Positions 1 to 64,000 of a DNA stretch of 64,000 bases are shown here, in pieces. The notes below the pieces were generated by a model. The model was not told where the DNA came from. It saw only the letters and a list, made by a program, of their open reading frames with translations, and searched no databases. The DNA is taken from contig NZ_JALQCS010000001.1 in the NCBI RefSeq assembly GCF_023277115.1, positions 924,001 through 988,000 on the forward strand, given 5' to 3'. Positions within the stretch are counted from its first letter, which is position 1, and every line of letters begins with the position of its first letter. The stretch is from Acidithiobacillus acidisediminis. GTDB lineage: Bacteria > Pseudomonadota > Gammaproteobacteria > Acidithiobacillales > Acidithiobacillaceae. Both the position numbers and the translations under genes were made by a program.

Positions 1-16
1 ATCCCGATGGCTGTTT

Positions 17-274
17 TCAGCCGTTGATGACGCTGACGGTACGGACCTGGCGCGGTCCCTTGCGCTCGAACTGTACCACCCCATCGCTGAGGGCGAAGAG
101 GGTGTGATCCTTGCCGATCCCGACATTGGCGCCGGGGTGATACTGCGTGCCGCGTTGGCGGATAATGATGTTACCAGCGATGACGGCCTGCCCGCCGTAA
201 CGCTTGACCCCCAGTCGCTTGGACTCGGAATCGCGGCCGTTGCGTGAGGAACCGCCTGCTTTCTTGTGTGCCAT
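17..274 (-). CDS. rpmA: 50S ribosomal protein L27
   Basis: L27 is a large-subunit protein near the peptidyl-transferase centre. The 85-residue product opens with [16 protein letters not shown] and contains KRYGGQ and [13 protein letters not shown], which are hallmarks of bacterial L27, and its length is normal. It lies 14 bases after rplU on the same strand, the standard rplU-rpmA pair. In many bacteria obgE follows; that would lie beyond the window's left edge. No terminator is visible in the 16 bases left of the stop, so transcription probably continues out of the window. Confidence 0.97.
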
Positions 275-288
275 GGATCTTGTCTCCC

Positions 289-600
289 TTACGCGTCGAT
301 GCTGGTAATCCGTACTTCGGTGAAGTACTGGCGATGACCCTGCCGCTTGCGGAAATGCTTGCGACGACGCATCTTGAAAATATGGATCTTGTCTGCCCGC
401 CCCTGGCTGAGGATGGTCGCCTTGACCGAGGCACCAGCCAAAATTGGCTGCCCGATCTGCACCTCTTCCCCTTCGCCCAGCATCAGTACACGGTCCAGAA
501 CCAGCTCGCTACCGGCTTCGGCCTCGATCTTTTCCAAGCGCAGCTTGTCCCCGACCGCTGCTCGATATTGTTTGCCACCACTCTCGAATACCGCGTACAT
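289..600 (-). CDS. rplU: 50S ribosomal protein L21
   Basis: L21 binds 23S rRNA in the large subunit. The product starts [13 protein letters not shown] and is 103 residues, the usual length. I chose the ATG at 600 because GGAGG lies seven bases before it; an in-frame start four codons upstream would add an unlikely MEVL extension. The gene is first in a short operon with rpmA and is served by a strong promoter at 647-675. Confidence 0.97.
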
Positions 601-646
601 CAGAACCTCCACAGACTGCCGGCGGGCGTTGCCGGAAAAGGTCTAA

Positions 647-675
647 ATCATAGGGAGAAAGCCCTGTGCCGTCAA
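647..675 (-). promoter_or_regulatory. Sigma70-type promoter of rplU-rpmA
   Basis: Read on the minus strand, TTGACG (670-675) and TATGAT (647-652) are separated by exactly 17 bases. This is a near-consensus housekeeping promoter about 47 bases upstream of the rplU start, as expected for ribosomal protein genes. It lies in the gap between rplU and the dacC stop codon, which shows rplU-rpmA has its own transcript. Confidence 0.7.
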
Positions 676-694
676 GCTGCGCTAGCTTGCCAGC

Positions 695-1849
695 TTAGAG
701 GGCATTTTCTGCCTCGTGCCAGAGGGTGCCGACGGTTCCTGCGGGTTTGCTGCTTTGCGTGGCAAGCAGCGGCGTTTCGCCCACGACCTTGCCGTGCAGA
801 GTGATGCGCAGTTGTCCGACGACCCCCCCAGCCGCGACGCCGTGGTCGCCTAGTTTGTCATAGCTGACACTGCGTTGCAGATTTTTCTGCTCGCCGCTGG
901 GGACAGTCACCCAGACGTCGCGCGCCGCCCGTACGGCAAAGGCCTCGGGATCGAGCTGTGGATCGCGGTATTGGCCCAGAATGGTGCCCTCCTTCACGGC
1001 CTCCACATCCTGGGTAAAGGAGTAGCCATAATCGAGCAGGGCGACAACGTCATGGACTCCAGCTGGCCAACTGGGGGCCCCCATGACCACGGCGATCAGC
1101 CGCCGTCCATCACGAATCGCCGTTGTATCCATGCAATGCCCGGCAGCGTTGGTGTGCCCCGTCTTCAAGCCATCGATGCTTGGGTGCCCAAAGAGAGCGG
1201 GATTCCAGCTCCGCTGGGTAATGTGATTGTAGCGGTAATACTTGATCTTGGAGATCTGGATGACCTGCGGGTAATGCTGAATCAGATTGCGGGAGATGGT
1301 CGCGATATTGAGGGCGGAAAGGTGCAGTCCGGGATCCGGCAGACCATCGACATCCGTATAATGGGCGCCCTGCAGCCCCATCTTGCGCGCTTCCGCATTC
1401 ATTTCGTCGACGAAGGTAGCGCGATTTCCTGCTACGGCCTGGGCGAGTGCCACGGCGGCATCGTTACCCGAGTCGATAATCAGGCCATGCATGAGCTGCT
1501 CCACCGTTACCGGAAGATTGGGCTGAATGAACATGCTGGATCCGCCGGTGTGCCAGGCGACATTGCTGACCGGAATCCGCTCGTGCCAGTGCAGGCGGCC
1601 ATCCGCCAAGGCGCGATAGGTGAGGTAAGCCGTCATCAGCTTGGTCAGACTGGCGGGTGGGAGCTGTAGGTTGGGATCCTTCTCCGCGATGATGGCGCCA
1701 GTTTGAGAATCCATCAGCACATAGCTTTTGCAGTCTGGAATCGGCGGCGCCGGCGGTTGCAGGTCCGTAGCGCTAGCCAGGGGGCTGGCGAGGGGCAGAA
1801 GGGCAAACACAAGAAGGGGCGCCCGCAGGCGCCGCAAGGGGAACAGCAT
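695..1849 (-). CDS. dacC: D-alanyl-D-alanine carboxypeptidase (PBP5/6 family)
   Basis: This periplasmic low-molecular-weight penicillin-binding protein trims the terminal D-Ala from peptidoglycan pentapeptides. It is 384 residues with an N-terminal signal peptide (about residues 1-27). The serine transpeptidase motifs are complete and ordered: SLTK at 67-70, SGN at 127-129 and KTG at 229-231. The remaining 130 residues match the beta-rich C-terminal PBP5 domain and end in a short helix-like tail, consistent with membrane attachment. It lies 12 bases after the HtrA-type protease gene and may be co-transcribed with it. The dacA/dacC choice of symbol cannot be settled from sequence alone. Confidence 0.93.
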   Translation of the reverse strand: MLFPLRRLRAPLLVFALLPLASPLASATDLQPPAPPIPDCKSYVLMDSQTGAIIAEKDPNLQLPPASLTKLMTAYLTYRALADGRLHWHERIPVSNVAWHTGGSSMFIQPNLPVTVEQLMHGLIIDSGNDAAVALAQAVAGNRATFVDEMNAEARKMGLQGAHYTDVDGLPDPGLHLSALNIATISRNLIQHYPQVIQISKIKYYRYNHITQRSWNPALFGHPSIDGLKTGHTNAAGHCMDTTAIRDGRRLIAVVMGAPSWPAGVHDVVALLDYGYSFTQDVEAVKEGTILGQYRDPQLDPEAFAVRAARDVWVTVPSGEQKNLQRSVSYDKLGDHGVAAGGVVGQLRITLHGKVVGETPLLATQSSKPAGTVGTLWHEAENAL

Positions 1850-1861
1850 AGGCCGAGATCC

Positions 1862-3334
1862 TTAGTCTTTAGAAAGATGAATGACCACAAAGAGGCTGTT
1901 GTGCCCTTGCCGTACCAAGAGGGAGATCGGTTGGTGGGCGGGAAGTCCTTTGACGATTTCGGCCAACTGTTCTGGAGTATTGACGGGCTGCTGCGCGATC
2001 TGCTGGATGGCCATGCCTTCGTGCAGGCCGATCTGCGCTGCCGGGCCAGGATAGACACTTTCGATGAGTACCCCATGGTGGATACCCAGGCTCTTCTTCT
2101 CCGCTGCGTCAAGGGTCGTTACCCGCAGTCCGAGACGCCGAATATCGGCGGTTTTTTGCATCTCGGCATGGCGCATCTTGGAGGGCATGGTGCTAATCGT
2201 GGCGTTGATGGTTTCTGGCTTGCCATTGCGCAGGATACCGATGGGAACGGTGGTTCCGGGCAGCGTATCGCCAACCAAGGGGGGCAATTCGCCGACACTG
2301 TAGACCGGCTTGTGGTCGTAGGTGACGATGACATCACCGGTCTTGAGCCCAGCCCGTGCTGCCGCTTCCCCGGGTTCTACGTTGGCGACCAAGGCACCGA
2401 CGGGTTCTTTCAGGTGCATGGCCTGGGCAATTTGTGGGGTGACATCCTGAACGTCGACACCGAGCCAGCCAAAACGCAATTTCTGGTGCGCAAGAAAGGC
2501 ATCGACGGCGCGCATGGCGGTATTGATGGGGATGCTGAAGCTCAGGCCCATATAGCCGCCATCATTGGTGTAGATCTGATCATTGATACCCACTACCTGA
2601 CCGGACATGTTGAAAATCGGTCCGCCAGAATTGCCAGGGTTGATGGGCACATCACTCTGAATGAAGGGGATGTACTCATCGTCATGGGGCAGGGAGCGGT
2701 CCAGGGCGCTGACCACGCCTTGAGTGACGGTATTGTAGAAGCCAAACGGCATACCAATCGCCAATAACCACTGCCCTACCTTGAGGTCTTTGGCGTTGCC
2801 CAGTTGCACCGTGGGCAGATCATGAGCATCGATCTTGAGCAAGGCCGTATCGTAACGTACCGAGAGGCCGACGATCTTGGCTGGATAGGCATGATGATTG
2901 GTCAGGGTGACAACAATGTGATGCATGCCGCGCACCACATGCCCAGCGGTAACGATGTAGCCGTTGGGCGAGATAATGAAGCCCGATCCCAAGGCTTCCT
3001 CCTTTTCCTTCTGGGGCGGCTGCGCACCCGGGAAATTCCGGAAGAATTGGTAAAACGGTGAGTTCTTCGGGAAGGGATTTTGCCCTTGCCCAGCGCCAAC
3101 GATCTTGGTATCCGAGTCATCGATCTTGACGATGGCATTGCCATATTTCTCTACGATCGGGCTGAAGTCGGGCACGGGTACCATCTTCGGCCCAGGACTA
3201 TGCAGTATGGGCTTGGGAATAGGCATCCCCTCATTGGCGGCAAAGGACACTCCAGCAGCAGTCAGGCCGAGGGCAAGCACGGCAGTGCTGACACCCAGGA
3301 AAATGGAACGGGATTTCACGGCTTTTGCGGTCAT
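1862..3334 (-). CDS. degP: Periplasmic trypsin-like serine protease/chaperone, HtrA (Deg) family
   Basis: This is an envelope quality-control protease that degrades misfolded periplasmic proteins. The 490-residue product has a signal peptide (cleavage likely after residue 33) and a trypsin-like domain with the triad His132 (TAGHVV), Asp162 (YDTALL) and Ser236 (GNSGGP). Two PDZ domains follow at about residues 290-380 and 400-485. The proline-rich linker after the signal peptide and the length fit DegQ/MucD-type proteins as well as DegP. GAGGAA lies ten bases before the ATG. The gene is divergent from mrdA across a 90-base gap that must hold both promoters; I could not assign a convincing sigmaE-type box there. 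Confidence 0.93.
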   Translation of the reverse strand: MTAKAVKSRSIFLGVSTAVLALGLTAAGVSFAANEGMPIPKPILHSPGPKMVPVPDFSPIVEKYGNAIVKIDDSDTKIVGAGQGQNPFPKNSPFYQFFRNFPGAQPPQKEKEEALGSGFIISPNGYIVTAGHVVRGMHHIVVTLTNHHAYPAKIVGLSVRYDTALLKIDAHDLPTVQLGNAKDLKVGQWLLAIGMPFGFYNTVTQGVVSALDRSLPHDDEYIPFIQSDVPINPGNSGGPIFNMSGQVVGINDQIYTNDGGYMGLSFSIPINTAMRAVDAFLAHQKLRFGWLGVDVQDVTPQIAQAMHLKEPVGALVANVEPGEAAARAGLKTGDVIVTYDHKPVYSVGELPPLVGDTLPGTTVPIGILRNGKPETINATISTMPSKMRHAEMQKTADIRRLGLRVTTLDAAEKKSLGIHHGVLIESVYPGPAAQIGLHEGMAIQQIAQQPVNTPEQLAEIVKGLPAHQPISLLVRQGHNSLFVVIHLSKD

Positions 3335-3424
3335 AAATCGGCTATTCCTCTTTTTGTTTGACGAAAGCTAAGACGGAATGGCTGCAGGGAAGTTCCCGCA
3401 GGCCCTGTTAACGGAGATGAATCT

Positions 3425-5323
3425 GTGTTGCGTGAGGGAACTCTTTCGCCTGTGGAGCCTCTATCTCTGCACATGGAAACGCACGCAGACGAATCACGTC
3501 GCTTTCGCCGACGTCTGGGTTGGGCGGCGCTGACTTTAGTTGCGCTACTTTTGCTGTTGTTGGGTCGGGTGGTCGTGCTGCAGGTGTTCCATTATCAACG
3601 TTTCCGCCAGCTGGCGCGTGCCAACCACACCGCGATGGTCCCGCTTGCCCCGCCGCGGGGCCTGATTTTGGCGGATCACGGTCAGATCTTGGCGGGCAAT
3701 TCCGCCCACTATGTCCTCGAGCTGATTCCTGACGAGGTGCAGCATTTGCGCGCAACTTTGCAGGCGTTGCAACAGGATTTCCCACTGCCACAAAAAATGG
3801 TAACGCATCTTCTGCAGACCATTGATGATAAGCCAGCCTATTTGCCTCGCGTTCTCCTACCCAAGTTATCTCCTGCGCTGGTTGCCCGTTTCGCCGTCCG
3901 CCAGCAGAATTATCCGGGGGTACGCTTGGCCATTCGCTGGCATCGCTATTACCCCTACGGTAGTCTCTTTGCCAATACGGTTGGCTATGTCGGGCCGGTT
4001 ACCCAAAAAGATCTGCAGGGCTTTGATCCGCAGCAATATCTATATCGGCGCACCATTGGCGTGAATGGGCTGGAATATACCCTGGAACGGCAATTGCGCG
4101 GCCATTTCGGCTACGATATCCGCAGTGTCAATGCCCTTGGGGATCCAGTAGCGCCCTTGCGGCGGGTGGCGCCCAAGGCTGGGGATACGGTACGCACCAC
4201 CCTGCGACTGCGGGTGCAGAAGGCCGTCGCCCAGGTGATGAAGAAAGAACATTATCGCGGCGCGCTCATTGCCATTGATCCAAATACGGGTGCCATCCTT
4301 GCAAGCGTCAGCAAGCCCAGTTACAACCCCAACTGGTTTGTGGATGGCATTAGCGCCAAACATTGGCGTGCTTTGCTGCATGACCCCGATCATCCGCTCG
4401 ACAACCGCGTCGTGGCCGGACTCTATCCTCCAGGCTCGACGATCAAGCCCTTCTACTCCCTGGAGGCGCTACAAAAAGCGATCATCCCGGCAAACTTCCA
4501 TACCTATTGCCCGGGATACATCAAGGTGGGTGGGCATGTCTTCTGGGACTGGTATCGTGCCGGCTTTGGCGAGACCGGGCTGCGCAAGGCCCTGGCCTGG
4601 TCTGTGGATGTCTTCTTTTATAAATTGGCGATGAAAATGGGCATCCATTTGCAGGACCAGACCCTGTGGCGTTTTGGTTTTGGCAAACCGGCGCCGATCG
4701 ATCTGGAAGGTAGTGCCCCAGGCTTGGTGCCCACGCCTACCTGGAAGCGAAATCATCTGCATGCCCCATGGTATACCGGTGACACCGTCATTCTGGGCAT
4801 CGGTCAAGGCTATCTTTTGGTTACCCCAGTGCAACTGGTGCGCGCCGTCGCGGCCATTGCCAACGGCGGTCGCTTACCCTACCTGCATCTGGTCAAGGAG
4901 CTGCGCAACCCCAATACGGGTCAGATCCAGACACCGCAATTCCCCGCCGCACGCCAGCTGCATTTTTCCGCTGTGGCCTGGCACGCCGTGCGCGCGGGTA
5001 TGCGCGCCTGTGTGACCTCGGGAACCTGCAAGACGGTAGCCTATCCAGGCCTTACGGTTGCGGGAAAGACCGGTACGGCAGAGGTGCCCATTGGCTACGC
5101 CCATGGGCACACGATCTATAATGACGATTCTCTCTTCATTGGTTGGGCGCCGTATCATCACCCGAAGATTGCCGTGGCTGCCGTGGTGGAGGATGGTGGC
5201 GGTAACGCCTGGCAGGCGCTGCCCTTGGCCAAGGCAGCCATCTTGTCCTATTTGCGTCCGAAACTGAAATTGCATACCTTTATTACCAATATCGTAGTCG
5301 ATCCTGCCCAGGCGTTTGGGTGA
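3425..5323 (+). CDS. mrdA: Penicillin-binding protein 2 (cell elongation transpeptidase)
   Basis: PBP2 is the class B transpeptidase of the elongasome that cross-links peptidoglycan along the rod side wall. The 632-residue protein has a short cytoplasmic tail, one membrane segment at about residues 35-52, a dimerisation/pedestal region and a transpeptidase domain with STIK at 338-341, an SVD motif and KTG at 548-550. I take the GTG at 3425 as the start because GGAG lies eight bases upstream; an ATG at 3473 has no comparable site. mrdB (rodA) and mreBCD are not adjacent, unlike in many rods, so the gene is detached from the usual shape cluster. Confidence 0.94.
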   Translation: MLREGTLSPVEPLSLHMETHADESRRFRRRLGWAALTLVALLLLLLGRVVVLQVFHYQRFRQLARANHTAMVPLAPPRGLILADHGQILAGNSAHYVLELIPDEVQHLRATLQALQQDFPLPQKMVTHLLQTIDDKPAYLPRVLLPKLSPALVARFAVRQQNYPGVRLAIRWHRYYPYGSLFANTVGYVGPVTQKDLQGFDPQQYLYRRTIGVNGLEYTLERQLRGHFGYDIRSVNALGDPVAPLRRVAPKAGDTVRTTLRLRVQKAVAQVMKKEHYRGALIAIDPNTGAILASVSKPSYNPNWFVDGISAKHWRALLHDPDHPLDNRVVAGLYPPGSTIKPFYSLEALQKAIIPANFHTYCPGYIKVGGHVFWDWYRAGFGETGLRKALAWSVDVFFYKLAMKMGIHLQDQTLWRFGFGKPAPIDLEGSAPGLVPTPTWKRNHLHAPWYTGDTVILGIGQGYLLVTPVQLVRAVAAIANGGRLPYLHLVKELRNPNTGQIQTPQFPAARQLHFSAVAWHAVRAGMRACVTSGTCKTVAYPGLTVAGKTGTAEVPIGYAHGHTIYNDDSLFIGWAPYHHPKIAVAAVVEDGGGNAWQALPLAKAAILSYLRPKLKLHTFITNIVVDPAQAFG

Positions 5324-5324
5324 G

Positions 5325-5353
5325 CTGTTAGCCGCGGAACCGAAAACTATAAT
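5325..5353 (+). promoter_or_regulatory. Possible promoter of the small membrane protein gene
   Basis: A perfect TATAAT (5348-5353) lies 17 bases after a weak -35 (CTGTTA, 5325-5330), just past the mrdA stop codon. A second -10-like TAATAT follows at 5361-5366. The strong -10 and AT-rich surroundings suggest transcription of the 34-residue gene starting near 5360. Confidence 0.45.
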
Positions 5354-5404
5354 TATGCTCTAATATGCTTGCACAAGCCACGATCAATAAGCGAGGAGTT
5401 CGTC

Positions 5405-5509
5405 ATGTTTTATGCATTATTTATCATTCTCAGCCTGCTCTGGGTCATTGCCATGGTCATGGGGATGAAGAGCACCTTCACCAGCGATGATGCCAGCGAT
5501 CATTCCTGA
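5405..5509 (+). CDS. Small single-pass membrane protein, 34 residues, function unknown
   Basis: An ATG preceded by a strong GAGGAG ribosome-binding site opens a 34-codon frame. It encodes a hydrophobic stretch (about residues 2-20) followed by a short polar, Ser/Asp-rich tail (TSDDASDHS). It has its own likely promoter and a perfect terminator hairpin beginning eight bases after the stop, so it looks like a free-standing small-protein gene. I do not recognise a family. A regulatory role towards the adjacent channel or PBP2 would be speculation. Confidence 0.6.
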   Translation: MFYALFIILSLLWVIAMVMGMKSTFTSDDASDHS

Positions 5510-5517
5510 TTGGTATC

Positions 5518-5565
5518 GCTCCGTAGCGGGATCATGACTGCATGATCCGGGCTACGGAGCTTTTT
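5518..5565 (+). terminator. Rho-independent terminator overlapping the start of kch
   Basis: GCTCCGTAGC (5518-5527) pairs perfectly with GCTACGGAGC (5551-5560). An inner stem of GGATCATG/CATGATCC extends the hairpin around an ACTG loop, and TTTTT follows at 5561-5565. It ends transcription of the small membrane gene. The only good ATG for the downstream channel gene (5542) lies inside the 3' arm. Confidence 0.85.
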
Positions 5566-6780
5566 CACTTTTCTCCCTGGCAGCGTGCGCGGCGGTGGGG
5601 GACACGGGCGCGATCGTTCCTGCGCCTCGACCGTTGGTTCCCACAGATCCCCCTCGCGATCGCCGTTGCTGGCCTGGGCGGGGTACTGATTCTGCATGCA
5701 CTCCCGGCGCTGCAATCTTTGATTCCGCAGTTGTCGGTCATCACCCCGAGCAGCACCTTGACTGGCCTGCCGGTGATGTCCGATTTGGGTGCCATTCCCT
5801 CCTTGGTGGTAGGGATTGTTCTCTTGATCATGGCCTTGGGGCTGTTGTTTCGCTCGCGCCTGTCCTGGGCATTGACGCTAATCATCTCCGCCGTCAGTCT
5901 GGCGCTCCTGCTCCACCATTATCAGCGGCTCAGTGTGGCCATGCTGGTTTTCAATGGCGCGATCCTGCTCGCCCTGTTGTTGTTTCGCCGCCATTTCTCG
6001 CGCTCGAGTGTGGCCGCAGGTACTCTTTTTGCGTCGTTGTCTATTGTCCTCTTGATGAGTTATGCAGTATTTGGCTCTTATGTTTTGGGGGCGGGCTTCA
6101 GTCCCAAGATTAAATCGCTGGAATCGGCTCTGTATTTTGCGGTAGTAACGATGTCGACCGTTGGCTATGGAGATATCACTCCCAAGAGTCCAGAGGCGCG
6201 TTACTTCGTCATTTCCATTATCATTCTGGGAATTACCGTCTTCGCCACCTCGATTTCTGCGGTGGTGGTACCGCTGATCAATGGGCGCATGCAGCGGCTG
6301 CTCCTGGGGGAGAAAAGATCCGACTGGAGTGACCACTATGTACTCATCGGTGATAATCTCTTTGCGCAGAATACCTATCGTGCGCTGCGCCGGCGACATT
6401 TGAAGGTATTGGTCGTCGCTCCGGCGCGCCCGGAGCCCTTGTGGCTACCCGAGGAAGACCTCTTCGTTGGTGATCCTACCGACCCGGCCGTGCTGCTTCG
6501 CGCCGGCGCCATGCGGGCGTTGGGAATTCTGGCTTTGCGCAAAGACGATAGTGAAAATGCCTTTATCGTTCTGACGGCAAAGGAAATGCAGATTCCCGGC
6601 AAGACCGTAGCGTTGGTGGGAAATCAGCGGCACCTCCAGCGCTTGCGACAAACGGGGGTGGACTTGGTGATTGCGCCTGAAGTTCTCGGTGGACAACTCT
6701 TGGTGGATAGTCTCATGGGGGTCGAATTTCAGGGCGATGCCATCTTGGACACCATCTTCAGCACTGGCGCGAAGGCCTGA
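5542..6780 (+). CDS. kch: Kch-like potassium channel with RCK (TrkA-N) domain
   Basis: This is a membrane potassium channel. The 412-residue protein has several hydrophobic segments in residues 30-180, a pore loop carrying the selectivity filter TVGYGD at 206-211, an inner helix, and a cytosolic TrkA-N/RCK-like nucleotide-binding region from about residue 265 (VLIGDNLFAQNTYRAL). This architecture matches E. coli Kch. The start is uncertain: the ATG at 5542 lies within the preceding terminator hairpin and has no clear ribosome-binding site, and no better in-frame start is visible before the first membrane helix. The gene is convergent with rlpA, nine bases away, with no separate terminator. 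Confidence 0.9.
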   Translation: MIRATELFHFSPWQRARRWGTRARSFLRLDRWFPQIPLAIAVAGLGGVLILHALPALQSLIPQLSVITPSSTLTGLPVMSDLGAIPSLVVGIVLLIMALGLLFRSRLSWALTLIISAVSLALLLHHYQRLSVAMLVFNGAILLALLLFRRHFSRSSVAAGTLFASLSIVLLMSYAVFGSYVLGAGFSPKIKSLESALYFAVVTMSTVGYGDITPKSPEARYFVISIIILGITVFATSISAVVVPLINGRMQRLLLGEKRSDWSDHYVLIGDNLFAQNTYRALRRRHLKVLVVAPARPEPLWLPEEDLFVGDPTDPAVLLRAGAMRALGILALRKDDSENAFIVLTAKEMQIPGKTVALVGNQRHLQRLRQTGVDLVIAPEVLGGQLLVDSLMGVEFQGDAILDTIFSTGAKA

Positions 6781-6789
6781 GTACGTTTT

Positions 6790-7866
6790 TTAGCCGTCAA
6801 TCTTCTGACTGAGCTGGAAATTCCCCAAATTGAGCCGTTGCAGGCTGTGCACGTAGCCAGCCGTATTGTCGGTGCTAGCCAAAGGACCAATTTTCACCGC
6901 ATATCCCGTCGATTGTGGGACCAGGTGCGCGGTGGTAATGCCAAAGGCGTGTAGTTTTTGTTCTTCTCGTTTTGCCTGTTCCAGTTGCATGGGCTCTGCG
7001 CTCACCAAGTAAATCACCTTCTCCAACTGCGGACGCGCAAGCACCGCATTGGTAGCTGGTCTTGGCCTCGCCTTCGGCGCGATCGGCGTTGTCGAGATCG
7101 GTGCCTGGGGAACTGCTTGCTCGGCAAAAGTATTCGCAACTACGGAGCGCAATTGCGCGCGAGAATATGGGTTGTCGGTATGGGTACGCATGGGTGTAGG
7201 GACTGGCGGGGCTGCGGGTTGGGTGTTTTGTACCGGTAGCAACTGCGGAAGGACGGGTGGCTGATAGGGTGTTGGCGTCGGCAAGTTGCCTTGCATCGCC
7301 TGGATCCGCACGGATGCCGTGCCTTGATTGACGAGCCCCAGGGCATGGGCGCTGCCAATCGACAGATCCATGATGCGTCCGGGGACGAAGGGCCCGCGAT
7401 CATTCACCAGTACCAGGATGCTGCGACCATTCTGTAAATTGGTGACGCGCACGCAAGTGGGTAGAGGTAACACGCGGCTGGCAGCCGTCAGTCGGTTGTC
7501 ATGAAATGCTGTTCCCATAGCGGTGACGTGACTGGATGAGGCGATGTCATACCAAGAGGCGATGCCCGTCTGCGCATAGCCTTGGGCACTCTGCAATGGA
7601 TGGTACCATTGCCCATTGATCTCATAGGGCTGGTTATATGCCGCCTGTAAATTGGGCGATGGGGCATAGCAGGTGGTGCCGGTGGAGTACGCCATGCCGG
7701 CGCGAGCACTGCGCACTGTCGATGCTATCTGGGGCGTGGATACACTGGCACAGCCGGCCAAGGTAGCAAGTCCCGCGGCGAGGCAAGACCAGCGGACAAG
7801 GCTCCTGAGTGCTGGCTCCTGCATGAATCTCTTCACCCCCATTGCAAATGACCGCAATTCGCTCAT
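6790..7866 (-). CDS. rlpA: Septal-ring/rare lipoprotein A (RlpA) with DPBB and SPOR domains
   Basis: RlpA proteins are outer-membrane lipoproteins that bind or cleave denuded peptidoglycan at division sites. The signal peptide ends in a lipobox (LAGC). A double-psi beta-barrel domain follows (GIASWYD to NDRGPFVPGRIMDLS, about residues 100-195), then a Pro-rich linker and a C-terminal SPOR domain (about residues 285-358). The start is uncertain: the frame opens at 7866, but in-frame ATGs at 7842 and 7824 give a more typical lipoprotein signal, and only 7824 has an SD-like stretch (GAAGAG) nearby. The Asp of the RlpA active site is plausibly the one in NDRGPF. Confidence 0.92.
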   Translation of the reverse strand: MSELRSFAMGVKRFMQEPALRSLVRWSCLAAGLATLAGCASVSTPQIASTVRSARAGMAYSTGTTCYAPSPNLQAAYNQPYEINGQWYHPLQSAQGYAQTGIASWYDIASSSHVTAMGTAFHDNRLTAASRVLPLPTCVRVTNLQNGRSILVLVNDRGPFVPGRIMDLSIGSAHALGLVNQGTASVRIQAMQGNLPTPTPYQPPVLPQLLPVQNTQPAAPPVPTPMRTHTDNPYSRAQLRSVVANTFAEQAVPQAPISTTPIAPKARPRPATNAVLARPQLEKVIYLVSAEPMQLEQAKREEQKLHAFGITTAHLVPQSTGYAVKIGPLASTDNTAGYVHSLQRLNLGNFQLSQKIDG

Positions 7867-7973
7867 GATGCGTCTGACACAGTACGCGAAGGTTGGAACT
7901 TAGTCCAATGAAAGGTAGACGGAATTTTTGATATCTGCAAGCCAAGGTAGGGGGAGATGGTGGCCCGGCCCAG

Positions 7974-8477
7974 CTATTCGGTCATCGCCCAAAGCTTGCG
8001 TCGACTCTGAAGCCAGCTCTGCATGGCTTGCAGATCGCGTCGCAGCAGGCCCGCCATGATGGCGATAGACAAGCAAAATACCCCGAGCGCTGTCCACCAG
8101 AGGAAACTGGGCATACCAAAGATCAGGTTGACCAGAAATACGCCGAGCACTGGGCCAAACAGGAATAGACTGAGCATCCATTCGCGCCGCAGTAGCTCTA
8201 CTCCTGCCCCGAGACGATCCAGTTGAAGTGGGCTACAGCTACCCTGTGCGCTCTTCAGGGCAAGGATTTCATTGGCATGCAGCAACACTTCGCAGGGCTC
8301 GGCAGCAGATCGGGAAGCAGCAGCGGGAACCTGCAAGAGCATCTTGCCGCCATTCACCTCTATCTGTGCCCAGCGCAGAGAGCCGGGGCCAGAAATAATG
8401 ATCCCTCGTCGTTGCCAAAGCGGCACTCGGCCTTGCCAACGAAGTTGCCCGGGAACCCACGCGCTGTGTTGCGTCAA
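7974..8477 (-). CDS. Membrane protein of unknown function, two C-terminal helices
   Basis: I do not recognise this family. From a TTG at 8477 (GAGG ten bases upstream, 13 bases past the previous gene's stop) it encodes 167 residues: a soluble beta-rich N-terminal half, then two hydrophobic segments at roughly residues 100-122 and 126-146, and a basic, Trp-containing tail. The shape suggests an inner-membrane protein whose N-terminal domain modulates a partner. It is very likely co-transcribed with the glycine-zipper lipoprotein gene before it. The reading frame can be extended upstream but would then overlap that gene, so the TTG is preferred. Confidence 0.6.
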   Translation of the reverse strand: MTQHSAWVPGQLRWQGRVPLWQRRGIIISGPGSLRWAQIEVNGGKMLLQVPAAASRSAAEPCEVLLHANEILALKSAQGSCSPLQLDRLGAGVELLRREWMLSLFLFGPVLGVFLVNLIFGMPSFLWWTALGVFCLSIAIMAGLLRRDLQAMQSWLQSRRKLWAMTE

Positions 8478-8490
8478 TGCCCTGCCGTCC

Positions 8491-8871
8491 TCAGTTTGGC
8501 GTACAGGTATAGCCGGGGGGGCAGGTGGGTGGAGTTTGGTATTGTGGCGCCGTAGGCGTGCAGGTATAACCCGGCGGGCATGGCGTGGGGTTTGCTGGCG
8601 CCGCATAGTATCCTGGTTGGGGCGCCTGTGGGACCTGCTGCTCCTGGGAACGGGAGATTCCGTAGCCAGCTAGCCCACCCAAGCCTGCACCAATGGCGGC
8701 CCCCGCCAGAGGAGATCCGGTCTGATTGCCAATTACCGCGCCGGCAATCGATCCGAGAAGCGCCCCACCTGTGGTGTTTGCCGTGGTGCCGTTACTGGCG
8801 TACGGATTATTGGCGCATCCGGCCAAGGCGATAGGGATGATGATCACTGCCATCCAACGAATTGTTTCCAT
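8491..8871 (-). CDS. Glycine-zipper lipoprotein with CPPGYTCTP repeats
   Basis: A 126-residue lipoprotein starts at the ATG at 8871, with a GGGGGAG ribosome-binding site nine bases upstream. The signal peptide ends in the lipobox LAGC. Residues about 38-70 form a glycine-zipper segment (repeated GxxxG, as in SIAGAVIGNQTGSP), typical of outer-membrane-associated 17-kDa-antigen/SlyB-like proteins. The C-terminus carries CPPGYTCTP twice, separated by a Gln/Pro-rich linker; four cysteines in a periplasmic tail suggest disulfides. A role in envelope integrity is inferred from the fold class only. The adjacent two-helix membrane protein may be its partner. Confidence 0.75.
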   Translation of the reverse strand: METIRWMAVIIIPIALAGCANNPYASNGTTANTTGGALLGSIAGAVIGNQTGSPLAGAAIGAGLGGLAGYGISRSQEQQVPQAPQPGYYAAPANPTPCPPGYTCTPTAPQYQTPPTCPPGYTCTPN

Positions 8872-9010
8872 TTTATTGACTCCCCCAGCATCTTCTAAGC
8901 AATTAGATCTAGCGCACAGGAATGTGCTAGTCTTTCGAGTATAGCGCAACCAGAGGCATTTGCGAGCTTCTGTGGTTCGATTATAGATCCCGCGAAGTGA
9001 GGATAAGTGC

Positions 9011-9403
9011 ATGAAAAAGAACTTTGTCATGGTGGCACTGTGGTTGGGGGTGGCCGGCCTCCTGAGTGCATGCAGTTCCACGGTTGCGCCGCAAATCAAT
9101 CCAGTACCCTATTACACTTACTATCCTGCCTCTCTTGCGATGGTAGAGAGTGCGACGGAAAGGGCCCTGCCGGCGGCAGGAATGCATTTTACTGGGTCCA
9201 AAACGGTGAATGCGCAAACCGTTGAGCTGCGGGGCTACACCTCTGGGGGCGATGCGATTTTGATCACCCTGCATAGCGTGGGCACGTCGGTGACAAAATT
9301 CGAGGCACGCATCGGTCTGTATGGGCACCTGCGCGACGTGCAGGATATTGAGCATTGGGTTGGGAAATATGTAGGGCAGGCAATTTCGGCGCCTGCTGCC
9401 TGA
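9011..9403 (+). CDS. DUF3568-like lipoprotein
   Basis: The 130-residue product opens MKKNFVMV with a signal peptide ending in LLSAC, a lipobox. The remainder (TVELRGYTSGGDAILITL, then FEARIGLYGHLRD) alternates short beta strands in the manner of DUF3568, a family of small periplasmic lipoproteins of unknown function. It is divergent from the glycine-zipper lipoprotein across 139 bases and lies six bases before the GTPase gene, so it heads a plus-strand operon with the GTPase and possibly the TPR protein. Assignment to DUF3568 is from memory of the pattern. Confidence 0.72.
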   Translation: MKKNFVMVALWLGVAGLLSACSSTVAPQINPVPYYTYYPASLAMVESATERALPAAGMHFTGSKTVNAQTVELRGYTSGGDAILITLHSVGTSVTKFEARIGLYGHLRDVQDIEHWVGKYVGQAISAPAA

Positions 9404-9409
9404 GCGAGC

Positions 9410-10042
9410 ATGGGGGCGGAAACCCATCCCTCCGCTTCATTGTCGATGCGCAAGGTACAGAAAATCCTGGTTGCCGGTCATGTGGGTGCGGGGAAAACCA
9501 CGGTTCTGCAGACACTGTTCGGGGCGCAAGCGCTTACCACGGATGCAAGGCACAGTGAAGCGGTAGCCGACGGAAAGACGACCACCACCGTGGCCATGGA
9601 TTACGGGGTGGTGGACTGTCCAGCCAGTAATGATCGTTTGCACATTTACGCTATTCCCGGTCAGGAACGATTCCAGTTCATGTGGGAGATTTTGAGCAAA
9701 AATGCCAATGGCATGTTGTTGCTGATGGATGCGCGCATTCCCAAGCCGTTGCAGGCCATCCACCTCTACCTAGACCGGATATTACCTTATTTGAATCAAC
9801 CTGCTGGCGTGGTAGCGCTGAATAAATTGGCGACGGAGGAGCGTGCACAACTGGAACTCCCGCCCTATCTTCGGCATGGGGATCTACGTTTACGCCTTAC
9901 CAGCACCGACGTGCGGGAATACCAAGAAGTCCTTGCCCTGTTGCGCCTGCTACTGATAGAGATGGGGCGGCGGGATGCGGAGCGTCAGGAACTCATCCCC
10001 GACGGCATACGACCATACCGACCCGACTCCACGCCGCGGTAA
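9410..10042 (+). CDS. Ras-like small GTPase/ATPase (MglA/COG2229-like)
   Basis: A 210-residue P-loop protein. Walker A is GHVGAGKTT (residues 23-31), a candidate switch I threonine cluster is KTTTT, and the G3/switch II motif is PGQERF, close to that of Ras/Rab GTPases. The usual G4 motif NKxD appears as NKLA, so the guanine-specifying Asp is missing and nucleotide specificity is doubtful. Such bacterial GTPases (COG2229, MglA relatives) often work with Roadblock partners in polarity or signalling, but no Roadblock gene is nearby. It starts six bases after a lipoprotein gene. The ATG at codon 13 (9446) is an alternative start. Confidence 0.8.
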   Translation: MGAETHPSASLSMRKVQKILVAGHVGAGKTTVLQTLFGAQALTTDARHSEAVADGKTTTTVAMDYGVVDCPASNDRLHIYAIPGQERFQFMWEILSKNANGMLLLMDARIPKPLQAIHLYLDRILPYLNQPAGVVALNKLATEERAQLELPPYLRHGDLRLRLTSTDVREYQEVLALLRLLLIEMGRRDAERQELIPDGIRPYRPDSTPR

Positions 10043-10099
10043 AATTCTCGTTTTCGACTAAGTGCTCAGCTGTACAGAGTTCAATCAGGAGCGTGATCC

Positions 10100-10999
10100 G
10101 TGCAGGGTTTGATGCTGATCCTGGAAATTGTGGTGGTACTGTTGGTCGCCATCGAGGTGTACATCCGTTTTACTGGGCGGCGCAAGAGCAAGAAGCGTTC
10201 GCCCGAGGCCGAATTGCCGCCGCGATCGCGCCCCGTCGAGCCGGCGCCGGCGCCACAAGGCGTGCCCGCTGCACCTGGGCAAGAGGTGCAGGAAGAGGCG
10301 CTGAGTGGCGACGATCTGCTGCAAGAGGCAGAAATCTATATGCAGTATGGACACTATTCCCAGGCAGCCACGGTGTTGCGGTGGTATGTAGACTTGCAGC
10401 CTGGTAATGGTCGAGCGATCAACCAGCTCCTGGATGCTTACCTCGCCCTGGAAGATCTGAATGCCTATGCACAATTATTGGATAGTCTCGGCGAGGCGGG
10501 GGCCGCACCTGGCGACCAGGTTTGGTGGACGCGGCGGGTGGGCGAGGGGTTGCGCCGCGATCCCGGCAACTTGGAGCTTCTCGTCCTCGCGGAAAAGATG
10601 GGTATGCCCATCCCCTCTCCGGAAGCGGAGCTGGAGGAGCCCATGACTGCGGCAAAGGCCCTTGCCCTGGTCGCGCGAAATTCCGATCCCCACTATGGTA
10701 CCGCAATTCTCCTTGCAGCGATTCAAGAGGAGCCGTTGCGCTTGCCGTTGTATGCTGAACTGCTGCGCATTACCCACAAGCAGCGCGATCTTGAAGGCTA
10801 CCTCAATGCCCTGATATTGATGAACTTGGCGCTGGGGGATGGAGGCCATGGTATTCGCGAACGCATGCTCCGCGCGGGTATGAACCTTGGTCCGCATCCC
10901 CTGTGGGAGCGCCTGACCGCTGCTGGAAACAATCCCGCAGCATTGAGACAGTTGGCGGCGGAGCGCAATCTCAAACTGTCCCCCCGCCTTACCCACTAG
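10100..10999 (+). CDS. Membrane-anchored TPR/FimV-like protein
   Basis: The 299-residue protein starts at a GTG with AGGAG eight bases upstream. Residues 4-22 form one membrane anchor, residues 25-70 are basic then Pro/Glu-rich, and the rest is alpha-helical with tetratricopeptide-like repeats (LLQEAEIYMQYGHYSQAATV; RWYVDLQPGN). This resembles the cytoplasmic part of FimV-type polar hub proteins, though no LysM is present. It lies 57 bases after the GTPase gene, which would fit a scaffold and GTPase pair. Its stop codon overlaps that of the convergent sulP gene by three bases. Confidence 0.7.
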   Translation: MQGLMLILEIVVVLLVAIEVYIRFTGRRKSKKRSPEAELPPRSRPVEPAPAPQGVPAAPGQEVQEEALSGDDLLQEAEIYMQYGHYSQAATVLRWYVDLQPGNGRAINQLLDAYLALEDLNAYAQLLDSLGEAGAAPGDQVWWTRRVGEGLRRDPGNLELLVLAEKMGMPIPSPEAELEEPMTAAKALALVARNSDPHYGTAILLAAIQEEPLRLPLYAELLRITHKQRDLEGYLNALILMNLALGDGGHGIRERMLRAGMNLGPHPLWERLTAAGNNPAALRQLAAERNLKLSPRLTH

Positions 11000-12582
11000 A
11001 CTTTTTTCTGCAATATCGGGTTGTCAAAATGTTGTTCGCGCACGCGGATGCGCCGCAAAGACGCGGATTGCTCAAAGTTGCGAATCACCTCCAGCACGTC
11101 ATGATCGATGAAGTCTACCTGTGCGCCGTCCAGGGTTACCGAGCTACCGCTGGGCAGCGTATCCAGGATGCGCGCCAGACGGGCCTTGTTGACGAAGGTG
11201 ATTTCTCGCTTGAGGCATAATAGGTATTCTCCCGCCGCCGTTTCTTGCAGATCCAACGCGCTATGGTAATTGGCACGCAAAACGAAAAAGAGGCCGACGA
11301 CGAGGCCGATGCCAACCCCAATCAGCAAGTCGGTAAAGAGCACAGTAAAGATCGTGATGACGAAGGGCAGGAATTGGCTCTTGCCTAATTGCGCCATATG
11401 GCGAAAGACCCGCGGGTGCGCGAGTTTGAAGCCCACCACGATCAGAATGCTGGCCAGGGCGGCGAGGGGAATCTGGTTCAGTACGCTTGCTGCCAACAGC
11501 ACCGCCAGCAACAGAAAGACGCCATGCAGGAAGGCGGCGGCTTTGCTGCGGCCACCGGCAGCGATGTTGGCACTGCCACGCACAATCACTGCGGTGACGG
11601 GTAGGCCGCCAATCAGACCGCTGAGCAGGTTGGCAATCCCCTGGCCTACGAGTTCGCCATCCAGCGGTGTGCGTCGTTTGAAGGGATCCAATTTGTCTGC
11701 GGCTTCGATGGAGAGAAGACTCTCCAGGCTGGCGACAATAGCGATAGTGACGCCGACCACCCAAACCTGCTGCTTCTGGAAGGCGCTCCAGTCGGGGAAA
11801 TGGAAGAGGTTGCCCAGGTCGCTCAGAGAGTGAATGACCGGCAACCGCACGAGGTATTCGGCAGACAGATGCAGCGCCGGAAGAGTGTGGGCGAAGAGGA
11901 GGTTCAATAGTGTTCCTGCCAGGACGGCAATCAAGGGACCAGAAAACCAGGTCTGCCGCTTGAGTAGGGGTACCGCATCCCAGACCAGGAGGATGAGCAG
12001 GCAGAGCAGGCTAATGAGAAGTGCGCCCCATTCGACATGGGAGAGCGCACTGATGATGCCGGAGAAGGTATTTTCTCCGCTGCCGGTGGCGAACGCCTGA
12101 CTGCCAAATTGGCCGATATCGACGCCGACGGCATAAGGGAATTGCTTCATGATCAGAATGATACCGATGGCTGCGAGCATCCCTTCGATGACCGCGGAGG
12201 GGAAGAAATAGGCAATGCTCCCGGCGCGCAATAGGCCAAGCAGGATTTGTATGCCACCGGCGATGAGCACCGCGAGCAGGAAGGCCGAAAAACTCGCCAG
12301 ATTCTGGATGGCGACGAGAATGATGGCGGTCAGTCCAGCGGCGGGTCCGCTCACCGAGAGCGGGGATTTGCTGAACAGTGGCACAATGATGCCGCCGATG
12401 ATGCCGGCGACGATGCCGGCGAGGAGCGGCGCACCTGAGGCGAGGGCGACCCCGAGACACAGGGGGATGGCGACCAAGGCCACTACCAAGGCTGCCGGGA
12501 CGTCATACCGTAGGTTCTTGAACGGTGATAGCGATACCGCTTGTGCCGGTTCCGCCGAGTTCTCGGCTGGTGTTGTCTGCAT
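10996..12582 (-). CDS. SulP family anion transporter with STAS domain
   Basis: SulP proteins (SLC26 relatives) carry sulfate, bicarbonate or other anions across the inner membrane. The 528-residue protein has a Sulfate_transp core of 10-14 helices beginning YDVPAALVVALVAIPLCLGV, the conserved segment GPAAGLTAI, and a C-terminal STAS domain (about residues 430-525, with VTLDGAQVDFIDHDVLEVI). The substrate cannot be read from sequence: bicarbonate would suit an autotroph and sulfate a sulfur oxidiser. The short STAS domain is complete. It is monocistronic on the minus strand, converging on the TPR gene with overlapping stop codons. Confidence 0.9.
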   Translation of the reverse strand: MQTTPAENSAEPAQAVSLSPFKNLRYDVPAALVVALVAIPLCLGVALASGAPLLAGIVAGIIGGIIVPLFSKSPLSVSGPAAGLTAIILVAIQNLASFSAFLLAVLIAGGIQILLGLLRAGSIAYFFPSAVIEGMLAAIGIILIMKQFPYAVGVDIGQFGSQAFATGSGENTFSGIISALSHVEWGALLISLLCLLILLVWDAVPLLKRQTWFSGPLIAVLAGTLLNLLFAHTLPALHLSAEYLVRLPVIHSLSDLGNLFHFPDWSAFQKQQVWVVGVTIAIVASLESLLSIEAADKLDPFKRRTPLDGELVGQGIANLLSGLIGGLPVTAVIVRGSANIAAGGRSKAAAFLHGVFLLLAVLLAASVLNQIPLAALASILIVVGFKLAHPRVFRHMAQLGKSQFLPFVITIFTVLFTDLLIGVGIGLVVGLFFVLRANYHSALDLQETAAGEYLLCLKREITFVNKARLARILDTLPSGSSVTLDGAQVDFIDHDVLEVIRNFEQSASLRRIRVREQHFDNPILQKKV

Positions 12583-12644
12583 TCGTTCGCTCTCTTTGTT
12601 GGCTTTATCCGGCGCTTAGACTGTGCGATGACGGGCTGGTTCCG

Positions 12645-12671
12645 AAAAAAAACCCCCGCAACGCGGGGGTT
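12645..12671 (-). terminator. Rho-independent terminator of the metX-metW-ubiE-metE operon
   Basis: On the minus strand AACCCCCGC pairs with GCGGGGGTT around a three-base loop (nine perfect pairs), followed by eight T residues. It lies 23 bases beyond the metE stop and marks the 3' end of the methionine operon. Confidence 0.93.
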
Positions 12672-12693
12672 GATGCCCTTCTACCAGGCTGGA

Positions 12694-15042
12694 TCAGGCC
12701 AAGCGCTGGCGGATTTCCTTGGTCGCTTGGACCATGTTCTCCAACGCGGGGGTGACCTCTGCCCACTTGCGGGTTTTCAGGCCACAATCGGGGTTGACCC
12801 AGAGTCGCTCCGCCGGCACGACCTTGGCGGCCTTTTCCATCAACTGCACCATCTCCTCCACACTGGGAACGCGCGGGGAATGGATATCGTAGACACCCGG
12901 TCCGATTTCGTTGGGGTAGTTGAAGGTGGCGAAGGCGTCCAGGAGTTCCATCTGCGAGCGCGAGGTCTCGATGGTGATGACGTCGGCATCCATGGCGGCG
13001 ATAGCCGGCAGGATATCGTTGAACTCCGAGTAGCACATGTGGGTGTGGATCTGCACATCATCGGCAGCAACCTGCGCTGAAATGCGGAAGGCACGGGAAG
13101 CCCAGGCCAGGTAGCTGTCCCAGTCCTTGCGCTTGAGGGGCAGGCCTTCCCGATAGGCGGGTTCGTCGATCTGGATGATGCCGATACCGGCGTCGATGAG
13201 GTCCTTGACCTCGTCGCGGATGGCCAGGGCAATCTGCAGGGCGGTGCGTTCCCGTGGCTGATCGTCGCGCACAAAGGACCACTGCAAGATGGTGACCGGC
13301 CCGGTGAGCATGCCCTTCATCGGCTTGCTGGTGAGGGACTGGGCGTATTTGGCCCATTCCACGGTCATCGGGTGGGGACGGGACACATCGCCAAAAATGA
13401 GCGGCGGCTTCACATAGCGGGAACCATAGCTCTGCACCCAGCCGTGGCGGGTAAAAGCAAAGCCGGCCAACTGCTCGCCAAAGTATTCCACCATGTCGTT
13501 GCGCTCTGGCTCGCCGTGTACCGGCACGTCCAGGCCCAGGCGCTCCTGCTCCTTGACCACCAAGGCCACCTCGGCCTCCATGGCTTGGTGATAGTCGGTT
13601 GCTGAGAGCTCGCCTTTGCGATGCTGCATCCGCGCCTTGCGGATCTCTGGGGTTTGGGGAAAGCTGCCGATGGTGGTGGTGGGGAAGGGGGGCAGCTTGA
13701 AGCGCGCGGCCTGCGCCTTGGCGCGTGCCGGGAATGGGCTGGCACGGTGTCCGTCGTCGTCACCTAGCTGCTGCAAGCGCGCGCTGACGGTGCTGTTGTG
13801 GATCCGCGGCGAGCTCTTGCGCGAGGCAACGGCCTTACGTGCCTCCTCCAGCTCAGCCGCAACTGCAGCCTCGCCCTGATCGAGGGCACGGGCAAGAATA
13901 TGCAGCTCATCCAGCTTCTGTACCGCAAAGGCCAGCCAGGATTTGAGCTCAGCATCGAGCTCGTTTTCCTGACTCAGGTCGACCGGGCTATGCATCAGGC
14001 TGCAGGACGGGGCTACCCAGAGGCGATCGCCCAGGGCCTGGTGGGCTGGGGCGAGGAGTTCCAAGGCGGCATCGAGGTCGGTGCGCCACACGTTGCGTCC
14101 GTCTACCACCCCCAGGGACAACACCTTGTCGGCCGGATAGTCGGCGACGAAGGCATCGCGCTGGGCCGGGGCGCGGCGCAGGTCGAGATGCAGACCAGCA
14201 ACCGGCAGGGCCTTGAGGCGGGCGGCATGTTCCGCGACGGATTCGAAGTAGGTGGCCAACAGGATCTTGGGGGTTTTCCCTTGACTCAACTGGGCGTAGG
14301 CCTGGTCCAGCGCCTGCAGCCATTCTGCCGGGAGATCGAGGACCAACGCCGGTTCGTCCATCTGCACCCAATCAACGCCCTGCTCCGCCAGTTTGGCGAG
14401 GATTTCGGCATAGACGGGCAGAATCTTGGGTAACAGACTCAAACGGTCAAAGCCGCTGTGGCGGGGCGCCTCGCCGTGCCCGGTGCAGCCCTCGTCATGG
14501 CGATGGCCGACCTCGCCGTGGGTGCTGTCCAAGTCCTTTTCCTTGCCCAACCACAGATAGGTGAGGGGGCCGACCAGGACGGGTTTGGCCTGCAGATCCA
14601 GGGCTTGGGCCTCTTTGACCTGCGCAAAAAGACGGTTGCTGCTGAGGCGGAAATCCATGCCCGCGTGGAATTCGGGGACGATGTAGTGGTAATTGGTGTC
14701 AAACCACTTGGTCATCTCCATAGCGGGCTGGGTCTTGGAACCACGGGCCATGGCAAAGAAGGTATCGCGATCGACTTGGCCACCGGAGAAGCCATAACGG
14801 GGGGGAATGGCACCCAGGGTGCAGCTCATGTCGAGCATCTGGTCGTAGAAGGTAAAGTCGCCCACGGGGACCAGATCGACGCCACAGGTCTGCTGAATCC
14901 GCCAGTGCCGCTCCCGGAGCTGTGCACCCCGGGCCTCCAGTTCGGCACCGTCGATCTCGCCGGACCAGTAGGCCTCAGTGGCCTTCTTCAGCTCACGCTT
15001 GTGGCCAATGCGGGGAAAACCAAGATTGTGCACCCGGGTCAT
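12694..15042 (-). CDS. metE: Cobalamin-independent methionine synthase
   Basis: MetE transfers the methyl group of 5-methyltetrahydropteroyltri-L-glutamate to homocysteine, the last step of methionine synthesis. The 782-residue cytosolic protein has both barrel halves. The zinc ligands are all present: HTHMCYSEF (His and Cys), ETSRS (Glu) and PDCGLKTR (Cys). GGAG lies seven bases before the ATG. An unusual feature is a 25-residue insert at residues 173-197, between the conserved YLWLGKEKD and FDRLSLL, containing five His and one Cys. The gene is last in the metX-metW operon. No riboswitch is recognisable in the 105 bases upstream. Confidence 0.96.
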
Positions 15043-15147
15043 GTCATCACTCCTTTGCCAAAATTGCCGCCATGATGCCCCGCCAACCGGCGGCGCTCAA
15101 GGGGAAAATTTTGACGAGGGAGATGAATCCCCTTCATGCTCGGGAAT

Positions 15148-15927
15148 TTAGTCGAGACGGAAGCCGCGGTGGATGGCGACAATGCCGCCGGAAAGATTGT
15201 GTACGTCTACCCGGGCGAAGCCGGCATCTTCCATCATCATGCGGAAGCTTTCCTGATCGGGAAAGCGGCGAATGGACTCGACCAGATATTGATAGCTTTC
15301 GCGGTCTTTGGCGACAATTTCCCCAATTTTTGGCAACAGATTGAAGGAGTAGAGGTCATAGAGGCTTTGCAGACCGGGCCAACGGGGGTGGGAAAACTCC
15401 AGGATCAGTGCGCGGCCGCCGGTCTTGAGAACCCGATAGATCTCCGCCAAGGCACGCTCGGGATGGGTCATGTTGCGGATACCAAAGGCCAGGGTGACGA
15501 GGTCGAACTGTTGATCGGGAAACGGCAGTTCCTCAGCATTGGCCTCGACGAATTCCACTCCCGCCAGCACCCCCCTGTCGGCCAGACGTCTCTCCCCCAC
15601 GGCGAGCATGTCCGGATTGATGTCCGAGACGACAATGCGGCCATGCGGTTGCAGGCGTTTGTGCATCAGCAGCGCCAGGTCGCCGGTGCCGCCTGCCAGA
15701 TCCAGTACCTGCTGCCCCGGGCGCGGGCGGGCAAGGTCGATGGCATAGCGTTTCCACAGCCGATGTACACCCAGGGACATCAGGTCGTTCATCAAGTCGT
15801 AGCGGCCAGCAACGCTGCTGAAAACACCACGTACCATGCCTTCCTTCTCTGTCTCCGGGACTTCTTGGTAACCAAAGTGGGTGGTGCTGGGTTCAGGCGC
15901 GTTCTCTGGTAGATCCTGGTCCGTCAT
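15148..15927 (-). CDS. ubiE: Ubiquinone/menaquinone biosynthesis C-methyltransferase
   Basis: UbiE methylates the quinone ring (2-polyprenyl-6-methoxy-1,4-benzoquinol or demethylmenaquinol). The SAM site is VLDLAGGTGDLA and the family signatures YDLMNDLMSLG and LAFGIRNMTHPE are present. I prefer the ATG at 15927 (259 residues) because GGAGGAA lies just upstream; a GTG at 15942 overlapping the previous gene's stop is possible and would add five residues. Quinone synthesis in a methionine operon makes sense only through shared SAM metabolism, an inference. It is not beside ubiB or ubiJ. Confidence 0.94.
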   Translation of the reverse strand: MTDQDLPENAPEPSTTHFGYQEVPETEKEGMVRGVFSSVAGRYDLMNDLMSLGVHRLWKRYAIDLARPRPGQQVLDLAGGTGDLALLMHKRLQPHGRIVVSDINPDMLAVGERRLADRGVLAGVEFVEANAEELPFPDQQFDLVTLAFGIRNMTHPERALAEIYRVLKTGGRALILEFSHPRWPGLQSLYDLYSFNLLPKIGEIVAKDRESYQYLVESIRRFPDQESFRMMMEDAGFARVDVHNLSGGIVAIHRGFRLD

Positions 15928-15938
15928 TCCTTCCTCCG

Positions 15939-16595
15939 TCACAATGTGCGCAGCAGCAGGCTGCCCTTTTCACTCAGATAGGTGCGGAGCAGATCAGCAA
16001 AATCTGCCCGCACCGAGCCCGCCACTTCCGGCAACTCCATCAGAACGGCGGTCCACAAGCGCAGTTTGCCCAGACTTTCCCAGCGCGGCAATGGCCGCAA
16101 CGCATGCAGGATCTCCATACGCATGAACAAGGGCGCCAAGGCAGCGTCCACCAGGCTGAAGCGCTCGCCGGCGAAGAAGGGGCCATTCTTCATTGCTGCC
16201 TCTAGTCGCTCCAGCTTGTTGAAGAGCTGGCGATGTGCCGCAGTGAAACGTTCTTCCCCCTGTGCCACCATCATCTGAAATTGATCTCCCAGGGCCTCGC
16301 CCCCCAGGGCGATCCAAGACCGATGGCGCGCTCGCTCCAGCGGATCTTCGGGATGCAACGCTGGCGGGAGGGTCTCGTCGAGGTACTCGTTGATCACCTG
16401 CGACTCGAAGAGCACCGTATGCTCGTCTACCCGCAGACAGGGCACCTTGCCCAAGGGCGAGATCTGCAAAAACCAGTCGGGCTTGTGGGCCAGATCGATG
16501 TGGGTGAGGGTGAACAGCACCTCTTTGTGCAGCAGGGTAATGACCGAGCGCTGCACATAGGGGCAGAGAGGAAAACTGATCAGTTCCAGGGTCAT
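15939..16595 (-). CDS. Glutathione S-transferase family protein
   Basis: The 218-residue protein begins with a thioredoxin-like GST N-domain: FPLCPYVQR holds a candidate active-site Cys, GKVPCL the cis-proline, and FESQVINEYLDE the glutathione-binding Glu-Ser pair. An all-helical C-domain with FSLVDAALAP follows. The CPYV motif resembles omega/dehydroascorbate-reductase-type GSTs more than SspA, although SspA shares the fold. The stop codon overlaps an alternative GTG start of ubiE, and metW ends 21 bases upstream, so the gene belongs to the operon. The substrate is unknown. Confidence 0.85.
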   Translation of the reverse strand: MTLELISFPLCPYVQRSVITLLHKEVLFTLTHIDLAHKPDWFLQISPLGKVPCLRVDEHTVLFESQVINEYLDETLPPALHPEDPLERARHRSWIALGGEALGDQFQMMVAQGEERFTAAHRQLFNKLERLEAAMKNGPFFAGERFSLVDAALAPLFMRMEILHALRPLPRWESLGKLRLWTAVLMELPEVAGSVRADFADLLRTYLSEKGSLLLRTL

Positions 16596-16616
16596 GATGG
16601 CTCCTGCGCAGTCCGC

Positions 16617-17228
16617 TCAGTCTGGCCGAGCGCATCGATACAAGGCCAGTTCTGCAAGAAGATTTGGCCAGATACGGTTCGGCGCAGTACTGCGACGACG
16701 ATCGTCGAGCACCATCCGCTCGCGCACCTCGATGCGATTTTCCCGACAGAGGGCGTCGAAATCGCGAATGGTACAAAGATGGATATTCGGCGTATCGTAC
16801 CACGAATGCGGCAGCACGTGGGTCATCGGCATTCGTCCCCCCAAGCCCAGCTGCCAGCGGGCGCGCCAGTGCCCCATGTTGGGAAAGGTGACGATACCCT
16901 CGCGGCCGACGCGCAGCATCTCGAGCAAGAGCTCGCGGGGATAGTGCACGGCCTGGAGCGTGAGGGACAACACCACCGTATCGACGCTATTGCTGGCGAA
17001 CTGGCGCAGCCCGCTATCGAGATCCTGCTGCAGAACCGAGATGCCCCGTCGCAGCGCCACGGCAATCCGTTCCTCGTCGAGCTCGATACCGTAAGCTTGG
17101 ACGCCCTTTTCACGCTGCAGATAATCGAGTAACTCCCCCTCGCCGCAGCCCAGGTCCAGGACGCGACTGTTGGGTCTGATCCAGTCGGCAATGATTTGCA
17201 GATCCGCTCGCAATGGTGATGTGCTCAT
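16617..17228 (-). CDS. metW: Methionine biosynthesis protein MetW
   Basis: MetW is a methyltransferase-fold protein that, in bacteria with MetX-type acyltransferases, is encoded next to metX and has been reported to support homoserine acylation. The 203-residue product has the SAM-fold motif [12 protein letters not shown] and the MetW signature [11 protein letters not shown] followed by [11 protein letters not shown]. Its ATG overlaps the metX stop (ATGA), indicating translational coupling. The length is normal for the family. Confidence 0.95.
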
Positions 17229-18376
17229 AGGGCCAGCTCCTCGGCGATGCGCTCCAGGTATGCCCGCATGACGCGCAGATACTGTGGAATCGGCAAAAGG
17301 AAAGAATCGTGACCATGCTGGGCCTCGATCTCGGCGTAGCTTACGGGGACACCGGCGGTATACAGGGCCTGGACGATCTCGCGCGAGCGCTCCGGCGAAA
17401 AACGCCAGTCGCTGCTGAAGGAGACCACGAGAAATTTGGCTTGCACTGCGGCAAACGTGGCGGCGAGATCCCCGCCATGTGCCGCCGCTGGGTCGAAATA
17501 GTCCAGGGCCTTGGTGATGAACAGGTAGCTATTGGCGTCGAATTGGTCGACAAAGCGTGAGCCTTGATAGCGAAGATAGCTCTCGACCTCGAAGTCGACC
17601 TCAAAGCCGTAGGACAGCGCCTTGCCACCGCGGGTCTCGCGACCAAATTTTTTTCCCATCGCATCATCGGAAAGATAGGTAATGTGCCCGATCATCCGTG
17701 CCAGAGCCAGGCCGCGTTGCGGTTTGACTCCCGCCTGGTAGTAGCGACCAGCGTGAAAGTCTGGATCACTCATGATGGCCTGACGACAGACCTCGTTGAA
17801 GCCAATGTTTTGGGCGCTCAATTTCGGCGCTGCGGCTATCACAACGGCATGGTGCAGGCGTTGGGGATGATCAATCGCCCATTGCAGTACCTGCATACCC
17901 CCGAGGCTGCCACCGATCACCGCCGCCCAACAGTCGATGCCCAAATAGTCACTCAAGGCAATCTGCGTCTGCACCCAATCGGTGACGGTGACCATGGGGA
18001 AATCCAGACCCCAAGGCTCGCCAGTAGCGGGGTTGATACTCGCTGGCCCCGTCGAGCCGCGGCAAGACCCCAGAAAGTTGCTGCATACCACGAAAAATCG
18101 TCGCGTATCGATGGGTTTGCCCGGGCCGATCATGGTATCCCACCAGCCGGGTTTGCGATCATCCAAGCTGTGATAGCCCGCCGCGTGATGATCGCCGGAT
18201 AGGGCGTGGCAGATCAGGATTGCGTTACTGTGTGCGGCGTTGAGTTCGCCGTAGCACTCATAGCGCAGGGTATATCCTGGCAGAGTGCGCCCCGAGGTCA
18301 GCGCGAGAGGTTCAGGTACATGGAAATCCAGGGGTTGTACTACGCCCACCGAATCCTCGGGATTGGTCTCCGGCAT
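17225..18376 (-). CDS. metX: Homoserine O-acyltransferase (MetX; acetyl or succinyl)
   Basis: This enzyme acylates homoserine, committing it to methionine synthesis. The alpha/beta hydrolase of 383 residues has the nucleophile elbow GGSLGGMQ, the Asp in SSDWRFSP and the His in HGHDSFL. Pairing with metW favours the succinyl-using MetXS type found in proteobacteria; the acyl donor cannot be proven from the sequence alone. It opens the metX-metW-GST-ubiE-metE operon. The 95 bases upstream contain no obvious terminator, so read-through from the ABC transporter operon is possible. Confidence 0.94.
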
Positions 18377-18471
18377 CGTTGTCCTTACAGGAGTGAAGCA
18401 AGACGTGAGAGTCTACTGAGGCGCCGGTCAGGGAACAAGCAATCGCCCGTTGTTCGCGAACCGCGACGAGC

Positions 18472-18632
18472 TCAAGTGGTAGTACGCACCACGGCAGCGC
18501 CTGCATGTACCCCTGCTCCGACCACATCCACCGCACCATCGGCGGCGGTACCCACGGCATCCCCCACCGTCGCACAGCCGCTCAAGGCGTTCATGAATAG
18601 CAGCAGCACAGCAATCAGAGACCCATGCGCAA
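18472..18632 (-). pseudogene. Entericidin-like small lipoprotein, apparently frameshifted in its signal peptide
   Basis: On the minus strand a frame ending at 18472 encodes a hydrophobic run, the lipobox LSGC and a short Gly/Ala/Val-rich mature part (ATVGDAVGTAADGAVDVVGA), typical of entericidin-like lipoproteins. In that frame the only start is a GTG at 18609, giving 45 residues with no basic residue and no ribosome-binding site. A TTG (18632) or ATG (18626) with GGAG suitably placed upstream lies one frame away and reaches a stop after a few codons. One extra base after codon GGT-CTC would restore a textbook signal starting MRMGL. It is either a recent pseudogene, a sequencing error, or a GTG-started gene. 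Confidence 0.42.
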
Positions 18633-18638
18633 GGCAAT

Positions 18639-18803
18639 CTACTCCAGTTTACCCCAGTCGTTTTGGGGCAGCTTGGCAAATTTCCCGGAGTATACCTGCT
18701 TTTTCCTCTGAAAAGAGACGGGGACGGCCTGGGCGGCCAGTAGTAGTGCCCACAGAGCGGCAAGGCTCAGGGCGGATAGGGTGCGGCGCAACGACGTGGT
18801 CAA
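18639..18803 (-). CDS. Small exported protein, 54 residues, unknown function
   Basis: Starting 24 bases after the permease stop, a TTG-initiated frame encodes a clear signal peptide: basic LRR, a long Leu/Ala core and AAQA before a likely cleavage site. A 28-residue basic mature part follows (VPVSFQRKKQVYSGKFAKLP, then QNDWGKLE). A second TTG at 18791 is an alternative start. The ribosome-binding site is weak. It would be the fourth gene of the Pho-box operon. I recognise no family, and no homology evidence is available to me. Confidence 0.45.
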   Translation of the reverse strand: MTTSLRRTLSALSLAALWALLLAAQAVPVSFQRKKQVYSGKFAKLPQNDWGKLE

Positions 18804-18827
18804 CCACTTTTTTGATGGAACCGGGGT

Positions 18828-20444
18828 TCAGCGACGCAGGAGCGCGCCACGCGCGAGGCCGAGGATCAGCGCTGAACTGAAGATGCCGATGACCGACATG
18901 GCCATACCGTCACCGATGATGCCCTGCCGGAAATTGCCGTAGATGTAGGTTGAGATCACCTGGGTTCCGGCGGGTTGCAGCATCAGGGATGCGACCAACT
19001 CGCGCATGGACAGGGCAAAGACCACCGTCGCGCCCCCCACCAGCATGGGCCAGGCGATGGGGACTTGCACGCGCAGGACCGTATAGAAGGGGCTACCCCC
19101 ATGCACTCGGCCCGCCTGTTCCAGGTGCGGCGGGATCTGCGCCAGACCCGTGCGGGCATAGCGCAGGGCAAAGGGAAAGGTCCCGGTGGCATAGGCCACG
19201 GCAAGGATGATGGGATGACCAAAAATCGGCAGATTATTCCACGGCGCATTCCAGAACAGGATCATCCCCACCGCCAGGACCACGCCGGGGATCGCCATGG
19301 GTAGAGTGGCAAGCAGATCCACCAGGGCGGCGATGCGCCCTCCTCGGCGGACGATGTTCGCGGCCAGGAGGGCCGAGATCATGCCCGCCACGGCGACCAG
19401 GGCCGAGAGTTCCAGGCTGGTGCGCAGGGCGGCAAAGGCACTCGAGCCGTGGGATAGGACATGCTGATAGTGGTGCAGGGTGAAATTGCCCGCTTGCAGG
19501 CCCACGCTCAGGGCCTTCTCGAGGGAGATAGCGATCACCGCGCCCAGCGGCAACAGGGCAGCGATCAGCAAGAAGGCCAAAAGCGGCAGCATACTCCATA
19601 GATACCGTTGTTCTCTGGGCCGCTGCTGGATTTGGCCCTGATTGTTCTGCACCAGCGGCCGGTAGAGGAACCAGACCACCACCCCCATGGCGCAAAGTAC
19701 CAGACCAATGGCCGCCGCACGGGGTAAATTCACGGGCCAGACGTTGGTGGCGGCCTCGATGCTCGTGCTCAAAACCTGGACACCGGCATAGCCGGCCAGC
19801 AGCGCCGGCACACCAAACTCTGCCGAGGTATCGAGAAAGACCAGGAGCCCGGCGGCCGCCAGGGCAGGCAGCAGCAAGGGCAGGATGGCCAGACGAAAAG
19901 CCGCCAGCGGCCCGGCACCATGTACCCGCGCCGCCTGCAGCAAGCGAAAATTGCCATTTTCCAGGCTGGCCCGGAGCATGATGTAGACCAGGGGGGTGAG
20001 ATGCAACGCCATCACCATCCCCATCCCCCCCAGGGAGTACAGAAAGTGCTCCAAGGGGGTGCCAAACGCGTGGATCACCTGTTCGATCAATCCCATGGGA
20101 CCGGCCAGAAGGCTCCAGGCCTCAGCGGTGAGATAGGGCGGGATCAAAAAGGGGATCAGAATGAGGGCCTCCCACAGGGGCGTGAAGCGCGGGGGGGCAT
20201 AAAACAGCAAGAGGGCGAGGCCCAGCCCCATGGGCAGAGCAAAGAGCACCGCCAAACCCGCCATCCCGAGGGTTCCCGAGAGGGCCGTAAGAAAATGCCG
20301 GTCTACCCCCAACTGCAGCAAGGCCACGCCATGACTGTGGGTGGCATCGGGCTGCAGGGCCTCGTAGAGGATGCTGAGCAAGGGGGCCAGTACCAAGACC
20401 CCCAGGATCAGATAGACCAGCAGATGATTGAGCAGACGGCTCAC
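18828..20444 (-). CDS. ABC transporter permease, fused double-permease (FbpB-like)
   Basis: This is the inner-membrane component of a binding-protein importer. Its 538 residues contain two BPD_transp_1 modules, each with about six helices and an EAA-type loop (HGAGPLAAFRLAILPLLLPA and VHGGSPFYTVLRVQVPIAWP), as in FbpB/AfuB iron and PhnU/V-like permeases. A single chain carrying both halves explains why only one permease gene is present. The start overlaps the binding-protein stop (ATGA), so translation is coupled. The promoter context argues for a phosphorus-related substrate; protein similarity alone would suggest Fe(III). Confidence 0.9.
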   Translation of the reverse strand: MSRLLNHLLVYLILGVLVLAPLLSILYEALQPDATHSHGVALLQLGVDRHFLTALSGTLGMAGLAVLFALPMGLGLALLLFYAPPRFTPLWEALILIPFLIPPYLTAEAWSLLAGPMGLIEQVIHAFGTPLEHFLYSLGGMGMVMALHLTPLVYIMLRASLENGNFRLLQAARVHGAGPLAAFRLAILPLLLPALAAAGLLVFLDTSAEFGVPALLAGYAGVQVLSTSIEAATNVWPVNLPRAAAIGLVLCAMGVVVWFLYRPLVQNNQGQIQQRPREQRYLWSMLPLLAFLLIAALLPLGAVIAISLEKALSVGLQAGNFTLHHYQHVLSHGSSAFAALRTSLELSALVAVAGMISALLAANIVRRGGRIAALVDLLATLPMAIPGVVLAVGMILFWNAPWNNLPIFGHPIILAVAYATGTFPFALRYARTGLAQIPPHLEQAGRVHGGSPFYTVLRVQVPIAWPMLVGGATVVFALSMRELVASLMLQPAGTQVISTYIYGNFRQGIIGDGMAMSVIGIFSSALILGLARGALLRR

Positions 20445-21418
20445 TGGCCGAGGATGTCCTTCTTGAATTGGGCCTCGACGCCCGGTGCCTGGGCCGCCAG
20501 TTGGGTCCAGTTCACCTTCCAGGTCGGGAAGCTACCGATCTTGGCCATTACCGCCTTGGCCGGAATCCCTGCACGGGCGGGATAGAGATTGTTCTCGGCG
20601 ACCAGTTTTTGACCCGCCGGTGACAGGGCAAAGTTCACAAAGGCCTCGGCCAGCTTCTTGTTCGGCGCCGATTTCAGGATCAGGATGGGGCGAGGGATGA
20701 TCAGGGTGCCTTCCTTGGGGTAGATCAGGTCGACGGAGTTGCCCTGCACCTTGGCTGCCACCGCCGCGTGCCCAACACACTCCAGCATGCCGCTACGCTC
20801 ACCCGCGAGCACGGGCAACAGTGCGGCATGGTTGGTACCCGGCCAGACGGTGCCATTGGCCTTGAGCTGCTGCAGATACTGCCAGCCATGATTCCCGTAT
20901 TTTTCGATGAAGGCGACGAGGAAGCTGGATGCCGTGCCCGAGAGCAGCGGATTGGGGGCGGTGATGCGGTCCTTCCACTCGGGCTGGGTCAGGGCAAACC
21001 AACTGTCGGGCAACTTGGCCCCTTTGGGCAGGGCCTTGGTATTCATCACCATGGAGACCGTATCCAGACCATAGGGCAGGAAGGACGCATTTTCTTGCGC
21101 AGGTGCCACCAAGGTCTTCTCGATGGCTGACGGTCGGTAGTTGAAGACCATGCCCTGCTTAGCGAGGTCCAGACCCGCAGTCCATCCCGCGACCATCACC
21201 ACGTCGGCATGGGGATGATTGGCCTCGGCGGCCAGTCGGGCCATGACCTTACCGGTGCTGGAGGTCCAGACTTCGACATGGTCACCGGTCTTCTTGCTGA
21301 AGTCCCGGGCCAAGGCCTTGGCCAGGGTGGCCGGGGCAGCACTGTACAGGGTCAGGGTAGCGGCGGAGGCCGAACCGGCAAAGGCCAAACCCATCAGGGC
21401 GAGCAGGGCGCGTTTCAT
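20441..21418 (-). CDS. ABC transporter periplasmic substrate-binding protein (family 1/FbpA-like)
   Basis: This protein captures the solute in the periplasm for the adjacent permease. I start it at the ATG at 21418 (GGAG seven bases upstream), giving 325 residues with a signal peptide ending SASA. The mature protein begins ATLTLYSAAPATLAKALARD, the typical opening of FbpA/AfuA/PhnS-type binding proteins. The Tyr pair used by FbpA for iron is not evident to me near the C-terminal lobe, which weakens an iron assignment. The start overlaps the ATPase stop (ATGA). Confidence 0.9.
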   Translation of the reverse strand: MKRALLALMGLAFAGSASAATLTLYSAAPATLAKALARDFSKKTGDHVEVWTSSTGKVMARLAAEANHPHADVVMVAGWTAGLDLAKQGMVFNYRPSAIEKTLVAPAQENASFLPYGLDTVSMVMNTKALPKGAKLPDSWFALTQPEWKDRITAPNPLLSGTASSFLVAFIEKYGNHGWQYLQQLKANGTVWPGTNHAALLPVLAGERSGMLECVGHAAVAAKVQGNSVDLIYPKEGTLIIPRPILILKSAPNKKLAEAFVNFALSPAGQKLVAENNLYPARAGIPAKAVMAKIGSFPTWKVNWTQLAAQAPGVEAQFKKDILGQ

Positions 21419-22512
21419 GATGACTCCTTGGTAGAGGGGGTGGATTGCGGAATACACCAGCCGTGTTGCTGGCGGATTTTCCAACGGCGAGGGCCCAGGG
21501 CTCCATCGCGGGAATAGGCAAGGAACTCCTGGCCGTCGCTGGTCTGCAGTGCCAAGAGATAACGACCATCGTGCCAATGGGCATGATGCACCGTTGCCGT
21601 TGCGCCAGCGCCATCGCTGGGCTCGATCTCAATATCTCCAGGGCGCAGGAGCAGCGTGGCACGGGTGGCGCCATTGAGGGTGCGGGCAGCGGGCACTTGC
21701 AGGCGCTGCCCCTCCCAGTGCAGCAAGGCCTGTTCGCGCTGATGTTCGAGAACGGGAACCTGCAGGGCGCGGACCGAGCCACCTAGGCGGGCAACGATCA
21801 GGCTGTTCGGGCGCTGGTAGAGAGCTTCTGGGCTATCCCACTGCTCTAGACGTCCGGCATTCAGGACGCCAACTTTGGCCCCCAGGTAGAACGCCTCGCT
21901 CGGGTCGTGCGTAACGTGCAGGGCAGTGATGCCTTCATCCCGAAACAGACCATGGAGAAACTCCCGCAGATTTTCGCGCACGCCATGATCCAGGGCTGAC
22001 AGGGGCTCGTCCAAGAGTACGATACGGGGCTTGGCGATGATGGCGCGGGCGATGGCCACCCGCTGCTGTTGACCGCCAGACAACTCATGCGGGCGACGCT
22101 TGGCAGCAGCCAGAGGAATCGCCATGCGCTCCAACAGCGCCTGGGCGCGTGTGCGGTCCCGCGCCAGGCCACGTGCCCGCAACGGATACAGCACATTGTC
22201 GAGGACGCTGAGGTGCGGCCAAAGGGCGGCATCCTGAAAGACCATGCCAATCCCCCGTTTTTCCGGGGCCAGCCAGATCCGCTCGTCTCCCACGGTATCG
22301 CCAGCAATGGCAATCCGCCCTCGCTGGGGACGCAAGAGCCCCGCAATGGCTGCCAGCAGCGTGCTTTTGCCAGAACCCGACTCCCCCAGCAGACAGGCGT
22401 AACTGCCGCTTTCCTGCTCCAGACTCACATCCGCCAAAACCGGCCGGCCGCCAAGCTCGACGCTGAGTTTCTGCACGCTCAGGCCGGCGGCCGAAGGCAC
22501 CTCAGAAGGCAT
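21415..22512 (-). CDS. ABC transporter ATP-binding protein (FbpC/PotA-like)
   Basis: This is the energising subunit of the importer. In 365 residues it has Walker A GESGSGKST, a Q-loop (VFQDAALWPHLSV), the signature LSGGQQQRVAIARA, Walker B IVLLDEP, and an H-loop (HVTHDPSEA). A C-terminal TOBE-like regulatory domain follows (about residues 250-345). Domain layout matches the FbpC/PotA/PhnT group. The gene overlaps the 35-codon leader frame by 11 bases at its start and the binding-protein gene by four at its end, so the whole cassette is translationally chained. Confidence 0.92.
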   Translation of the reverse strand: MPSEVPSAAGLSVQKLSVELGGRPVLADVSLEQESGSYACLLGESGSGKSTLLAAIAGLLRPQRGRIAIAGDTVGDERIWLAPEKRGIGMVFQDAALWPHLSVLDNVLYPLRARGLARDRTRAQALLERMAIPLAAAKRRPHELSGGQQQRVAIARAIIAKPRIVLLDEPLSALDHGVRENLREFLHGLFRDEGITALHVTHDPSEAFYLGAKVGVLNAGRLEQWDSPEALYQRPNSLIVARLGGSVRALQVPVLEHQREQALLHWEGQRLQVPAARTLNGATRATLLLRPGDIEIEPSDGAGATATVHHAHWHDGRYLLALQTSDGQEFLAYSRDGALGPRRWKIRQQHGWCIPQSTPSTKESS

Positions 22513-22609
22513 ACTGGAGCATCAGCCAGTTGTTGTAGTGACCACGCATGGTGAGGGCTGGAAAGCACATGCTCCGGATCGCGAGCAAGAAATTACGGAA
22601 GCGGCGCAT
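22502..22609 (-). CDS. 35-residue leader reading frame overlapping the ABC ATPase start
   Basis: The frame opens with ATG after AGAGG and encodes MRRFRNFLLAIRSM, then ends HYNNWLMLQYAF. Its stop lies within the ATPase gene, overlapping it by 11 bases, so its translation should deliver ribosomes to the ATPase start. The last twelve residues, with alternating hydrophobics and a terminal Phe, look like the final beta-strand of an outer-membrane porin, and the first residues like a signal peptide start. It could be a deletion remnant of a Pho-regulated porin or simply a coupling leader. Coding status is unproven. Confidence 0.45.
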   Translation of the reverse strand: MRRFRNFLLAIRSMCFPALTMRGHYNNWLMLQYAF

Positions 22610-22642
22610 TTGGACCTCTTAGCGGATAATATTTAATGCCGC

Positions 22643-22698
22643 ATGTTAGCGCCAAAATATGACAGAATGATGAAACTTTGATGAACTTTTTATGACAA
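22643..22698 (-). promoter_or_regulatory. Tandem Pho-box promoter of the ABC transporter operon
   Basis: On the minus strand four TCAT cores recur at exact 11-base intervals (plus-strand ATGA at 22659, 22670, 22681 and 22692). The outer units read TTGTCATAAAA and CTGTCATATTT, very close to the PhoB consensus unit CTGTCATAAAT; the inner units are weaker (GTTCAT, TTTCAT). Ten bases after the last CTGTCAT comes a -10-like TAACAT (22643-22648), the spacing known for E. coli Pho promoters, where the box replaces the -35. The leader frame begins 34 bases downstream of the -10. PhoB control is therefore strongly suggested. Confidence 0.75.
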
Positions 22699-22779
22699 GC
22701 GCAGTTTCTGTGCGAACTATGCTAGAACTTGGTTGTCGTGGAAATGGAGCCGGAGTCCTGCAGCGAGCGTGCAGTGCTT

Positions 22780-22989
22780 TTATTCCCCCAAGCTGTGCGC
22801 AAAGGTGGCAATGACTGGCAGGAAGCCAATGAACAGGATAAAAATAAAAGCGTAGGCAGAGCTCAGCAGGGCTACTCCGATGCTGCACTCCCAGAAACAG
22901 CCGAGGGTGAAGAGCAACCAGACGCTAAAGGCGATGGCAGCACTGTACTTTAATGCCTTGAGGAATTTGCGCTTTTCCGTTGCGTTCAT
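22780..22989 (-). CDS. Small two-helix membrane protein, 69 residues, unknown
   Basis: I take the ATG at 22989 (AGGG five bases upstream) as start. The product begins MNATEKRKFLKALKY, basic and cytosolic, followed by two hydrophobic helices (about residues 16-34 and 36-60) and a short polar end. The frame is open further upstream but would then run through the terminator and tRNA-His region. It lies downstream of the tRNA-His terminator and upstream of the Pho-box promoter, so it is probably monocistronic. I do not recognise the family. Confidence 0.6.
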   Translation of the reverse strand: MNATEKRKFLKALKYSAAIAFSVWLLFTLGCFWECSIGVALLSSAYAFIFILFIGFLPVIATFAHSLGE

Positions 22990-23056
22990 CGAACCCTGCC
23001 AGTGCCGCTGATCCCGGGCTCCGGGACCCTTTACGCCCGTTGTTTCGATTGGTATG

Positions 23057-23088
23057 AAAAAAGGCCCTAGAAAGCATCCTAAGACCTT
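23057..23088 (-). terminator. Terminator after tRNA-His
   Basis: On the minus strand AAGGTCTTAG pairs with CTAGGGCCTT over ten positions (two G-U wobbles) around an eight-base loop, followed by a run of T. It begins nine bases beyond the tRNA CCA end. Confidence 0.85.
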
Positions 23089-23096
23089 GTTTTGTA

Positions 23097-23173
23097 TGGG
23101 GTGACTGATGGGGCTCGAACCCACGACAACCGGAATCACAATCCGGGGCTCTACCTACTGAGCTACAGTCACC
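23097..23173 (-). tRNA. tRNA-His (GTG anticodon)
   Basis: The cloverleaf is complete. An eight-pair acceptor GGTGACTG/CAGTCACC includes the extra G-1:C73 pair diagnostic of tRNA-His. The anticodon loop sits between CCGGA and TCCGG with anticodon GTG, the T-loop is GTTCGAGCC-like, and CCA is encoded. A promoter lies just upstream and a terminator just downstream. Confidence 0.97.
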
Positions 23174-23184
23174 GAAGAACGCTT

Positions 23185-23214
23185 ATGATAGCGCTCCGCG
23201 TGCCGCTTTCGCAA
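23185..23214 (-). promoter_or_regulatory. Probable tRNA-His promoter
   Basis: TTGCGA (23209-23214) and TATCAT (23185-23190) on the minus strand are 18 bases apart and end 11 bases before the tRNA. The position suits initiation just before the mature 5' end, independent of nrdAB. Confidence 0.5.
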
Positions 23215-23231
23215 TATCCTCAGACTTCGGC

Positions 23232-24347
23232 TCAATCCCAGTTCAGCGCGCCGCCTGTCTGATATTCGGTGACCCGCGTCTCGAAGAAGTTCTTTTCCTT
23301 CTTCAGATCCATCATTTCGCTCATCCAGGGGAATGGATTCTGGATACCTTCCCACTGCGGTTTGAGGCCGATCTGACTCAGCCGCCGGTTGCCGATGAAG
23401 TGGACATAGTCCTTGAACATCGGTGCGTTCAGGCCAAGCACGCCGCGCGGCATGGTGTCATCGGCATAGGCGCATTCCAGCTCCACGCCGTGTCGAATGA
23501 GGCGGATGATTTCTTCCTGAAATTCCTCGGTCCACAAGTGCGGATTCTCGATTTTGATCTGATTGATCATATCGATACCAAAATTGCAGTGCATGGACTC
23601 GTCGCGCAGGATGTACTGGTATTGCTCGGCCGCGCCGACCATCTTGTTCTGCCGCCCCATGGCGAGGATCTGGCTGAAGCCCACATAGAAGAACATGCCT
23701 TCCATGATGGTAGCGAAGACGATCAGCGAGCGCAGGAGCAGCTGATCATTTTCTGTGGTCCCCGTCTTGAAATTCGGATCGGCGAGTACCTCGATGAAGG
23801 GAATGAGAAAATCATCCTTTGCGCGCACCGAGGGTACCTCATGGTACATATTGAAGATTTCGCCCTCGTCCAGACCCAGCGACTCGACGATGTACTGATA
23901 GGCGTGGGTGTGAATCGCCTCTTCAAAGCCTTGGCGCAGCAGATACTGGCGGCATTCCGGCGCGGTGATGTGGCGATAGGTACCCAGCACGATATTGTTG
24001 GCGGCAAGGCTGTCGGCGGTCACAAAAAATCCGAGATTGCGTTTGATGATGCGCCGCTCATCATCGCTTAACCCCTTGGGATCCTTCCATAGCGCGATGT
24101 CCCGCGCCATCTGCACTTCCTGCGGCATCCAGTGATTGGCGCAGGCCGCCAAGTACTTGTCCCAGGCCCATTGATACTTGAAGGGCACGAGCTGATTCAC
24201 GTCGGCCTGGCCATTGATGATGCGTTTATCCTCAGCCCGCACACGGGCAAAGCTGTTGGCCTGGATGCCAATATCCCCTGCACCGGGCTTCTCGTGGTAA
24301 GCGGGCATGGTGACTTTTCTCGTGCTCTCGTCGTTGAATTCTAACAT
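23232..24347 (-). CDS. nrdB: Ribonucleoside-diphosphate reductase, beta subunit (class I)
   Basis: NrdB holds the diiron-oxygen radical cofactor for aerobic dNTP synthesis. The start is the ATG at 24347 (GGAGAT upstream), giving 371 residues; a TTG five codons upstream is less likely. The metal and radical residues are visible: Asp in TADSLAANN, then EEAIHTHAY, where the Tyr four residues after the His corresponds to the E. coli radical Tyr122. Overall similarity is to the Chlamydia-like (class Ic) subgroup, yet Asp and Tyr are retained, so a tyrosyl-radical class Ia mechanism is expected. It lies 24 bases after nrdA. Confidence 0.95.
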
Positions 24348-24371
24348 GTGGTTTATCTCCAATTTCTCGTC

Positions 24372-27200
24372 TTATTGGCAGGCTTCGCAGGTGGGATCGT
24401 CAATGGCACAAGCCTTGAGACTGCCCGGTACGGCATTCAGGGTGCCGGTCTGCACCGTCGATTTTTCGGCAGCCGTCGCGCCCAGGGACCGCAGGTAGTA
24501 GGTGGTCTTGATACCGCGGCGCCAGGCCAGACGATAGGTTTCGTCGATCTTCTTGCCAGAGGGCTGGCCAAAATACAGGTTCAGGCTTTGCGATTGGTCG
24601 AGCCATTTTTGCCGCCGCGCGCCCGCCTCGATGAGCCACTGCGGGTCCGTCTCGAAGGCGTTGGCGTATAGTGGCTTGAGCGCAGCGGGTATGCGATCGA
24701 TGGGCAGAACCGAGCCGTCAAAGTACTTGAGATCGTTGACCATGACTTCGTCCCAAAGATCCAGACGCTTGAGATCTTCGACGAGAAACTGGTTGACCAC
24801 GGTAAATTCGCCGGAGAGGTTGGATTTGACGTAGAGGTTCTGGTAGATCGGTTCGATTCCCTGGCTGACGCCAACAATGTTGGAAATGGTCGCTGTCGGG
24901 GCAATGGCTAGGCAGTTGCTGTTGCGCATGCCCGCGCGGACTTTCTCCCGCAGGCCTGACCAGTCGAGTTGCTGACTGCGGTCGACATCCACCCCTTCGC
25001 TGCGGCTCTGTGCCAGAATCTCGATACTATCGATCGGCAGTATCCCTTGGCTCCACAGCGAGCCCGGGAAACTTTGGTAGGCGCCGCGTTCCCGAGCGAG
25101 ATCGGCCGAGGCATCGATGGCGTGGTAGCTGATCAATTCCTGGCTGATGTCGGCGAAGCGCACGGCTGCCGCAGAGGCATAGGGAATGCGCAGGGCGAGG
25201 AGGGCGTCGGAGAAGCCCATCAGCCCCAGACCCACGGGCCGGTGACGCAGGTTGCTATTGCGTGCCTTGCCGAGGGCGTAGTAGTTGATGTCGATGACAT
25301 TGTCGAGCATGCGCATCGCCACCGCGATGGTCCGCGCCAATTTTTCGGTGTCGATGTAAGCGAGAATTTCCTCTGCATCCATTTCTGTGCGCAGCATGTC
25401 GGTGTTTTGCCCCGCAGGCAGGCGTAAATGGGCAAGCAGGTTGACTGACCCCAGATTGCAGACGGCAATTTCCTTGTCGCTGGTGTTGAGGGTGATCTCG
25501 GTGCAGAGATTGGAGCTATGTACCACACCAACATGCTGCTGCGGGCTGCGCAGGTTGCAGGGATCCTTGAAGGTGATCCAGGGATGCCCGGTCTCGAAGA
25601 GCATGGTCAACATCTTGCGCCAGAGCTGCAGCGCTGGAATGCGCTTGAAGAGGCCGATCTCGCCGGCATCGGCCATCCGCTCATAGGCCTCGTAGCGCGC
25701 GCGGAAGGCCGCTCCGGTCAGGTCGTGCAGGTCGGGAACATCGTTGGGGCTAAATAGGGTCCAATCGGCGCCCGCTTCGACCCGTTCCATGAACAGATCG
25801 GGGATCCAATTGGCGGTATTCATGTCGTGCGTGCGTCGTCGATCATCGCCGGTGTTCTTGCGCAGCTCCAGGAATTCCTCGATATCCAGATGCCAGGTTT
25901 CCAGGTAGGCACAGACCGCACCCTTGCGCTTGCCGCCCTGATTGACGGCAACGGCGGTGTCATTCACGACCTTGAGGAACGGCACAACGCCCTGGCTCTT
26001 GCCATTGGTGCCCTTGATGTAGGAGCCGAGGGCACGGACCCGCGTCCAGTCATTGCCTAGGCCGCCAGAGTACTTGGAGAGCAGGGCATTATCCTTGATG
26101 GACTCGTAGATGCCGTCGAGATCATCTGCCACGGTGGTGAGGAAGCAGCTCGACAACTGCGGCCGCAGGGTGCCGGAATTGAACAGGGTGGGAGTGGAAC
26201 TGACGAAATCAAATTGGGAAAGCACCTGATAAAAGGCAATGGCTTGCTCCTCCCGGTCGATTTCCTCGACGGCCAGGCCCATGGCAACCCGCATCCAGAA
26301 CGCTTGGGGCAGCTCGATGCGCCGCTCGCGTACATGCAAAAAGTAGCGATCATAGAGGATCTGCAGACCCAGGTACTGAAAGTTCAGGTCACGTTCTGGC
26401 CGTAGCGCCGCACTGATGCGCTCCAGGTCAAATTGCTCCAGGCGCGGGTCAATCAGTTCCTGCGCGATGCCCGTTGCCAGATAGTCGCGGAAATATTCGC
26501 CGTAGCGCTCCGCCATCTCCGCCTGAGTACAGGCCTCGCCGATGACTTCGCGCCGAATCCGATCGAGGAGCAGTCGAGCGGAAACATAGGCATAGGCAGG
26601 GTCGCGTTCGATGAGGATGCGGCTCGCGAGGATGGGGGCCTGGAACAGTTCCTCTTCACTGATTCCATTGTAGAGGTTTTTGAAGGTGGATTGCAGGATG
26701 GCCTCTACTGATACCGCTGCCCCGAGGCCGGCGCAGGCCTCTTCGATCACGGCGCGCAGACGCTGCCGATCCAGCGCTTTGCTGCTGCCATCCGCCTGTC
26801 GTACCTGCAGCTCCGCACTGCTCTCCGCTGCCTGCTGATGTCGTTGCGCCCGTTCCCGCGCCCGTTCTTCCCGATACAGCACATAAGCGCGGGCGACTTC
26901 ATGTTCCCCCGCGCGCATGAGTGCCAGCTCGACCTGGTCCTGGATATCTTCGATATGAAAGGTACCGCCGCCGGGCTGGCGCCGGGCCAGGGCGTTGATG
27001 ACCTGCTCCGTGAGGCGGGCGACTTGCTCACGCACCCGGGCACTGGCAGCACCATGGTTCCCTTCCACCGCAAGAAAGGCCTTGCTCATAGCTACCTGAA
27101 TCTTGCTGGCATCGAAAGCGACGAGGGTACCATTGCGGCGAATGACGCGGTGATTGGATTGGGGTTGATCTGCGATGATGGCTTTGGCGGTACTGGGCAT
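24372..27200 (-). CDS. nrdA: Ribonucleoside-diphosphate reductase, alpha subunit (class I)
   Basis: NrdA is the catalytic subunit that reduces NDPs to dNDPs. The chosen ATG at 27200 has GGAGG six bases upstream and gives 942 residues. The N-terminus carries two ATP-cone allosteric modules, VIRRNGTLVAFDASKIQVAM and a second cone beginning VRQADGSSKALDRQRLRAVI. These explain the extra length over E. coli NrdA (761 residues). The catalytic barrel follows (NSGTLRPQLSSCFL, then NLCTEI). The C-terminal tail ends CEACQ, the mobile redox Cys pair. Expression is controlled by the NrdR-box promoter upstream. Confidence 0.96.
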   Translation of the reverse strand: MPSTAKAIIADQPQSNHRVIRRNGTLVAFDASKIQVAMSKAFLAVEGNHGAASARVREQVARLTEQVINALARRQPGGGTFHIEDIQDQVELALMRAGEHEVARAYVLYREERARERAQRHQQAAESSAELQVRQADGSSKALDRQRLRAVIEEACAGLGAAVSVEAILQSTFKNLYNGISEEELFQAPILASRILIERDPAYAYVSARLLLDRIRREVIGEACTQAEMAERYGEYFRDYLATGIAQELIDPRLEQFDLERISAALRPERDLNFQYLGLQILYDRYFLHVRERRIELPQAFWMRVAMGLAVEEIDREEQAIAFYQVLSQFDFVSSTPTLFNSGTLRPQLSSCFLTTVADDLDGIYESIKDNALLSKYSGGLGNDWTRVRALGSYIKGTNGKSQGVVPFLKVVNDTAVAVNQGGKRKGAVCAYLETWHLDIEEFLELRKNTGDDRRRTHDMNTANWIPDLFMERVEAGADWTLFSPNDVPDLHDLTGAAFRARYEAYERMADAGEIGLFKRIPALQLWRKMLTMLFETGHPWITFKDPCNLRSPQQHVGVVHSSNLCTEITLNTSDKEIAVCNLGSVNLLAHLRLPAGQNTDMLRTEMDAEEILAYIDTEKLARTIAVAMRMLDNVIDINYYALGKARNSNLRHRPVGLGLMGFSDALLALRIPYASAAAVRFADISQELISYHAIDASADLARERGAYQSFPGSLWSQGILPIDSIEILAQSRSEGVDVDRSQQLDWSGLREKVRAGMRNSNCLAIAPTATISNIVGVSQGIEPIYQNLYVKSNLSGEFTVVNQFLVEDLKRLDLWDEVMVNDLKYFDGSVLPIDRIPAALKPLYANAFETDPQWLIEAGARRQKWLDQSQSLNLYFGQPSGKKIDETYRLAWRRGIKTTYYLRSLGATAAEKSTVQTGTLNAVPGSLKACAIDDPTCEACQ

Positions 27201-27223
27201 GTCGTCCTCCTGGGTGAACAGGC

Positions 27224-27274
27224 ACAAAATATAGTTATCAAGACCCCAGTGTCAACACTATATATAGTGTTGAC
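27224..27274 (-). promoter_or_regulatory. nrdAB promoter overlapped by two NrdR boxes
   Basis: A perfect 24-base palindrome (27251-27274) contains ACACTATATATAGTGT (27255-27270), the NrdR-box consensus. A degenerate second box (27224-27239, ACAAAATATAGTTATC) has its centre exactly 31 bp away, the spacing typical of NrdR box pairs. The promoter elements are TTGACA (27250-27255) and TATATT (27228-27233), 16 bases apart, so one box covers the -35 and the other the -10. Repression by NrdR is strongly implied. nrdR itself is not in the window. Confidence 0.88.
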
Positions 27275-27390
27275 AAGCTGTGGATGTCCTGGGGATATTT
27301 GGTGTATATGCTGCTCAAATAAATTTAGACTTGTTCTATAACCGAGGGCGGCGCATACTCACAAACATCACTGCGTAGGAGATGTACTCG

Positions 27391-28833
27391 ATGACCGAAC
27401 ACGCCCTCGACCTCGCCCGGGAAAACCTGCTGCAACCCGCAGGAATCGATGAAGTGGCACTGGATCGCATCTTTGGCCGCCTGAGTCGGCGTGCCCTCGA
27501 TGATGCCGACCTGTACTTTCAGTACAGCCGCAGCGAGGCCTTCAGTTTAGAAGAAGGGGTAGTCAAATCCGGGAGCCACAGCATTCACCAAGGCGTAGGG
27601 GTGCGGGCCATTCAGGGAGAACGCCAAGGCCTGGCCTACTCCGACGAAATCGCTGTGGATGCCCTGCTCGGGGCCGCGGAGGCAGCGCGAAGCATTGCGC
27701 AGCATCCAGGCCAGGAACGCGCCTTGCAATGGCGTTCGCAGCGCGGCTTGCAGCTCTACCCCGGCACGGATCCGCTGGCGAGTATCGACAACCGCGACAA
27801 GATTGCCCTGTTGGAACGTCTGGAAGCTGCAGCGCGCGCCGCCGACCCGCGGGTTGCCCAGGTCATGGCAAGCCTCTCCGCACGCTATGAGGTGGTGTTG
27901 GTGGCGCGTCTGGATGGGAGTCTGGCTGCCGATCTTCGTCCCCTGGTGCGTCTCAATGTGACGGTGATCGCCGAAGAGAATGGGCGACGGGAGCAGGGCA
28001 GTGCTGGGGGCGGTGGTCGCCATGACTATCGCGAGTTCGTGACCAGTGATGTGGCGGAAAGCTACGCTCGCGAGGCAGTTCGGCAGGCGCTGGTAAACCT
28101 CGAGGCAGAGGCGGCGCCGGCGGGCAGTCTCGAGGTCGTGCTGGGGCCGGGCTGGCCCGGAATTCTGTTGCACGAGGCCATCGGGCATGGGCTCGAGGGG
28201 GATTTCAACCGCAAAGGAACCAGTGCCTTTTCCGGGCGCATTGGGCAGCGGGTGGCGGCTCCTGGCGTGACAGTGGTAGACGATGGCACCCTGGCAGGGC
28301 GGCGCGGCAGCCTGAATCTCGACGATGAGGGGCATCCGACGCAGTGCACGGTGTTGATCGAGGATGGCATCTTGCGTGGTTATCTGCAGGACAGTCTCAA
28401 TGCCCGGCTCATGGGCGTTACCTCTACGGGCAATGGTCGGCGCGAGTCGTATGCGCACCTGCCTATGCCGCGCATGACCAACACCTACATGCGTGCCGGG
28501 CAGCACGACCCGCAGGAGATCATCGCCAGCGTCAAAAAGGGGCTGTATGCCGTGAATTTCGGCGGTGGTCAGGTGGACATCACCAGTGGAAAATTCGTGT
28601 TTTCCGCGTCTGAGGCCTATCTCATTGAAAACGGACGCATTACCCGCCCGGTGAAGGGGGCGACGCTGATCGGCAATGGCCCTGATGTATTGACTCGGGT
28701 TGAAATGATCGGCAATGACCTCCAATTAGATCCAGGGGTTGGTACTTGCGGCAAGGACGGGCAGAGTGTGCCCGTGGGCGTCGGGCAGCCGACCATGAAG
28801 ATCCGTGACCTCACGGTTGGGGGAACGCAGTAG
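27391..28833 (+). CDS. tldD: Metalloprotease TldD
   Basis: TldD, with TldE/PmbA, forms a zinc protease that processes modified peptides and degrades unfolded peptides. The product has the TldD motif [13 protein letters not shown], with the zinc-binding HExxxH starting at His261. I choose the ATG at 27391 (AGGAG nine bases upstream, 480 residues); an ATG three codons earlier sits too close to the ribosome-binding site. The gene is divergent from nrdA and shares its 190-base control region. No pmbA lies adjacent. Confidence 0.94.
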
Positions 28834-28868
28834 TGTTGTGTCGCTGGGTAGCGCAGAATGACGCGCTA

Positions 28869-28897
28869 TTGTCAGCATCCCGGCAGAGGTCTAATAT
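28869..28897 (+). promoter_or_regulatory. Sigma70-type promoter of ftsH
   Basis: TTGTCA (28869-28874) and TAATAT (28892-28897) are separated by 17 bases and lie 57 bases before the ftsH start, in the gap after tldD. A heat-shock (sigma32) element was not recognised. Confidence 0.6.
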
Positions 28898-28953
28898 CCT
28901 GCATATTTGGGTATCTGTACCCAGTCTAAACTCCCGGTGGGGGAGGTGAGGAA

Positions 28954-30872
<1,919 letters not shown>

Positions 30873-30876
<4 letters not shown>

Positions 30877-31718
30877 GCACGGCCTCTGTAGCACAACGGC
30901 GCCCCTGGCTTCAGGGGCGTTCTTGTATTATGGGGATCATCAATCTCACGCCGGATTCCTTTTCCGACGGTGGGCGCCATAACTCGGTAGCGGCAGCCCT
31001 GGCGCATGCCCGGCAACTTTGGGAGGAGGGTGCAGATCTCCTGGATCTGGGGGCGGAATCCACGCGCCCCGGGGCGCCGGAATTATCGGTGGACGAAGAG
31101 CTGGACCGCCTCCTACCGGCCTTGGCCGCCATTCGCGCCGAGATTCCCCTGCCAATCTCCATCGATACGCGCAAGGCGACGGTCATGCGCGCCGCCCACG
31201 CCTTGGGTGCGACCCTGATCAACGATGTCAGCGCCCTGACCTTTGATCCGGATGCCTTGACGACGGTTGCGGAATTAGACTTGGATGTCTGTTTGATGCA
31301 CATGCGCGGCACGCCGCAGACCATGCAAAATTTGGTCGTCTACGAGGATTTGCTGGGAGAGGTGAGCACTTATCTTGCTGCCCGGCGGGACGCCTGTCTG
31401 GCGATGGGAATTCCGGCGGAGCGGATCCTGCTCGATCCCGGCATCGGCTTTGCCAAAGACGACGCGGGGAATCTCACTCTGCTGCGTGGGATCGGTCAGC
31501 TCGCGCGCTTGGGGCAACCTCTTCTCCTGGGCCTCTCGCGGAAAGGCTTTTTGGGGCGGCTTGCCAATCTGGAGAGGGCAGCGGAGCGCGGCGGGGTAAG
31601 TGTTGCGGCGCTCCTCTGGACACGGCAGCGACACCGTGCGGCCGTATATCGGGTACATGACGTGGCGGCCACCCGCCAAGCCTTGGATATCTGGGACGCA
31701 TTGGAGGAGACAGAATAA
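30873..31718 (+). CDS. folP: Dihydropteroate synthase
   Basis: FolP condenses p-aminobenzoate with the pterin pyrophosphate in folate synthesis and is the sulfonamide target. The 281-residue barrel shows [32 protein letters not shown] and [11 protein letters not shown], all family signatures. The start is a TTG overlapping the ftsH stop (TTGA) with GGAGAG nine bases upstream, indicating translational coupling. The ftsH-folP-glmM order is widespread in proteobacteria. Confidence 0.96.
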
Positions 31719-31721
31719 CGT

Positions 31722-33074
31722 ATGGCACGACGGTTTTTTGGTACCGATGGGGTGCGTGGTCGCGTTGGGGAAATGCCCATGCGCGCGGATTGGGTATTGC
31801 AATTGGGCTGGGCTGCGGGGCGGGTGCTGACCCGAGACGCGTTAGGGCGCCCGCGCGTGCTCATCGGCAAGGATACGCGCCTGTCTGGCTATCTGATCGA
31901 GTCAGCTCTGGAGTCTGGTCTTGCCGCTGCGGGGGTCGATGTCCTCCTCGTCGGGCCCCTGCCCACCCCAGCGATTGCCTATCTCACCCGCACCCTGCGC
32001 GCCCATGCTGGCATCGTGATCAGTGCTTCCCACAATCCTTATGAAGACAATGGGATCAAATTCTTCTCTGCGGATGGCTACAAATTGCCAGATGCGGTGG
32101 AAGAGGCCATCGAAGCAGAGCTCGAACACGCCATGCGCTGTGCGCAACCGCGGGACCTCGGCAAGGCGCGCCGCGTCGATGACGCTGCGGGTCGCTATGT
32201 CGAATACTGTAAGACCACCTTTCCGGCCAGCGCGGATCTGCGCGGTCTGCGGATCGTCGTCGACGCCGCCCATGGGGCCGCCTACAAAGTGGCGCCCATG
32301 GTGTTCAGCGAGCTGGGCGCACAAGTGGAAACGATTGGTTGCCAGCCGAATGGCGTCAATATCAACGCTGGTGTTGGCTCTACGGCCCCAGCCGCGATCA
32401 TTGCCGCGGTGCGCGAGCGGCAGGTAGATATCGGCATCGCCCTGGATGGCGATGGTGATCGCGTCCTGCTGGTGGATGCGCAGGGGCAGACTTGGGATGG
32501 CGATGCCATTCTCTGGCTCCTGGCACAGGCCATGGCAGAGCGTGGGGAGCTGGCCGGCGTGGTGGGTACGGTGATGAGTAACCTGGGTTTGGAACGCGCA
32601 CTGCAAGCGCGCGGTATTCCCTTTGCGCGCAGTGCCGTCGGCGATCGCTATGTGCTGGAGACCATGCGACAGCTGGGCTATCCCCTGGGGGGGGAAAACT
32701 CCGGACATATCATCACCCCTGCCAATACCACCGGTGATGCGATCCTTGCCGCCTTGCAGGTGCTCGCGTTCTTGCAGCGCAAGGGGAAGAGACTGCATGA
32801 GCTCAGTGGAAGCCTGGAGCTATATCCGCAGGTATTGCTGGGGCTACGTCTGGCCGACGCCAAGGAGCAGTTGCAGCGGCCTGCAGTACAGGCGTTGCTG
32901 CAGGCTGCGGAAGAGCGCCTTGCCGGGCGAGGTCGCCTCCTCGTGCGCGCCTCGGGTACCGAACCGCTGCTGCGCATCATGGTGGAAGCCGAGGAGGCGC
33001 CGCTGGCGCAAGCTGTGGCGGCAGAGCTGCAGGTGCAAATTGCAGCTTGTGTGGGCGAGCCATTGCCTGTCTGA
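31722..33074 (+). CDS. glmM: Phosphoglucosamine mutase
   Basis: GlmM converts glucosamine-6-P to glucosamine-1-P on the route to UDP-GlcNAc, feeding peptidoglycan and LPS. In 450 residues it shows the phosphoserine loop SASHNP (acceptor Ser103), the metal loop DGDGDR, and the C-terminal phosphate-binding motif RASGTEP. It starts three bases after the folP stop. Length and domain order match the family. Confidence 0.97.
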   Translation: MARRFFGTDGVRGRVGEMPMRADWVLQLGWAAGRVLTRDALGRPRVLIGKDTRLSGYLIESALESGLAAAGVDVLLVGPLPTPAIAYLTRTLRAHAGIVISASHNPYEDNGIKFFSADGYKLPDAVEEAIEAELEHAMRCAQPRDLGKARRVDDAAGRYVEYCKTTFPASADLRGLRIVVDAAHGAAYKVAPMVFSELGAQVETIGCQPNGVNINAGVGSTAPAAIIAAVRERQVDIGIALDGDGDRVLLVDAQGQTWDGDAILWLLAQAMAERGELAGVVGTVMSNLGLERALQARGIPFARSAVGDRYVLETMRQLGYPLGGENSGHIITPANTTGDAILAALQVLAFLQRKGKRLHELSGSLELYPQVLLGLRLADAKEQLQRPAVQALLQAAEERLAGRGRLLVRASGTEPLLRIMVEAEEAPLAQAVAAELQVQIAACVGEPLPV

Positions 33075-33102
33075 AGTCCTGGGCAAGAGCATTCGATGCA
33101 AA

Positions 33103-33131
33103 TTGACCCTTGCGAGGGGACTCTTTACACT
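33103..33131 (+). promoter_or_regulatory. Sigma70-type promoter of tpiA-secG
   Basis: TTGACC (33103-33108) and TACACT (33126-33131) are separated by 17 bases, about 40 bases before the tpiA start and just after the glmM stop. Confidence 0.6.
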
Positions 33132-33170
33132 CGAGCAGCAATTCATGATAGATAACCAAGGAAGGGTCAC

Positions 33171-33944
33171 GTGCGGCCGATGATGGTAGCGGGCAATTGG
33201 AAGATGAATGGCTTGATTGCAGATGCCGAGCATCTGACCCAAGCGATTCTGGATGCTGGTCTGGCACCGGGCGCACCGGAGGTCGTCTTGTTTCCTCCAT
33301 TCACGCTATTGCCCGCAGTGCATCAGGTTGCCAAGGGAAGCTCCCTGCGTTGGGGCGGCCAAAATCTCTTCTGGGAAGCGCATGGCGCCTACACGGGCGA
33401 GATTTCCGGCCCCATGTTGCGGGACAATGGCTGCCGTTACGTCTTGGTGGGGCATTCGGAACGGCGACAGATCTTTCAGGAGACGGACGCGGTGGTCCTG
33501 AAGAAGGTCAAGGCCGCATTGCAATCCGGACTGATCCCGATGGTTTGTGTCGGTGAGTCGGAGCAGGAGCGCGAGCAGGGGCGTACGGAGGAGGTCCTGC
33601 GCCGTCAGGTGGAGGCAATTTTGCCCGCCCTGGGCAGTGCTGGTCAGCAGGCCAATCTGGTCTTGGCCTACGAGCCGATCTGGGCGATTGGTACAGGTAA
33701 AACCGCAAGCCCTGAACAAGCGCAGGAAGTGCATGCATTCATTCGTGGGCTGATTGCGGTCCAGAGTCCGGAAATCGCGCGCAAGATTTTGCTGCTCTAC
33801 GGTGGTAGCGTGAAGGCCAGTAATGCGCAATCCTTGTTTTCCCAAGCCGATATCGATGGTGGACTGGTTGGCGGCGCCTCACTACAGGCTGCGGAATTCA
33901 TTCAAATTTGTCAGGCTGCCCATGCGGTGGCTCGGGGTCTCTGA
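33171..33944 (+). CDS. tpiA: Triose-phosphate isomerase
   Basis: This enzyme interconverts glyceraldehyde-3-P and dihydroxyacetone-P in glycolysis, gluconeogenesis and the Calvin cycle. The 257-residue barrel has NWKMNG, GHSERR (catalytic His) and YEPIWAIGTGK (catalytic Glu). The GTG start has GGAAGG six bases upstream; an ATG three codons later is the alternative. secG begins three bases after its stop. Confidence 0.97.
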   Translation: MRPMMVAGNWKMNGLIADAEHLTQAILDAGLAPGAPEVVLFPPFTLLPAVHQVAKGSSLRWGGQNLFWEAHGAYTGEISGPMLRDNGCRYVLVGHSERRQIFQETDAVVLKKVKAALQSGLIPMVCVGESEQEREQGRTEEVLRRQVEAILPALGSAGQQANLVLAYEPIWAIGTGKTASPEQAQEVHAFIRGLIAVQSPEIARKILLLYGGSVKASNAQSLFSQADIDGGLVGGASLQAAEFIQICQAAHAVARGL

Positions 33945-33947
33945 GTT

Positions 33948-34349
33948 ATGTATACCTTGCTGTTGATTCTTCAGGTTTTGATCTGTGTGGTGCTGGTTGG
34001 TCTCGTGCTGATCCAGAAGGGGCAGGGCGCGGATATTGGGGCGGTCTTTGGTGGCGGTGGTTCGCAGACCGTATTCGGAGCGGCAGGTGCGGGAAATTTT
34101 CTCAGCCATGTCACTGCTGCCCTGGCGGCAATCTTTTTTCTCAATAGCCTGGCTTTGGCTTATCTATCTGAGCATGAGGCGCATCAGGCTGGTGCGGGTA
34201 TCGCGCTCCCCAGTGCAAGCGCAAGCAGCAGCGCGGTGGCCCAGACGACGAGCCCGGTAGCCACTACCCATAGCGTTGTCGCGAGCTCGCGAAGTGTCGC
34301 AGCGCTGGCACCAGCGGCGAGCACAAAATCTGCTATTGGCAAGCCTTGA
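33948..34349 (+). CDS. secG: Protein translocase subunit SecG
   Basis: SecG is the small auxiliary subunit of the SecYEG channel. The 133-residue protein has the two expected membrane helices and the conserved cytosolic loop between them (VLIQKGQGADIGAVFGGGGS). A long Ala/Ser/Thr-rich, low-complexity C-terminal tail of about 50 residues makes it longer than E. coli SecG (110). The tpiA-secG-tRNA-Leu order is common in proteobacteria. Confidence 0.95.
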   Translation: MYTLLLILQVLICVVLVGLVLIQKGQGADIGAVFGGGGSQTVFGAAGAGNFLSHVTAALAAIFFLNSLALAYLSEHEAHQAGAGIALPSASASSSAVAQTTSPVATTHSVVASSRSVAALAPAASTKSAIGKP

Positions 34350-34386
34350 CGTCTTTGGCGGGGCATGAGAAAGTTTTGATCCACTT

Positions 34387-34471
34387 GCCGAAGTGGTGAA
34401 ATTGGTAGACACACCGTCTTGAGGGGGCGGCGGCGCAAGCCATACCGGTTCGAGTCCGGTCTTCGGCACCA
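34387..34471 (+). tRNA. tRNA-Leu (GAG anticodon)
   Basis: An 85-base class II tRNA. Acceptor GCCGAAG pairs with CTTCGGC, the D-arm contains TGGTAGACAC, the anticodon loop TTGAGGG gives GAG, a long variable arm follows, and the T-arm is CCGGTTCGAGTCCGG. CCA is encoded. It sits between secG and the nuo operon. Confidence 0.97.
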
Positions 34472-34475
34472 AATC

Positions 34476-34498
34476 ACAGCCCGCGTGGCTGTTTTTTT
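34476..34498 (+). terminator. Terminator after tRNA-Leu
   Basis: ACAGCC pairs with GGCTGT around a five-base loop and is followed by seven T residues. It separates the tRNA from the nuo operon. The following 97 bases are AT-rich and must hold the nuo promoter, but only weak elements (TTGATT, then TATAGC about 19 bases on) are visible. Confidence 0.85.
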
Positions 34499-34595
34499 GT
34501 CCCTGGAGTATTCCAGAGATTTGATTATATAGAGAAAAATATTTTTATAGCGACCCTGCCGGGGTTTTGACGACATTGTTGGAGGGGCCGGTCCT

Positions 34596-34952
34596 GTGCT
34601 CGGACATTATTTGCCTGTGCTCATATTTTTGCTGCTCGCCCTGGTGGTAGGCATCGTGCCGCTATTTTTGGGTAGCAGGCTCGGACCCAATCGGCCCGAC
34701 AGCGAAAAGCTCTCCCCCTATGAGTGCGGTTTTGAGGCCTTCGAGGATGCGCGGGTCAAGTTTGATGTGCGCTATTACCTGGTAGCCATCCTCTTCATCC
34801 TCTTCGATCTGGAAATTGCCTTTTTGTTTCCCTGGGCGGTGGTCTTTGATGCGGTGGGAATGACAGGCTTCCTCGCCATGATGGTTTTTCTTGCCATTTT
34901 GGTGGTGGGTTTCGTCTATGAATGGAAGAAGGGGGCGTTGGAGTGGGAATAG
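34596..34952 (+). CDS. nuoA: NADH-quinone oxidoreductase subunit A
   Basis: NuoA is a small three-helix membrane subunit of complex I. The 118-residue product starts with GTG (GGAGG about ten bases upstream) and carries the NuoA signature [12 protein letters not shown] and the following [19 protein letters not shown]. It opens the 14-gene operon and its 3' end overlaps nuoB. Confidence 0.97.
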
Positions 34953-35419
34953 AGGGCGTTCTCGAGAAGGGATTCGTGACCACCAGTATCGACACGGTGG
35001 TCAATTGGAGTCGTACTGGATCTCTCTGGCCGATGACCTTTGGCCTTGCCTGCTGTGCGGTGGAGATGATGCATGCCGGCGCGGCGCGCTACGATCTGGA
35101 TCGCTTCGGCATCATCTTCCGACCCAGTCCACGACAATCCGACGTGATGATCGTTGCCGGTACCCTGGTCAACAAAATGGCGCCGGCACTGCGCAAGGTC
35201 TATGACCAGATGCCCGAACCCCGCTGGGTCGTCTCGATGGGTTCCTGTGCCAATGGCGGTGGGTATTATCATTACTCTTACAGCGTGGTGCGTGGGTGCG
35301 ACCGCATTGTGCCCGTAGACGTTTATGTGCCCGGTTGTCCACCTACCGCCGAGGCACTCCTCTTTGGGCTGATCCAGTTACAGAAGAAGATCCGCCGCAC
35401 CCACACCATCGCCAGGTAG
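34943..35419 (+). CDS. nuoB: NADH-quinone oxidoreductase subunit B
   Basis: NuoB carries the N2 [4Fe-4S] cluster that passes electrons to quinone. The cluster cysteines are visible in [17 protein letters not shown] and PGCPPT. I place the start at the GTG at 34943 (158 residues, [11 protein letters not shown]), which overlaps nuoA by ten bases; an ATG seven codons upstream is possible but would add a Gly/Glu-rich extension. Confidence 0.96.
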
Positions 35420-35422
35420 CCT

Positions 35423-36025
35423 ATGATGGAAGACTTGGAAACATTGTCCCAGCAGATGAAGGCTGGGCTGGGGCAGCGGATACGCCGGACAGATATTGCC
35501 CATGGCGAATTGACGCTGGAGTTGGCGCGTCAGGATTTCCTCGCCAGCTGCACTTGGCTGCGGGACAGTGCCGGTTTTGACCAACTCATCGATATCTGTG
35601 GCGTGGATTACGCCGAATATGGCGATGGCACTTGGGAAGGCGAACGCTTCGCCGTGGTCTATCATCTGCTTGGCATCCAGACCCGCCTACGTTTGCGGCT
35701 GCGTGTCTTTCTCGATGAAGACCTGCCCTTGATCCCTTCGGTCAACGCGATCTGGCCGGCTGCCAATTGGTTTGAACGAGAAACCTTCGACCTCTTTGGT
35801 TTCCTCTTCGAAGGCCATCCTGACCTACGCCGTATCCTGACGGATTATGGCTTTGTTGGGCATCCTTTCCGTAAGGATTTTCCCTTGGTGGGCACGGTGG
35901 AAATGCGCTATGACGCGGATCAGCGGCGGGTGATCTACGAGCCCACCCAGACGGAGGAGCGGGTGGTAGTGCCGCGGATCGTGCGCAGTGATGAGGAGGG
36001 GCGCTACGATGCCAGAAATCAGTAA
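35423..36025 (+). CDS. nuoC: NADH-quinone oxidoreductase subunit C
   Basis: NuoC is the 30-kDa-type peripheral arm subunit that packs against NuoD. The 200-residue product contains the family signature [20 protein letters not shown]. It is a separate gene here, not fused to nuoD as in E. coli. It begins three bases after nuoB and ends inside the 5' end of nuoD. Confidence 0.96.
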
Positions 36026-37262
36026 CTTCACCATGAACTTTGGGCCCCAGCATCCCTCGGCCCACGGCGTTCTGCGGCTGGTGCTGGAACTTGATGGCGA
36101 GGTGATCGAGCGAGCCGACCCGCACATTGGCCTGCTTCACCGCGCCACCGAGAAATTGGCGGAACACAAGACCTATCTGCAGGCGCTGCCCTATATGGAT
36201 CGCCTGGACTACGTGTCGATGATGTGCAATGAGCACGCCTATTGCCGCGCCGTCGAGGGTTTACTCGGTATCGAGATCCCGCAGCGTGCGCAATACATTC
36301 GTACGATGTTCGACGAGATCACGCGGGTGCTCAATCATCTCCTCTGGCTCGGGGCCTACGCCCTGGACGTGGGCGCCATGTCGGTCTTCCTCTACTGTTT
36401 CCGGGAGCGCGAAGACCTGATGGATGTCTACGAGGCGGTCTCCGGTGCGCGGATGCATGCGGCCTACTACCGTCCGGGGGGGGTCTATCGCGATCTGCCC
36501 GAGCAGATGCCGCAGTACGAAACCTCTCCCTATCGGGATGCCAAGCGTCTGCGCGAGCTCAACGCCAATCGTCAGGGCTCTGTGCTCGATTTCATCGCCG
36601 ACTTTACCCAGCGTTTCCCTGGCTACATCGACGAGTACGAGACGCTGCTCACCGATAATCGCATCTGGAAACAGCGCACCGTGGGTATCGGCGTGGTTGC
36701 TCCAGAACGCGCTATTGCCCTGGGCTTTACCGGCCCCATGCTGCGCGCCTCTGGCGTGGCCTGGGACCTGCGCCGTACTCAACCCTATGCGGCCTACGCC
36801 GATCTCGATTTCGAGATTCCCCTGGGCAAAGAGGGCGATTGTTATGATCGCTATCTGGTGCGCGTGGCGGAGATGCGAGAGAGCAACAAGATCATCGCGC
36901 AGTGTGTGGACTGGTTGCGACAGAATCCCGGCCCGGTCATCGTGGATGATTACAAGGTCGCGCCGCCACCGCGGGAAGAAATGAAAACCAGCATGGAGGC
37001 ATTGATTCATCACTTCAAGCTGTTCTCCGAAGGAATGATCGTGCCGGCTGGGGAGATCTATGCAGCGGTTGAGGCGCCCAAGGGGGAGTTCGGGATCTAC
37101 ATGCTCTCGGATGGGGCGAACAAGCCCTACCGCATGAAGATTCGCGCGCCGGGATTTTCTCATCTCGCGGCCATGGACGAGATGGCACGTGGGCACATGA
37201 TTGCCGATGTGGTGGCCATCCTGGCCACCATGGACATCGTCTTTGGGGAGATCGACCGATGA
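36009..37262 (+). CDS. nuoD: NADH-quinone oxidoreductase subunit D
   Basis: NuoD (49-kDa subunit) forms the quinone pocket with NuoB. The ATG at 36009 follows GGAGGGG and gives 417 residues starting [20 protein letters not shown]. The His and Tyr quinone-site residues are expected in GPQHPSAHG and in [11 protein letters not shown]. It overlaps nuoC by 17 bases and nuoE by four (ATGA). Confidence 0.97.
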
Positions 37263-37753
37263 GTGCGTGGCTGTCACCATCATCTCTGGACGAAATTGCC
37301 CGCGAACGTGCCAAATATCCACCGGAGCAGGCCCGTTCCGCGCTTCTGGCGGCCCTGCGCATTGCCCAGGACGAACATGGCTATCTCCCCGACGCGCTCA
37401 TCGAGCATGTCGCGGAACTCCTCGAGGTGCCGGCCATTCAGGCCTTCGAGGTGGCGACCTTCTATACCATGTACGATCTGCAGCCGGTGGGGAAGCACCA
37501 GTTTTGCGTCTGTGGTAGTGTTTCCTGCTTCTTGAATGATTCCGACGGCATCCTCGCACACCTGCAGGAACGTCTCGGTATTGGTATCGGTGAGACCACG
37601 GCCGACGGACTCTTTACCATCAAGGAAGTCGAGTGTTTGGGGGCGTGCAAGGATGCGCCGGTCATGCAACTGGCGGATCGCTATATCGAGGATCTCACTC
37701 CGGCAAAGCTGGATGCCCTGATTGCGGAATTGCGCAAGGAGGCGGACAAATGA
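37259..37753 (+). CDS. nuoE: NADH-quinone oxidoreductase subunit E
   Basis: NuoE (24-kDa subunit) holds the N1a [2Fe-2S] cluster of the NADH-oxidising module. The 164-residue thioredoxin-fold protein shows two Cys in CVCGSVSC and two in [10 protein letters not shown], the cluster ligand pairs. ATGA overlaps couple it to nuoD upstream and nuoF downstream. Confidence 0.96.
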
Positions 37754-39057
37754 CGACAGAAGCCTATGTGAATGGGGTTACCCTGCAAAATCGTGGACTG
37801 CCCGACTCGCACCGCTTGGCGGTCTACCAAGGTACGGGCGGGTACCAGGCCTTGCGCAAGGTGGTGCTGGAGGCGATGAGCCCCGATCAGATCATCAACG
37901 AGATGAAGACCTCGGCCCTACGCGGGCGCGGTGGCGCTGGCTTTCCCACGGGTCTGAAGTGGAGTTTCATGCCCAAGGGGGTCGCCGGCATGAAATATCT
38001 GCTGTGCAACGCCGATGAGGGAGAACCTGGCACCTGCAAGGATCGCGACATCATGCGCTATGAACCGCACCGCTTGATCGAGGGGATGATCATTGCTGCC
38101 TATGCTATGGGTGCGCGCGGCGGTTATATCTATATCCGCGGCGAGTTCATCGAGCCCATTCGCATTGTCGAAGATGCCATTGCCGAGGCCTATGCAGCAG
38201 GTTTGCTCGGGCAGAATATCCTCGGTACGGAATTTTCCTTTGATCTCGCGGTACATCGCGGTGCCGGTGCCTATATCTGCGGCGAAGAGACGGCCCTGAT
38301 GGAGTCGCTGGAAGGCAAGAAGGGGCAGCCGCGTTTCAAGCCGCCCTTCCCAGCGAGTTATGGCCTCTATGGGCAGCCGACCACCATCAACAACGTCGAG
38401 ACCTTTGCTTCGGTGCCCGACATCATTGTCCGTGGTGGGCAATGGTTTCTCGAACTCGGCAAGCCGAACAATGGTGGGACGAAAATCTTTTCGGTGACCG
38501 GTCACGTACAGCGGCCGGGCAATTTTGAAGTACCCATGGGGACGCCTTTTGCGGATTTGCTGGCAATGGCCGGTGGTTTGCGCGCTGGGCGCAAGCTCAA
38601 GGCAGTAATCCCCGGCGGTACCAGTACCGCCATGGTCGCCGGTGCCCAGATGATGGAAGTGACCATGGATTACGATAGCATCGCCAAGGCGGGTTCCGCC
38701 CTGGGCGCAGGCTCGGTCATTGTCATCGACGATAGCGTTTGCATGGTCAAGGTGGTGGAGCGGATTACCCGCTTCTACATGCATGAATCCTGTGGTCAGT
38801 GCACCCCATGCCGCGAGGGAATGGGTTGGTTGTGGCGCGTCATGCACCGCATCGAGAATGGTCAGGGCCGGGAGTCGGATCTGGAACTGTTGCAGAATGT
38901 GGGCTCGCGGATCGAGGGTCGCACCATCTGCGCCCTTGCCGATGGTGGGGTAGCGCCGGTGACGAGCTCCCTACGCCTGTTCCCGGAGGAGTACCTGCAT
39001 CATGTGCGGCATAAGACCTGTCTCGTGGGCGCCGATACTGCACGGAGAGTTGCCTGA
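37750..39057 (+). CDS. nuoF: NADH-quinone oxidoreductase subunit F
   Basis: NuoF (51-kDa subunit) binds NADH, FMN and the N3 [4Fe-4S] cluster. From the ATG at 37750, overlapping the nuoE stop, it has 435 residues. It shows the flavin/NADH glycine-rich loop [23 protein letters not shown], and the cluster motif [11 protein letters not shown]. The frame is open further upstream but that part lies within nuoE. Confidence 0.97.
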
Positions 39058-41375
39058 TGCCACGCATCGAGATCGATGGGCAGGAAATCGAGGTTGCTGC
39101 TGGCACCACCCTGATGGAGGCGGCGCAACAGCTTGGCATTTACATCCCCTTCTTCTGCTACCATCCCAAGCTCTCGGTGGCTGCTAACTGCCGGATGTGT
39201 CTGGTGGACGTCGAGAAGCAGGCGAAGCCCCTGCCCGCCTGTGCCACCCCGGCCAGCGATGGTATGAAGGTCGCTACCCGTTCGCGGCGGGCGAAGATGG
39301 CCCAGCAAGGGGTCCTGGAATTCCTGCTCATCAATCATCCTCTCGATTGCCCGATCTGTGATCAGGGTGGTGAATGCCCGTTGCAGGACATCACCATGGG
39401 CTACGCCAATCCCCATAGCCTCTACACGGAAGAAAAACGGGTGGTGGAAGACAAGGACATCGGGCCCTTGATCGCCACCGAGATGACCCGCTGTATCCAA
39501 TGCACGCGCTGCGTGCGTTTTGGCACTGAGATTGGTGGTATCAGCGAGCTGGGAGCTACGGGGCGCGGCGAACACATGGCCATCGGTACCTATGTTGCCA
39601 AGGCCGTGCGTTCCGAATTGTCGGGTAACATGATTGATCTCTGTCCCGTCGGTGCCCTGACCAGTAAACCCTTCCGCTACAAGGCCCGCTCTTGGGAGCT
39701 CAAACATAGTAGCAGTCTCTGTCCCCACTGCTCGACCGGCTGCAATACCGACGTGCAGAGCCTCGGCAAGGAGGTCCTGCGGGTGAAGCCGCGGCTCAAC
39801 GAGGCCGTCAACGAAGAATGGCTCTGCGACAAGGGGCGCTTTGCCTATGCCGGTTTGCAGGCAGCAGATCGGCTGCAGCAGCCGTTGTTGCGCATTGATG
39901 GCAGTCTGCAGCCGGTCTCTTGGGCTGAGGCCCTAGATGCCGCTGCGGCCGCCGTGCAGAAGGTCATCGGTCGTGCGGGTCCGGACGCCATAGCGGGCTT
40001 TATCAGCGCCCAGTCCAGCAACGAGGAATTGTATCTGTTCCAGGCCCTGCTACGGGCGCTGGGAGTAAGGGCCATTGAGCATCGCCTGCGCCAGACGGAT
40101 TTCCGCGCTGATCCGGCCATGCCGCTCTATCCCGCGCTCAATATGAGTCTGGAACAGTTGGAGACGGAGCGGGACATCGTGCTCTGGCATGCTTACCCGC
40201 GGGAACAGCAGCCCTTGACCAACCATCGTCTGCGCAAGGCGGCGCTGGCAGGGGCGCGGATTTGGGCAATCGATAGTGTCAAACGGGAATTCAACTTTCC
40301 CTTGCAACAGCTATGGGATGCGGCGGGGGACGATCTCGCCCTGGTTCAGGAACTGCGCGATGTTCTGCGTGGCAATGCCGCATCTCGCAATACTTCCCTG
40401 CAGCCCTTGGCGAATGCCCTGCGGGCAGCAGAGAGCCCGGTTTTCCTCCTCGGCAATGGCCTGTTGCAGCACCCGCAGGCGGCGGATCTCCTGGCTACTC
40501 TGGCAGACATCGCGCAAGGGCTGGGGGCACGAATTTCCTGGCTGGCGGAAGCGGCCAACAGTGCCGGTGCTTGGTTGCTCGGCTGTGTGCCGGGGCGCAA
40601 GCTTGGTGGCGTGCCGCTGGAAGATGCCCCAGACCCTTGGTCCGAGAAGCAGGCCTTCCTGCTCCATGGCATCGAAGCCGAGGCCGACGCCATGAATGCG
40701 CCGCGTGTGCGCGCGGCCCTCGATGCGGCGGAGTGTGTCATCAGCATCAGTACTTTTCTTGGCGCCGCCGAGGACTGCGCGGATATCGTTCTTCCCCTGG
40801 CGAGCTGGGCCGAGAGTAGTGGCAGCTTCTTCAACAACGAGGGTCGTCTGCAACACTATCGTGCTGCCGTCCGGCCCCTCGGCGAGGCACGACCTGGCTG
40901 GAAGATCCTGCGGGTTTTGGCCGACCATCTCGAGTTGGCGGGCCTCGATTTTGTCGATCTCGAGGCGGTGCAGTCAGCATGGCAGGCGGCCTTGGGCGAA
41001 TTCCCTCTCGATGTTCCTGGCCTGGCTATGCAGCCGAAGTTTGCCGCCGTACCAGGCGGGATTACAGATGGCTACCGCTTGCTCGGTGACTGGGGTATCT
41101 ATCAGCAGGACCCCTTGGTCCGGCGCGCGGCGCCCTTGGCAAGAGAGTCCAGTTGCCGCATGCATCCCGATAGCCTAGCAGCTCTGGGAATTGTGGGGTC
41201 ATTGGTGGAATTGTGTGCCGCCAATGGCGCACGGATACAGTTACCCGTTGTTGCGGATGCGGGGATTCCGGCTGGGGCCGTGTGGCTGGATCTGGGTCAT
41301 CCCGAGACCCAGGCCTTGGGTGGGGTGGGGGCGGCCCTACAGGTGCAGACCCCAAGCATGCGGGCGCGGGCTTAA
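39057..41375 (+). CDS. nuoG: NADH-quinone oxidoreductase subunit G
   Basis: NuoG (75-kDa subunit) wires electrons through N1b, N4 and N5. The 772-residue protein starts with a ferredoxin-like domain ([11 protein letters not shown]), then the His-Cys3 site of N5 ([16 protein letters not shown]), then [12 protein letters not shown] molybdopterin-oxidoreductase-like domain begins CPHCSTGCN; three of its Cys plus a later one could bind the extra N7-type cluster. The ATG overlaps the nuoF stop (TGATG). Confidence 0.96.
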
Positions 41376-41385
41376 AGGAGGCCGG

Positions 41386-42411
41386 ATGCACGATCTTACC
41401 CAAGCAGCATGGTGGCCGCCGGTATGGGCGCTGATCAAGATCATCATCGTCTTGGTTCCGCTCCTGCTGGCAGTGGCCTACTTGACCTTGGCCGAGCGCA
41501 AGGTGATTGGGTATATCCAGATTCGCCTGGGACCGAATCGCGTTGGGTTCCGTGGACTGTTGCAGCCCATTGCCGATGCCTTGAAGCTCCTCTTCAAGGA
41601 AGTCCTCATCCCCAGCAACGCCAACCGCTTCCTCTTTCTGGCGGCGCCGGTGCTGGCCTTTGTGCCGGCCATGTTGGTCTGGGCAGCGGTGCCCTTTGGG
41701 CCCGACGTTGCCATCAGCAATATGAACGCTGGCCTGCTCTATGTGCTGGCTGTCGCCGGTCTGGGAGTGTACGGCATTATCATTGCGGGCTGGGCATCGA
41801 ACTCCAAGTATGCCTTCCTCGGTGCCCTGCGCGCAGCGGCGCAGCTAGTGGCCTATGAGATTGCCATGGGTTTTGCCCTGGTTGGGGTGCTGATGCTGGC
41901 CCAGAGCCTGAATCTGACGAAGATCGTCGAGGCCCAGGCGGGGGCCGGTTTCTGGTCCTGGTACTGGCTACCTCTCTTTCCCTTCTTCCTGGTCTACTTT
42001 ATCTCTGGGGTGGCCGAGACCAACCGAGCACCTTTTGACGTAGCCGAAGGGGAATCGGAGATCGTCGCCGGTTTTCATGTCGAGTATTCTGGCATGGGCT
42101 TTGCGCTGTTCTTTTTGGCGGAATACGCCAACATGATTGTTGTTTCGATCCTGACGACGATACTGTTCCTGGGTGGTTGGTATCCGCCCTTCGACGTTGC
42201 GCCCTTTACCTGGGTGCCAGGATTGATCTGGCTGCTGCTCAAGACCGCCTTCCTGCTTTACGTCTTTCTCTGGATTCGCGCTACCTTTCCGCGCTACCGC
42301 TACGATCAGATCATGCGCCTGGGCTGGAAGGTCTTCATCCCCATCACCATTGCCTGGATCGTGGTGGTCGGCATTGCCCTCGAGACCCCGTTGCGGGCCA
42401 TCCTGCGCTGA
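41386..42411 (+). CDS. nuoH: NADH-quinone oxidoreductase subunit H
   Basis: NuoH is the membrane subunit joining the two arms and forming part of the quinone tunnel. The ATG at 41386 follows AAAGGAG and gives 341 residues with about eight helices. Family signatures are [20 protein letters not shown] and [20 protein letters not shown], the latter the acidic loop near the quinone site. Confidence 0.97.
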
Positions 42412-42421
42412 GGAAAACGTC

Positions 42422-42913
42422 ATGGCCAGTCCTGTCACCCGTTGGTTGCAATCCTTTTTCCTACTCGAACTAGTGCGCGGTATGCACCTCACCGGCCGCT
42501 ATTTCTTTGCGCGCAAGTTCACGGTCCAGTATCCCGAGGAAACGACCCCGCAATCGCCACGCTTCCGCGGCTTGCATGCCCTTCGCCGTTATGAAAATGG
42601 CGAGGAACGCTGCATTGCCTGCAAGCTCTGCGAGGCGGTTTGTCCGGCATTGGCCATCACCATCGAGAGTGAGACGCGTAGCGACGGCACGCGCCGTACC
42701 AGTCGTTATGATATCGATCTCAGCAAGTGCATTTTTTGCGGGCTGTGCGAAGAATCCTGCCCGGTGGACTCCATCGTCGAGAGTCGGGTATTGAGTTATC
42801 ACGCCGAGAGCCGCAGTGAGCTGCTCTACGATAAGGGACGTCTGCTTGGCAATGGCGATCGGCTGGAAACGGAGCTAGCCAGCGATCGTCAGACTGACAG
42901 CGCCTACCGCTAG
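42422..42913 (+). CDS. nuoI: NADH-quinone oxidoreductase subunit I
   Basis: NuoI carries clusters N6a and N6b. The 163-residue protein has two ferredoxin-type motifs, [12 protein letters not shown] and [12 protein letters not shown]. The start is the ATG at 42422 after GGAAA, ten bases past the nuoH stop. Confidence 0.97.
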
Positions 42914-42930
42914 GAGAGAAAGAAAGGCCC

Positions 42931-43530
42931 ATGCTGCTCACCACCACCGTCCTTTTTTATATTTTTTCGGCGGTACTGCTGCTTTCCGCGCTGCTGGTCA
43001 TTACCGCCCGCAATCCCGTCTATTCTGCTCTCTATCTGGTGCTCGCCTTTTTCAATGCGGCGGCACTCTTCCTGTTGTTGGGGGCGGAGTTCCTTGGCCT
43101 GATCCTGATTCTGGTGTATGTCGGTGCGGTAATGGTGCTCTTTCTCTTTGTCGTGATGATGCTCGACATCAATCTCGCCCAGCTGAAGGAAGGGTTTCTG
43201 CGTTATCTTCCCTTGGGGCTGGCGGTGGCCATCGTTGGTGTGCTCGAACTGGTGGCGGTCTTCTGGACCACACCTCTCGGCCGTGTCCCTGCACCCGGGC
43301 CGATCCCTGCGAATGCCGACAATACCCGAGCGCTCGGTACGTTACTGTATACCCACTATCTGTATCCCTTTGAGATTGCTGCGGTGATCCTCTTGGTGGC
43401 GATCATCGCGGCCATTGCCTTGACCCTGCGTCGCCGTCCCGATACCAAGAGCCAGGCGGTGGGCAAGCAGGTGGCGGTGGCGGTGCGCGATCGTCTGCGC
43501 ATGGTGGATTTGCGGGAGCCACGGGAATGA
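42931..43530 (+). CDS. nuoJ: NADH-quinone oxidoreductase subunit J
   Basis: NuoJ is a five-helix membrane subunit. The 199-residue product shows the conserved [20 protein letters not shown] and [20 protein letters not shown], the latter containing the pi-bulge helix. A basic C-terminal tail follows the last helix. The stop overlaps the nuoK start (ATGA). Confidence 0.96.
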
Positions 43531-43838
43531 TGGCACCAACGCTTTCCCAGTGGCTGATTCTTGGCGCCCTGCTGTTTTCCATCGGGGTGGTGGGGATTTT
43601 TCTCAACCGGAAAAACGTCATCATCCTGTTGATGGCGATCGAGATTCTGCTGCTGGCGGTCAATATCAATCTGGTCGCCTTTTCTCGCTACCTGGGCAAT
43701 CTCCAGGGGCAGGTGTTCGTTTTTTTCGTACTTACCGTGGCGGCCGCCGAAGCGGCCATTGGCTTGGCGATCCTGGTGGTCTATTTCCGTAATCGCCGCA
43801 GTATCAATGTAGAAGACATCGACGACTTACGGGGCTGA
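43527..43838 (+). CDS. nuoK: NADH-quinone oxidoreductase subunit K
   Basis: NuoK is a three-helix subunit with two buried Glu residues important for proton pumping, visible in [11 protein letters not shown] and in [10 protein letters not shown]. At 103 residues it has the normal length. It begins inside the end of nuoJ and ends one base before nuoL. Confidence 0.97.
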
Positions 43839-43839
43839 T

Positions 43840-45822
43840 ATGTGGATCTTTGACTGGCTGCATAGCCTGCCACCCATCTGGGTCTATTTGTTGATTCCCC
43901 TGGCACCTCTGGCGGGGTCGCTGGTGGCCGGATTGGGTGGTTGGTTCTTGCGTGAGAAGGCGCATTGGGCGCCGATCGCTGGCGTTGCCTTTGCCCTCTA
44001 CCTGGCGGTGTTTGTTTTGCTGCAGGTACTGCAGGGTCATACCTTCTACGGCAACGTCTACACCTGGGCGGTGTTCGGGAATCTGCCGGTGCCCATCGGT
44101 TTTGACATCGACAGCCTGACCGCAGTGATGCTGCTGGTGGTTACCTTCGTCTCCCTCTGCGTGCATGTCTACACCATTGGCTACATGCACGACGACCCCG
44201 GCTACGCACGCTTCTTCAGTTATATCTCCCTGTTTACCTTTAGCATGTTGATGCTGGTGATGAGCAACAACTTTCTCCAGCTCTTCTTTGGCTGGGAGGC
44301 GGTGGGACTGGTTTCCTATCTGCTGATTGGTTTCTGGTTCACGCGCGAGAGCGCCAATCAGGCAGCGCTCAAGGCCTTCTTGGTCAACCGGGTGGGAGAT
44401 TTTGGTTTTCTCCTGGGGATCGCGGCGATCTATCACTACTGTGGCAGCCTCGATTACCGTACGGTTTTTGCCATGGTGCCGAGCCTCGTCGGGCACACGG
44501 TGAGCATCCTTCCCGGCCATCCCTGGTCGGTACTGACCTGGATCGCCATTTTGCTGTTCATCGGCGCCATGGGAAAATCAGCACAAGTGCCTTTGCATGT
44601 CTGGTTGCCGGAGTCCATGGAAGGTCCGACCCCCATCTCCGCACTCATCCACGCGGCAACCATGGTGACTGCCGGGATCTTCATGGTGGCGCGCATGTCG
44701 CCCATTTATGAGCAGTCAGCCACGGCCTTGAGCCTGATCCTGATCATTGGTGCGATCACCGCGCTGTTCATGGGTTTGATTGGTTTGGTGCAGAATGACA
44801 TCAAGCGCATCATTGCCTATTCCACGCTCTCGCAGTTGGGCTACATGACGGCGGCACTCGGCGCCTCGGCCTTCTCGGCGGCCATCTTCCATCTCATGAC
44901 CCATGCTTTCTTCAAGGCGTTACTCTTTCTTGCGGCCGGTTCCGTCATTCATGTCATGGAAAATGAGCAGGATATTCGCAAGATGGGTGGTTTACGCCGA
45001 CACATGCCGATTACCTACCTCACCTTCCTGGTGGGTGGTCTGGCCCTCTCCGGTATTCCGCCTTTCGCCGGGTTCTTCAGCAAGGATCTGATCATCGAGG
45101 CGGTCGGAGACTCGAGCATAAGCGGCTCTACCTTTGCCTATGTGCTCTTGGTACTGGGTGCGCTGGTGACCTCCCTCTATACCTTCCGCATGTTTTTCCT
45201 CGTCTTTCATGGCCAGAAACGGATGGATCAGCACACTCAGGCGCATCTGCATGAGTCCCCGTGGGTGATTACCCTGCCTCTGCTGGCCTTGAGTATCCCG
45301 GCACTGCTGGCGGGTTGGCTGTTCATTGCGCCAGTGGGGCTTGGCGGCTTCCTGGATAGCTCACTGCAGATCCGTGCGCAATGGAACACGGTGGGGGAAA
45401 TTGCTGCCCACTGGCACGGGGCTGGGATCTTTTTGCTGCATGGCTTGCAGGCCTGGCCCTTCTGGCTGGCCTTGCTCGGCATTGCCCTGGCGGCTTGGTT
45501 CTATCTGCTGCATGACGGCGTTCCTGCGGGCTTGCGTACGCTCCTGACTCCCGCCACTTGGGTGTTGCGCAAGAAGTATGGTTTTGATGCGTTCAATCAT
45601 TGGGTCTTTGTCCGGGGTGCCTTGCTCCTCGGTCGGCGCTTCTGGCATTGGGGGGATGAGGCGCTGATCGACGGTGCCATGGTCAATGGCAGTGCGCATC
45701 TCGTGGCGCGGGCGGCACAGTCCTGGCGTCGTCTGCAGACCGGTTACATTTACCACTATGCCTTCGTCATGATCATCGGACTGGTGCTCTTCATGACCTA
45801 TTTCATGATCTGGAGAGTCTGA
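43840..45822 (+). CDS. nuoL: NADH-quinone oxidoreductase subunit L
   Basis: NuoL is the distal antiporter-like proton-pumping subunit with the long lateral helix. The 660-residue product shows FFGWEAVGLVSYLLIGFW, the Lys-containing MGKSAQVPLHVWLPESMEGP, and HAATMVTAGIFMVARMSP. The C-terminal region (residues 500-660) fits the lateral helix and anchor. The next gene starts at the adjacent base. Confidence 0.97.
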   Translation: MWIFDWLHSLPPIWVYLLIPLAPLAGSLVAGLGGWFLREKAHWAPIAGVAFALYLAVFVLLQVLQGHTFYGNVYTWAVFGNLPVPIGFDIDSLTAVMLLVVTFVSLCVHVYTIGYMHDDPGYARFFSYISLFTFSMLMLVMSNNFLQLFFGWEAVGLVSYLLIGFWFTRESANQAALKAFLVNRVGDFGFLLGIAAIYHYCGSLDYRTVFAMVPSLVGHTVSILPGHPWSVLTWIAILLFIGAMGKSAQVPLHVWLPESMEGPTPISALIHAATMVTAGIFMVARMSPIYEQSATALSLILIIGAITALFMGLIGLVQNDIKRIIAYSTLSQLGYMTAALGASAFSAAIFHLMTHAFFKALLFLAAGSVIHVMENEQDIRKMGGLRRHMPITYLTFLVGGLALSGIPPFAGFFSKDLIIEAVGDSSISGSTFAYVLLVLGALVTSLYTFRMFFLVFHGQKRMDQHTQAHLHESPWVITLPLLALSIPALLAGWLFIAPVGLGGFLDSSLQIRAQWNTVGEIAAHWHGAGIFLLHGLQAWPFWLALLGIALAAWFYLLHDGVPAGLRTLLTPATWVLRKKYGFDAFNHWVFVRGALLLGRRFWHWGDEALIDGAMVNGSAHLVARAAQSWRRLQTGYIYHYAFVMIIGLVLFMTYFMIWRV

Positions 45823-47313
45823 ATGGGCCATTCCTTTGGCATCCTGAGTGCCGCCATCTGGCTGCCCATTGTTGGTGGTTTCTTGGTCCTGGCAATTGGG
45901 GAACGCGCCGGCGCTATGCCGGCACGCTGGTTATCCCTGTTGGTGTCGGTGGCAACCTTCGCCGTTACGCTGCCCCTTTTCACCGGCTTTGATACGCATA
46001 GCGCGGCGATGCAATTCGTCGAACGTGTGCCCTGGATTCCGTCGTTACATATCCAGTATTTCCTCGGAATCGATGGCATTTCCCTCTGGTTTATCCTGCT
46101 CACCAGCTTTCTTACCCCGCTAGTAGTGATTGCCTCCTGGCGCAACATCTCGAATCGCATCGCCCAGTATCTGGCCGCCTTCTTGATCATGGATGGACTG
46201 ATGATCGGGGTATTCTGTGCCCTCGATGCCATCCTCTTCTATGTCTTCTGGGAAGCCATGCTGATCCCGATGTTTTTGATCATTGGGGTCTGGGGTGGCC
46301 CGCGCCGGGTCTATGCCACCATCAAGTTCTTTCTGTATACCTTCCTCGGCTCGGTGCTGATGCTGGTTGCCTTCCTCTATCTCTATTTTCATAGTGGCGA
46401 CAGTTTCAGCCTCCTGGCCTTTCAGCGAACCCCGTTGTCTGCAACGGCGCAGATCTGGATTTTTCTTGCCTTCCTGATCGCCTTTGCGGTGAAGATTCCC
46501 ATGTGGCCGGTGCATACCTGGCTACCGGATGCCCACGTCGAGGCGCCTACCGGTGGATCGGTCATCCTGGCGGCGGTGATGTTGAAGATGGGAGCCTATG
46601 GTTTCCTGCGTCTGAGCCTGCCCATCACGCCCGATGCCAGCCATCAATTGGCCTGGTTGATGATCGTGCTGTCGCTGATTGCCATTGTATACATTGCCTT
46701 GATCGCGATTGTGCAGCAGGACATGAAGAAACTGATTGCCTATTCCTCCATTGCACACATGGGCTATGTGACCCTGGGTTTCTTCGTCTTTACCCAGACC
46801 GCGATGGAGGGGGCAATCATCCAGATGCTCTCCCATGGTTTCGTCAGCGCAGCGATGTTTCTCTGTGTTGGCGTGCTCTACGATCGGATGCACACGCGCG
46901 AGATCCAGGCCTATGGTGGCGTTGCCAATGTCATGCCAATCTTTGCCAGTTTGATGATGCTGTTTGCCATGGCCAATGTGGGTCTGCCCGGCACCTCCGG
47001 CTTCGTTGGCGAGTTCATGGTGGTCTTGGGTACCTATCAGGTACACCCCTGGCCGGCAATCATTGCCGCGACTGGGTTGATTACCGGTGCAGGGTATACC
47101 TTGTGGCTGTTTAAGCGGGTGATCTTTGGTGGAGTGGTACGGACCGAGGTTGCCGCGCTCAATGACCTGAATGGGCGGGAAATCCTGGTCCTCGGGACCC
47201 TGGCCGGTCTGGTGCTTCTCTTGGGTGTATGGCCCGCACCTTTCCTCGAAATCGTCCACCATTCCGTGGCCCACCTGCTGCAGCAAGTGGCCGTCAGTAA
47301 AGTCCCGGGTTGA
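45823..47313 (+). CDS. nuoM: NADH-quinone oxidoreductase subunit M
   Basis: NuoM is an antiporter-like proton-pumping subunit. In 496 residues it has about 14 helices, the Glu-containing FWEAMLIPMFLIIGVWGG, and KIPMWPVHTWLPDAHVEAPT with the key Lys. nuoN follows after nine bases, with GAGGAGA before its start. Confidence 0.97.
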   Translation: MGHSFGILSAAIWLPIVGGFLVLAIGERAGAMPARWLSLLVSVATFAVTLPLFTGFDTHSAAMQFVERVPWIPSLHIQYFLGIDGISLWFILLTSFLTPLVVIASWRNISNRIAQYLAAFLIMDGLMIGVFCALDAILFYVFWEAMLIPMFLIIGVWGGPRRVYATIKFFLYTFLGSVLMLVAFLYLYFHSGDSFSLLAFQRTPLSATAQIWIFLAFLIAFAVKIPMWPVHTWLPDAHVEAPTGGSVILAAVMLKMGAYGFLRLSLPITPDASHQLAWLMIVLSLIAIVYIALIAIVQQDMKKLIAYSSIAHMGYVTLGFFVFTQTAMEGAIIQMLSHGFVSAAMFLCVGVLYDRMHTREIQAYGGVANVMPIFASLMMLFAMANVGLPGTSGFVGEFMVVLGTYQVHPWPAIIAATGLITGAGYTLWLFKRVIFGGVVRTEVAALNDLNGREILVLGTLAGLVLLLGVWPAPFLEIVHHSVAHLLQQVAVSKVPG

Positions 47314-47322
47314 GGAGACAGC

Positions 47323-48768
47323 ATGCAGAATCCCTTGTTTCATTGGTCCTTTGCCATCCCCGAGATTTGGGTGCTGGTGATGGCCTGCGTGGTGCTCCTG
47401 GTGGACGTTTTTTTCGGCCAACGCCAGCGCGATCTTGCCTTTATCCTCAGTATTCTCACTCTGCTCGCGAGCATGGTCCTGACCTGGCTGGAGATGGGGC
47501 AGAGCGGTGCGGCTTTCTACGGTCAATTGCGCCTGGATCCATTTACCAACGTCGCAAGTTTCTTTGTCGAGTTGCTGACCTTATTGGTCCTGCTCTACTC
47601 CCGCCGCTATCTCCTGCGGCGTGGGCTGTATCGCGGCGAGGTCTTCGTCCTTTTGCTCTTTGCCTTGCTCGGGGCGATGATCTTGATTTCCGGCGCCAAT
47701 CTGCTGGTACTGTATCTGGGCCTCGAACTGCTTGCCCTGAGCCAGTATGCCCTGGTGGCCTTCCAGCGCAATAACCTCAGAGCGACAGAGGCCGGGCTGA
47801 AATATTTCATTCTTGGTGCCCTGGCCTCGGCGTTGCTGCTCTACGGCATGTCCTTGCTCTATGGGCTGACGGGAACGCTGGATGTGCAGAAGATTGCGGT
47901 AGGGCTGATCAATGTCGGGGCACAGAACTTTCTGCTCGTGCTTGCCGTGGTCTTTGTCGTGGCGGGCATCGCCTTCAAATTTGGTGCGGCGCCTTTCCAT
48001 ATGTGGCTACCCGACGCCTATCAGGGCGCGCCGACGCCGGTCACCCTGTTCATGTCCTCGGTACCCAAGATCGCCATCTTTGCCCTCTTTCTTCGTATTC
48101 TGGTGGATGGTGGCTATGGCAGTATCGAAATTTGGCGCCAACTGTTCATTGCTCTGGTTGTGGTTTCCCTGCTGATCGGTAACGTCGTCGCCATCGCCCA
48201 GACCAACCTCAAGCGCATGCTGGCCTACTCAACCGTTGGCAATATGGGTTTCCTCGCTTTGGGGATTGTTGCCGGAACGCAGAATGGACTCGCCAGCGCC
48301 TTCTTCTATGCGGTGGTTTACGCTCTTATGGCGACGGCGGCCTTTGGGCTCCTCGTCTATCTCAGTCGCGAGGGTTTCGAGGCGGAAGAAATCAGTGATC
48401 TGCGCGGATTGGTACGGACGCGGCCATGGGCGGCTTTCCTGTTACTGATCATCATGTTCTCCCTAGCGGGGGTGCCGCCGACGATTGGCTTCTATGCCAA
48501 ACTCGCGGTGTTTCAGGCCCTGGTCGAGGCACATTATATCTGGCTGGCGGTCTTTGGCGTCCTGATGGCGGTGGTCGGTGCGTTTTACTATCTGCGGGTA
48601 CTCAAGGTTGCATTGTTCGATGCGCCAGCGGAAGATCTCCACTATGGTGCCGACGATGGGCTGGCGGCTTCGGTGCTTACACTGAACAGCCTCGCCTTGC
48701 TGATCCTCGGTATCGTCCCAGGCGCGTTTCTGGCGTTCTGTTTCCATGCCTTGCAGGGGGTGCTCTGA
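47323..48768 (+). CDS. nuoN: NADH-quinone oxidoreductase subunit N
   Basis: NuoN is the antiporter-like subunit closest to the quinone site. The 481-residue protein shows LYLGLELLALSQYALVAFQR and KFGAAPFHMWLPDAYQGAPT with conserved Lys. Its stop overlaps the start of the DUF2818 gene (TGATG), so that gene is translationally coupled to complex I. Confidence 0.97.
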   Translation: MQNPLFHWSFAIPEIWVLVMACVVLLVDVFFGQRQRDLAFILSILTLLASMVLTWLEMGQSGAAFYGQLRLDPFTNVASFFVELLTLLVLLYSRRYLLRRGLYRGEVFVLLLFALLGAMILISGANLLVLYLGLELLALSQYALVAFQRNNLRATEAGLKYFILGALASALLLYGMSLLYGLTGTLDVQKIAVGLINVGAQNFLLVLAVVFVVAGIAFKFGAAPFHMWLPDAYQGAPTPVTLFMSSVPKIAIFALFLRILVDGGYGSIEIWRQLFIALVVVSLLIGNVVAIAQTNLKRMLAYSTVGNMGFLALGIVAGTQNGLASAFFYAVVYALMATAAFGLLVYLSREGFEAEEISDLRGLVRTRPWAAFLLLIIMFSLAGVPPTIGFYAKLAVFQALVEAHYIWLAVFGVLMAVVGAFYYLRVLKVALFDAPAEDLHYGADDGLAASVLTLNSLALLILGIVPGAFLAFCFHALQGVL

Positions 48769-49124
48769 TGGCTTTGCAACAATGGGCCGTTCTCTATATT
48801 TTACTGGCCTTCGTCGCCGCAAATCTGCCGTGGTTTACTCGGCATCGTTTCTTCTTTGGCAGCAGCGAGCCGGTCAAGACCTTGCCGTGGTATCTCGGCG
48901 AATGGTTTGCGCTCTACGTTCTCGTGGGCCTCATCGGTATGGGACTGGAGAGGCTGACGGATGGCCATAACCACGGTCAGGGCTGGGAGTTTTATGTGAT
49001 TGCCCTGTGCATGTTTGCCGTTTTCGCCATTCCTGGCTTTCTGTGGCGCTTTAATATTGTCCCGATGCTGCGCCGATCAGTTCTTTCCAATCCAGAGATG
49101 AGCCTGAAGGAGGGGCAGGAATGA
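48768..49124 (+). CDS. DUF2818 membrane protein, complex I-associated; C-terminus inside an IS end
   Basis: The 118-residue product has three hydrophobic segments and the DUF2818 pattern (VAANLPWFTRHRFFF, LGEWFALYVLVGLIGMGLE, GWEFYVIALCMFAVFAIPGF). DUF2818 genes commonly follow nuoN in beta-proteobacteria; their function is unknown, but coupling to nuoN suggests a role in complex I assembly or stability. The last dozen residues (NPEMSLKEGQE) are encoded within the left repeat of the adjacent insertion sequence, so the native C-terminus has probably been replaced. The core family region appears intact, so function may persist. Confidence 0.85.
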   Translation: MALQQWAVLYILLAFVAANLPWFTRHRFFFGSSEPVKTLPWYLGEWFALYVLVGLIGMGLERLTDGHNHGQGWEFYVIALCMFAVFAIPGFLWRFNIVPMLRRSVLSNPEMSLKEGQE

Positions 49125-49129
49125 GCCTG
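49087..49129 (+). repeat. Left IS end: terminal inverted repeat plus inner ATGAGCCTG copy
   Basis: GATGAGCCTGAAGG (49097-49110) is an exact inverted copy of 50449-50462, and ATGAGCCTG recurs at 49121-49129. These 43 bases contain the last codons of the DUF2818 gene and end one base before the transposase stop codon. The duplicated motif is a plausible transposase-binding site. Confidence 0.7.
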
Positions 49130-50383
49130 TCAGGCGGCTGAGTGTTGGGCATTGTTGATGGAACGAAAGAGCTTTGCCCGCGCCTTTTGGAGGCAAAGAG
49201 CGGCGTCATTATCGCTCTTGGCGTAGGCGATGGCATCCAGTGCTGCGAAGGTGACGCCTGGCTTGAGGTACTGGCTGGCCTGATCCAAAGACTTGAGCTT
49301 GTCGTACGGGGTCATCATCTGTGCGTAGGGATAACGTTTCCGTAGTCGGCCTCTGGCGTCGATCTCCTCTATCGGAAAGAAGCACGGCCGATGGAAGTTC
49401 AGGTACGGGGAGAGCAGCTCCTGAGCGAAGGCGTTGACCTGTCGGGCAAAGCGCCCCGGGATGTGGGCGTAGCCCAAATGTTTGCGGACCACCGACCCGT
49501 TCTTGGACTCCACCAACGCATTGTCGTTACTGCGCCGGGCGCGGGATTTGGTGAACTGCTCGACGCGCAGTTTCTCCAGCAATCTGGCGACGCGTTGGTT
49601 GATGTATTCCGAGCCATTGTCGGAGTGAACGCCGTGTACGACAAAGGGAAAGGCGTCGATCAGGGCCTCCAGAACGGGCAGCAGGAAACGCTCGCTGATG
49701 CGTTCGACGGAGCCCACGAACTGAAACTGTGTCACTTCGTCGACGAGGTTGATATGGTACAGCCCCTTGATGCCATCCAGATCACCCTGATGGACAGAAT
49801 CCACGCGCAGAAAGCCGGGCCTCCCGTCAGGGTGGGGTTTGCGCCGTTGGCCGATGGCCACCTGGACGGGTCGTGTCTTGTCCATGCTGCCACGCTGGCG
49901 TTGATAGCCCGGAGAGTGGCGGAGATTGTAGAGATGGCCGTTGGAAATCGTCGCCAGACGCTCATAGCGGGCGTCATGGAATACCCGATAAGCGCGCTCG
50001 CAGAGCTTGCGGGTGGCCGGACCCGACAAGCTATCATGCAAGGCATCTAACGCTGCCAGCGCCTGCACGTCGGCGGTGGTATAGCGACGCGGAAAGGGCT
50101 TGCTGGGCAGACCACGCCGGTCCCGGATCTGCCCGCCAGCGCGAAATTGCGAGATCAGACGGGTCACCTGCGCGCGAGACAAGCCCGTCACCTTCTCCAA
50201 GTAGCGATGCACCCATCCTCGGGCAACTTTGCCCAAGTGCGCGTACTGGAAGCGGCGCAACTCGCCAGTAATCCAATCATATGCCTCCTCTCGGGCTGGA
50301 GCGGCAAAATCGAGGCCTTGAGCGCCTTCCACAAAGGCGCGGATCTGGTCGAGGGTCTGTAGTCCCTGGGTCTTGAGTGTCAC
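49130..50383 (-). CDS. DDE transposase/integrase (rve catalytic core)
   Basis: The 417-residue protein has a helix-turn-helix N-terminal region (TGLSRAQVTRLISQFRAGG) and an rve-type integrase core. The candidate acidic triad is Asp in LRVDSVHQGD, Asp in VHSDNGSEY and Glu in NALVESKNG, the last two 36 residues apart, close to the classical D-35-E spacing. The motif SRARRSNDNALVESKNG is typical of IS481/ISNCY-like integrases; the exact family is not determined. I prefer the GTG at 50383, since GGAGG lies six bases before it; the ATG at 50389 directly abuts that site. The frame appears intact, so the element may be active. Confidence 0.88.
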   Translation of the reverse strand: MTLKTQGLQTLDQIRAFVEGAQGLDFAAPAREEAYDWITGELRRFQYAHLGKVARGWVHRYLEKVTGLSRAQVTRLISQFRAGGQIRDRRGLPSKPFPRRYTTADVQALAALDALHDSLSGPATRKLCERAYRVFHDARYERLATISNGHLYNLRHSPGYQRQRGSMDKTRPVQVAIGQRRKPHPDGRPGFLRVDSVHQGDLDGIKGLYHINLVDEVTQFQFVGSVERISERFLLPVLEALIDAFPFVVHGVHSDNGSEYINQRVARLLEKLRVEQFTKSRARRSNDNALVESKNGSVVRKHLGYAHIPGRFARQVNAFAQELLSPYLNFHRPCFFPIEEIDARGRLRKRYPYAQMMTPYDKLKSLDQASQYLKPGVTFAALDAIAYAKSDNDAALCLQKARAKLFRSINNAQHSAA

Positions 50384-50417
50384 GATCATCCTCCGATGAT
50401 CCCAAACTCAGACCGCT

Positions 50418-50471
50418 CAGGCTCATGTCACCTTGGAATCACGCTCTCCCTTCAGGCTCATCTGTCATTGG
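50418..50471 (-). repeat. Right IS end: terminal inverted repeat plus inner ATGAGCCTG copy
   Basis: On the minus strand the outer motif TGACAGATGAGCCTGAAGG and the inner motif TGACATGAGCCTGAG share TGACA and ATGAGCCTGA. They are 35 bases apart, against 23 between the copies at the left end. The outer copy matches the left end over 14 exact bases. Confidence 0.7.
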
Positions 50472-50484
50472 AAGAGGCTCGATC

Positions 50485-50512
50485 TTGACGAATGGCGGCT
50501 GATACTGATACT
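50485..50512 (+). promoter_or_regulatory. Probable promoter of tRNA-Val
   Basis: TTGACG (50485-50490) and GATACT (50507-50512) are 16 bases apart and end 12 bases before the tRNA. The -35 lies only 13 bases outside the right IS end, so the insertion just spared it. Confidence 0.55.
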
Positions 50513-50524
50513 TTTGCCCGGCTT

Positions 50525-50599
50525 AGGCGCGTAGCTCAGGGGGAGAGCGCTACCTTGACACGGTAGAGGTCGGCGGTTCGAAACCGCCCGTGCCTACCA
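50525..50599 (+). tRNA. tRNA-Val (GAC anticodon)
   Basis: Acceptor AGGCGCG pairs with CGTGCCT (one G-U). The anticodon stem CTACC/GGTAG encloses TTGACAC, anticodon GAC. The T-arm is GGCGGTTCGAAACCGCC, the discriminator base is A, and CCA is encoded. The total length is 75 bases. Confidence 0.97.
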
Positions 50600-50604
50600 C
50601 ACCC

Positions 50605-50637
50605 GCACCAGAGGGGCCTGGCTCACTGGTGCTTTTT
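50605..50637 (+). terminator. Terminator between tRNA-Val and thrS
   Basis: GCACCAG (50605-50611) pairs with CTGGTGC (50626-50632) around a 14-base loop that contains further GC-rich pairing, followed by TTTTT. It lies only 13 bases before the thrS start codon and just before its ribosome-binding site. Confidence 0.75.
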
Positions 50638-50650
50638 CTTTGGAGATGGC

Positions 50651-52582
50651 ATGCCCGAGATTCGCCTGCCGGATGGCTCTGTGCGTTCCTTTTCGGCACC
50701 CCTCACGGGTGCGGAACTGGCGCGCGATATTGGTGCGGGCCTCGCCAAGGCGGCAGTGGGTGTGCGCGTCGACGGGCAATTGCGCGATCTCAGTACGGTC
50801 CTCGATCATGATGTCGAGGTGAGTATTGTCACCAAAGACAGTGCCGAGGGGCTGGACATCTTGCGACATTCTACAGCGCATCTGCTGGCGCAGGCGGTCA
50901 AGGAACTTTTCCCTGCGGTGCAGGTGACCATTGGTCCGGTCATCGAGAATGGCTTTTTCTATGATTTTGCAGCGCCAAAGCCGTTTACCCCGGAAGATCT
51001 CGCCGCCATCACGGCGAAAATGCACGAACTCGTCCAGGCAGATCTGCCGGTGCAACGCGAATTGGTCAGTCGCGACGCAGCGATTCAGCGTTTTCACGCC
51101 ATGGGCGAAGAGTACAAAGTTCAGATTATCAAAGATATCCCTGCTGCAGAGGATTTGAGCCTCTACCGTCAGGGCGATTTCGTCGATCTTTGTCGGGGTC
51201 CCCATGTGCCACGCACCGGCGTGCTGGGGGCTTTTGCCTTGCGCAGCGTGGCCGGGGCCTATTGGCGTGGCGATTCGCGCAACCCGATGTTGCAGCGGAT
51301 CTATGGCACTGCCTGGGCAACGCAGAAAGAGCTCGACGCCTTCCTGCAACAGCAGGCTGAAGCCGAACGCCGCGATCACCGCAAGATCGGCACGGAACTG
51401 GAACTTTTCTCCATCCAGGAGGACGCTGGCGGTGGCTTGGTCTTCTGGCATCCGCAAGGCGCGCGCATACGCAAGGTGATCGAGGACTTCTGGCGCGCCG
51501 CGCATGTCGATTCTGGGTACGAACTCCTGTTTACGCCACACATTGCCCATGAGGATCTCTGGTACACCTCGGGGCACAAGGATTTCTACGCAGAATCGAT
51601 GTTCCAGCCGATGGAGGACGAGGGCCAGCCGTACCAGCTGAAGCCCATGAATTGCCCCTTCCACATCCTGATCTATAAGAGCAAACTGCGTTCCTACCGT
51701 GAGCTGCCCATCCGCTGGGCAGAGTTAGGCACCGTCTATCGTCACGAAATGTCTGGTGCCTTGCACGGCCTGATGCGGGTGCGCGGGTTTACTCAGGATG
51801 ATGCCCATATCTTCTGTCGTCCAGATCAAATCGAATCGGAAATCGCCGGGGTCTTGCAGTTGACCCAGAAGATTCTCGGCACCTTTGGCTTTGACCGCTA
51901 CGAAATCAATCTCTCCACCCGCCCTGAGGGCTCCGTTGGCAGTGACGAAATCTGGGAAACGGCCACTGCGGCATTGGAAGCGGCACTGCGGCGCGCTGGG
52001 CTAGCATATCAGGTGGATGCTGGCGGAGGCGCCTTCTACGGTCCGAAGATCGATCTGAAGATTGAAGACGCTATCGGCCGGAAATGGCAGTGCAGTACCA
52101 TCCAGCTCGATTTCAATCTGCCCGAGCGTTTTGGTATGGAGTACGTCGCTGAAGACAGCAGTCGACAAGTGCCCATCATGATCCATCGCGCCATCTTTGG
52201 CTCGGTGGAACGCTTCTTTGGCGTGCTCATCGAGCACTATGAAGGCAAATTTCCTCTGTGGTTGGCGCCTACCCAAGTCGTAGTGGCCCCAATCAGCGAG
52301 CAACACAGCGCTTATGCCGAGCATGTAGCGAAGCAACTGCAAGGGTTTGGCTTACGTGCAGAAACAGACTTGAGAAGCGAGAAGATCGGCTATAAAATAC
52401 GCGCCCACACTTTGCGGCGGGTGCCGTTCATGGCGGTTGTGGGCGAGCGCGAGAAGGGCGAGGGCACGATCAGCTTGCGGGATCGCGATGGGAAGGATCT
52501 TGGTTCCATCCCGGTAGAGATTTTGGGCAAGGCATTGCAGAGGTTGAATTCACGGCGGCAACAGGGTCTGGAACTGGCCTAG
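50651..52582 (+). CDS. thrS: Threonyl-tRNA synthetase
   Basis: ThrRS charges tRNA-Thr and edits mischarged serine. In 643 residues it has an N-terminal TGS domain, an editing domain with [15 protein letters not shown], the class II core with zinc ligands in [10 protein letters not shown] and further His in the core, motif 2 [18 protein letters not shown], and a C-terminal anticodon-binding domain. GGAG precedes the ATG. No separate promoter is visible between the tRNA-Val terminator and the start, so transcription probably reads through from the tRNA-Val promoter. Confidence 0.98.
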
Positions 52583-52597
52583 GGGGAGGGTAGGGCA

Positions 52598-53116
52598 ATC
52601 GCGACGGAAAAAGAGATCCGCATCAATCGGGAAATTTTGGCGGCAAAGGTACGATTGATTGGGGATTCGGGAGAGCAGTTAGGTATCGTTTCCCTGCATG
52701 AGGCCTTGGCCGCCGCTGAAGAGGCGGACCTCGACCTCGTCGAGATTGCCCCGCAAGCCGTCCCCCCGGTTTGTCGGGTCATGGATTACGGAAAGTTCCG
52801 TTTCCAGGAAAGCAAGCGGCAGCACGAGGCGCGCAAGAAGCAAAAGCAGAGTCAGGTCAAGGAGATCAAATTTCGGCCGCGTACTGACGACGCAGATTAT
52901 CAGATCAAGTTGCGCAATATCCTGCGCTTTTTGGAGGATGGTGACCGGGCCAAGATTACCTTGCGGTTTCGCGGGCGGGAAATGAGTCATCCAGAACTGG
53001 GTATGGAATTGCTCAATCGGGTCGAGGCGGATTTGCAGGAACAGGGTGTGGTCGAGCAGCGGCCACGTATGGAAGGGCGGCAGATGGTCATGGTCATCGC
53101 CCCCAAAAAGAAATAG
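52598..53116 (+). CDS. infC: Translation initiation factor IF-3 with ATC start codon
   Basis: IF-3 binds the 30S subunit and enforces start codon fidelity. The frame is coding back to an ATC at 52598 preceded by GGGAGGG, giving 172 residues with the expected N-terminus ([20 protein letters not shown]). A later TTG (52637) would truncate the N-domain. Non-AUG AUU/AUC/AUA starts are a known trait of infC: IF-3 discriminates against them, so it represses its own translation. The position between thrS and rpmI is canonical. Confidence 0.95.
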
Positions 53117-53126
53117 GAGAGGCACG

Positions 53127-53324
53127 ATGCCGAAGATGAAGACCAATCGCGGGGCCGCCAAGCGTTTCAAGCGCACCGGCTCGGGAAAATTCAAGCACCG
53201 GCAGGCGTTCTTGAATCACATCCTTACCAAGAAAAGCACCAAGCGTAAGCGCCACTTGCGCCACACCTTGGTAACGTCCGGTAGCGAGCAGGCCGCATTG
53301 CGGCGCATGCTGCCCTACGTCTGA
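53127..53324 (+). CDS. rpmI: 50S ribosomal protein L35
   Basis: The 65-residue basic protein [20 protein letters not shown] is typical L35. GGAG lies nine bases before the ATG, ten bases past infC. L20-mediated feedback on this messenger is known in other bacteria; I could not define an L20-binding pseudoknot here. Confidence 0.97.
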
Positions 53325-53342
53325 GTATAAAGGAGCACCGAG

Positions 53343-54751
<1,409 letters not shown>

Positions 54752-54759
54752 GGATCATC

Positions 54760-57120
54760 ATGCGCGTCGCATTGGAATGGTTGCGGGAATTTCTGGATAC
54801 GGCCTATTCGCCGGAGCAGTTGGCGGATACCTTGAGCATGGGAGGGCTGGAGGTCGAGGCCATCGAAGCGGCAGCCCCGCCCTTTTCCGGTGTTGTCGTT
54901 GGGCGGGCGCAGCGGGTCTGGACGCATCCCAACGCTGAGAAGTTGCGGGTAGCAGAAGTCGATGTAGGCGTTGGCGCGCCACGGCAGATCGTCTGCGGAG
55001 CGGATAATCTACGCGAAGGGATGATGGTTGCCGTTGCCCTGCCCGGAGCAAGGTTACCGGCCATGGAAATTGCCGCTGCGGAACTGCGTGGTGTGGCCTC
55101 GGAAGGTATGTTGTGTTCTGCCGCTGAACTCGGCATGGAGGATGGCAGCGCCGGAATCCTGGAGCTGGATGCCGATGCACCCGTCGGCGCCGACCTGCGC
55201 AGCTACCTGCGACTGGATGATCCCATTTTCACCCTGGGGATCACTCCCAACCGCGGCGATGCCCTGTCCCTCTTAGGGGTGGCGCGAGATCTGGCTGCCC
55301 GCGGTGCCGGGCGCTTTGTCCCTCCTCAGCTTCCCGCTGCCCCGTGGCAGGCGCAGGAGGGGGAAACATGCGTAGAGGAATTCCCTATCCGCATTGCCGA
55401 GTCCGCGCGTGCGGCCTGTGGCAGCTATTCTGCGTTGTTGCTCGATGCATTGCCGCAGCGTTTGCCGGATCGGTGGCGCGAGCGTCTGCGCCGCAGCGGG
55501 CAAAAAATGATCTCGCCCTTGGTGGATTGGCTGAATTTGTGGATGATTGCCCTCGGGCAGCCCATGCATGCCTTTGATCGCGAGCGCCTGCAAGGAGAAA
55601 TTGAGGTACGCTGGGCGCGCGATGGCGAAATCCTCGACGCCCTGGACGGGCGTGATCTTGCGCTCAGCTCGGATATGCTCGTGATCGCCGATACCCAAGG
55701 ACCCGTGGCCTTGGCTGGCATCATCGGCGGTCGCCGTACGGCGATATCTGCGCATACCCGCCGGGTACTGCTCGAAGCTGCCTATTTTTCCGCGCGGGCG
55801 GTGCAGGGCCGAGCCCGGCGTTTGGGCTTGCAGACCGAGGCGGCGCAGCGGTACGAGCGCGGGGTAGATTTTCGTCTTGCGCTGCCCGCAGCCCTGGCCC
55901 TGCGTGAACGCTGTGCGATTACCAGCAGCGGCGGCGCTACCGCTCTGGGTACGCTGCCGCAGCTCGGGCAGATTCTCTTGCGACGCCAACGTATCGGTCG
56001 GATTCTGGGCGGTCCAATGGCCGCGGAGCAGGTATCCGAGCATCTACAGGCCCTGGGTTGTACCGTGCAGGCGCAGGAAGAAAACTGGCGGGTAGTGCCG
56101 CCCAGTCACCGCTATGATTTGCGTATCGAGGCGGATCTGATTGAGGAATTGGCCCGGGTAAGCGGTTATGAGCAGTTGCCCACCCGTCGCCCCCACGCCA
56201 TTTTGCGTCCCCTGGACGCCTCTAACGCTAAACAGCGCCGCGCCCTCATGGCATTGCTCGCCGCGCGAGGCTATCACGAAATCATCAGCTATAGTTTTAT
56301 CGCGCCGGAATTACAAGCGCGCTTCTACCCAGGAGTTGTTGCCCCAAGCTTGCAGAATCCCATCTCCGCCGATATGGCGGTGATGCGCGCCGGGCTCTGG
56401 CCGGGCTTGCTGCAGACCCTGCGTTTCAATCGGAACCGGCAACAGGAGCAGCTGCGCTTTTTTGAACTGGGGCGTAGTTTTGCCGCGGATGCGCAGCGGC
56501 TGCAGCTTGCTGGCGCGCTGTTCGGGCCGGGCACTGCAGAGTCTTGGCTGGGGAAAGCGCGGGGGAGTGATTTCTTCGACCTGAAAGGCGATGTCGAGGC
56601 CCTCCTCGGGCTCTGGCCGCAGCGGCAATTCCGTTTTGTCCGGGTCGTTGATCCGGCGCTGCACCCAGGGCAGAGCGCGGAAATCCTGCTTGCGGGACAG
56701 GCCGTTGGGCGCCTTGGCGCGTTGCATCCGCAGATTGCGGAAGCGTACGATTTTAGCGAGCCAGTTTGGCTGTTTGCGCTCGACCTAGAAAAATTGCTGG
56801 AGGCGCAGCCCGTCCCGCGTTTTCGGGGTTTATCCCCGTTTCCGTCGGTGCGCCGGGATCTCGCCCTGCTGGTACCGGAGGACATGGAGGCTGGACGGAT
56901 CCTGGACATCCTCTGGTCGCTGGAATCGCCACTGTTGCAGGAGGCGGAAGTGTTCGATCGCTACTGCGGCGCCGGTTTGCCCACCGGTCAGATGGGCTTG
57001 GGCCTACGCTTGCAGTTTCAGGATCAAACGAGCACCCTCACGGAAGGACAGGTACAGGAAGAAGTGGAGCGGCTCCTCCAGGGCATGCAAAAACTCGCTC
57101 CCATTGCATTACGCATATAG
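54760..57120 (+). CDS. pheT: Phenylalanyl-tRNA synthetase beta subunit
   Basis: PheT carries editing and tRNA-binding functions. The 786 residues comprise an N-terminal EMAP-type tRNA-binding domain (VVVGRAQRVWTHPNAEKLRV), the B3/B4 editing domain, B5, the inactive synthetase fold and a C-terminal ferredoxin-like anticodon-binding domain (FPSVRRDLALLVPEDM). Length is normal. It starts eight bases after pheS. Confidence 0.97.
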   Translation: MRVALEWLREFLDTAYSPEQLADTLSMGGLEVEAIEAAAPPFSGVVVGRAQRVWTHPNAEKLRVAEVDVGVGAPRQIVCGADNLREGMMVAVALPGARLPAMEIAAAELRGVASEGMLCSAAELGMEDGSAGILELDADAPVGADLRSYLRLDDPIFTLGITPNRGDALSLLGVARDLAARGAGRFVPPQLPAAPWQAQEGETCVEEFPIRIAESARAACGSYSALLLDALPQRLPDRWRERLRRSGQKMISPLVDWLNLWMIALGQPMHAFDRERLQGEIEVRWARDGEILDALDGRDLALSSDMLVIADTQGPVALAGIIGGRRTAISAHTRRVLLEAAYFSARAVQGRARRLGLQTEAAQRYERGVDFRLALPAALALRERCAITSSGGATALGTLPQLGQILLRRQRIGRILGGPMAAEQVSEHLQALGCTVQAQEENWRVVPPSHRYDLRIEADLIEELARVSGYEQLPTRRPHAILRPLDASNAKQRRALMALLAARGYHEIISYSFIAPELQARFYPGVVAPSLQNPISADMAVMRAGLWPGLLQTLRFNRNRQQEQLRFFELGRSFAADAQRLQLAGALFGPGTAESWLGKARGSDFFDLKGDVEALLGLWPQRQFRFVRVVDPALHPGQSAEILLAGQAVGRLGALHPQIAEAYDFSEPVWLFALDLEKLLEAQPVPRFRGLSPFPSVRRDLALLVPEDMEAGRILDILWSLESPLLQEAEVFDRYCGAGLPTGQMGLGLRLQFQDQTSTLTEGQVQEEVERLLQGMQKLAPIALRI

Positions 57121-57129
57121 AGGTGGAAG

Positions 57130-57426
57130 ATGGCAGTAACTAAAGCAGAAATCGTCGACATGCTCTTTTCGACCATGGGCCTCAACAAGCGCGAGGCCAA
57201 AAGTGTGGTGGAATCCTTTTTTGAGGGGATCCGAGAGACCCTGGCACAGGGGGAAGAGGTCAAGCTCTCGGGCTTTGGCAATTTTTCGTTGCGCGAGAAG
57301 AACCCGCGGCCGGGACGCAACCCCAAAACTGGTGTGGAGATTACCATTACCGCGCGCCGCGTCGTGACTTTTCATCCCAGTCAGAAACTCAAGGCGCATG
57401 TAAATGGCGATGGAGCAGGGGAGTAG
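57130..57426 (+). CDS. ihfA: Integration host factor subunit alpha
   Basis: IHF-alpha bends DNA as a heterodimer with IHF-beta. The 98-residue HU-fold protein begins [20 protein letters not shown] and has the DNA-intercalating arm [11 protein letters not shown] with the key proline. The pheT-ihfA order is universal in many proteobacteria. It overlaps the following merR-type gene by 23 bases. Confidence 0.97.
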
Positions 57427-57862
57427 GGCCAAAGCTGCCAAGGCCCTGGCGCCGCTGCCTGAGATTCCGGAAAAACAATATTTTTCCATTAGTGAGGCAG
57501 CGGAGCTCTGCGGCGTCAAGGCCCACGTCCTGCGCTACTGGGAACAGGAGTTTCCGCAGCTTCGGCCACTGAAAAGGCGGGGCAATCGGCGCTATTATCA
57601 GAAGCATGATCTACTTCTCGTGCGACAGATCCGGGCCCTGCTCTATGGTGAAGGTTTCACCATCCATGGTGCGCGGGAGCGGATTGGACAACATCCGCGC
57701 CAACGCCATGAAGATCTCGACAAACAGTTGGTGTTGGATATAGAGCCCGGTGCTGAGGTGCAGGAACTGGCGGAGCAGCTCTGGCAACAGCGTTTACGAT
57801 TCTTGCGTCGGGAAGTCGAGGCTCTGCAGCGGCTTTGTGCTGGGAGTGATGGGCAACCATAG
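57404..57862 (+). CDS. MerR family transcriptional regulator
   Basis: The 152-residue protein has an N-terminal winged HTH ([20 protein letters not shown], then [20 protein letters not shown]) and a C-terminal coiled coil (about residues 105-145). There is no Cys pair for metal sensing, so it belongs to the short regulator type commonly found directly downstream of ihfA. The start overlaps ihfA; a second ATG two codons on is equally possible. Target genes are unknown. Confidence 0.92.
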
Positions 57863-58093
57863 TCGTCATCCACGATATTTTGACGGTGCATTTGAGTGTG
57901 TTAAGAAGCGTTTCCTTGATCTTTATTCATTCTAATATAGTATCATAACTAACTGTTTCAGTGGGAAATATTCTTCCTGATCGAGTATCTCTGGAGCGCC
58001 CTCTCAGCTTTACAAAACGATAAGAAAATATCAAAATAAATTTGTAGGCAAAAAGTCTACATAACCATAGATCATTTGAGGGAGTGTGACACG

Positions 58094-58444
58094 ATGAAGA
58101 AAATTACGATATTGCTCGCCATGGCTTTTCTTGCCAGCCCTGCTGTATTCGCTGCTACGGCTGAGGAGGGAACTCAGGTCCATGGTAGCCAGTTGATGAC
58201 CCAACAAGAGCGCCTACAGCAACGGGAGCAGATGCGCTCTGCAACTTCTGACGAAGCCCGCCAGCAGCTACGGCAGGAGAACCACGAGCGGATGCGCACA
58301 CGGGCGCAGGAAGAGGGGGTGTCCATGCCCGCTGAGGTGCCCAGCCAGCGCGGCGGTATGGGACAACAAATGGGCGCAGGCATGGGCGCAGGTATGGGTG
58401 GTGGTATGGGTGGTGGTATGGGTGGTGGTCGCGGCGGGCGCTAA
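58094..58444 (+). CDS. Secreted Gln/Arg- and Gly/Met-rich protein, unknown function
   Basis: From the ATG at 58094 (GGAG upstream) the product has 116 residues: a signal peptide (MKKITILLAMAFLASPAVFA, cleaved before ATAEEG) and a Gln/Arg/Glu-rich helical middle (QQERLQQREQMR). The C-terminus has tandem Gly-Met tetrapeptides ending GRGGR. The middle part resembles small periplasmic stress proteins of the Spy/CpxP type only in composition. Met-rich repeats can bind copper or silver ions, but that is inference. The 231 bases upstream are AT-rich, unlike the neighbourhood, and should hold its promoter (a candidate TTGATC and TAGTAT pair 16 bases apart). Confidence 0.7.
   Translation: MKKITILLAMAFLASPAVFAATAEEGTQVHGSQLMTQQERLQQREQMRSATSDEARQQLRQENHERMRTRAQEEGVSMPAEVPSQRGGMGQQMGAGMGAGMGGGMGGGMGGGRGGR
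58370..58429 (+). repeat. Five 12-bp tandem repeats encoding MGGG/MGAG units
   Basis: ATG codons recur at 58370, 58382, 58394, 58406 and 58418. The first two units read ATGGGCGCAGGC or -GGT and the last three ATGGGTGGTGGT, the last three being identical. Identical units suggest recent expansion by slippage and possible length variation between strains. Confidence 0.85.
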
Positions 58445-58471
58445 TTCCTCCGCGCGCTACGCTCGTGGTGA

Positions 58472-58500
58472 TTGACCGCAAACGCGAATCTGCGTAATGT
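58472..58500 (+). promoter_or_regulatory. Probable promoter of tRNA-Pro
   Basis: TTGACC (58472-58477) and TAATGT (58495-58500) are 17 bases apart and end ten bases before the tRNA. The -35 is good and the -10 is moderate. Confidence 0.5.
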
Positions 58501-58510
58501 TCACGAACCA

Positions 58511-58588
<78 letters not shown>

Positions 58589-58598
58589 TACCAAAAGC

Positions 58599-58632
58599 GG
58601 GTCAGACTGGTTTCGTCTGACCCACTTTTTTT
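58599..58632 (+). terminator. Terminator after tRNA-Pro
   Basis: GGGTCAGAC (58599-58607) pairs perfectly with GTCTGACCC (58615-58623) around a seven-base loop, followed by AC and seven T residues. Confidence 0.92.
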
Positions 58633-58785
58633 GCAGCTAATTCTGCGGTCAAAAAATCAACTTTTACTTGGCTGCGCCTGCCACCGTTGTCAGCAGCCTG
58701 ATTCCATCTATCTATGGACGTCAGGCGGCTATTTGGCTAGCCTTGCTAGCCAACTCCAGTGACGGCTTGCGAACAAGGAAAGGGC

Positions 58786-59664
58786 ATGCGTAAAGGCATC
58801 ATCCTGGCGGGTGGATCGGGCACTCGTCTCTACCCACTGACTCAGGTGTTGAGCAAACAGCTCATGCCCATTTATGACAAGCCGCTCATCTACTACCCCC
58901 TCTCGACCCTCATGCTTGCAGGTATCCGCGAGTTTTTGCTGATTTCTACCCCGCATGATCTGCCGCACTTTCGGCGCCTTTTGGGCGATGGCTCTGAGTG
59001 GGGAGTGCAGTTTCAATATGCCGAGCAGCCGCGCCCAGAGGGCTTGGCGCAGGCCTTGATCATTGCGGAGGAATTTCTTGCTGGCGCCGCTTCTGCCTTG
59101 ATCCTGGGAGATAACCTGTTCTACGGACACGACCTGAGCGAAGCGCTGCAGCAGGTCAATCAACAGTCGGAGGGCGCCACCGTATTTGCGTATCACGTCG
59201 CCAATCCGCGTGCCTACGGGGTGGTCGAGTTCGGTCCTGACGGCCGGGCATTGTCCCTGGAAGAAAAACCCAGCCACCCGCGCTCGAACTATGCGGTAAC
59301 GGGTCTGTATTTCTACGATCATCAGGCCAGTCGGATGGCGCGGGAGATTCAACCTTCGGCGCGGGGTGAGTTAGAAATCACCGAGCTCAATGCGCGTTAT
59401 TTGGCAGCGGGACAGCTACAGGTGAAAATTCTAGGTCGCGGCACGGCGTGGCTGGATACCGGTACGCATAATGATTTGCTCAATGCCGGTGAATTCATTC
59501 GCACCTTGGAGCAACGCCAGGGGCTCAAGGTGGCCTGTCCGGAGGAGATTGCCTGGCGCATGGGTTACATCGACGCGGCGCAGGTGCGTCGCCTTGCCGA
59601 ACCGTTACGGAAGAGCGGTTATGGCGAGTATCTCTTGCGCTGCCTGCAATTGGAGACAGCGTGA
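58786..59664 (+). CDS. rfbA: Glucose-1-phosphate thymidylyltransferase
   Basis: RfbA (RmlA) makes dTDP-glucose, the first step to dTDP-L-rhamnose. From the ATG at 58786 (AAGGAAAGG upstream) it has 292 residues, with the nucleotidyltransferase loop [11 protein letters not shown] near residue 9 and [11 protein letters not shown]. It heads the rfbA-C-D-B operon whose product feeds O-antigen or exopolysaccharide. Its stop overlaps rfbC (TGATG). Confidence 0.97.
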
Positions 59665-60212
59665 TGGAATTGCAGCGTTTGGCCATTCCGGAAGTCTGCT
59701 TGCTGCGGCCGCGGGTATTTGGCGATGCGCGGGGGTTTTTTCTCGAAAGCTGGAATCGCAAGGTCTTTGCGGAGCTTGGCCTGGATCTCGATTTTGTCCA
59801 GGATAACCATTCGCGCTCGGCGCGTGGGGTGCTGCGCGGACTGCACTATCAGATCGAGCAGGCGCAGGGAAAACTGGTGCGGGTGGTCGAGGGCGAGGTT
59901 TTCGACGTAGCGGTAGATCTGCGCAAGAGTTCGGCCAGCTTTGGGCAGTGGGTGGGGGCGACCCTCTCGGCAGAAAATCAGCAAATGCTCTGGATTCCGC
60001 CAGGTTTTGCCCATGGCTTTTACGTCTGCAGTGAAACGGCTCAGTTCCTCTACAAGACCACGGACTACTACCTGCCTGCGGCAGAGCGTTGTTTGCTCTG
60101 GAGTGATCCGACCGTGAACATCTCCTGGCCGATTCCCGCTGGCGAACGGCCACTACTGGCCGCCAAGGATGCCGCTGGACTGCCTCTCGACCAGTGCGAG
60201 TGTTTTATATGA
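59664..60212 (+). CDS. rfbC: dTDP-4-dehydrorhamnose 3,5-epimerase
   Basis: RfbC (RmlC) epimerises C3 and C5 of the 4-keto sugar. The 182-residue cupin has the catalytic His in VLRGLHYQ and Asp in VDLRKSSASFGQW, plus PPGFAHGFYVCSE. GGAG lies before the ATG. A GTG one codon upstream is possible. Confidence 0.97.
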   Translation: MELQRLAIPEVCLLRPRVFGDARGFFLESWNRKVFAELGLDLDFVQDNHSRSARGVLRGLHYQIEQAQGKLVRVVEGEVFDVAVDLRKSSASFGQWVGATLSAENQQMLWIPPGFAHGFYVCSETAQFLYKTTDYYLPAAERCLLWSDPTVNISWPIPAGERPLLAAKDAAGLPLDQCECFI

Positions 60213-60225
60213 CGAGGGCCGTCGG

Positions 60226-61107
60226 ATGATTCGCGTCTGTCTCTTCGGTGCGGCGGGACAACTCGGGCGCGAGTTGCAGCGCTCCTGTCCGGCAGATGTC
60301 GCCCTCCAAGCCGTTACCCGCGATACTGTCGATCTCTCTCAGGCGACACAAATTCGGGACGCCCTGGAGCAGGGGCAGCCGACAATCATTATCAATGCGG
60401 GCGCCTATACCGCGGTAGATCGGGCCGAATCGGAGCCAGAACTTGCCTATGCCGTCAACGCCGAAGCCCCGCGGATCATCGCCGAGTGGGCGCGCGCGCG
60501 GGGCGCACGGCTCCTGCAGGTGTCCACCGATTTTGTGTTCGATGGCGCCCAGGGCCGACCCTACCAGCCTGCGGACAAGCCCGCACCGTTGGGAGTCTAT
60601 GGGGCCAGCAAGGCCGCTGGTGAAGAGCATATCCGTACTATCCTTGGCGATACGGCACTTATCCTACGCACCGCCTGGGTCTACAGCGAATTTGGGCAGA
60701 ACTTCGTCAAGACCATGTTGCGCTTGCTTGACGAGCGCGAGCGTTTGTCCGTGGTTGGGGACCAGATCGGTAGTCCGACCTGGGCGCGCGGTTTGGCTGG
60801 GGCATTGTGGCGCGCCGTGGCTCTACCAAGGTTTTCCGGCACGCAACACTGGACGGATGCCGGCGTGGCCTCCTGGTATGATTTTGCGGTGGCGATCCAG
60901 GAAGAGGGTTTGCGCATTGGCTTACTGCAGCGGGAGATCCCCATCCAGATGATTCCCAGCTCCGCCTATCCCACCCCAGCTCGGCGCCCGGCCTGCGCTG
61001 TATTGGACAAGAGCGAGAGCTACGCGGCCTTGGGCGCGGCGCCGCACTGGCGGATACAGTTGCAAACAATGCTGGCCGATTGGCAGAAAGGAATAAAAAA
61101 TGGTTGA
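60226..61107 (+). CDS. rfbD: dTDP-4-dehydrorhamnose reductase
   Basis: RfbD (RmlD) reduces the 4-keto group to give dTDP-L-rhamnose. The 293-residue SDR protein has the NAD(P) motif GAAGQLGREL, the STDFVFDG segment and the catalytic YGASKAAGE. I use the ATG at 60226 (GAGGG upstream), since the open frame before it lies within rfbC. It overlaps rfbB by eight bases. Confidence 0.96.
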   Translation: MIRVCLFGAAGQLGRELQRSCPADVALQAVTRDTVDLSQATQIRDALEQGQPTIIINAGAYTAVDRAESEPELAYAVNAEAPRIIAEWARARGARLLQVSTDFVFDGAQGRPYQPADKPAPLGVYGASKAAGEEHIRTILGDTALILRTAWVYSEFGQNFVKTMLRLLDERERLSVVGDQIGSPTWARGLAGALWRAVALPRFSGTQHWTDAGVASWYDFAVAIQEEGLRIGLLQREIPIQMIPSSAYPTPARRPACAVLDKSESYAALGAAPHWRIQLQTMLADWQKGIKNG

Positions 61108-62248
61108 ACCCCTGCAGGGCTCAGAGATGCGTCTCCTGGTGACGGGAGGCGCTGGCTTCATCGGTGCCAATTTCTGTCATTATTGGCACCAGCGCTTCCC
61201 TGACGGCACGCTGGTCGTGCTGGATGCCCTGACCTATGCCGGCAATCGCGCCAGTCTGCAAGCCTTGGAGGGGGTAAAGGGTTTTCGCTTTGTGCACGGC
61301 GATATCAACGATAGGGCTCTGGTAGAGAAGCTACTGCGGGAGGGGCGACTCAACGTGATCGTGCATTTTGCGGCAGAGAGTCATGTGGATCGGTCCATCC
61401 ACGATCCTGATGCCTTTCTGCGTACCAACATTCTGGGCACCCACAGCCTGCTCCAGGCCGCGCGCAGTTATTGGCTGGAAGGCCCGCAGGGGCTGATATC
61501 CCATCGCTTTCATCACATTTCCACCGACGAGGTCTATGGTACCCTGGGACCGCAGGATCCTGCCTTCCGTGAGGATACCCCTTATGCCCCTAACTCGCCT
61601 TATGCGGCCAGCAAGGCAGCATCGGATCATCTCGTGCGCGCCTATCAACATACCTATGGCCTCTCCACTACAACCAGCAACTGCTCCAACAACTACGGTC
61701 CCTTTCACTTCCCGGAAAAGCTGATTCCCTTGGTAATCCTCAATATTCTGCATGGCCGTCCTCTGCCAATTTATGGGGACGGACAGCAAATCCGCGACTG
61801 GCTTTTTGTCGAGGACCATTGTCAGGGTATTGCCTTGATCCTGGAGCAAGGCAAGGAGGGGGAGAGCTACAATATTGGCGGACATAATGAGTGGGCGAAC
61901 TTGGAGATCGTCCGACTTATATGTCAATTGCTCGACGAGGCCTTCGCTGCCGATGCCACCCTGGCAAAGCAGTTTCCCCATGCCGCGCCAGCGCAAGGAA
62001 AACGCTCAGAGAGTCTGATCACCTACGTGCAGGATCGCCCTGGCCATGACCGTCGTTATGCCATCGATGCGGTCAAGATCGGAGGGGAACTCGGTTATGC
62101 GCCGCAGCATAGTTTCGCCGCGGGTATTCGCAAGACGGTGGACTGGTACCTGCAAAATCGCGACTGGTGGCAGCCTCTCCTTGGCGAGGCCTATGCCGAA
62201 TGGATCCAGAAGCAGTATGTGCGCGAACCTGGCGGAAGCCGCAACTAG
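61100..62248 (+). CDS. rfbB: dTDP-glucose 4,6-dehydratase
   Basis: RfbB (RmlB) converts dTDP-glucose to the 4-keto-6-deoxy sugar. The 382-residue extended SDR has GGAGFIGAN, HFAAESHVDRSI, the active-site STDEVYG (Asp-Glu) and YAASKAASD. The start at 61100 has GGA upstream; an ATG nine codons later gives the more usual N-terminus MRLLVTGG. It is the last of the four dTDP-rhamnose genes, an order (A-C-D-B) that is functionally complete. Confidence 0.96.
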   Translation: MVEPLQGSEMRLLVTGGAGFIGANFCHYWHQRFPDGTLVVLDALTYAGNRASLQALEGVKGFRFVHGDINDRALVEKLLREGRLNVIVHFAAESHVDRSIHDPDAFLRTNILGTHSLLQAARSYWLEGPQGLISHRFHHISTDEVYGTLGPQDPAFREDTPYAPNSPYAASKAASDHLVRAYQHTYGLSTTTSNCSNNYGPFHFPEKLIPLVILNILHGRPLPIYGDGQQIRDWLFVEDHCQGIALILEQGKEGESYNIGGHNEWANLEIVRLICQLLDEAFAADATLAKQFPHAAPAQGKRSESLITYVQDRPGHDRRYAIDAVKIGGELGYAPQHSFAAGIRKTVDWYLQNRDWWQPLLGEAYAEWIQKQYVREPGGSRN

Positions 62249-62309
62249 GGTGCGCCAGATCGTCAGTGCCATGATGGAGCGGTAACGCAGCACGCGAGGG
62301 GAAGGTATC

Positions 62310-64000
62310 ATGTCTGAAGTCATTGAAGCGGTGCTGCGCAAATTGGATCGTGCGGAGTGTCCTTCGCCTTCGCGCGTAGCCTTGGAACTGATGAGTCTGT
62401 TGGAGCAGCCGAACGCAGGGATTAACGACGCCGCCCAACTGGTTCGTCTGGATAGTGTCCTTACCGCCAAGGTGCTGGAGCTGGCCAATTCCGCTCTATA
62501 CCGCGGATTGCGACCAGTTTTGGTACTGCCCGATGCACTGCTGCGTCTCGGTTTGCGCACCCTTGCGCACTTTGTTCTCAGTTTGTCGTTGATCAAGGCC
62601 CCGTGTCCGATTCCGCGTCTCGATCTTTCCCGTTATTGGGCACAGGCTCTGCTGCGCGGCCTTTTTGTCGAGGAGTTGGTGGCGCACACGGGTAGCTGGG
62701 CGCGGGCCGAGGTGTTTACCCTCGGTCTTTTGAATGATTTCGGTTACCTGGCGGAATTCTGTGTGTTCCCCGAGCGTATGGCAGAGATCGTGGATGCCGC
62801 GCCAGATGCGGCGGCGTTGCTTGCCGCAGAGCGGGAACAACTGGGTTTGGATCACGTGGAATTGACCGCTGCCCTGCTCGAGCGCTGGGGCTTCCCCGAA
62901 TTAATGCTGCGCGCCGTGCGTTCCGAGCGCGATCCTGCCCCAATCGGGGAGGAGCCCCGCCTGCAGATCTTGTGCTACGTGTTGGAGGCGGGGCGGATAT
63001 TTGCCGATCATTGGGACGGCATCGCTACCGAAGTGCAAATCGACCGTTTACGTTTTCTGCGTCAACAATTACAGATCAGTGACGTACAGTATCAGGAAAT
63101 TCTCCAACGCCTGCAGACGGAGTGGCTGCAATGGAGCCAGTTGTTCGCAGCGCAGGTACCCGCAGACCTGGGACAGCGCTGGAGTGGCTTTGTAGAACGC
63201 ATGATGCACGCGTCTGGCGAACAATCCGCCTATCGCGTGCTGGTCGTGGATGACGATGAGGCGAGTCGCCACCTCTTGCGTCGTTACCTCGAGCCCGTTG
63301 GCTACGAGGTCTATGACGCAGCGGATGTCAGCACCGCCATGCAGGTGATTGACACGCAGGGGCCACGCATTGTCCTGATTGATTGGTATCTCGGTCAGGA
63401 CGATGGTCTGGAGTTCTGTCAGCGCTTGCGCTCTCGTTATGGTGCGCGGATGTATCTTGTGTTGTTGTCCGCCTTCGCGGATGAGGGCGATGGTACCCGG
63501 GCACTGGAATGTGGCGCCAACGAGTTCCTGTCCAAACCGGTATCGCGAAGGGTGCTATTGGCAAAGCTGCGAAGCGCAGTGGACAGTGTTGCGTTACTGT
63601 TGGATCTGGAAGACGCGCGGCAAAAACAACTGCGCGCGCAGGAACAGCTTCTGCACCTAACGGAGGAACTGCGGGACGAAGCCCTACGTGATGCCTTGAC
63701 CGGTCTCTACAATCGCCGTGCTTGGGAGACGCTTGCGCCCGGAATCTGGCAGCGAGCGACGTCTGCGGCAACCCCGATTTCTTGCATTATACTGGATATC
63801 GACTACTTTAAGCAGGTGAATGACCAATACGGTCATGATGTCGGTGATCGCGTCCTAATGGCCCTCGCGAAGCTGCTCCTGCAGAGTACCCGCGAGACAG
63901 ATCTGCTGGTGCGTCTTGGTGGAGAGGAGTTTGTCATTCTGATCGAAACGGCGGATTTGCCCGGTGTAGGACAGATGATGCAGCGTCTGGCATCGGAGAT
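62310..64000 (+). CDS. HDOD - response regulator - GGDEF signalling protein (cut by window end)
   Basis: The frame opens at an ATG with GAGGGGAAGG upstream and is still open at the window edge (563 codons seen). Residues about 15-220 form an HDOD domain (ECPSPSRVALELMSLLEQPN; RLDSVLTAKVLELAN). A CheY-like receiver follows at about 308-425 (VLVVDDDEASRHLLRRYLEP; phospho-acceptor Asp358 in LIDWYLG). After a short coiled coil comes a GGDEF diguanylate cyclase with GGEEF at 537-541. An inhibitory I-site RETD lies five residues before it, so c-di-GMP synthesis with product inhibition is expected. The cognate kinase is not visible. It follows rfbB after 61 bases and may be separately transcribed. 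Confidence 0.93.
   Translation, partial: MSEVIEAVLRKLDRAECPSPSRVALELMSLLEQPNAGINDAAQLVRLDSVLTAKVLELANSALYRGLRPVLVLPDALLRLGLRTLAHFVLSLSLIKAPCPIPRLDLSRYWAQALLRGLFVEELVAHTGSWARAEVFTLGLLNDFGYLAEFCVFPERMAEIVDAAPDAAALLAAEREQLGLDHVELTAALLERWGFPELMLRAVRSERDPAPIGEEPRLQILCYVLEAGRIFADHWDGIATEVQIDRLRFLRQQLQISDVQYQEILQRLQTEWLQWSQLFAAQVPADLGQRWSGFVERMMHASGEQSAYRVLVVDDDEASRHLLRRYLEPVGYEVYDAADVSTAMQVIDTQGPRIVLIDWYLGQDDGLEFCQRLRSRYGARMYLVLLSAFADEGDGTRALECGANEFLSKPVSRRVLLAKLRSAVDSVALLLDLEDARQKQLRAQEQLLHLTEELRDEALRDALTGLYNRRAWETLAPGIWQRATSAATPISCIILDIDYFKQVNDQYGHDVGDRVLMALAKLLLQSTRETDLLVRLGGEEFVILIETADLPGVGQMMQRLASE

Follow-up and report, generated by a model that had tools for sequence, protein, structure and literature searches.

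Introduction

Promoters of the Pho regulon, known from Escherichia coli and other bacteria (PMC4415409, in the part of that review accessible to us), are the closest described counterpart of the promoter considered here. Shared features are direct repeats of 11 nucleotides with a TGTCAT-type core, a PhoB encoded in the genome, and further sites of this kind beside other phosphate genes; the set of controlled genes differs, and the PhoB sites reported below are predicted ones.

The transporter behind the promoter invites comparison with four described systems. AfuABC of Actinobacillus and enteric bacteria is a hexose/heptose-phosphate importer that was once predicted to carry iron, and P5PA, also of Actinobacillus, binds pyridoxal-5-phosphate (accessible parts of PMC4546632 and PMC8427247, respectively). 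PhnS2-PhnT2-PhnU2 is a putative 2-aminoethylphosphonate importer, while FbpABC and HitABC are ferric importers.

Each of these resembles the locus in part. AfuA belongs to the same superfamily as the binding protein described here, is its top solved relative by profile, and shares with it most phosphate contacts and His205, but Asp206 and Glu229 of AfuA are not kept. Moreover, relatives of the window add porin and phosphatase-like partners to the importer, and the window carries a Pho box, whereas the accessible part of the AfuA paper (PMC4546632) mentions neither "PhoB" nor "Pho regulon". P5PA is the top solved relative by single sequence, and its Thr at position 37 and the His-Ala at its ring site recur in the window; it ranks only fifth by profile, however, and the ligand of the window protein is a predicted one. 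The PhnS2-PhnT2-PhnU2 system shows a family likeness in binding protein, ATPase and permease, but all of the window proteins fall below the curated cut-offs and the genome lacks both PhnJ and any PhnW over its cut-off. The ferric importers share the binding-protein superfamily and rank second by profile, yet their Tyr-Tyr pair and other iron ligands are not kept, and no Fur box was found.

Here we analyse a locus within a 64,000-nucleotide stretch of the Acidithiobacillus acidisediminis genome (the window), together with its counterparts in a sample of 40 genomes, the window's own included; the relatives chosen by name are Acidithiobacillus and Candidatus Igneacidithiobacillus. We read it as a PhoB-activated operon that would import a small molecule bearing phosphate, most probably a phosphate monoester, and that has lost its outer genes in this genome; we give this model as a whole a probability of about two in three. 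The literature searched yielded neither an earlier description of the operon nor a paper joining PhoB, the Pho box and Acidithiobacillus, and the terms afu, iron and fbp are absent from PMC5127829.

Results

The promoter

The features of the locus are collected in Table 1.

Table 1. Features of the importer locus, in window coordinates.
Feature	Position	Strand	Basis
Four PhoB half-sites (two tandem Pho boxes, 11-bp spacing), predicted	22655..22698	minus	pattern, matrix and conservation
-10 hexamer TAACAT, 6 nt after the fourth 11-mer	22643..22648	minus	comparison with own-genome sites
AAGAGG, Shine-Dalgarno-like, before the porin-remnant ORF	22615..22620	minus	by reading
35-codon in-frame remnant of an OprD-family porin gene (MRRFRNF...NNWLMLQYAF, stop)	22502..22609	minus	intact porin in relatives
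ABC importer ATPase	21415..22512	minus	family matches
Periplasmic solute-binding protein, AfuA/P5PA/FbpA superfamily	20441..21418 (start ATG 21418, by reading)	minus	family and structure-sequence matches
Fused permease, 538 aa, two BPD_transp_1 stretches	18828..20444	minus	family matches
Remnant of a secreted histidine-phosphatase-like gene (signal-peptide segment and last 26 residues)	18639..18797	minus	relatives' DNA

Read along the minus strand, the array is TTGTCATAAAA AGTTCATCAAA GTTTCATCATT CTGTCATATTT, followed by TGGCGC and the -10 hexamer. The initial annotation had described four TCAT cores at an exact spacing of 11 bp with a -10 element 10 bp after the last core, and had taken them for tandem PhoB boxes standing in for a -35. 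The geometry is confirmed, and the sites, a matrix search and conservation all support the regulatory reading.

A pattern scan locates a single zero-mismatch TCAT tetrad in the window, and the same array is the only such tetrad in the whole 2,814,352-base (2.81-Mb) genome, for which about 0.0002 would be expected by our own arithmetic from the base composition of the window. When up to three mismatches are allowed, the window contains three matches where 0.36 would be expected, two of the three being this one array displaced by a unit, and the genome 29 (12 forward, 17 reverse) against two for the reversed pattern. On a half-site matrix derived from eight other Pho-type sites of the genome, which is partly circular because these training sites were picked with the TCAT pattern itself, the importer array scores 49.5 bits, within the range of the training sites (35.4-56.8). 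No unrelated place listed in the window exceeds -0.3 bits on this matrix, and the top score in 100 first-order Markov simulated windows was 18.2 bits. By eye, seven of the eight other sites also have a -10-like hexamer 6 nt after the fourth 11-mer, the weakest being CATACT at L011; the eighth array, at L022, is displaced by a unit and consists of three half-sites.

Conservation of the half-sites upstream of orthologous operons, when checked, was borne out in 13 of 13 genomes with DNA available upstream of the operon (the window and 12 relatives), the Pho box being detected by scan in 12 and by eye in one. G003 lies outside this count, as its contig starts 53 bp upstream of the porin. All four half-sites read TCAT or TCAC in the window and in G001, G002 and G007, where they precede the porin gene, and three of the four are kept in G006. 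The exception to the scan, G009, has a degenerate tetrad, TTGTCATAAAA ATGCAAGAAAA ATGACATAAAA GGTTCATATTT, followed by 6 nt and TATCAT. All seven genomes of genus g2 carry two half-sites (TTGTCATAAAACTGTCA[TC] or CTGTCATAAAACTGTCAT) before the operon, whether or not the porin is present; for one of the relatives, G016, the scan also lists a second, chance-looking chain of two half-sites further upstream. Among five upstream regions from the window's own genus, pairwise identity is 28.2% above the array (117 columns), 68.4% inside it and 44.1% below it, reaching 82.5% at the 16 core positions; these figures come from an ungapped alignment anchored on the array, which favours the array, although an unanchored MAFFT alignment gives the same contrast. 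In A. montserratensis and A. marinus (L062 and L063), a gene for an Nramp-like metal transporter was seen by eye immediately ahead of the Pho promoter.

A chance run of TCAT units with no PhoB function has in its favour that PhoB binding is here predicted from sequence alone. Against it stand the uniqueness of the exact tetrad in the genome, its presence before the orthologous operon in relatives despite diverged flanks, and a -10 spacing equal to that at most other Pho-type sites of the genome. On the tetrad counts of window and genome, together with the matrix score, we reject a chance origin of the array, and we regard a functionless array as extremely improbable. Control of the importer promoter by PhoB is a prediction that we hold to be near certain.

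An Rfam search at gathering thresholds (18300-23300) returned no RNA element in the operon region other than a tRNA gene (23100-23172, minus strand). This precedes a small ORF resembling a membrane protein (window 22780-23172); as listed (22780-23139) the ORF overlaps the tRNA, and its true start is probably later.

The Pho regulon of the genome

PhoB was searched for and is present: one of 20 matches to the PhoB model exceeds the curated cut-off (313.8 against 296.2 bits). The ORF adjoining phoB, which overlaps it as listed, contains by eye the histidine-kinase motif HELRSPL, and regulator and partner kinase are both found in the genome, the former by curated model and the latter by motif. 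The genes tested beside the eight other arrays match, in Pfam, PBP_like_2 (pstS-type by sequence), Porin_O_P, Sugar_tr/MFS, a GNAT acyltransferase, MotA_ExbB, and a Trans_reg_C protein next to a metallophosphatase. One array is flanked by an OprD porin and a Phytase-like protein, one on each side, and a beta-propeller-looking gene beside one array has a weak Pfam match below the cut-off. This gene set is the make-up of an ordinary Pho regulon.

The Trans_reg_C gene (L014:650-1507, about C1:2053863-2054720) encodes a protein with this domain at its C-terminus, a hydrophobic N-terminus and a weak match to the PhoB model (73 bits). A Pho array lies at its 5' end and the metallophosphatase gene is on the other strand; the product is perhaps a membrane-bound PhoB-type regulator.

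The operon in relatives

That the genes encode an importer of the Fbp/Phn superfamily, as initially annotated, is supported by the family matches. The binding protein has a match at E ≤ 0.001 in 21 of the 40 genomes, and in 14 of them at an identity of at least 59%, including six of the eight genomes in the window's genus. In all 14 (the window and 13 relatives) the ATPase and binding-protein genes are neighbours in the same order.

The outer genes are more variable. An uninterrupted porin gene, whose product matches OprD (E 1.8e-10) and also OpdO structures, stands upstream of the ATPase in six relatives (G001, G002, G003, G006, G009 and G016), and in G007 the porin is split by an insert. In Acidithiobacillus sp. 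YTS05, an insert of about 1.2 kb (L060:1959-3130) splits the operon's porin gene and holds two reverse-strand ORFs that by eye resemble an IS3-type transposase pair. The upstream stretch contains no porin match in G008, G015, G017, G018, G021 and G023, and in the window there is no porin in the stretch beyond the remnant. The nearest porin elsewhere in the window's genome is a paralog at C1:635581-636834, 49% identical to the relatives' porin and with a Pho array of its own (636951-636998); here (L008, about C1:635581-638334) the array lies between the Phytase-like and OprD porin genes, which are on the same strand. Porin paralogs at 46-51% identity are common in the relatives too.

Downstream of the permease, a full-length phosphatase-like gene is found in G002, G007, G008, G016, G017, G018, G021 and G023. 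The contig of G001 ends inside this gene and that of G015 inside the permease, a full-length copy of the phosphatase-like gene being found on another contig of the latter. In G003 the gene is reduced to a truncated piece that contains a stop, and in G006 and G009 it was found neither in the stretch nor in the genome. A phosphatase-like gene at 60% identity also occurs in a genome with no binding-protein match (G014:C24:315835-316470).

In the window's genome, the remnant listed in Table 1 is all of the phosphatase-like gene that was found. It joins ...LLAAQAVP to VSFQ..., and at its start position an ACG replaces the ATG of relatives, though a TTG in the same frame follows two codons later. 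An origin of the deletion in short repeats was considered and dropped, since the relatives' DNA does not have the same repeat at both edges. In the relatives' protein, R32-H33-G34 and H146 are invariant (8/8). Profile comparison with His_Phos_1 members gave 56.4% over 33 columns, a match which is the RHG segment alone, and 58.6% over 30 columns, with controls at 0.1-1.1%; the protein has no sequence match in Pfam (His_Phos_1 included), NCBIfam or the PDB. The RHG segment and one conserved His are what suggest a phosphatase, and we treat this function as putative.

As read from these sequences, a conserved Pho operon is present at the locus in partly stripped form.

The porin remnant

The first ORF after the promoter is the porin remnant, which reads MRRFRNFLLAIRSMCFPALTMRGHYNNWLMLQYAF before its stop; the intact porins of relatives end in YNRLMLQYAF and a stop. 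Its end overlaps the start of the ATPase gene by 11 nt. The ATPase ATG likewise falls among the final codons of the ORF before it in G002, G003, G006 and G007, as well as in the porin-less G015 and G021, and in none of these genomes, the window's included, was a Shine-Dalgarno sequence seen by reading before this ATG. G001 has the same DNA at the junction of porin and ATPase, but its ATPase aligns only from residue 43. The remnant in G015 and G021 is 55 codons long, with the start of the porin joined in frame to its tail, while in G008, G017, G018 and G023 only 11 codons and a stop are left and the ATPase start is separate from the porin end.

The porin remnant may act as a translational coupler for the ATPase. 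The ATPase start falls inside the remnant, without a visible ribosome-binding site of its own, and this may be why the remnant is retained. Under the assumption, made without a tree, of one event per group, the porin deletions with a remnant overlapping the ATPase start amount to two events, both in frame (the window; G015 and G021 together), and the non-overlapping group of G008, G017, G018 and G023 to one. We do not claim the in-frame scars as proof of selection: by chance alone, both events would preserve the frame with a probability of 1 in 9, and the frame is likewise preserved in the phosphatase remnant, which no importer gene follows.

The binding protein

By single sequence, the nearest solved relatives of the binding protein are P5PA (67.2 bits), AfuA (65.0), 8x1a (58.6; deposited as an iron(III) binder) and ferric HitA (55.5). 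As the order by profile is AfuA (83.1 bits), HitA (77.1), 8x1a (71.7) and, in fifth place, P5PA (66.2), ferric binders are about as near as ester binders. Contact residues were compared, those of AfuA and P5PA being taken from the accessible parts of PMC4546632 and PMC8427247 and mapped through the profile alignment, with numbering that starts after the initial Met.

Four of the seven AfuA phosphate contacts are identical in the window protein (G38 at G55, S148 at S159, G149 at G160 and T150 at T161). Two changes are conservative, namely AfuA S37 to T54, a Thr as in P5PA, and AfuA S184 (P5PA S183) to T194; Thr60 and Gly185 of AfuA are changed to G77 and N195. T54, G55, S159, G160, T161 and T194 are invariant in the aligned orthologs (9 of the 14 were aligned). 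Among the critical sugar residues of AfuA one in three is kept (H205 at H216, against D206 to A217 and E229 to I240). Y103 aligns with G116, next to Y115; S9, T11 and G36 are replaced by A26, P28 and S53, and Q269 falls in an unaligned place. Since D206 and E229 are not kept, the protein would not be an AfuA-type hexose-phosphate binder. A kept phosphate site combined with a changed ring site, as in P5PA relative to AfuA, makes a phosphorylated ligand other than a hexose phosphate our best guess.

The Tyr-Tyr pair of HitA corresponds to G215-H216, its first-lobe His to P28 and its first-lobe Glu to A76, the HitA residues being those that we take to be iron ligands. All four positions of the window protein are invariant in the nine aligned orthologs. 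The AlphaFold model of the binding protein has a mean pLDDT of 42.5, too poor for pocket geometry, and the models obtained (means of 42.5 and 43.4) were too poor for fold searches.

Discussion

We favour a phosphate ester of some kind as the cargo, a preference tempered by the second rank of HitA by profile.

The foremost of the rival cargoes, if a minor one in our estimation, is a phosphonate of the 2-aminoethylphosphonate type, which the initial annotation had put forward. PhnS2 and PhnU2 are the best NCBIfam matches of the binding protein and the permease, PhnT2 is second for the ATPase, and a paper on 2-aminoethylphosphonate use in Pseudomonas putida counts PhoBR among the master regulators that it discusses (accessible part of PMC9311074). 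These three matches nevertheless fall far below their curated cut-offs (107.4 of 392.75, 148.1 of 593.25 and 231.5 of 457.7 bits), and no PhnS or PhnS2 model reaches its own, the two remaining ones giving 79.2 against 310 and 67.2 against 395.3 bits. The search for a phosphonate pathway covered PhnJ and PhnW. PhnJ, of the C-P lyase, is missing from 21 of the 25 genomes in which it was sought, that of the window among them, and from six of the nine operon-bearing genomes in that set (G000-G003, G006-G009 and G015, of which G001 is only 69% complete), the bearers being G007, G008 and G015. No PhnW exceeded the cut-off in 12 genomes, although none did in the control genomes either. A. ferrooxidans has a C-P lyase cluster without a phosphonate permease, according to the accessible part of PMC2621215. 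The importer might fill that role in the three PhnJ-bearing relatives, but this cannot explain the operon in genomes that lack PhnJ, and the phosphonate proposal was not upheld.

Next in rank, and also improbable, is a bare oxyanion such as inorganic phosphate or pyrophosphate. Retention of most phosphate-contacting positions alongside loss of most AfuA ring contacts would suit it, but the genome already has Pho-type sites before a pstS-type gene and a Porin_O_P porin, and inorganic phosphate serves the superfamily's ferric binders as a co-ligand of iron. Ferric iron itself, carried by an importer of the FbpABC/HitABC type that was recruited to the Pho regulon, for example on account of iron-phosphate co-precipitation, ranks behind both and is unlikely. 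The binding protein does belong to a ferric-binder superfamily in which HitA comes second by profile, and several iron-transporter genes are placed in the Pho regulon of Sinorhizobium meliloti (accessible part of the review PMC4415409, citing Yuan et al. 2006). In that species, however, phosphate stress is also reported to repress iron-uptake genes in a phoB-independent manner (accessible part of PMC3596328). The HitA ligand positions are occupied in the window protein by other, invariant residues, and the best 19-mer match to a Fur box at 22501-22800 is 10/19, no better than in shuffles. An iron annotation made by similarity would probably be wrong.

On our preferred reading of phosphate-ester uptake, phosphorylated PhoB would bind the four half-sites in tandem under phosphate starvation and would recruit sigma-70 RNA polymerase to the promoter, in which a -10 is present but a -35 is lacking. 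In relatives the fuller operon provides an OprD-type outer-membrane porin and, besides the ABC importer, a secreted protein that carries a histidine-phosphatase motif. Deletions have reduced the porin and phosphatase-like genes of this genome to short remnants and left promoter and importer intact; passage across the outer membrane may here depend on the second OprD-type porin, which has a Pho array of its own.

The system is known in kind; its porin and phosphatase-like partners and their remnants are new here. More tentatively, and with less than even odds in our view, the locus may belong to a dedicated organic-phosphate operon of the Acidithiobacillia, comprising an OprD porin, an AfuA/P5PA-like importer with a ligand of its own and a secreted member of an undescribed histidine-phosphatase-like family, from which deletions would repeatedly strip the outer genes while a porin tail is kept as translational coupler of the ATPase.

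Iron-transporter names are easily given by similarity in this superfamily, and AfuABC shows that such a name can hide a phosphate-ester importer (accessible part of PMC4546632). The question has a particular setting in this group, the best-studied member of which, A. ferrooxidans, meets very high concentrations of soluble iron (accessible part of PMC2621215). Promoter, pocket residues and operon partners together point to a phosphorus role, in support of the earlier suggestion of a phosphorus compound, rather than iron, as the likelier cargo, and may guide the annotation of such importers. The locus also serves as a case of operon decay: the outer genes were lost repeatedly while the core was retained, which hints at the most important part of the operon, and the remnants offer a natural test of translational coupling.
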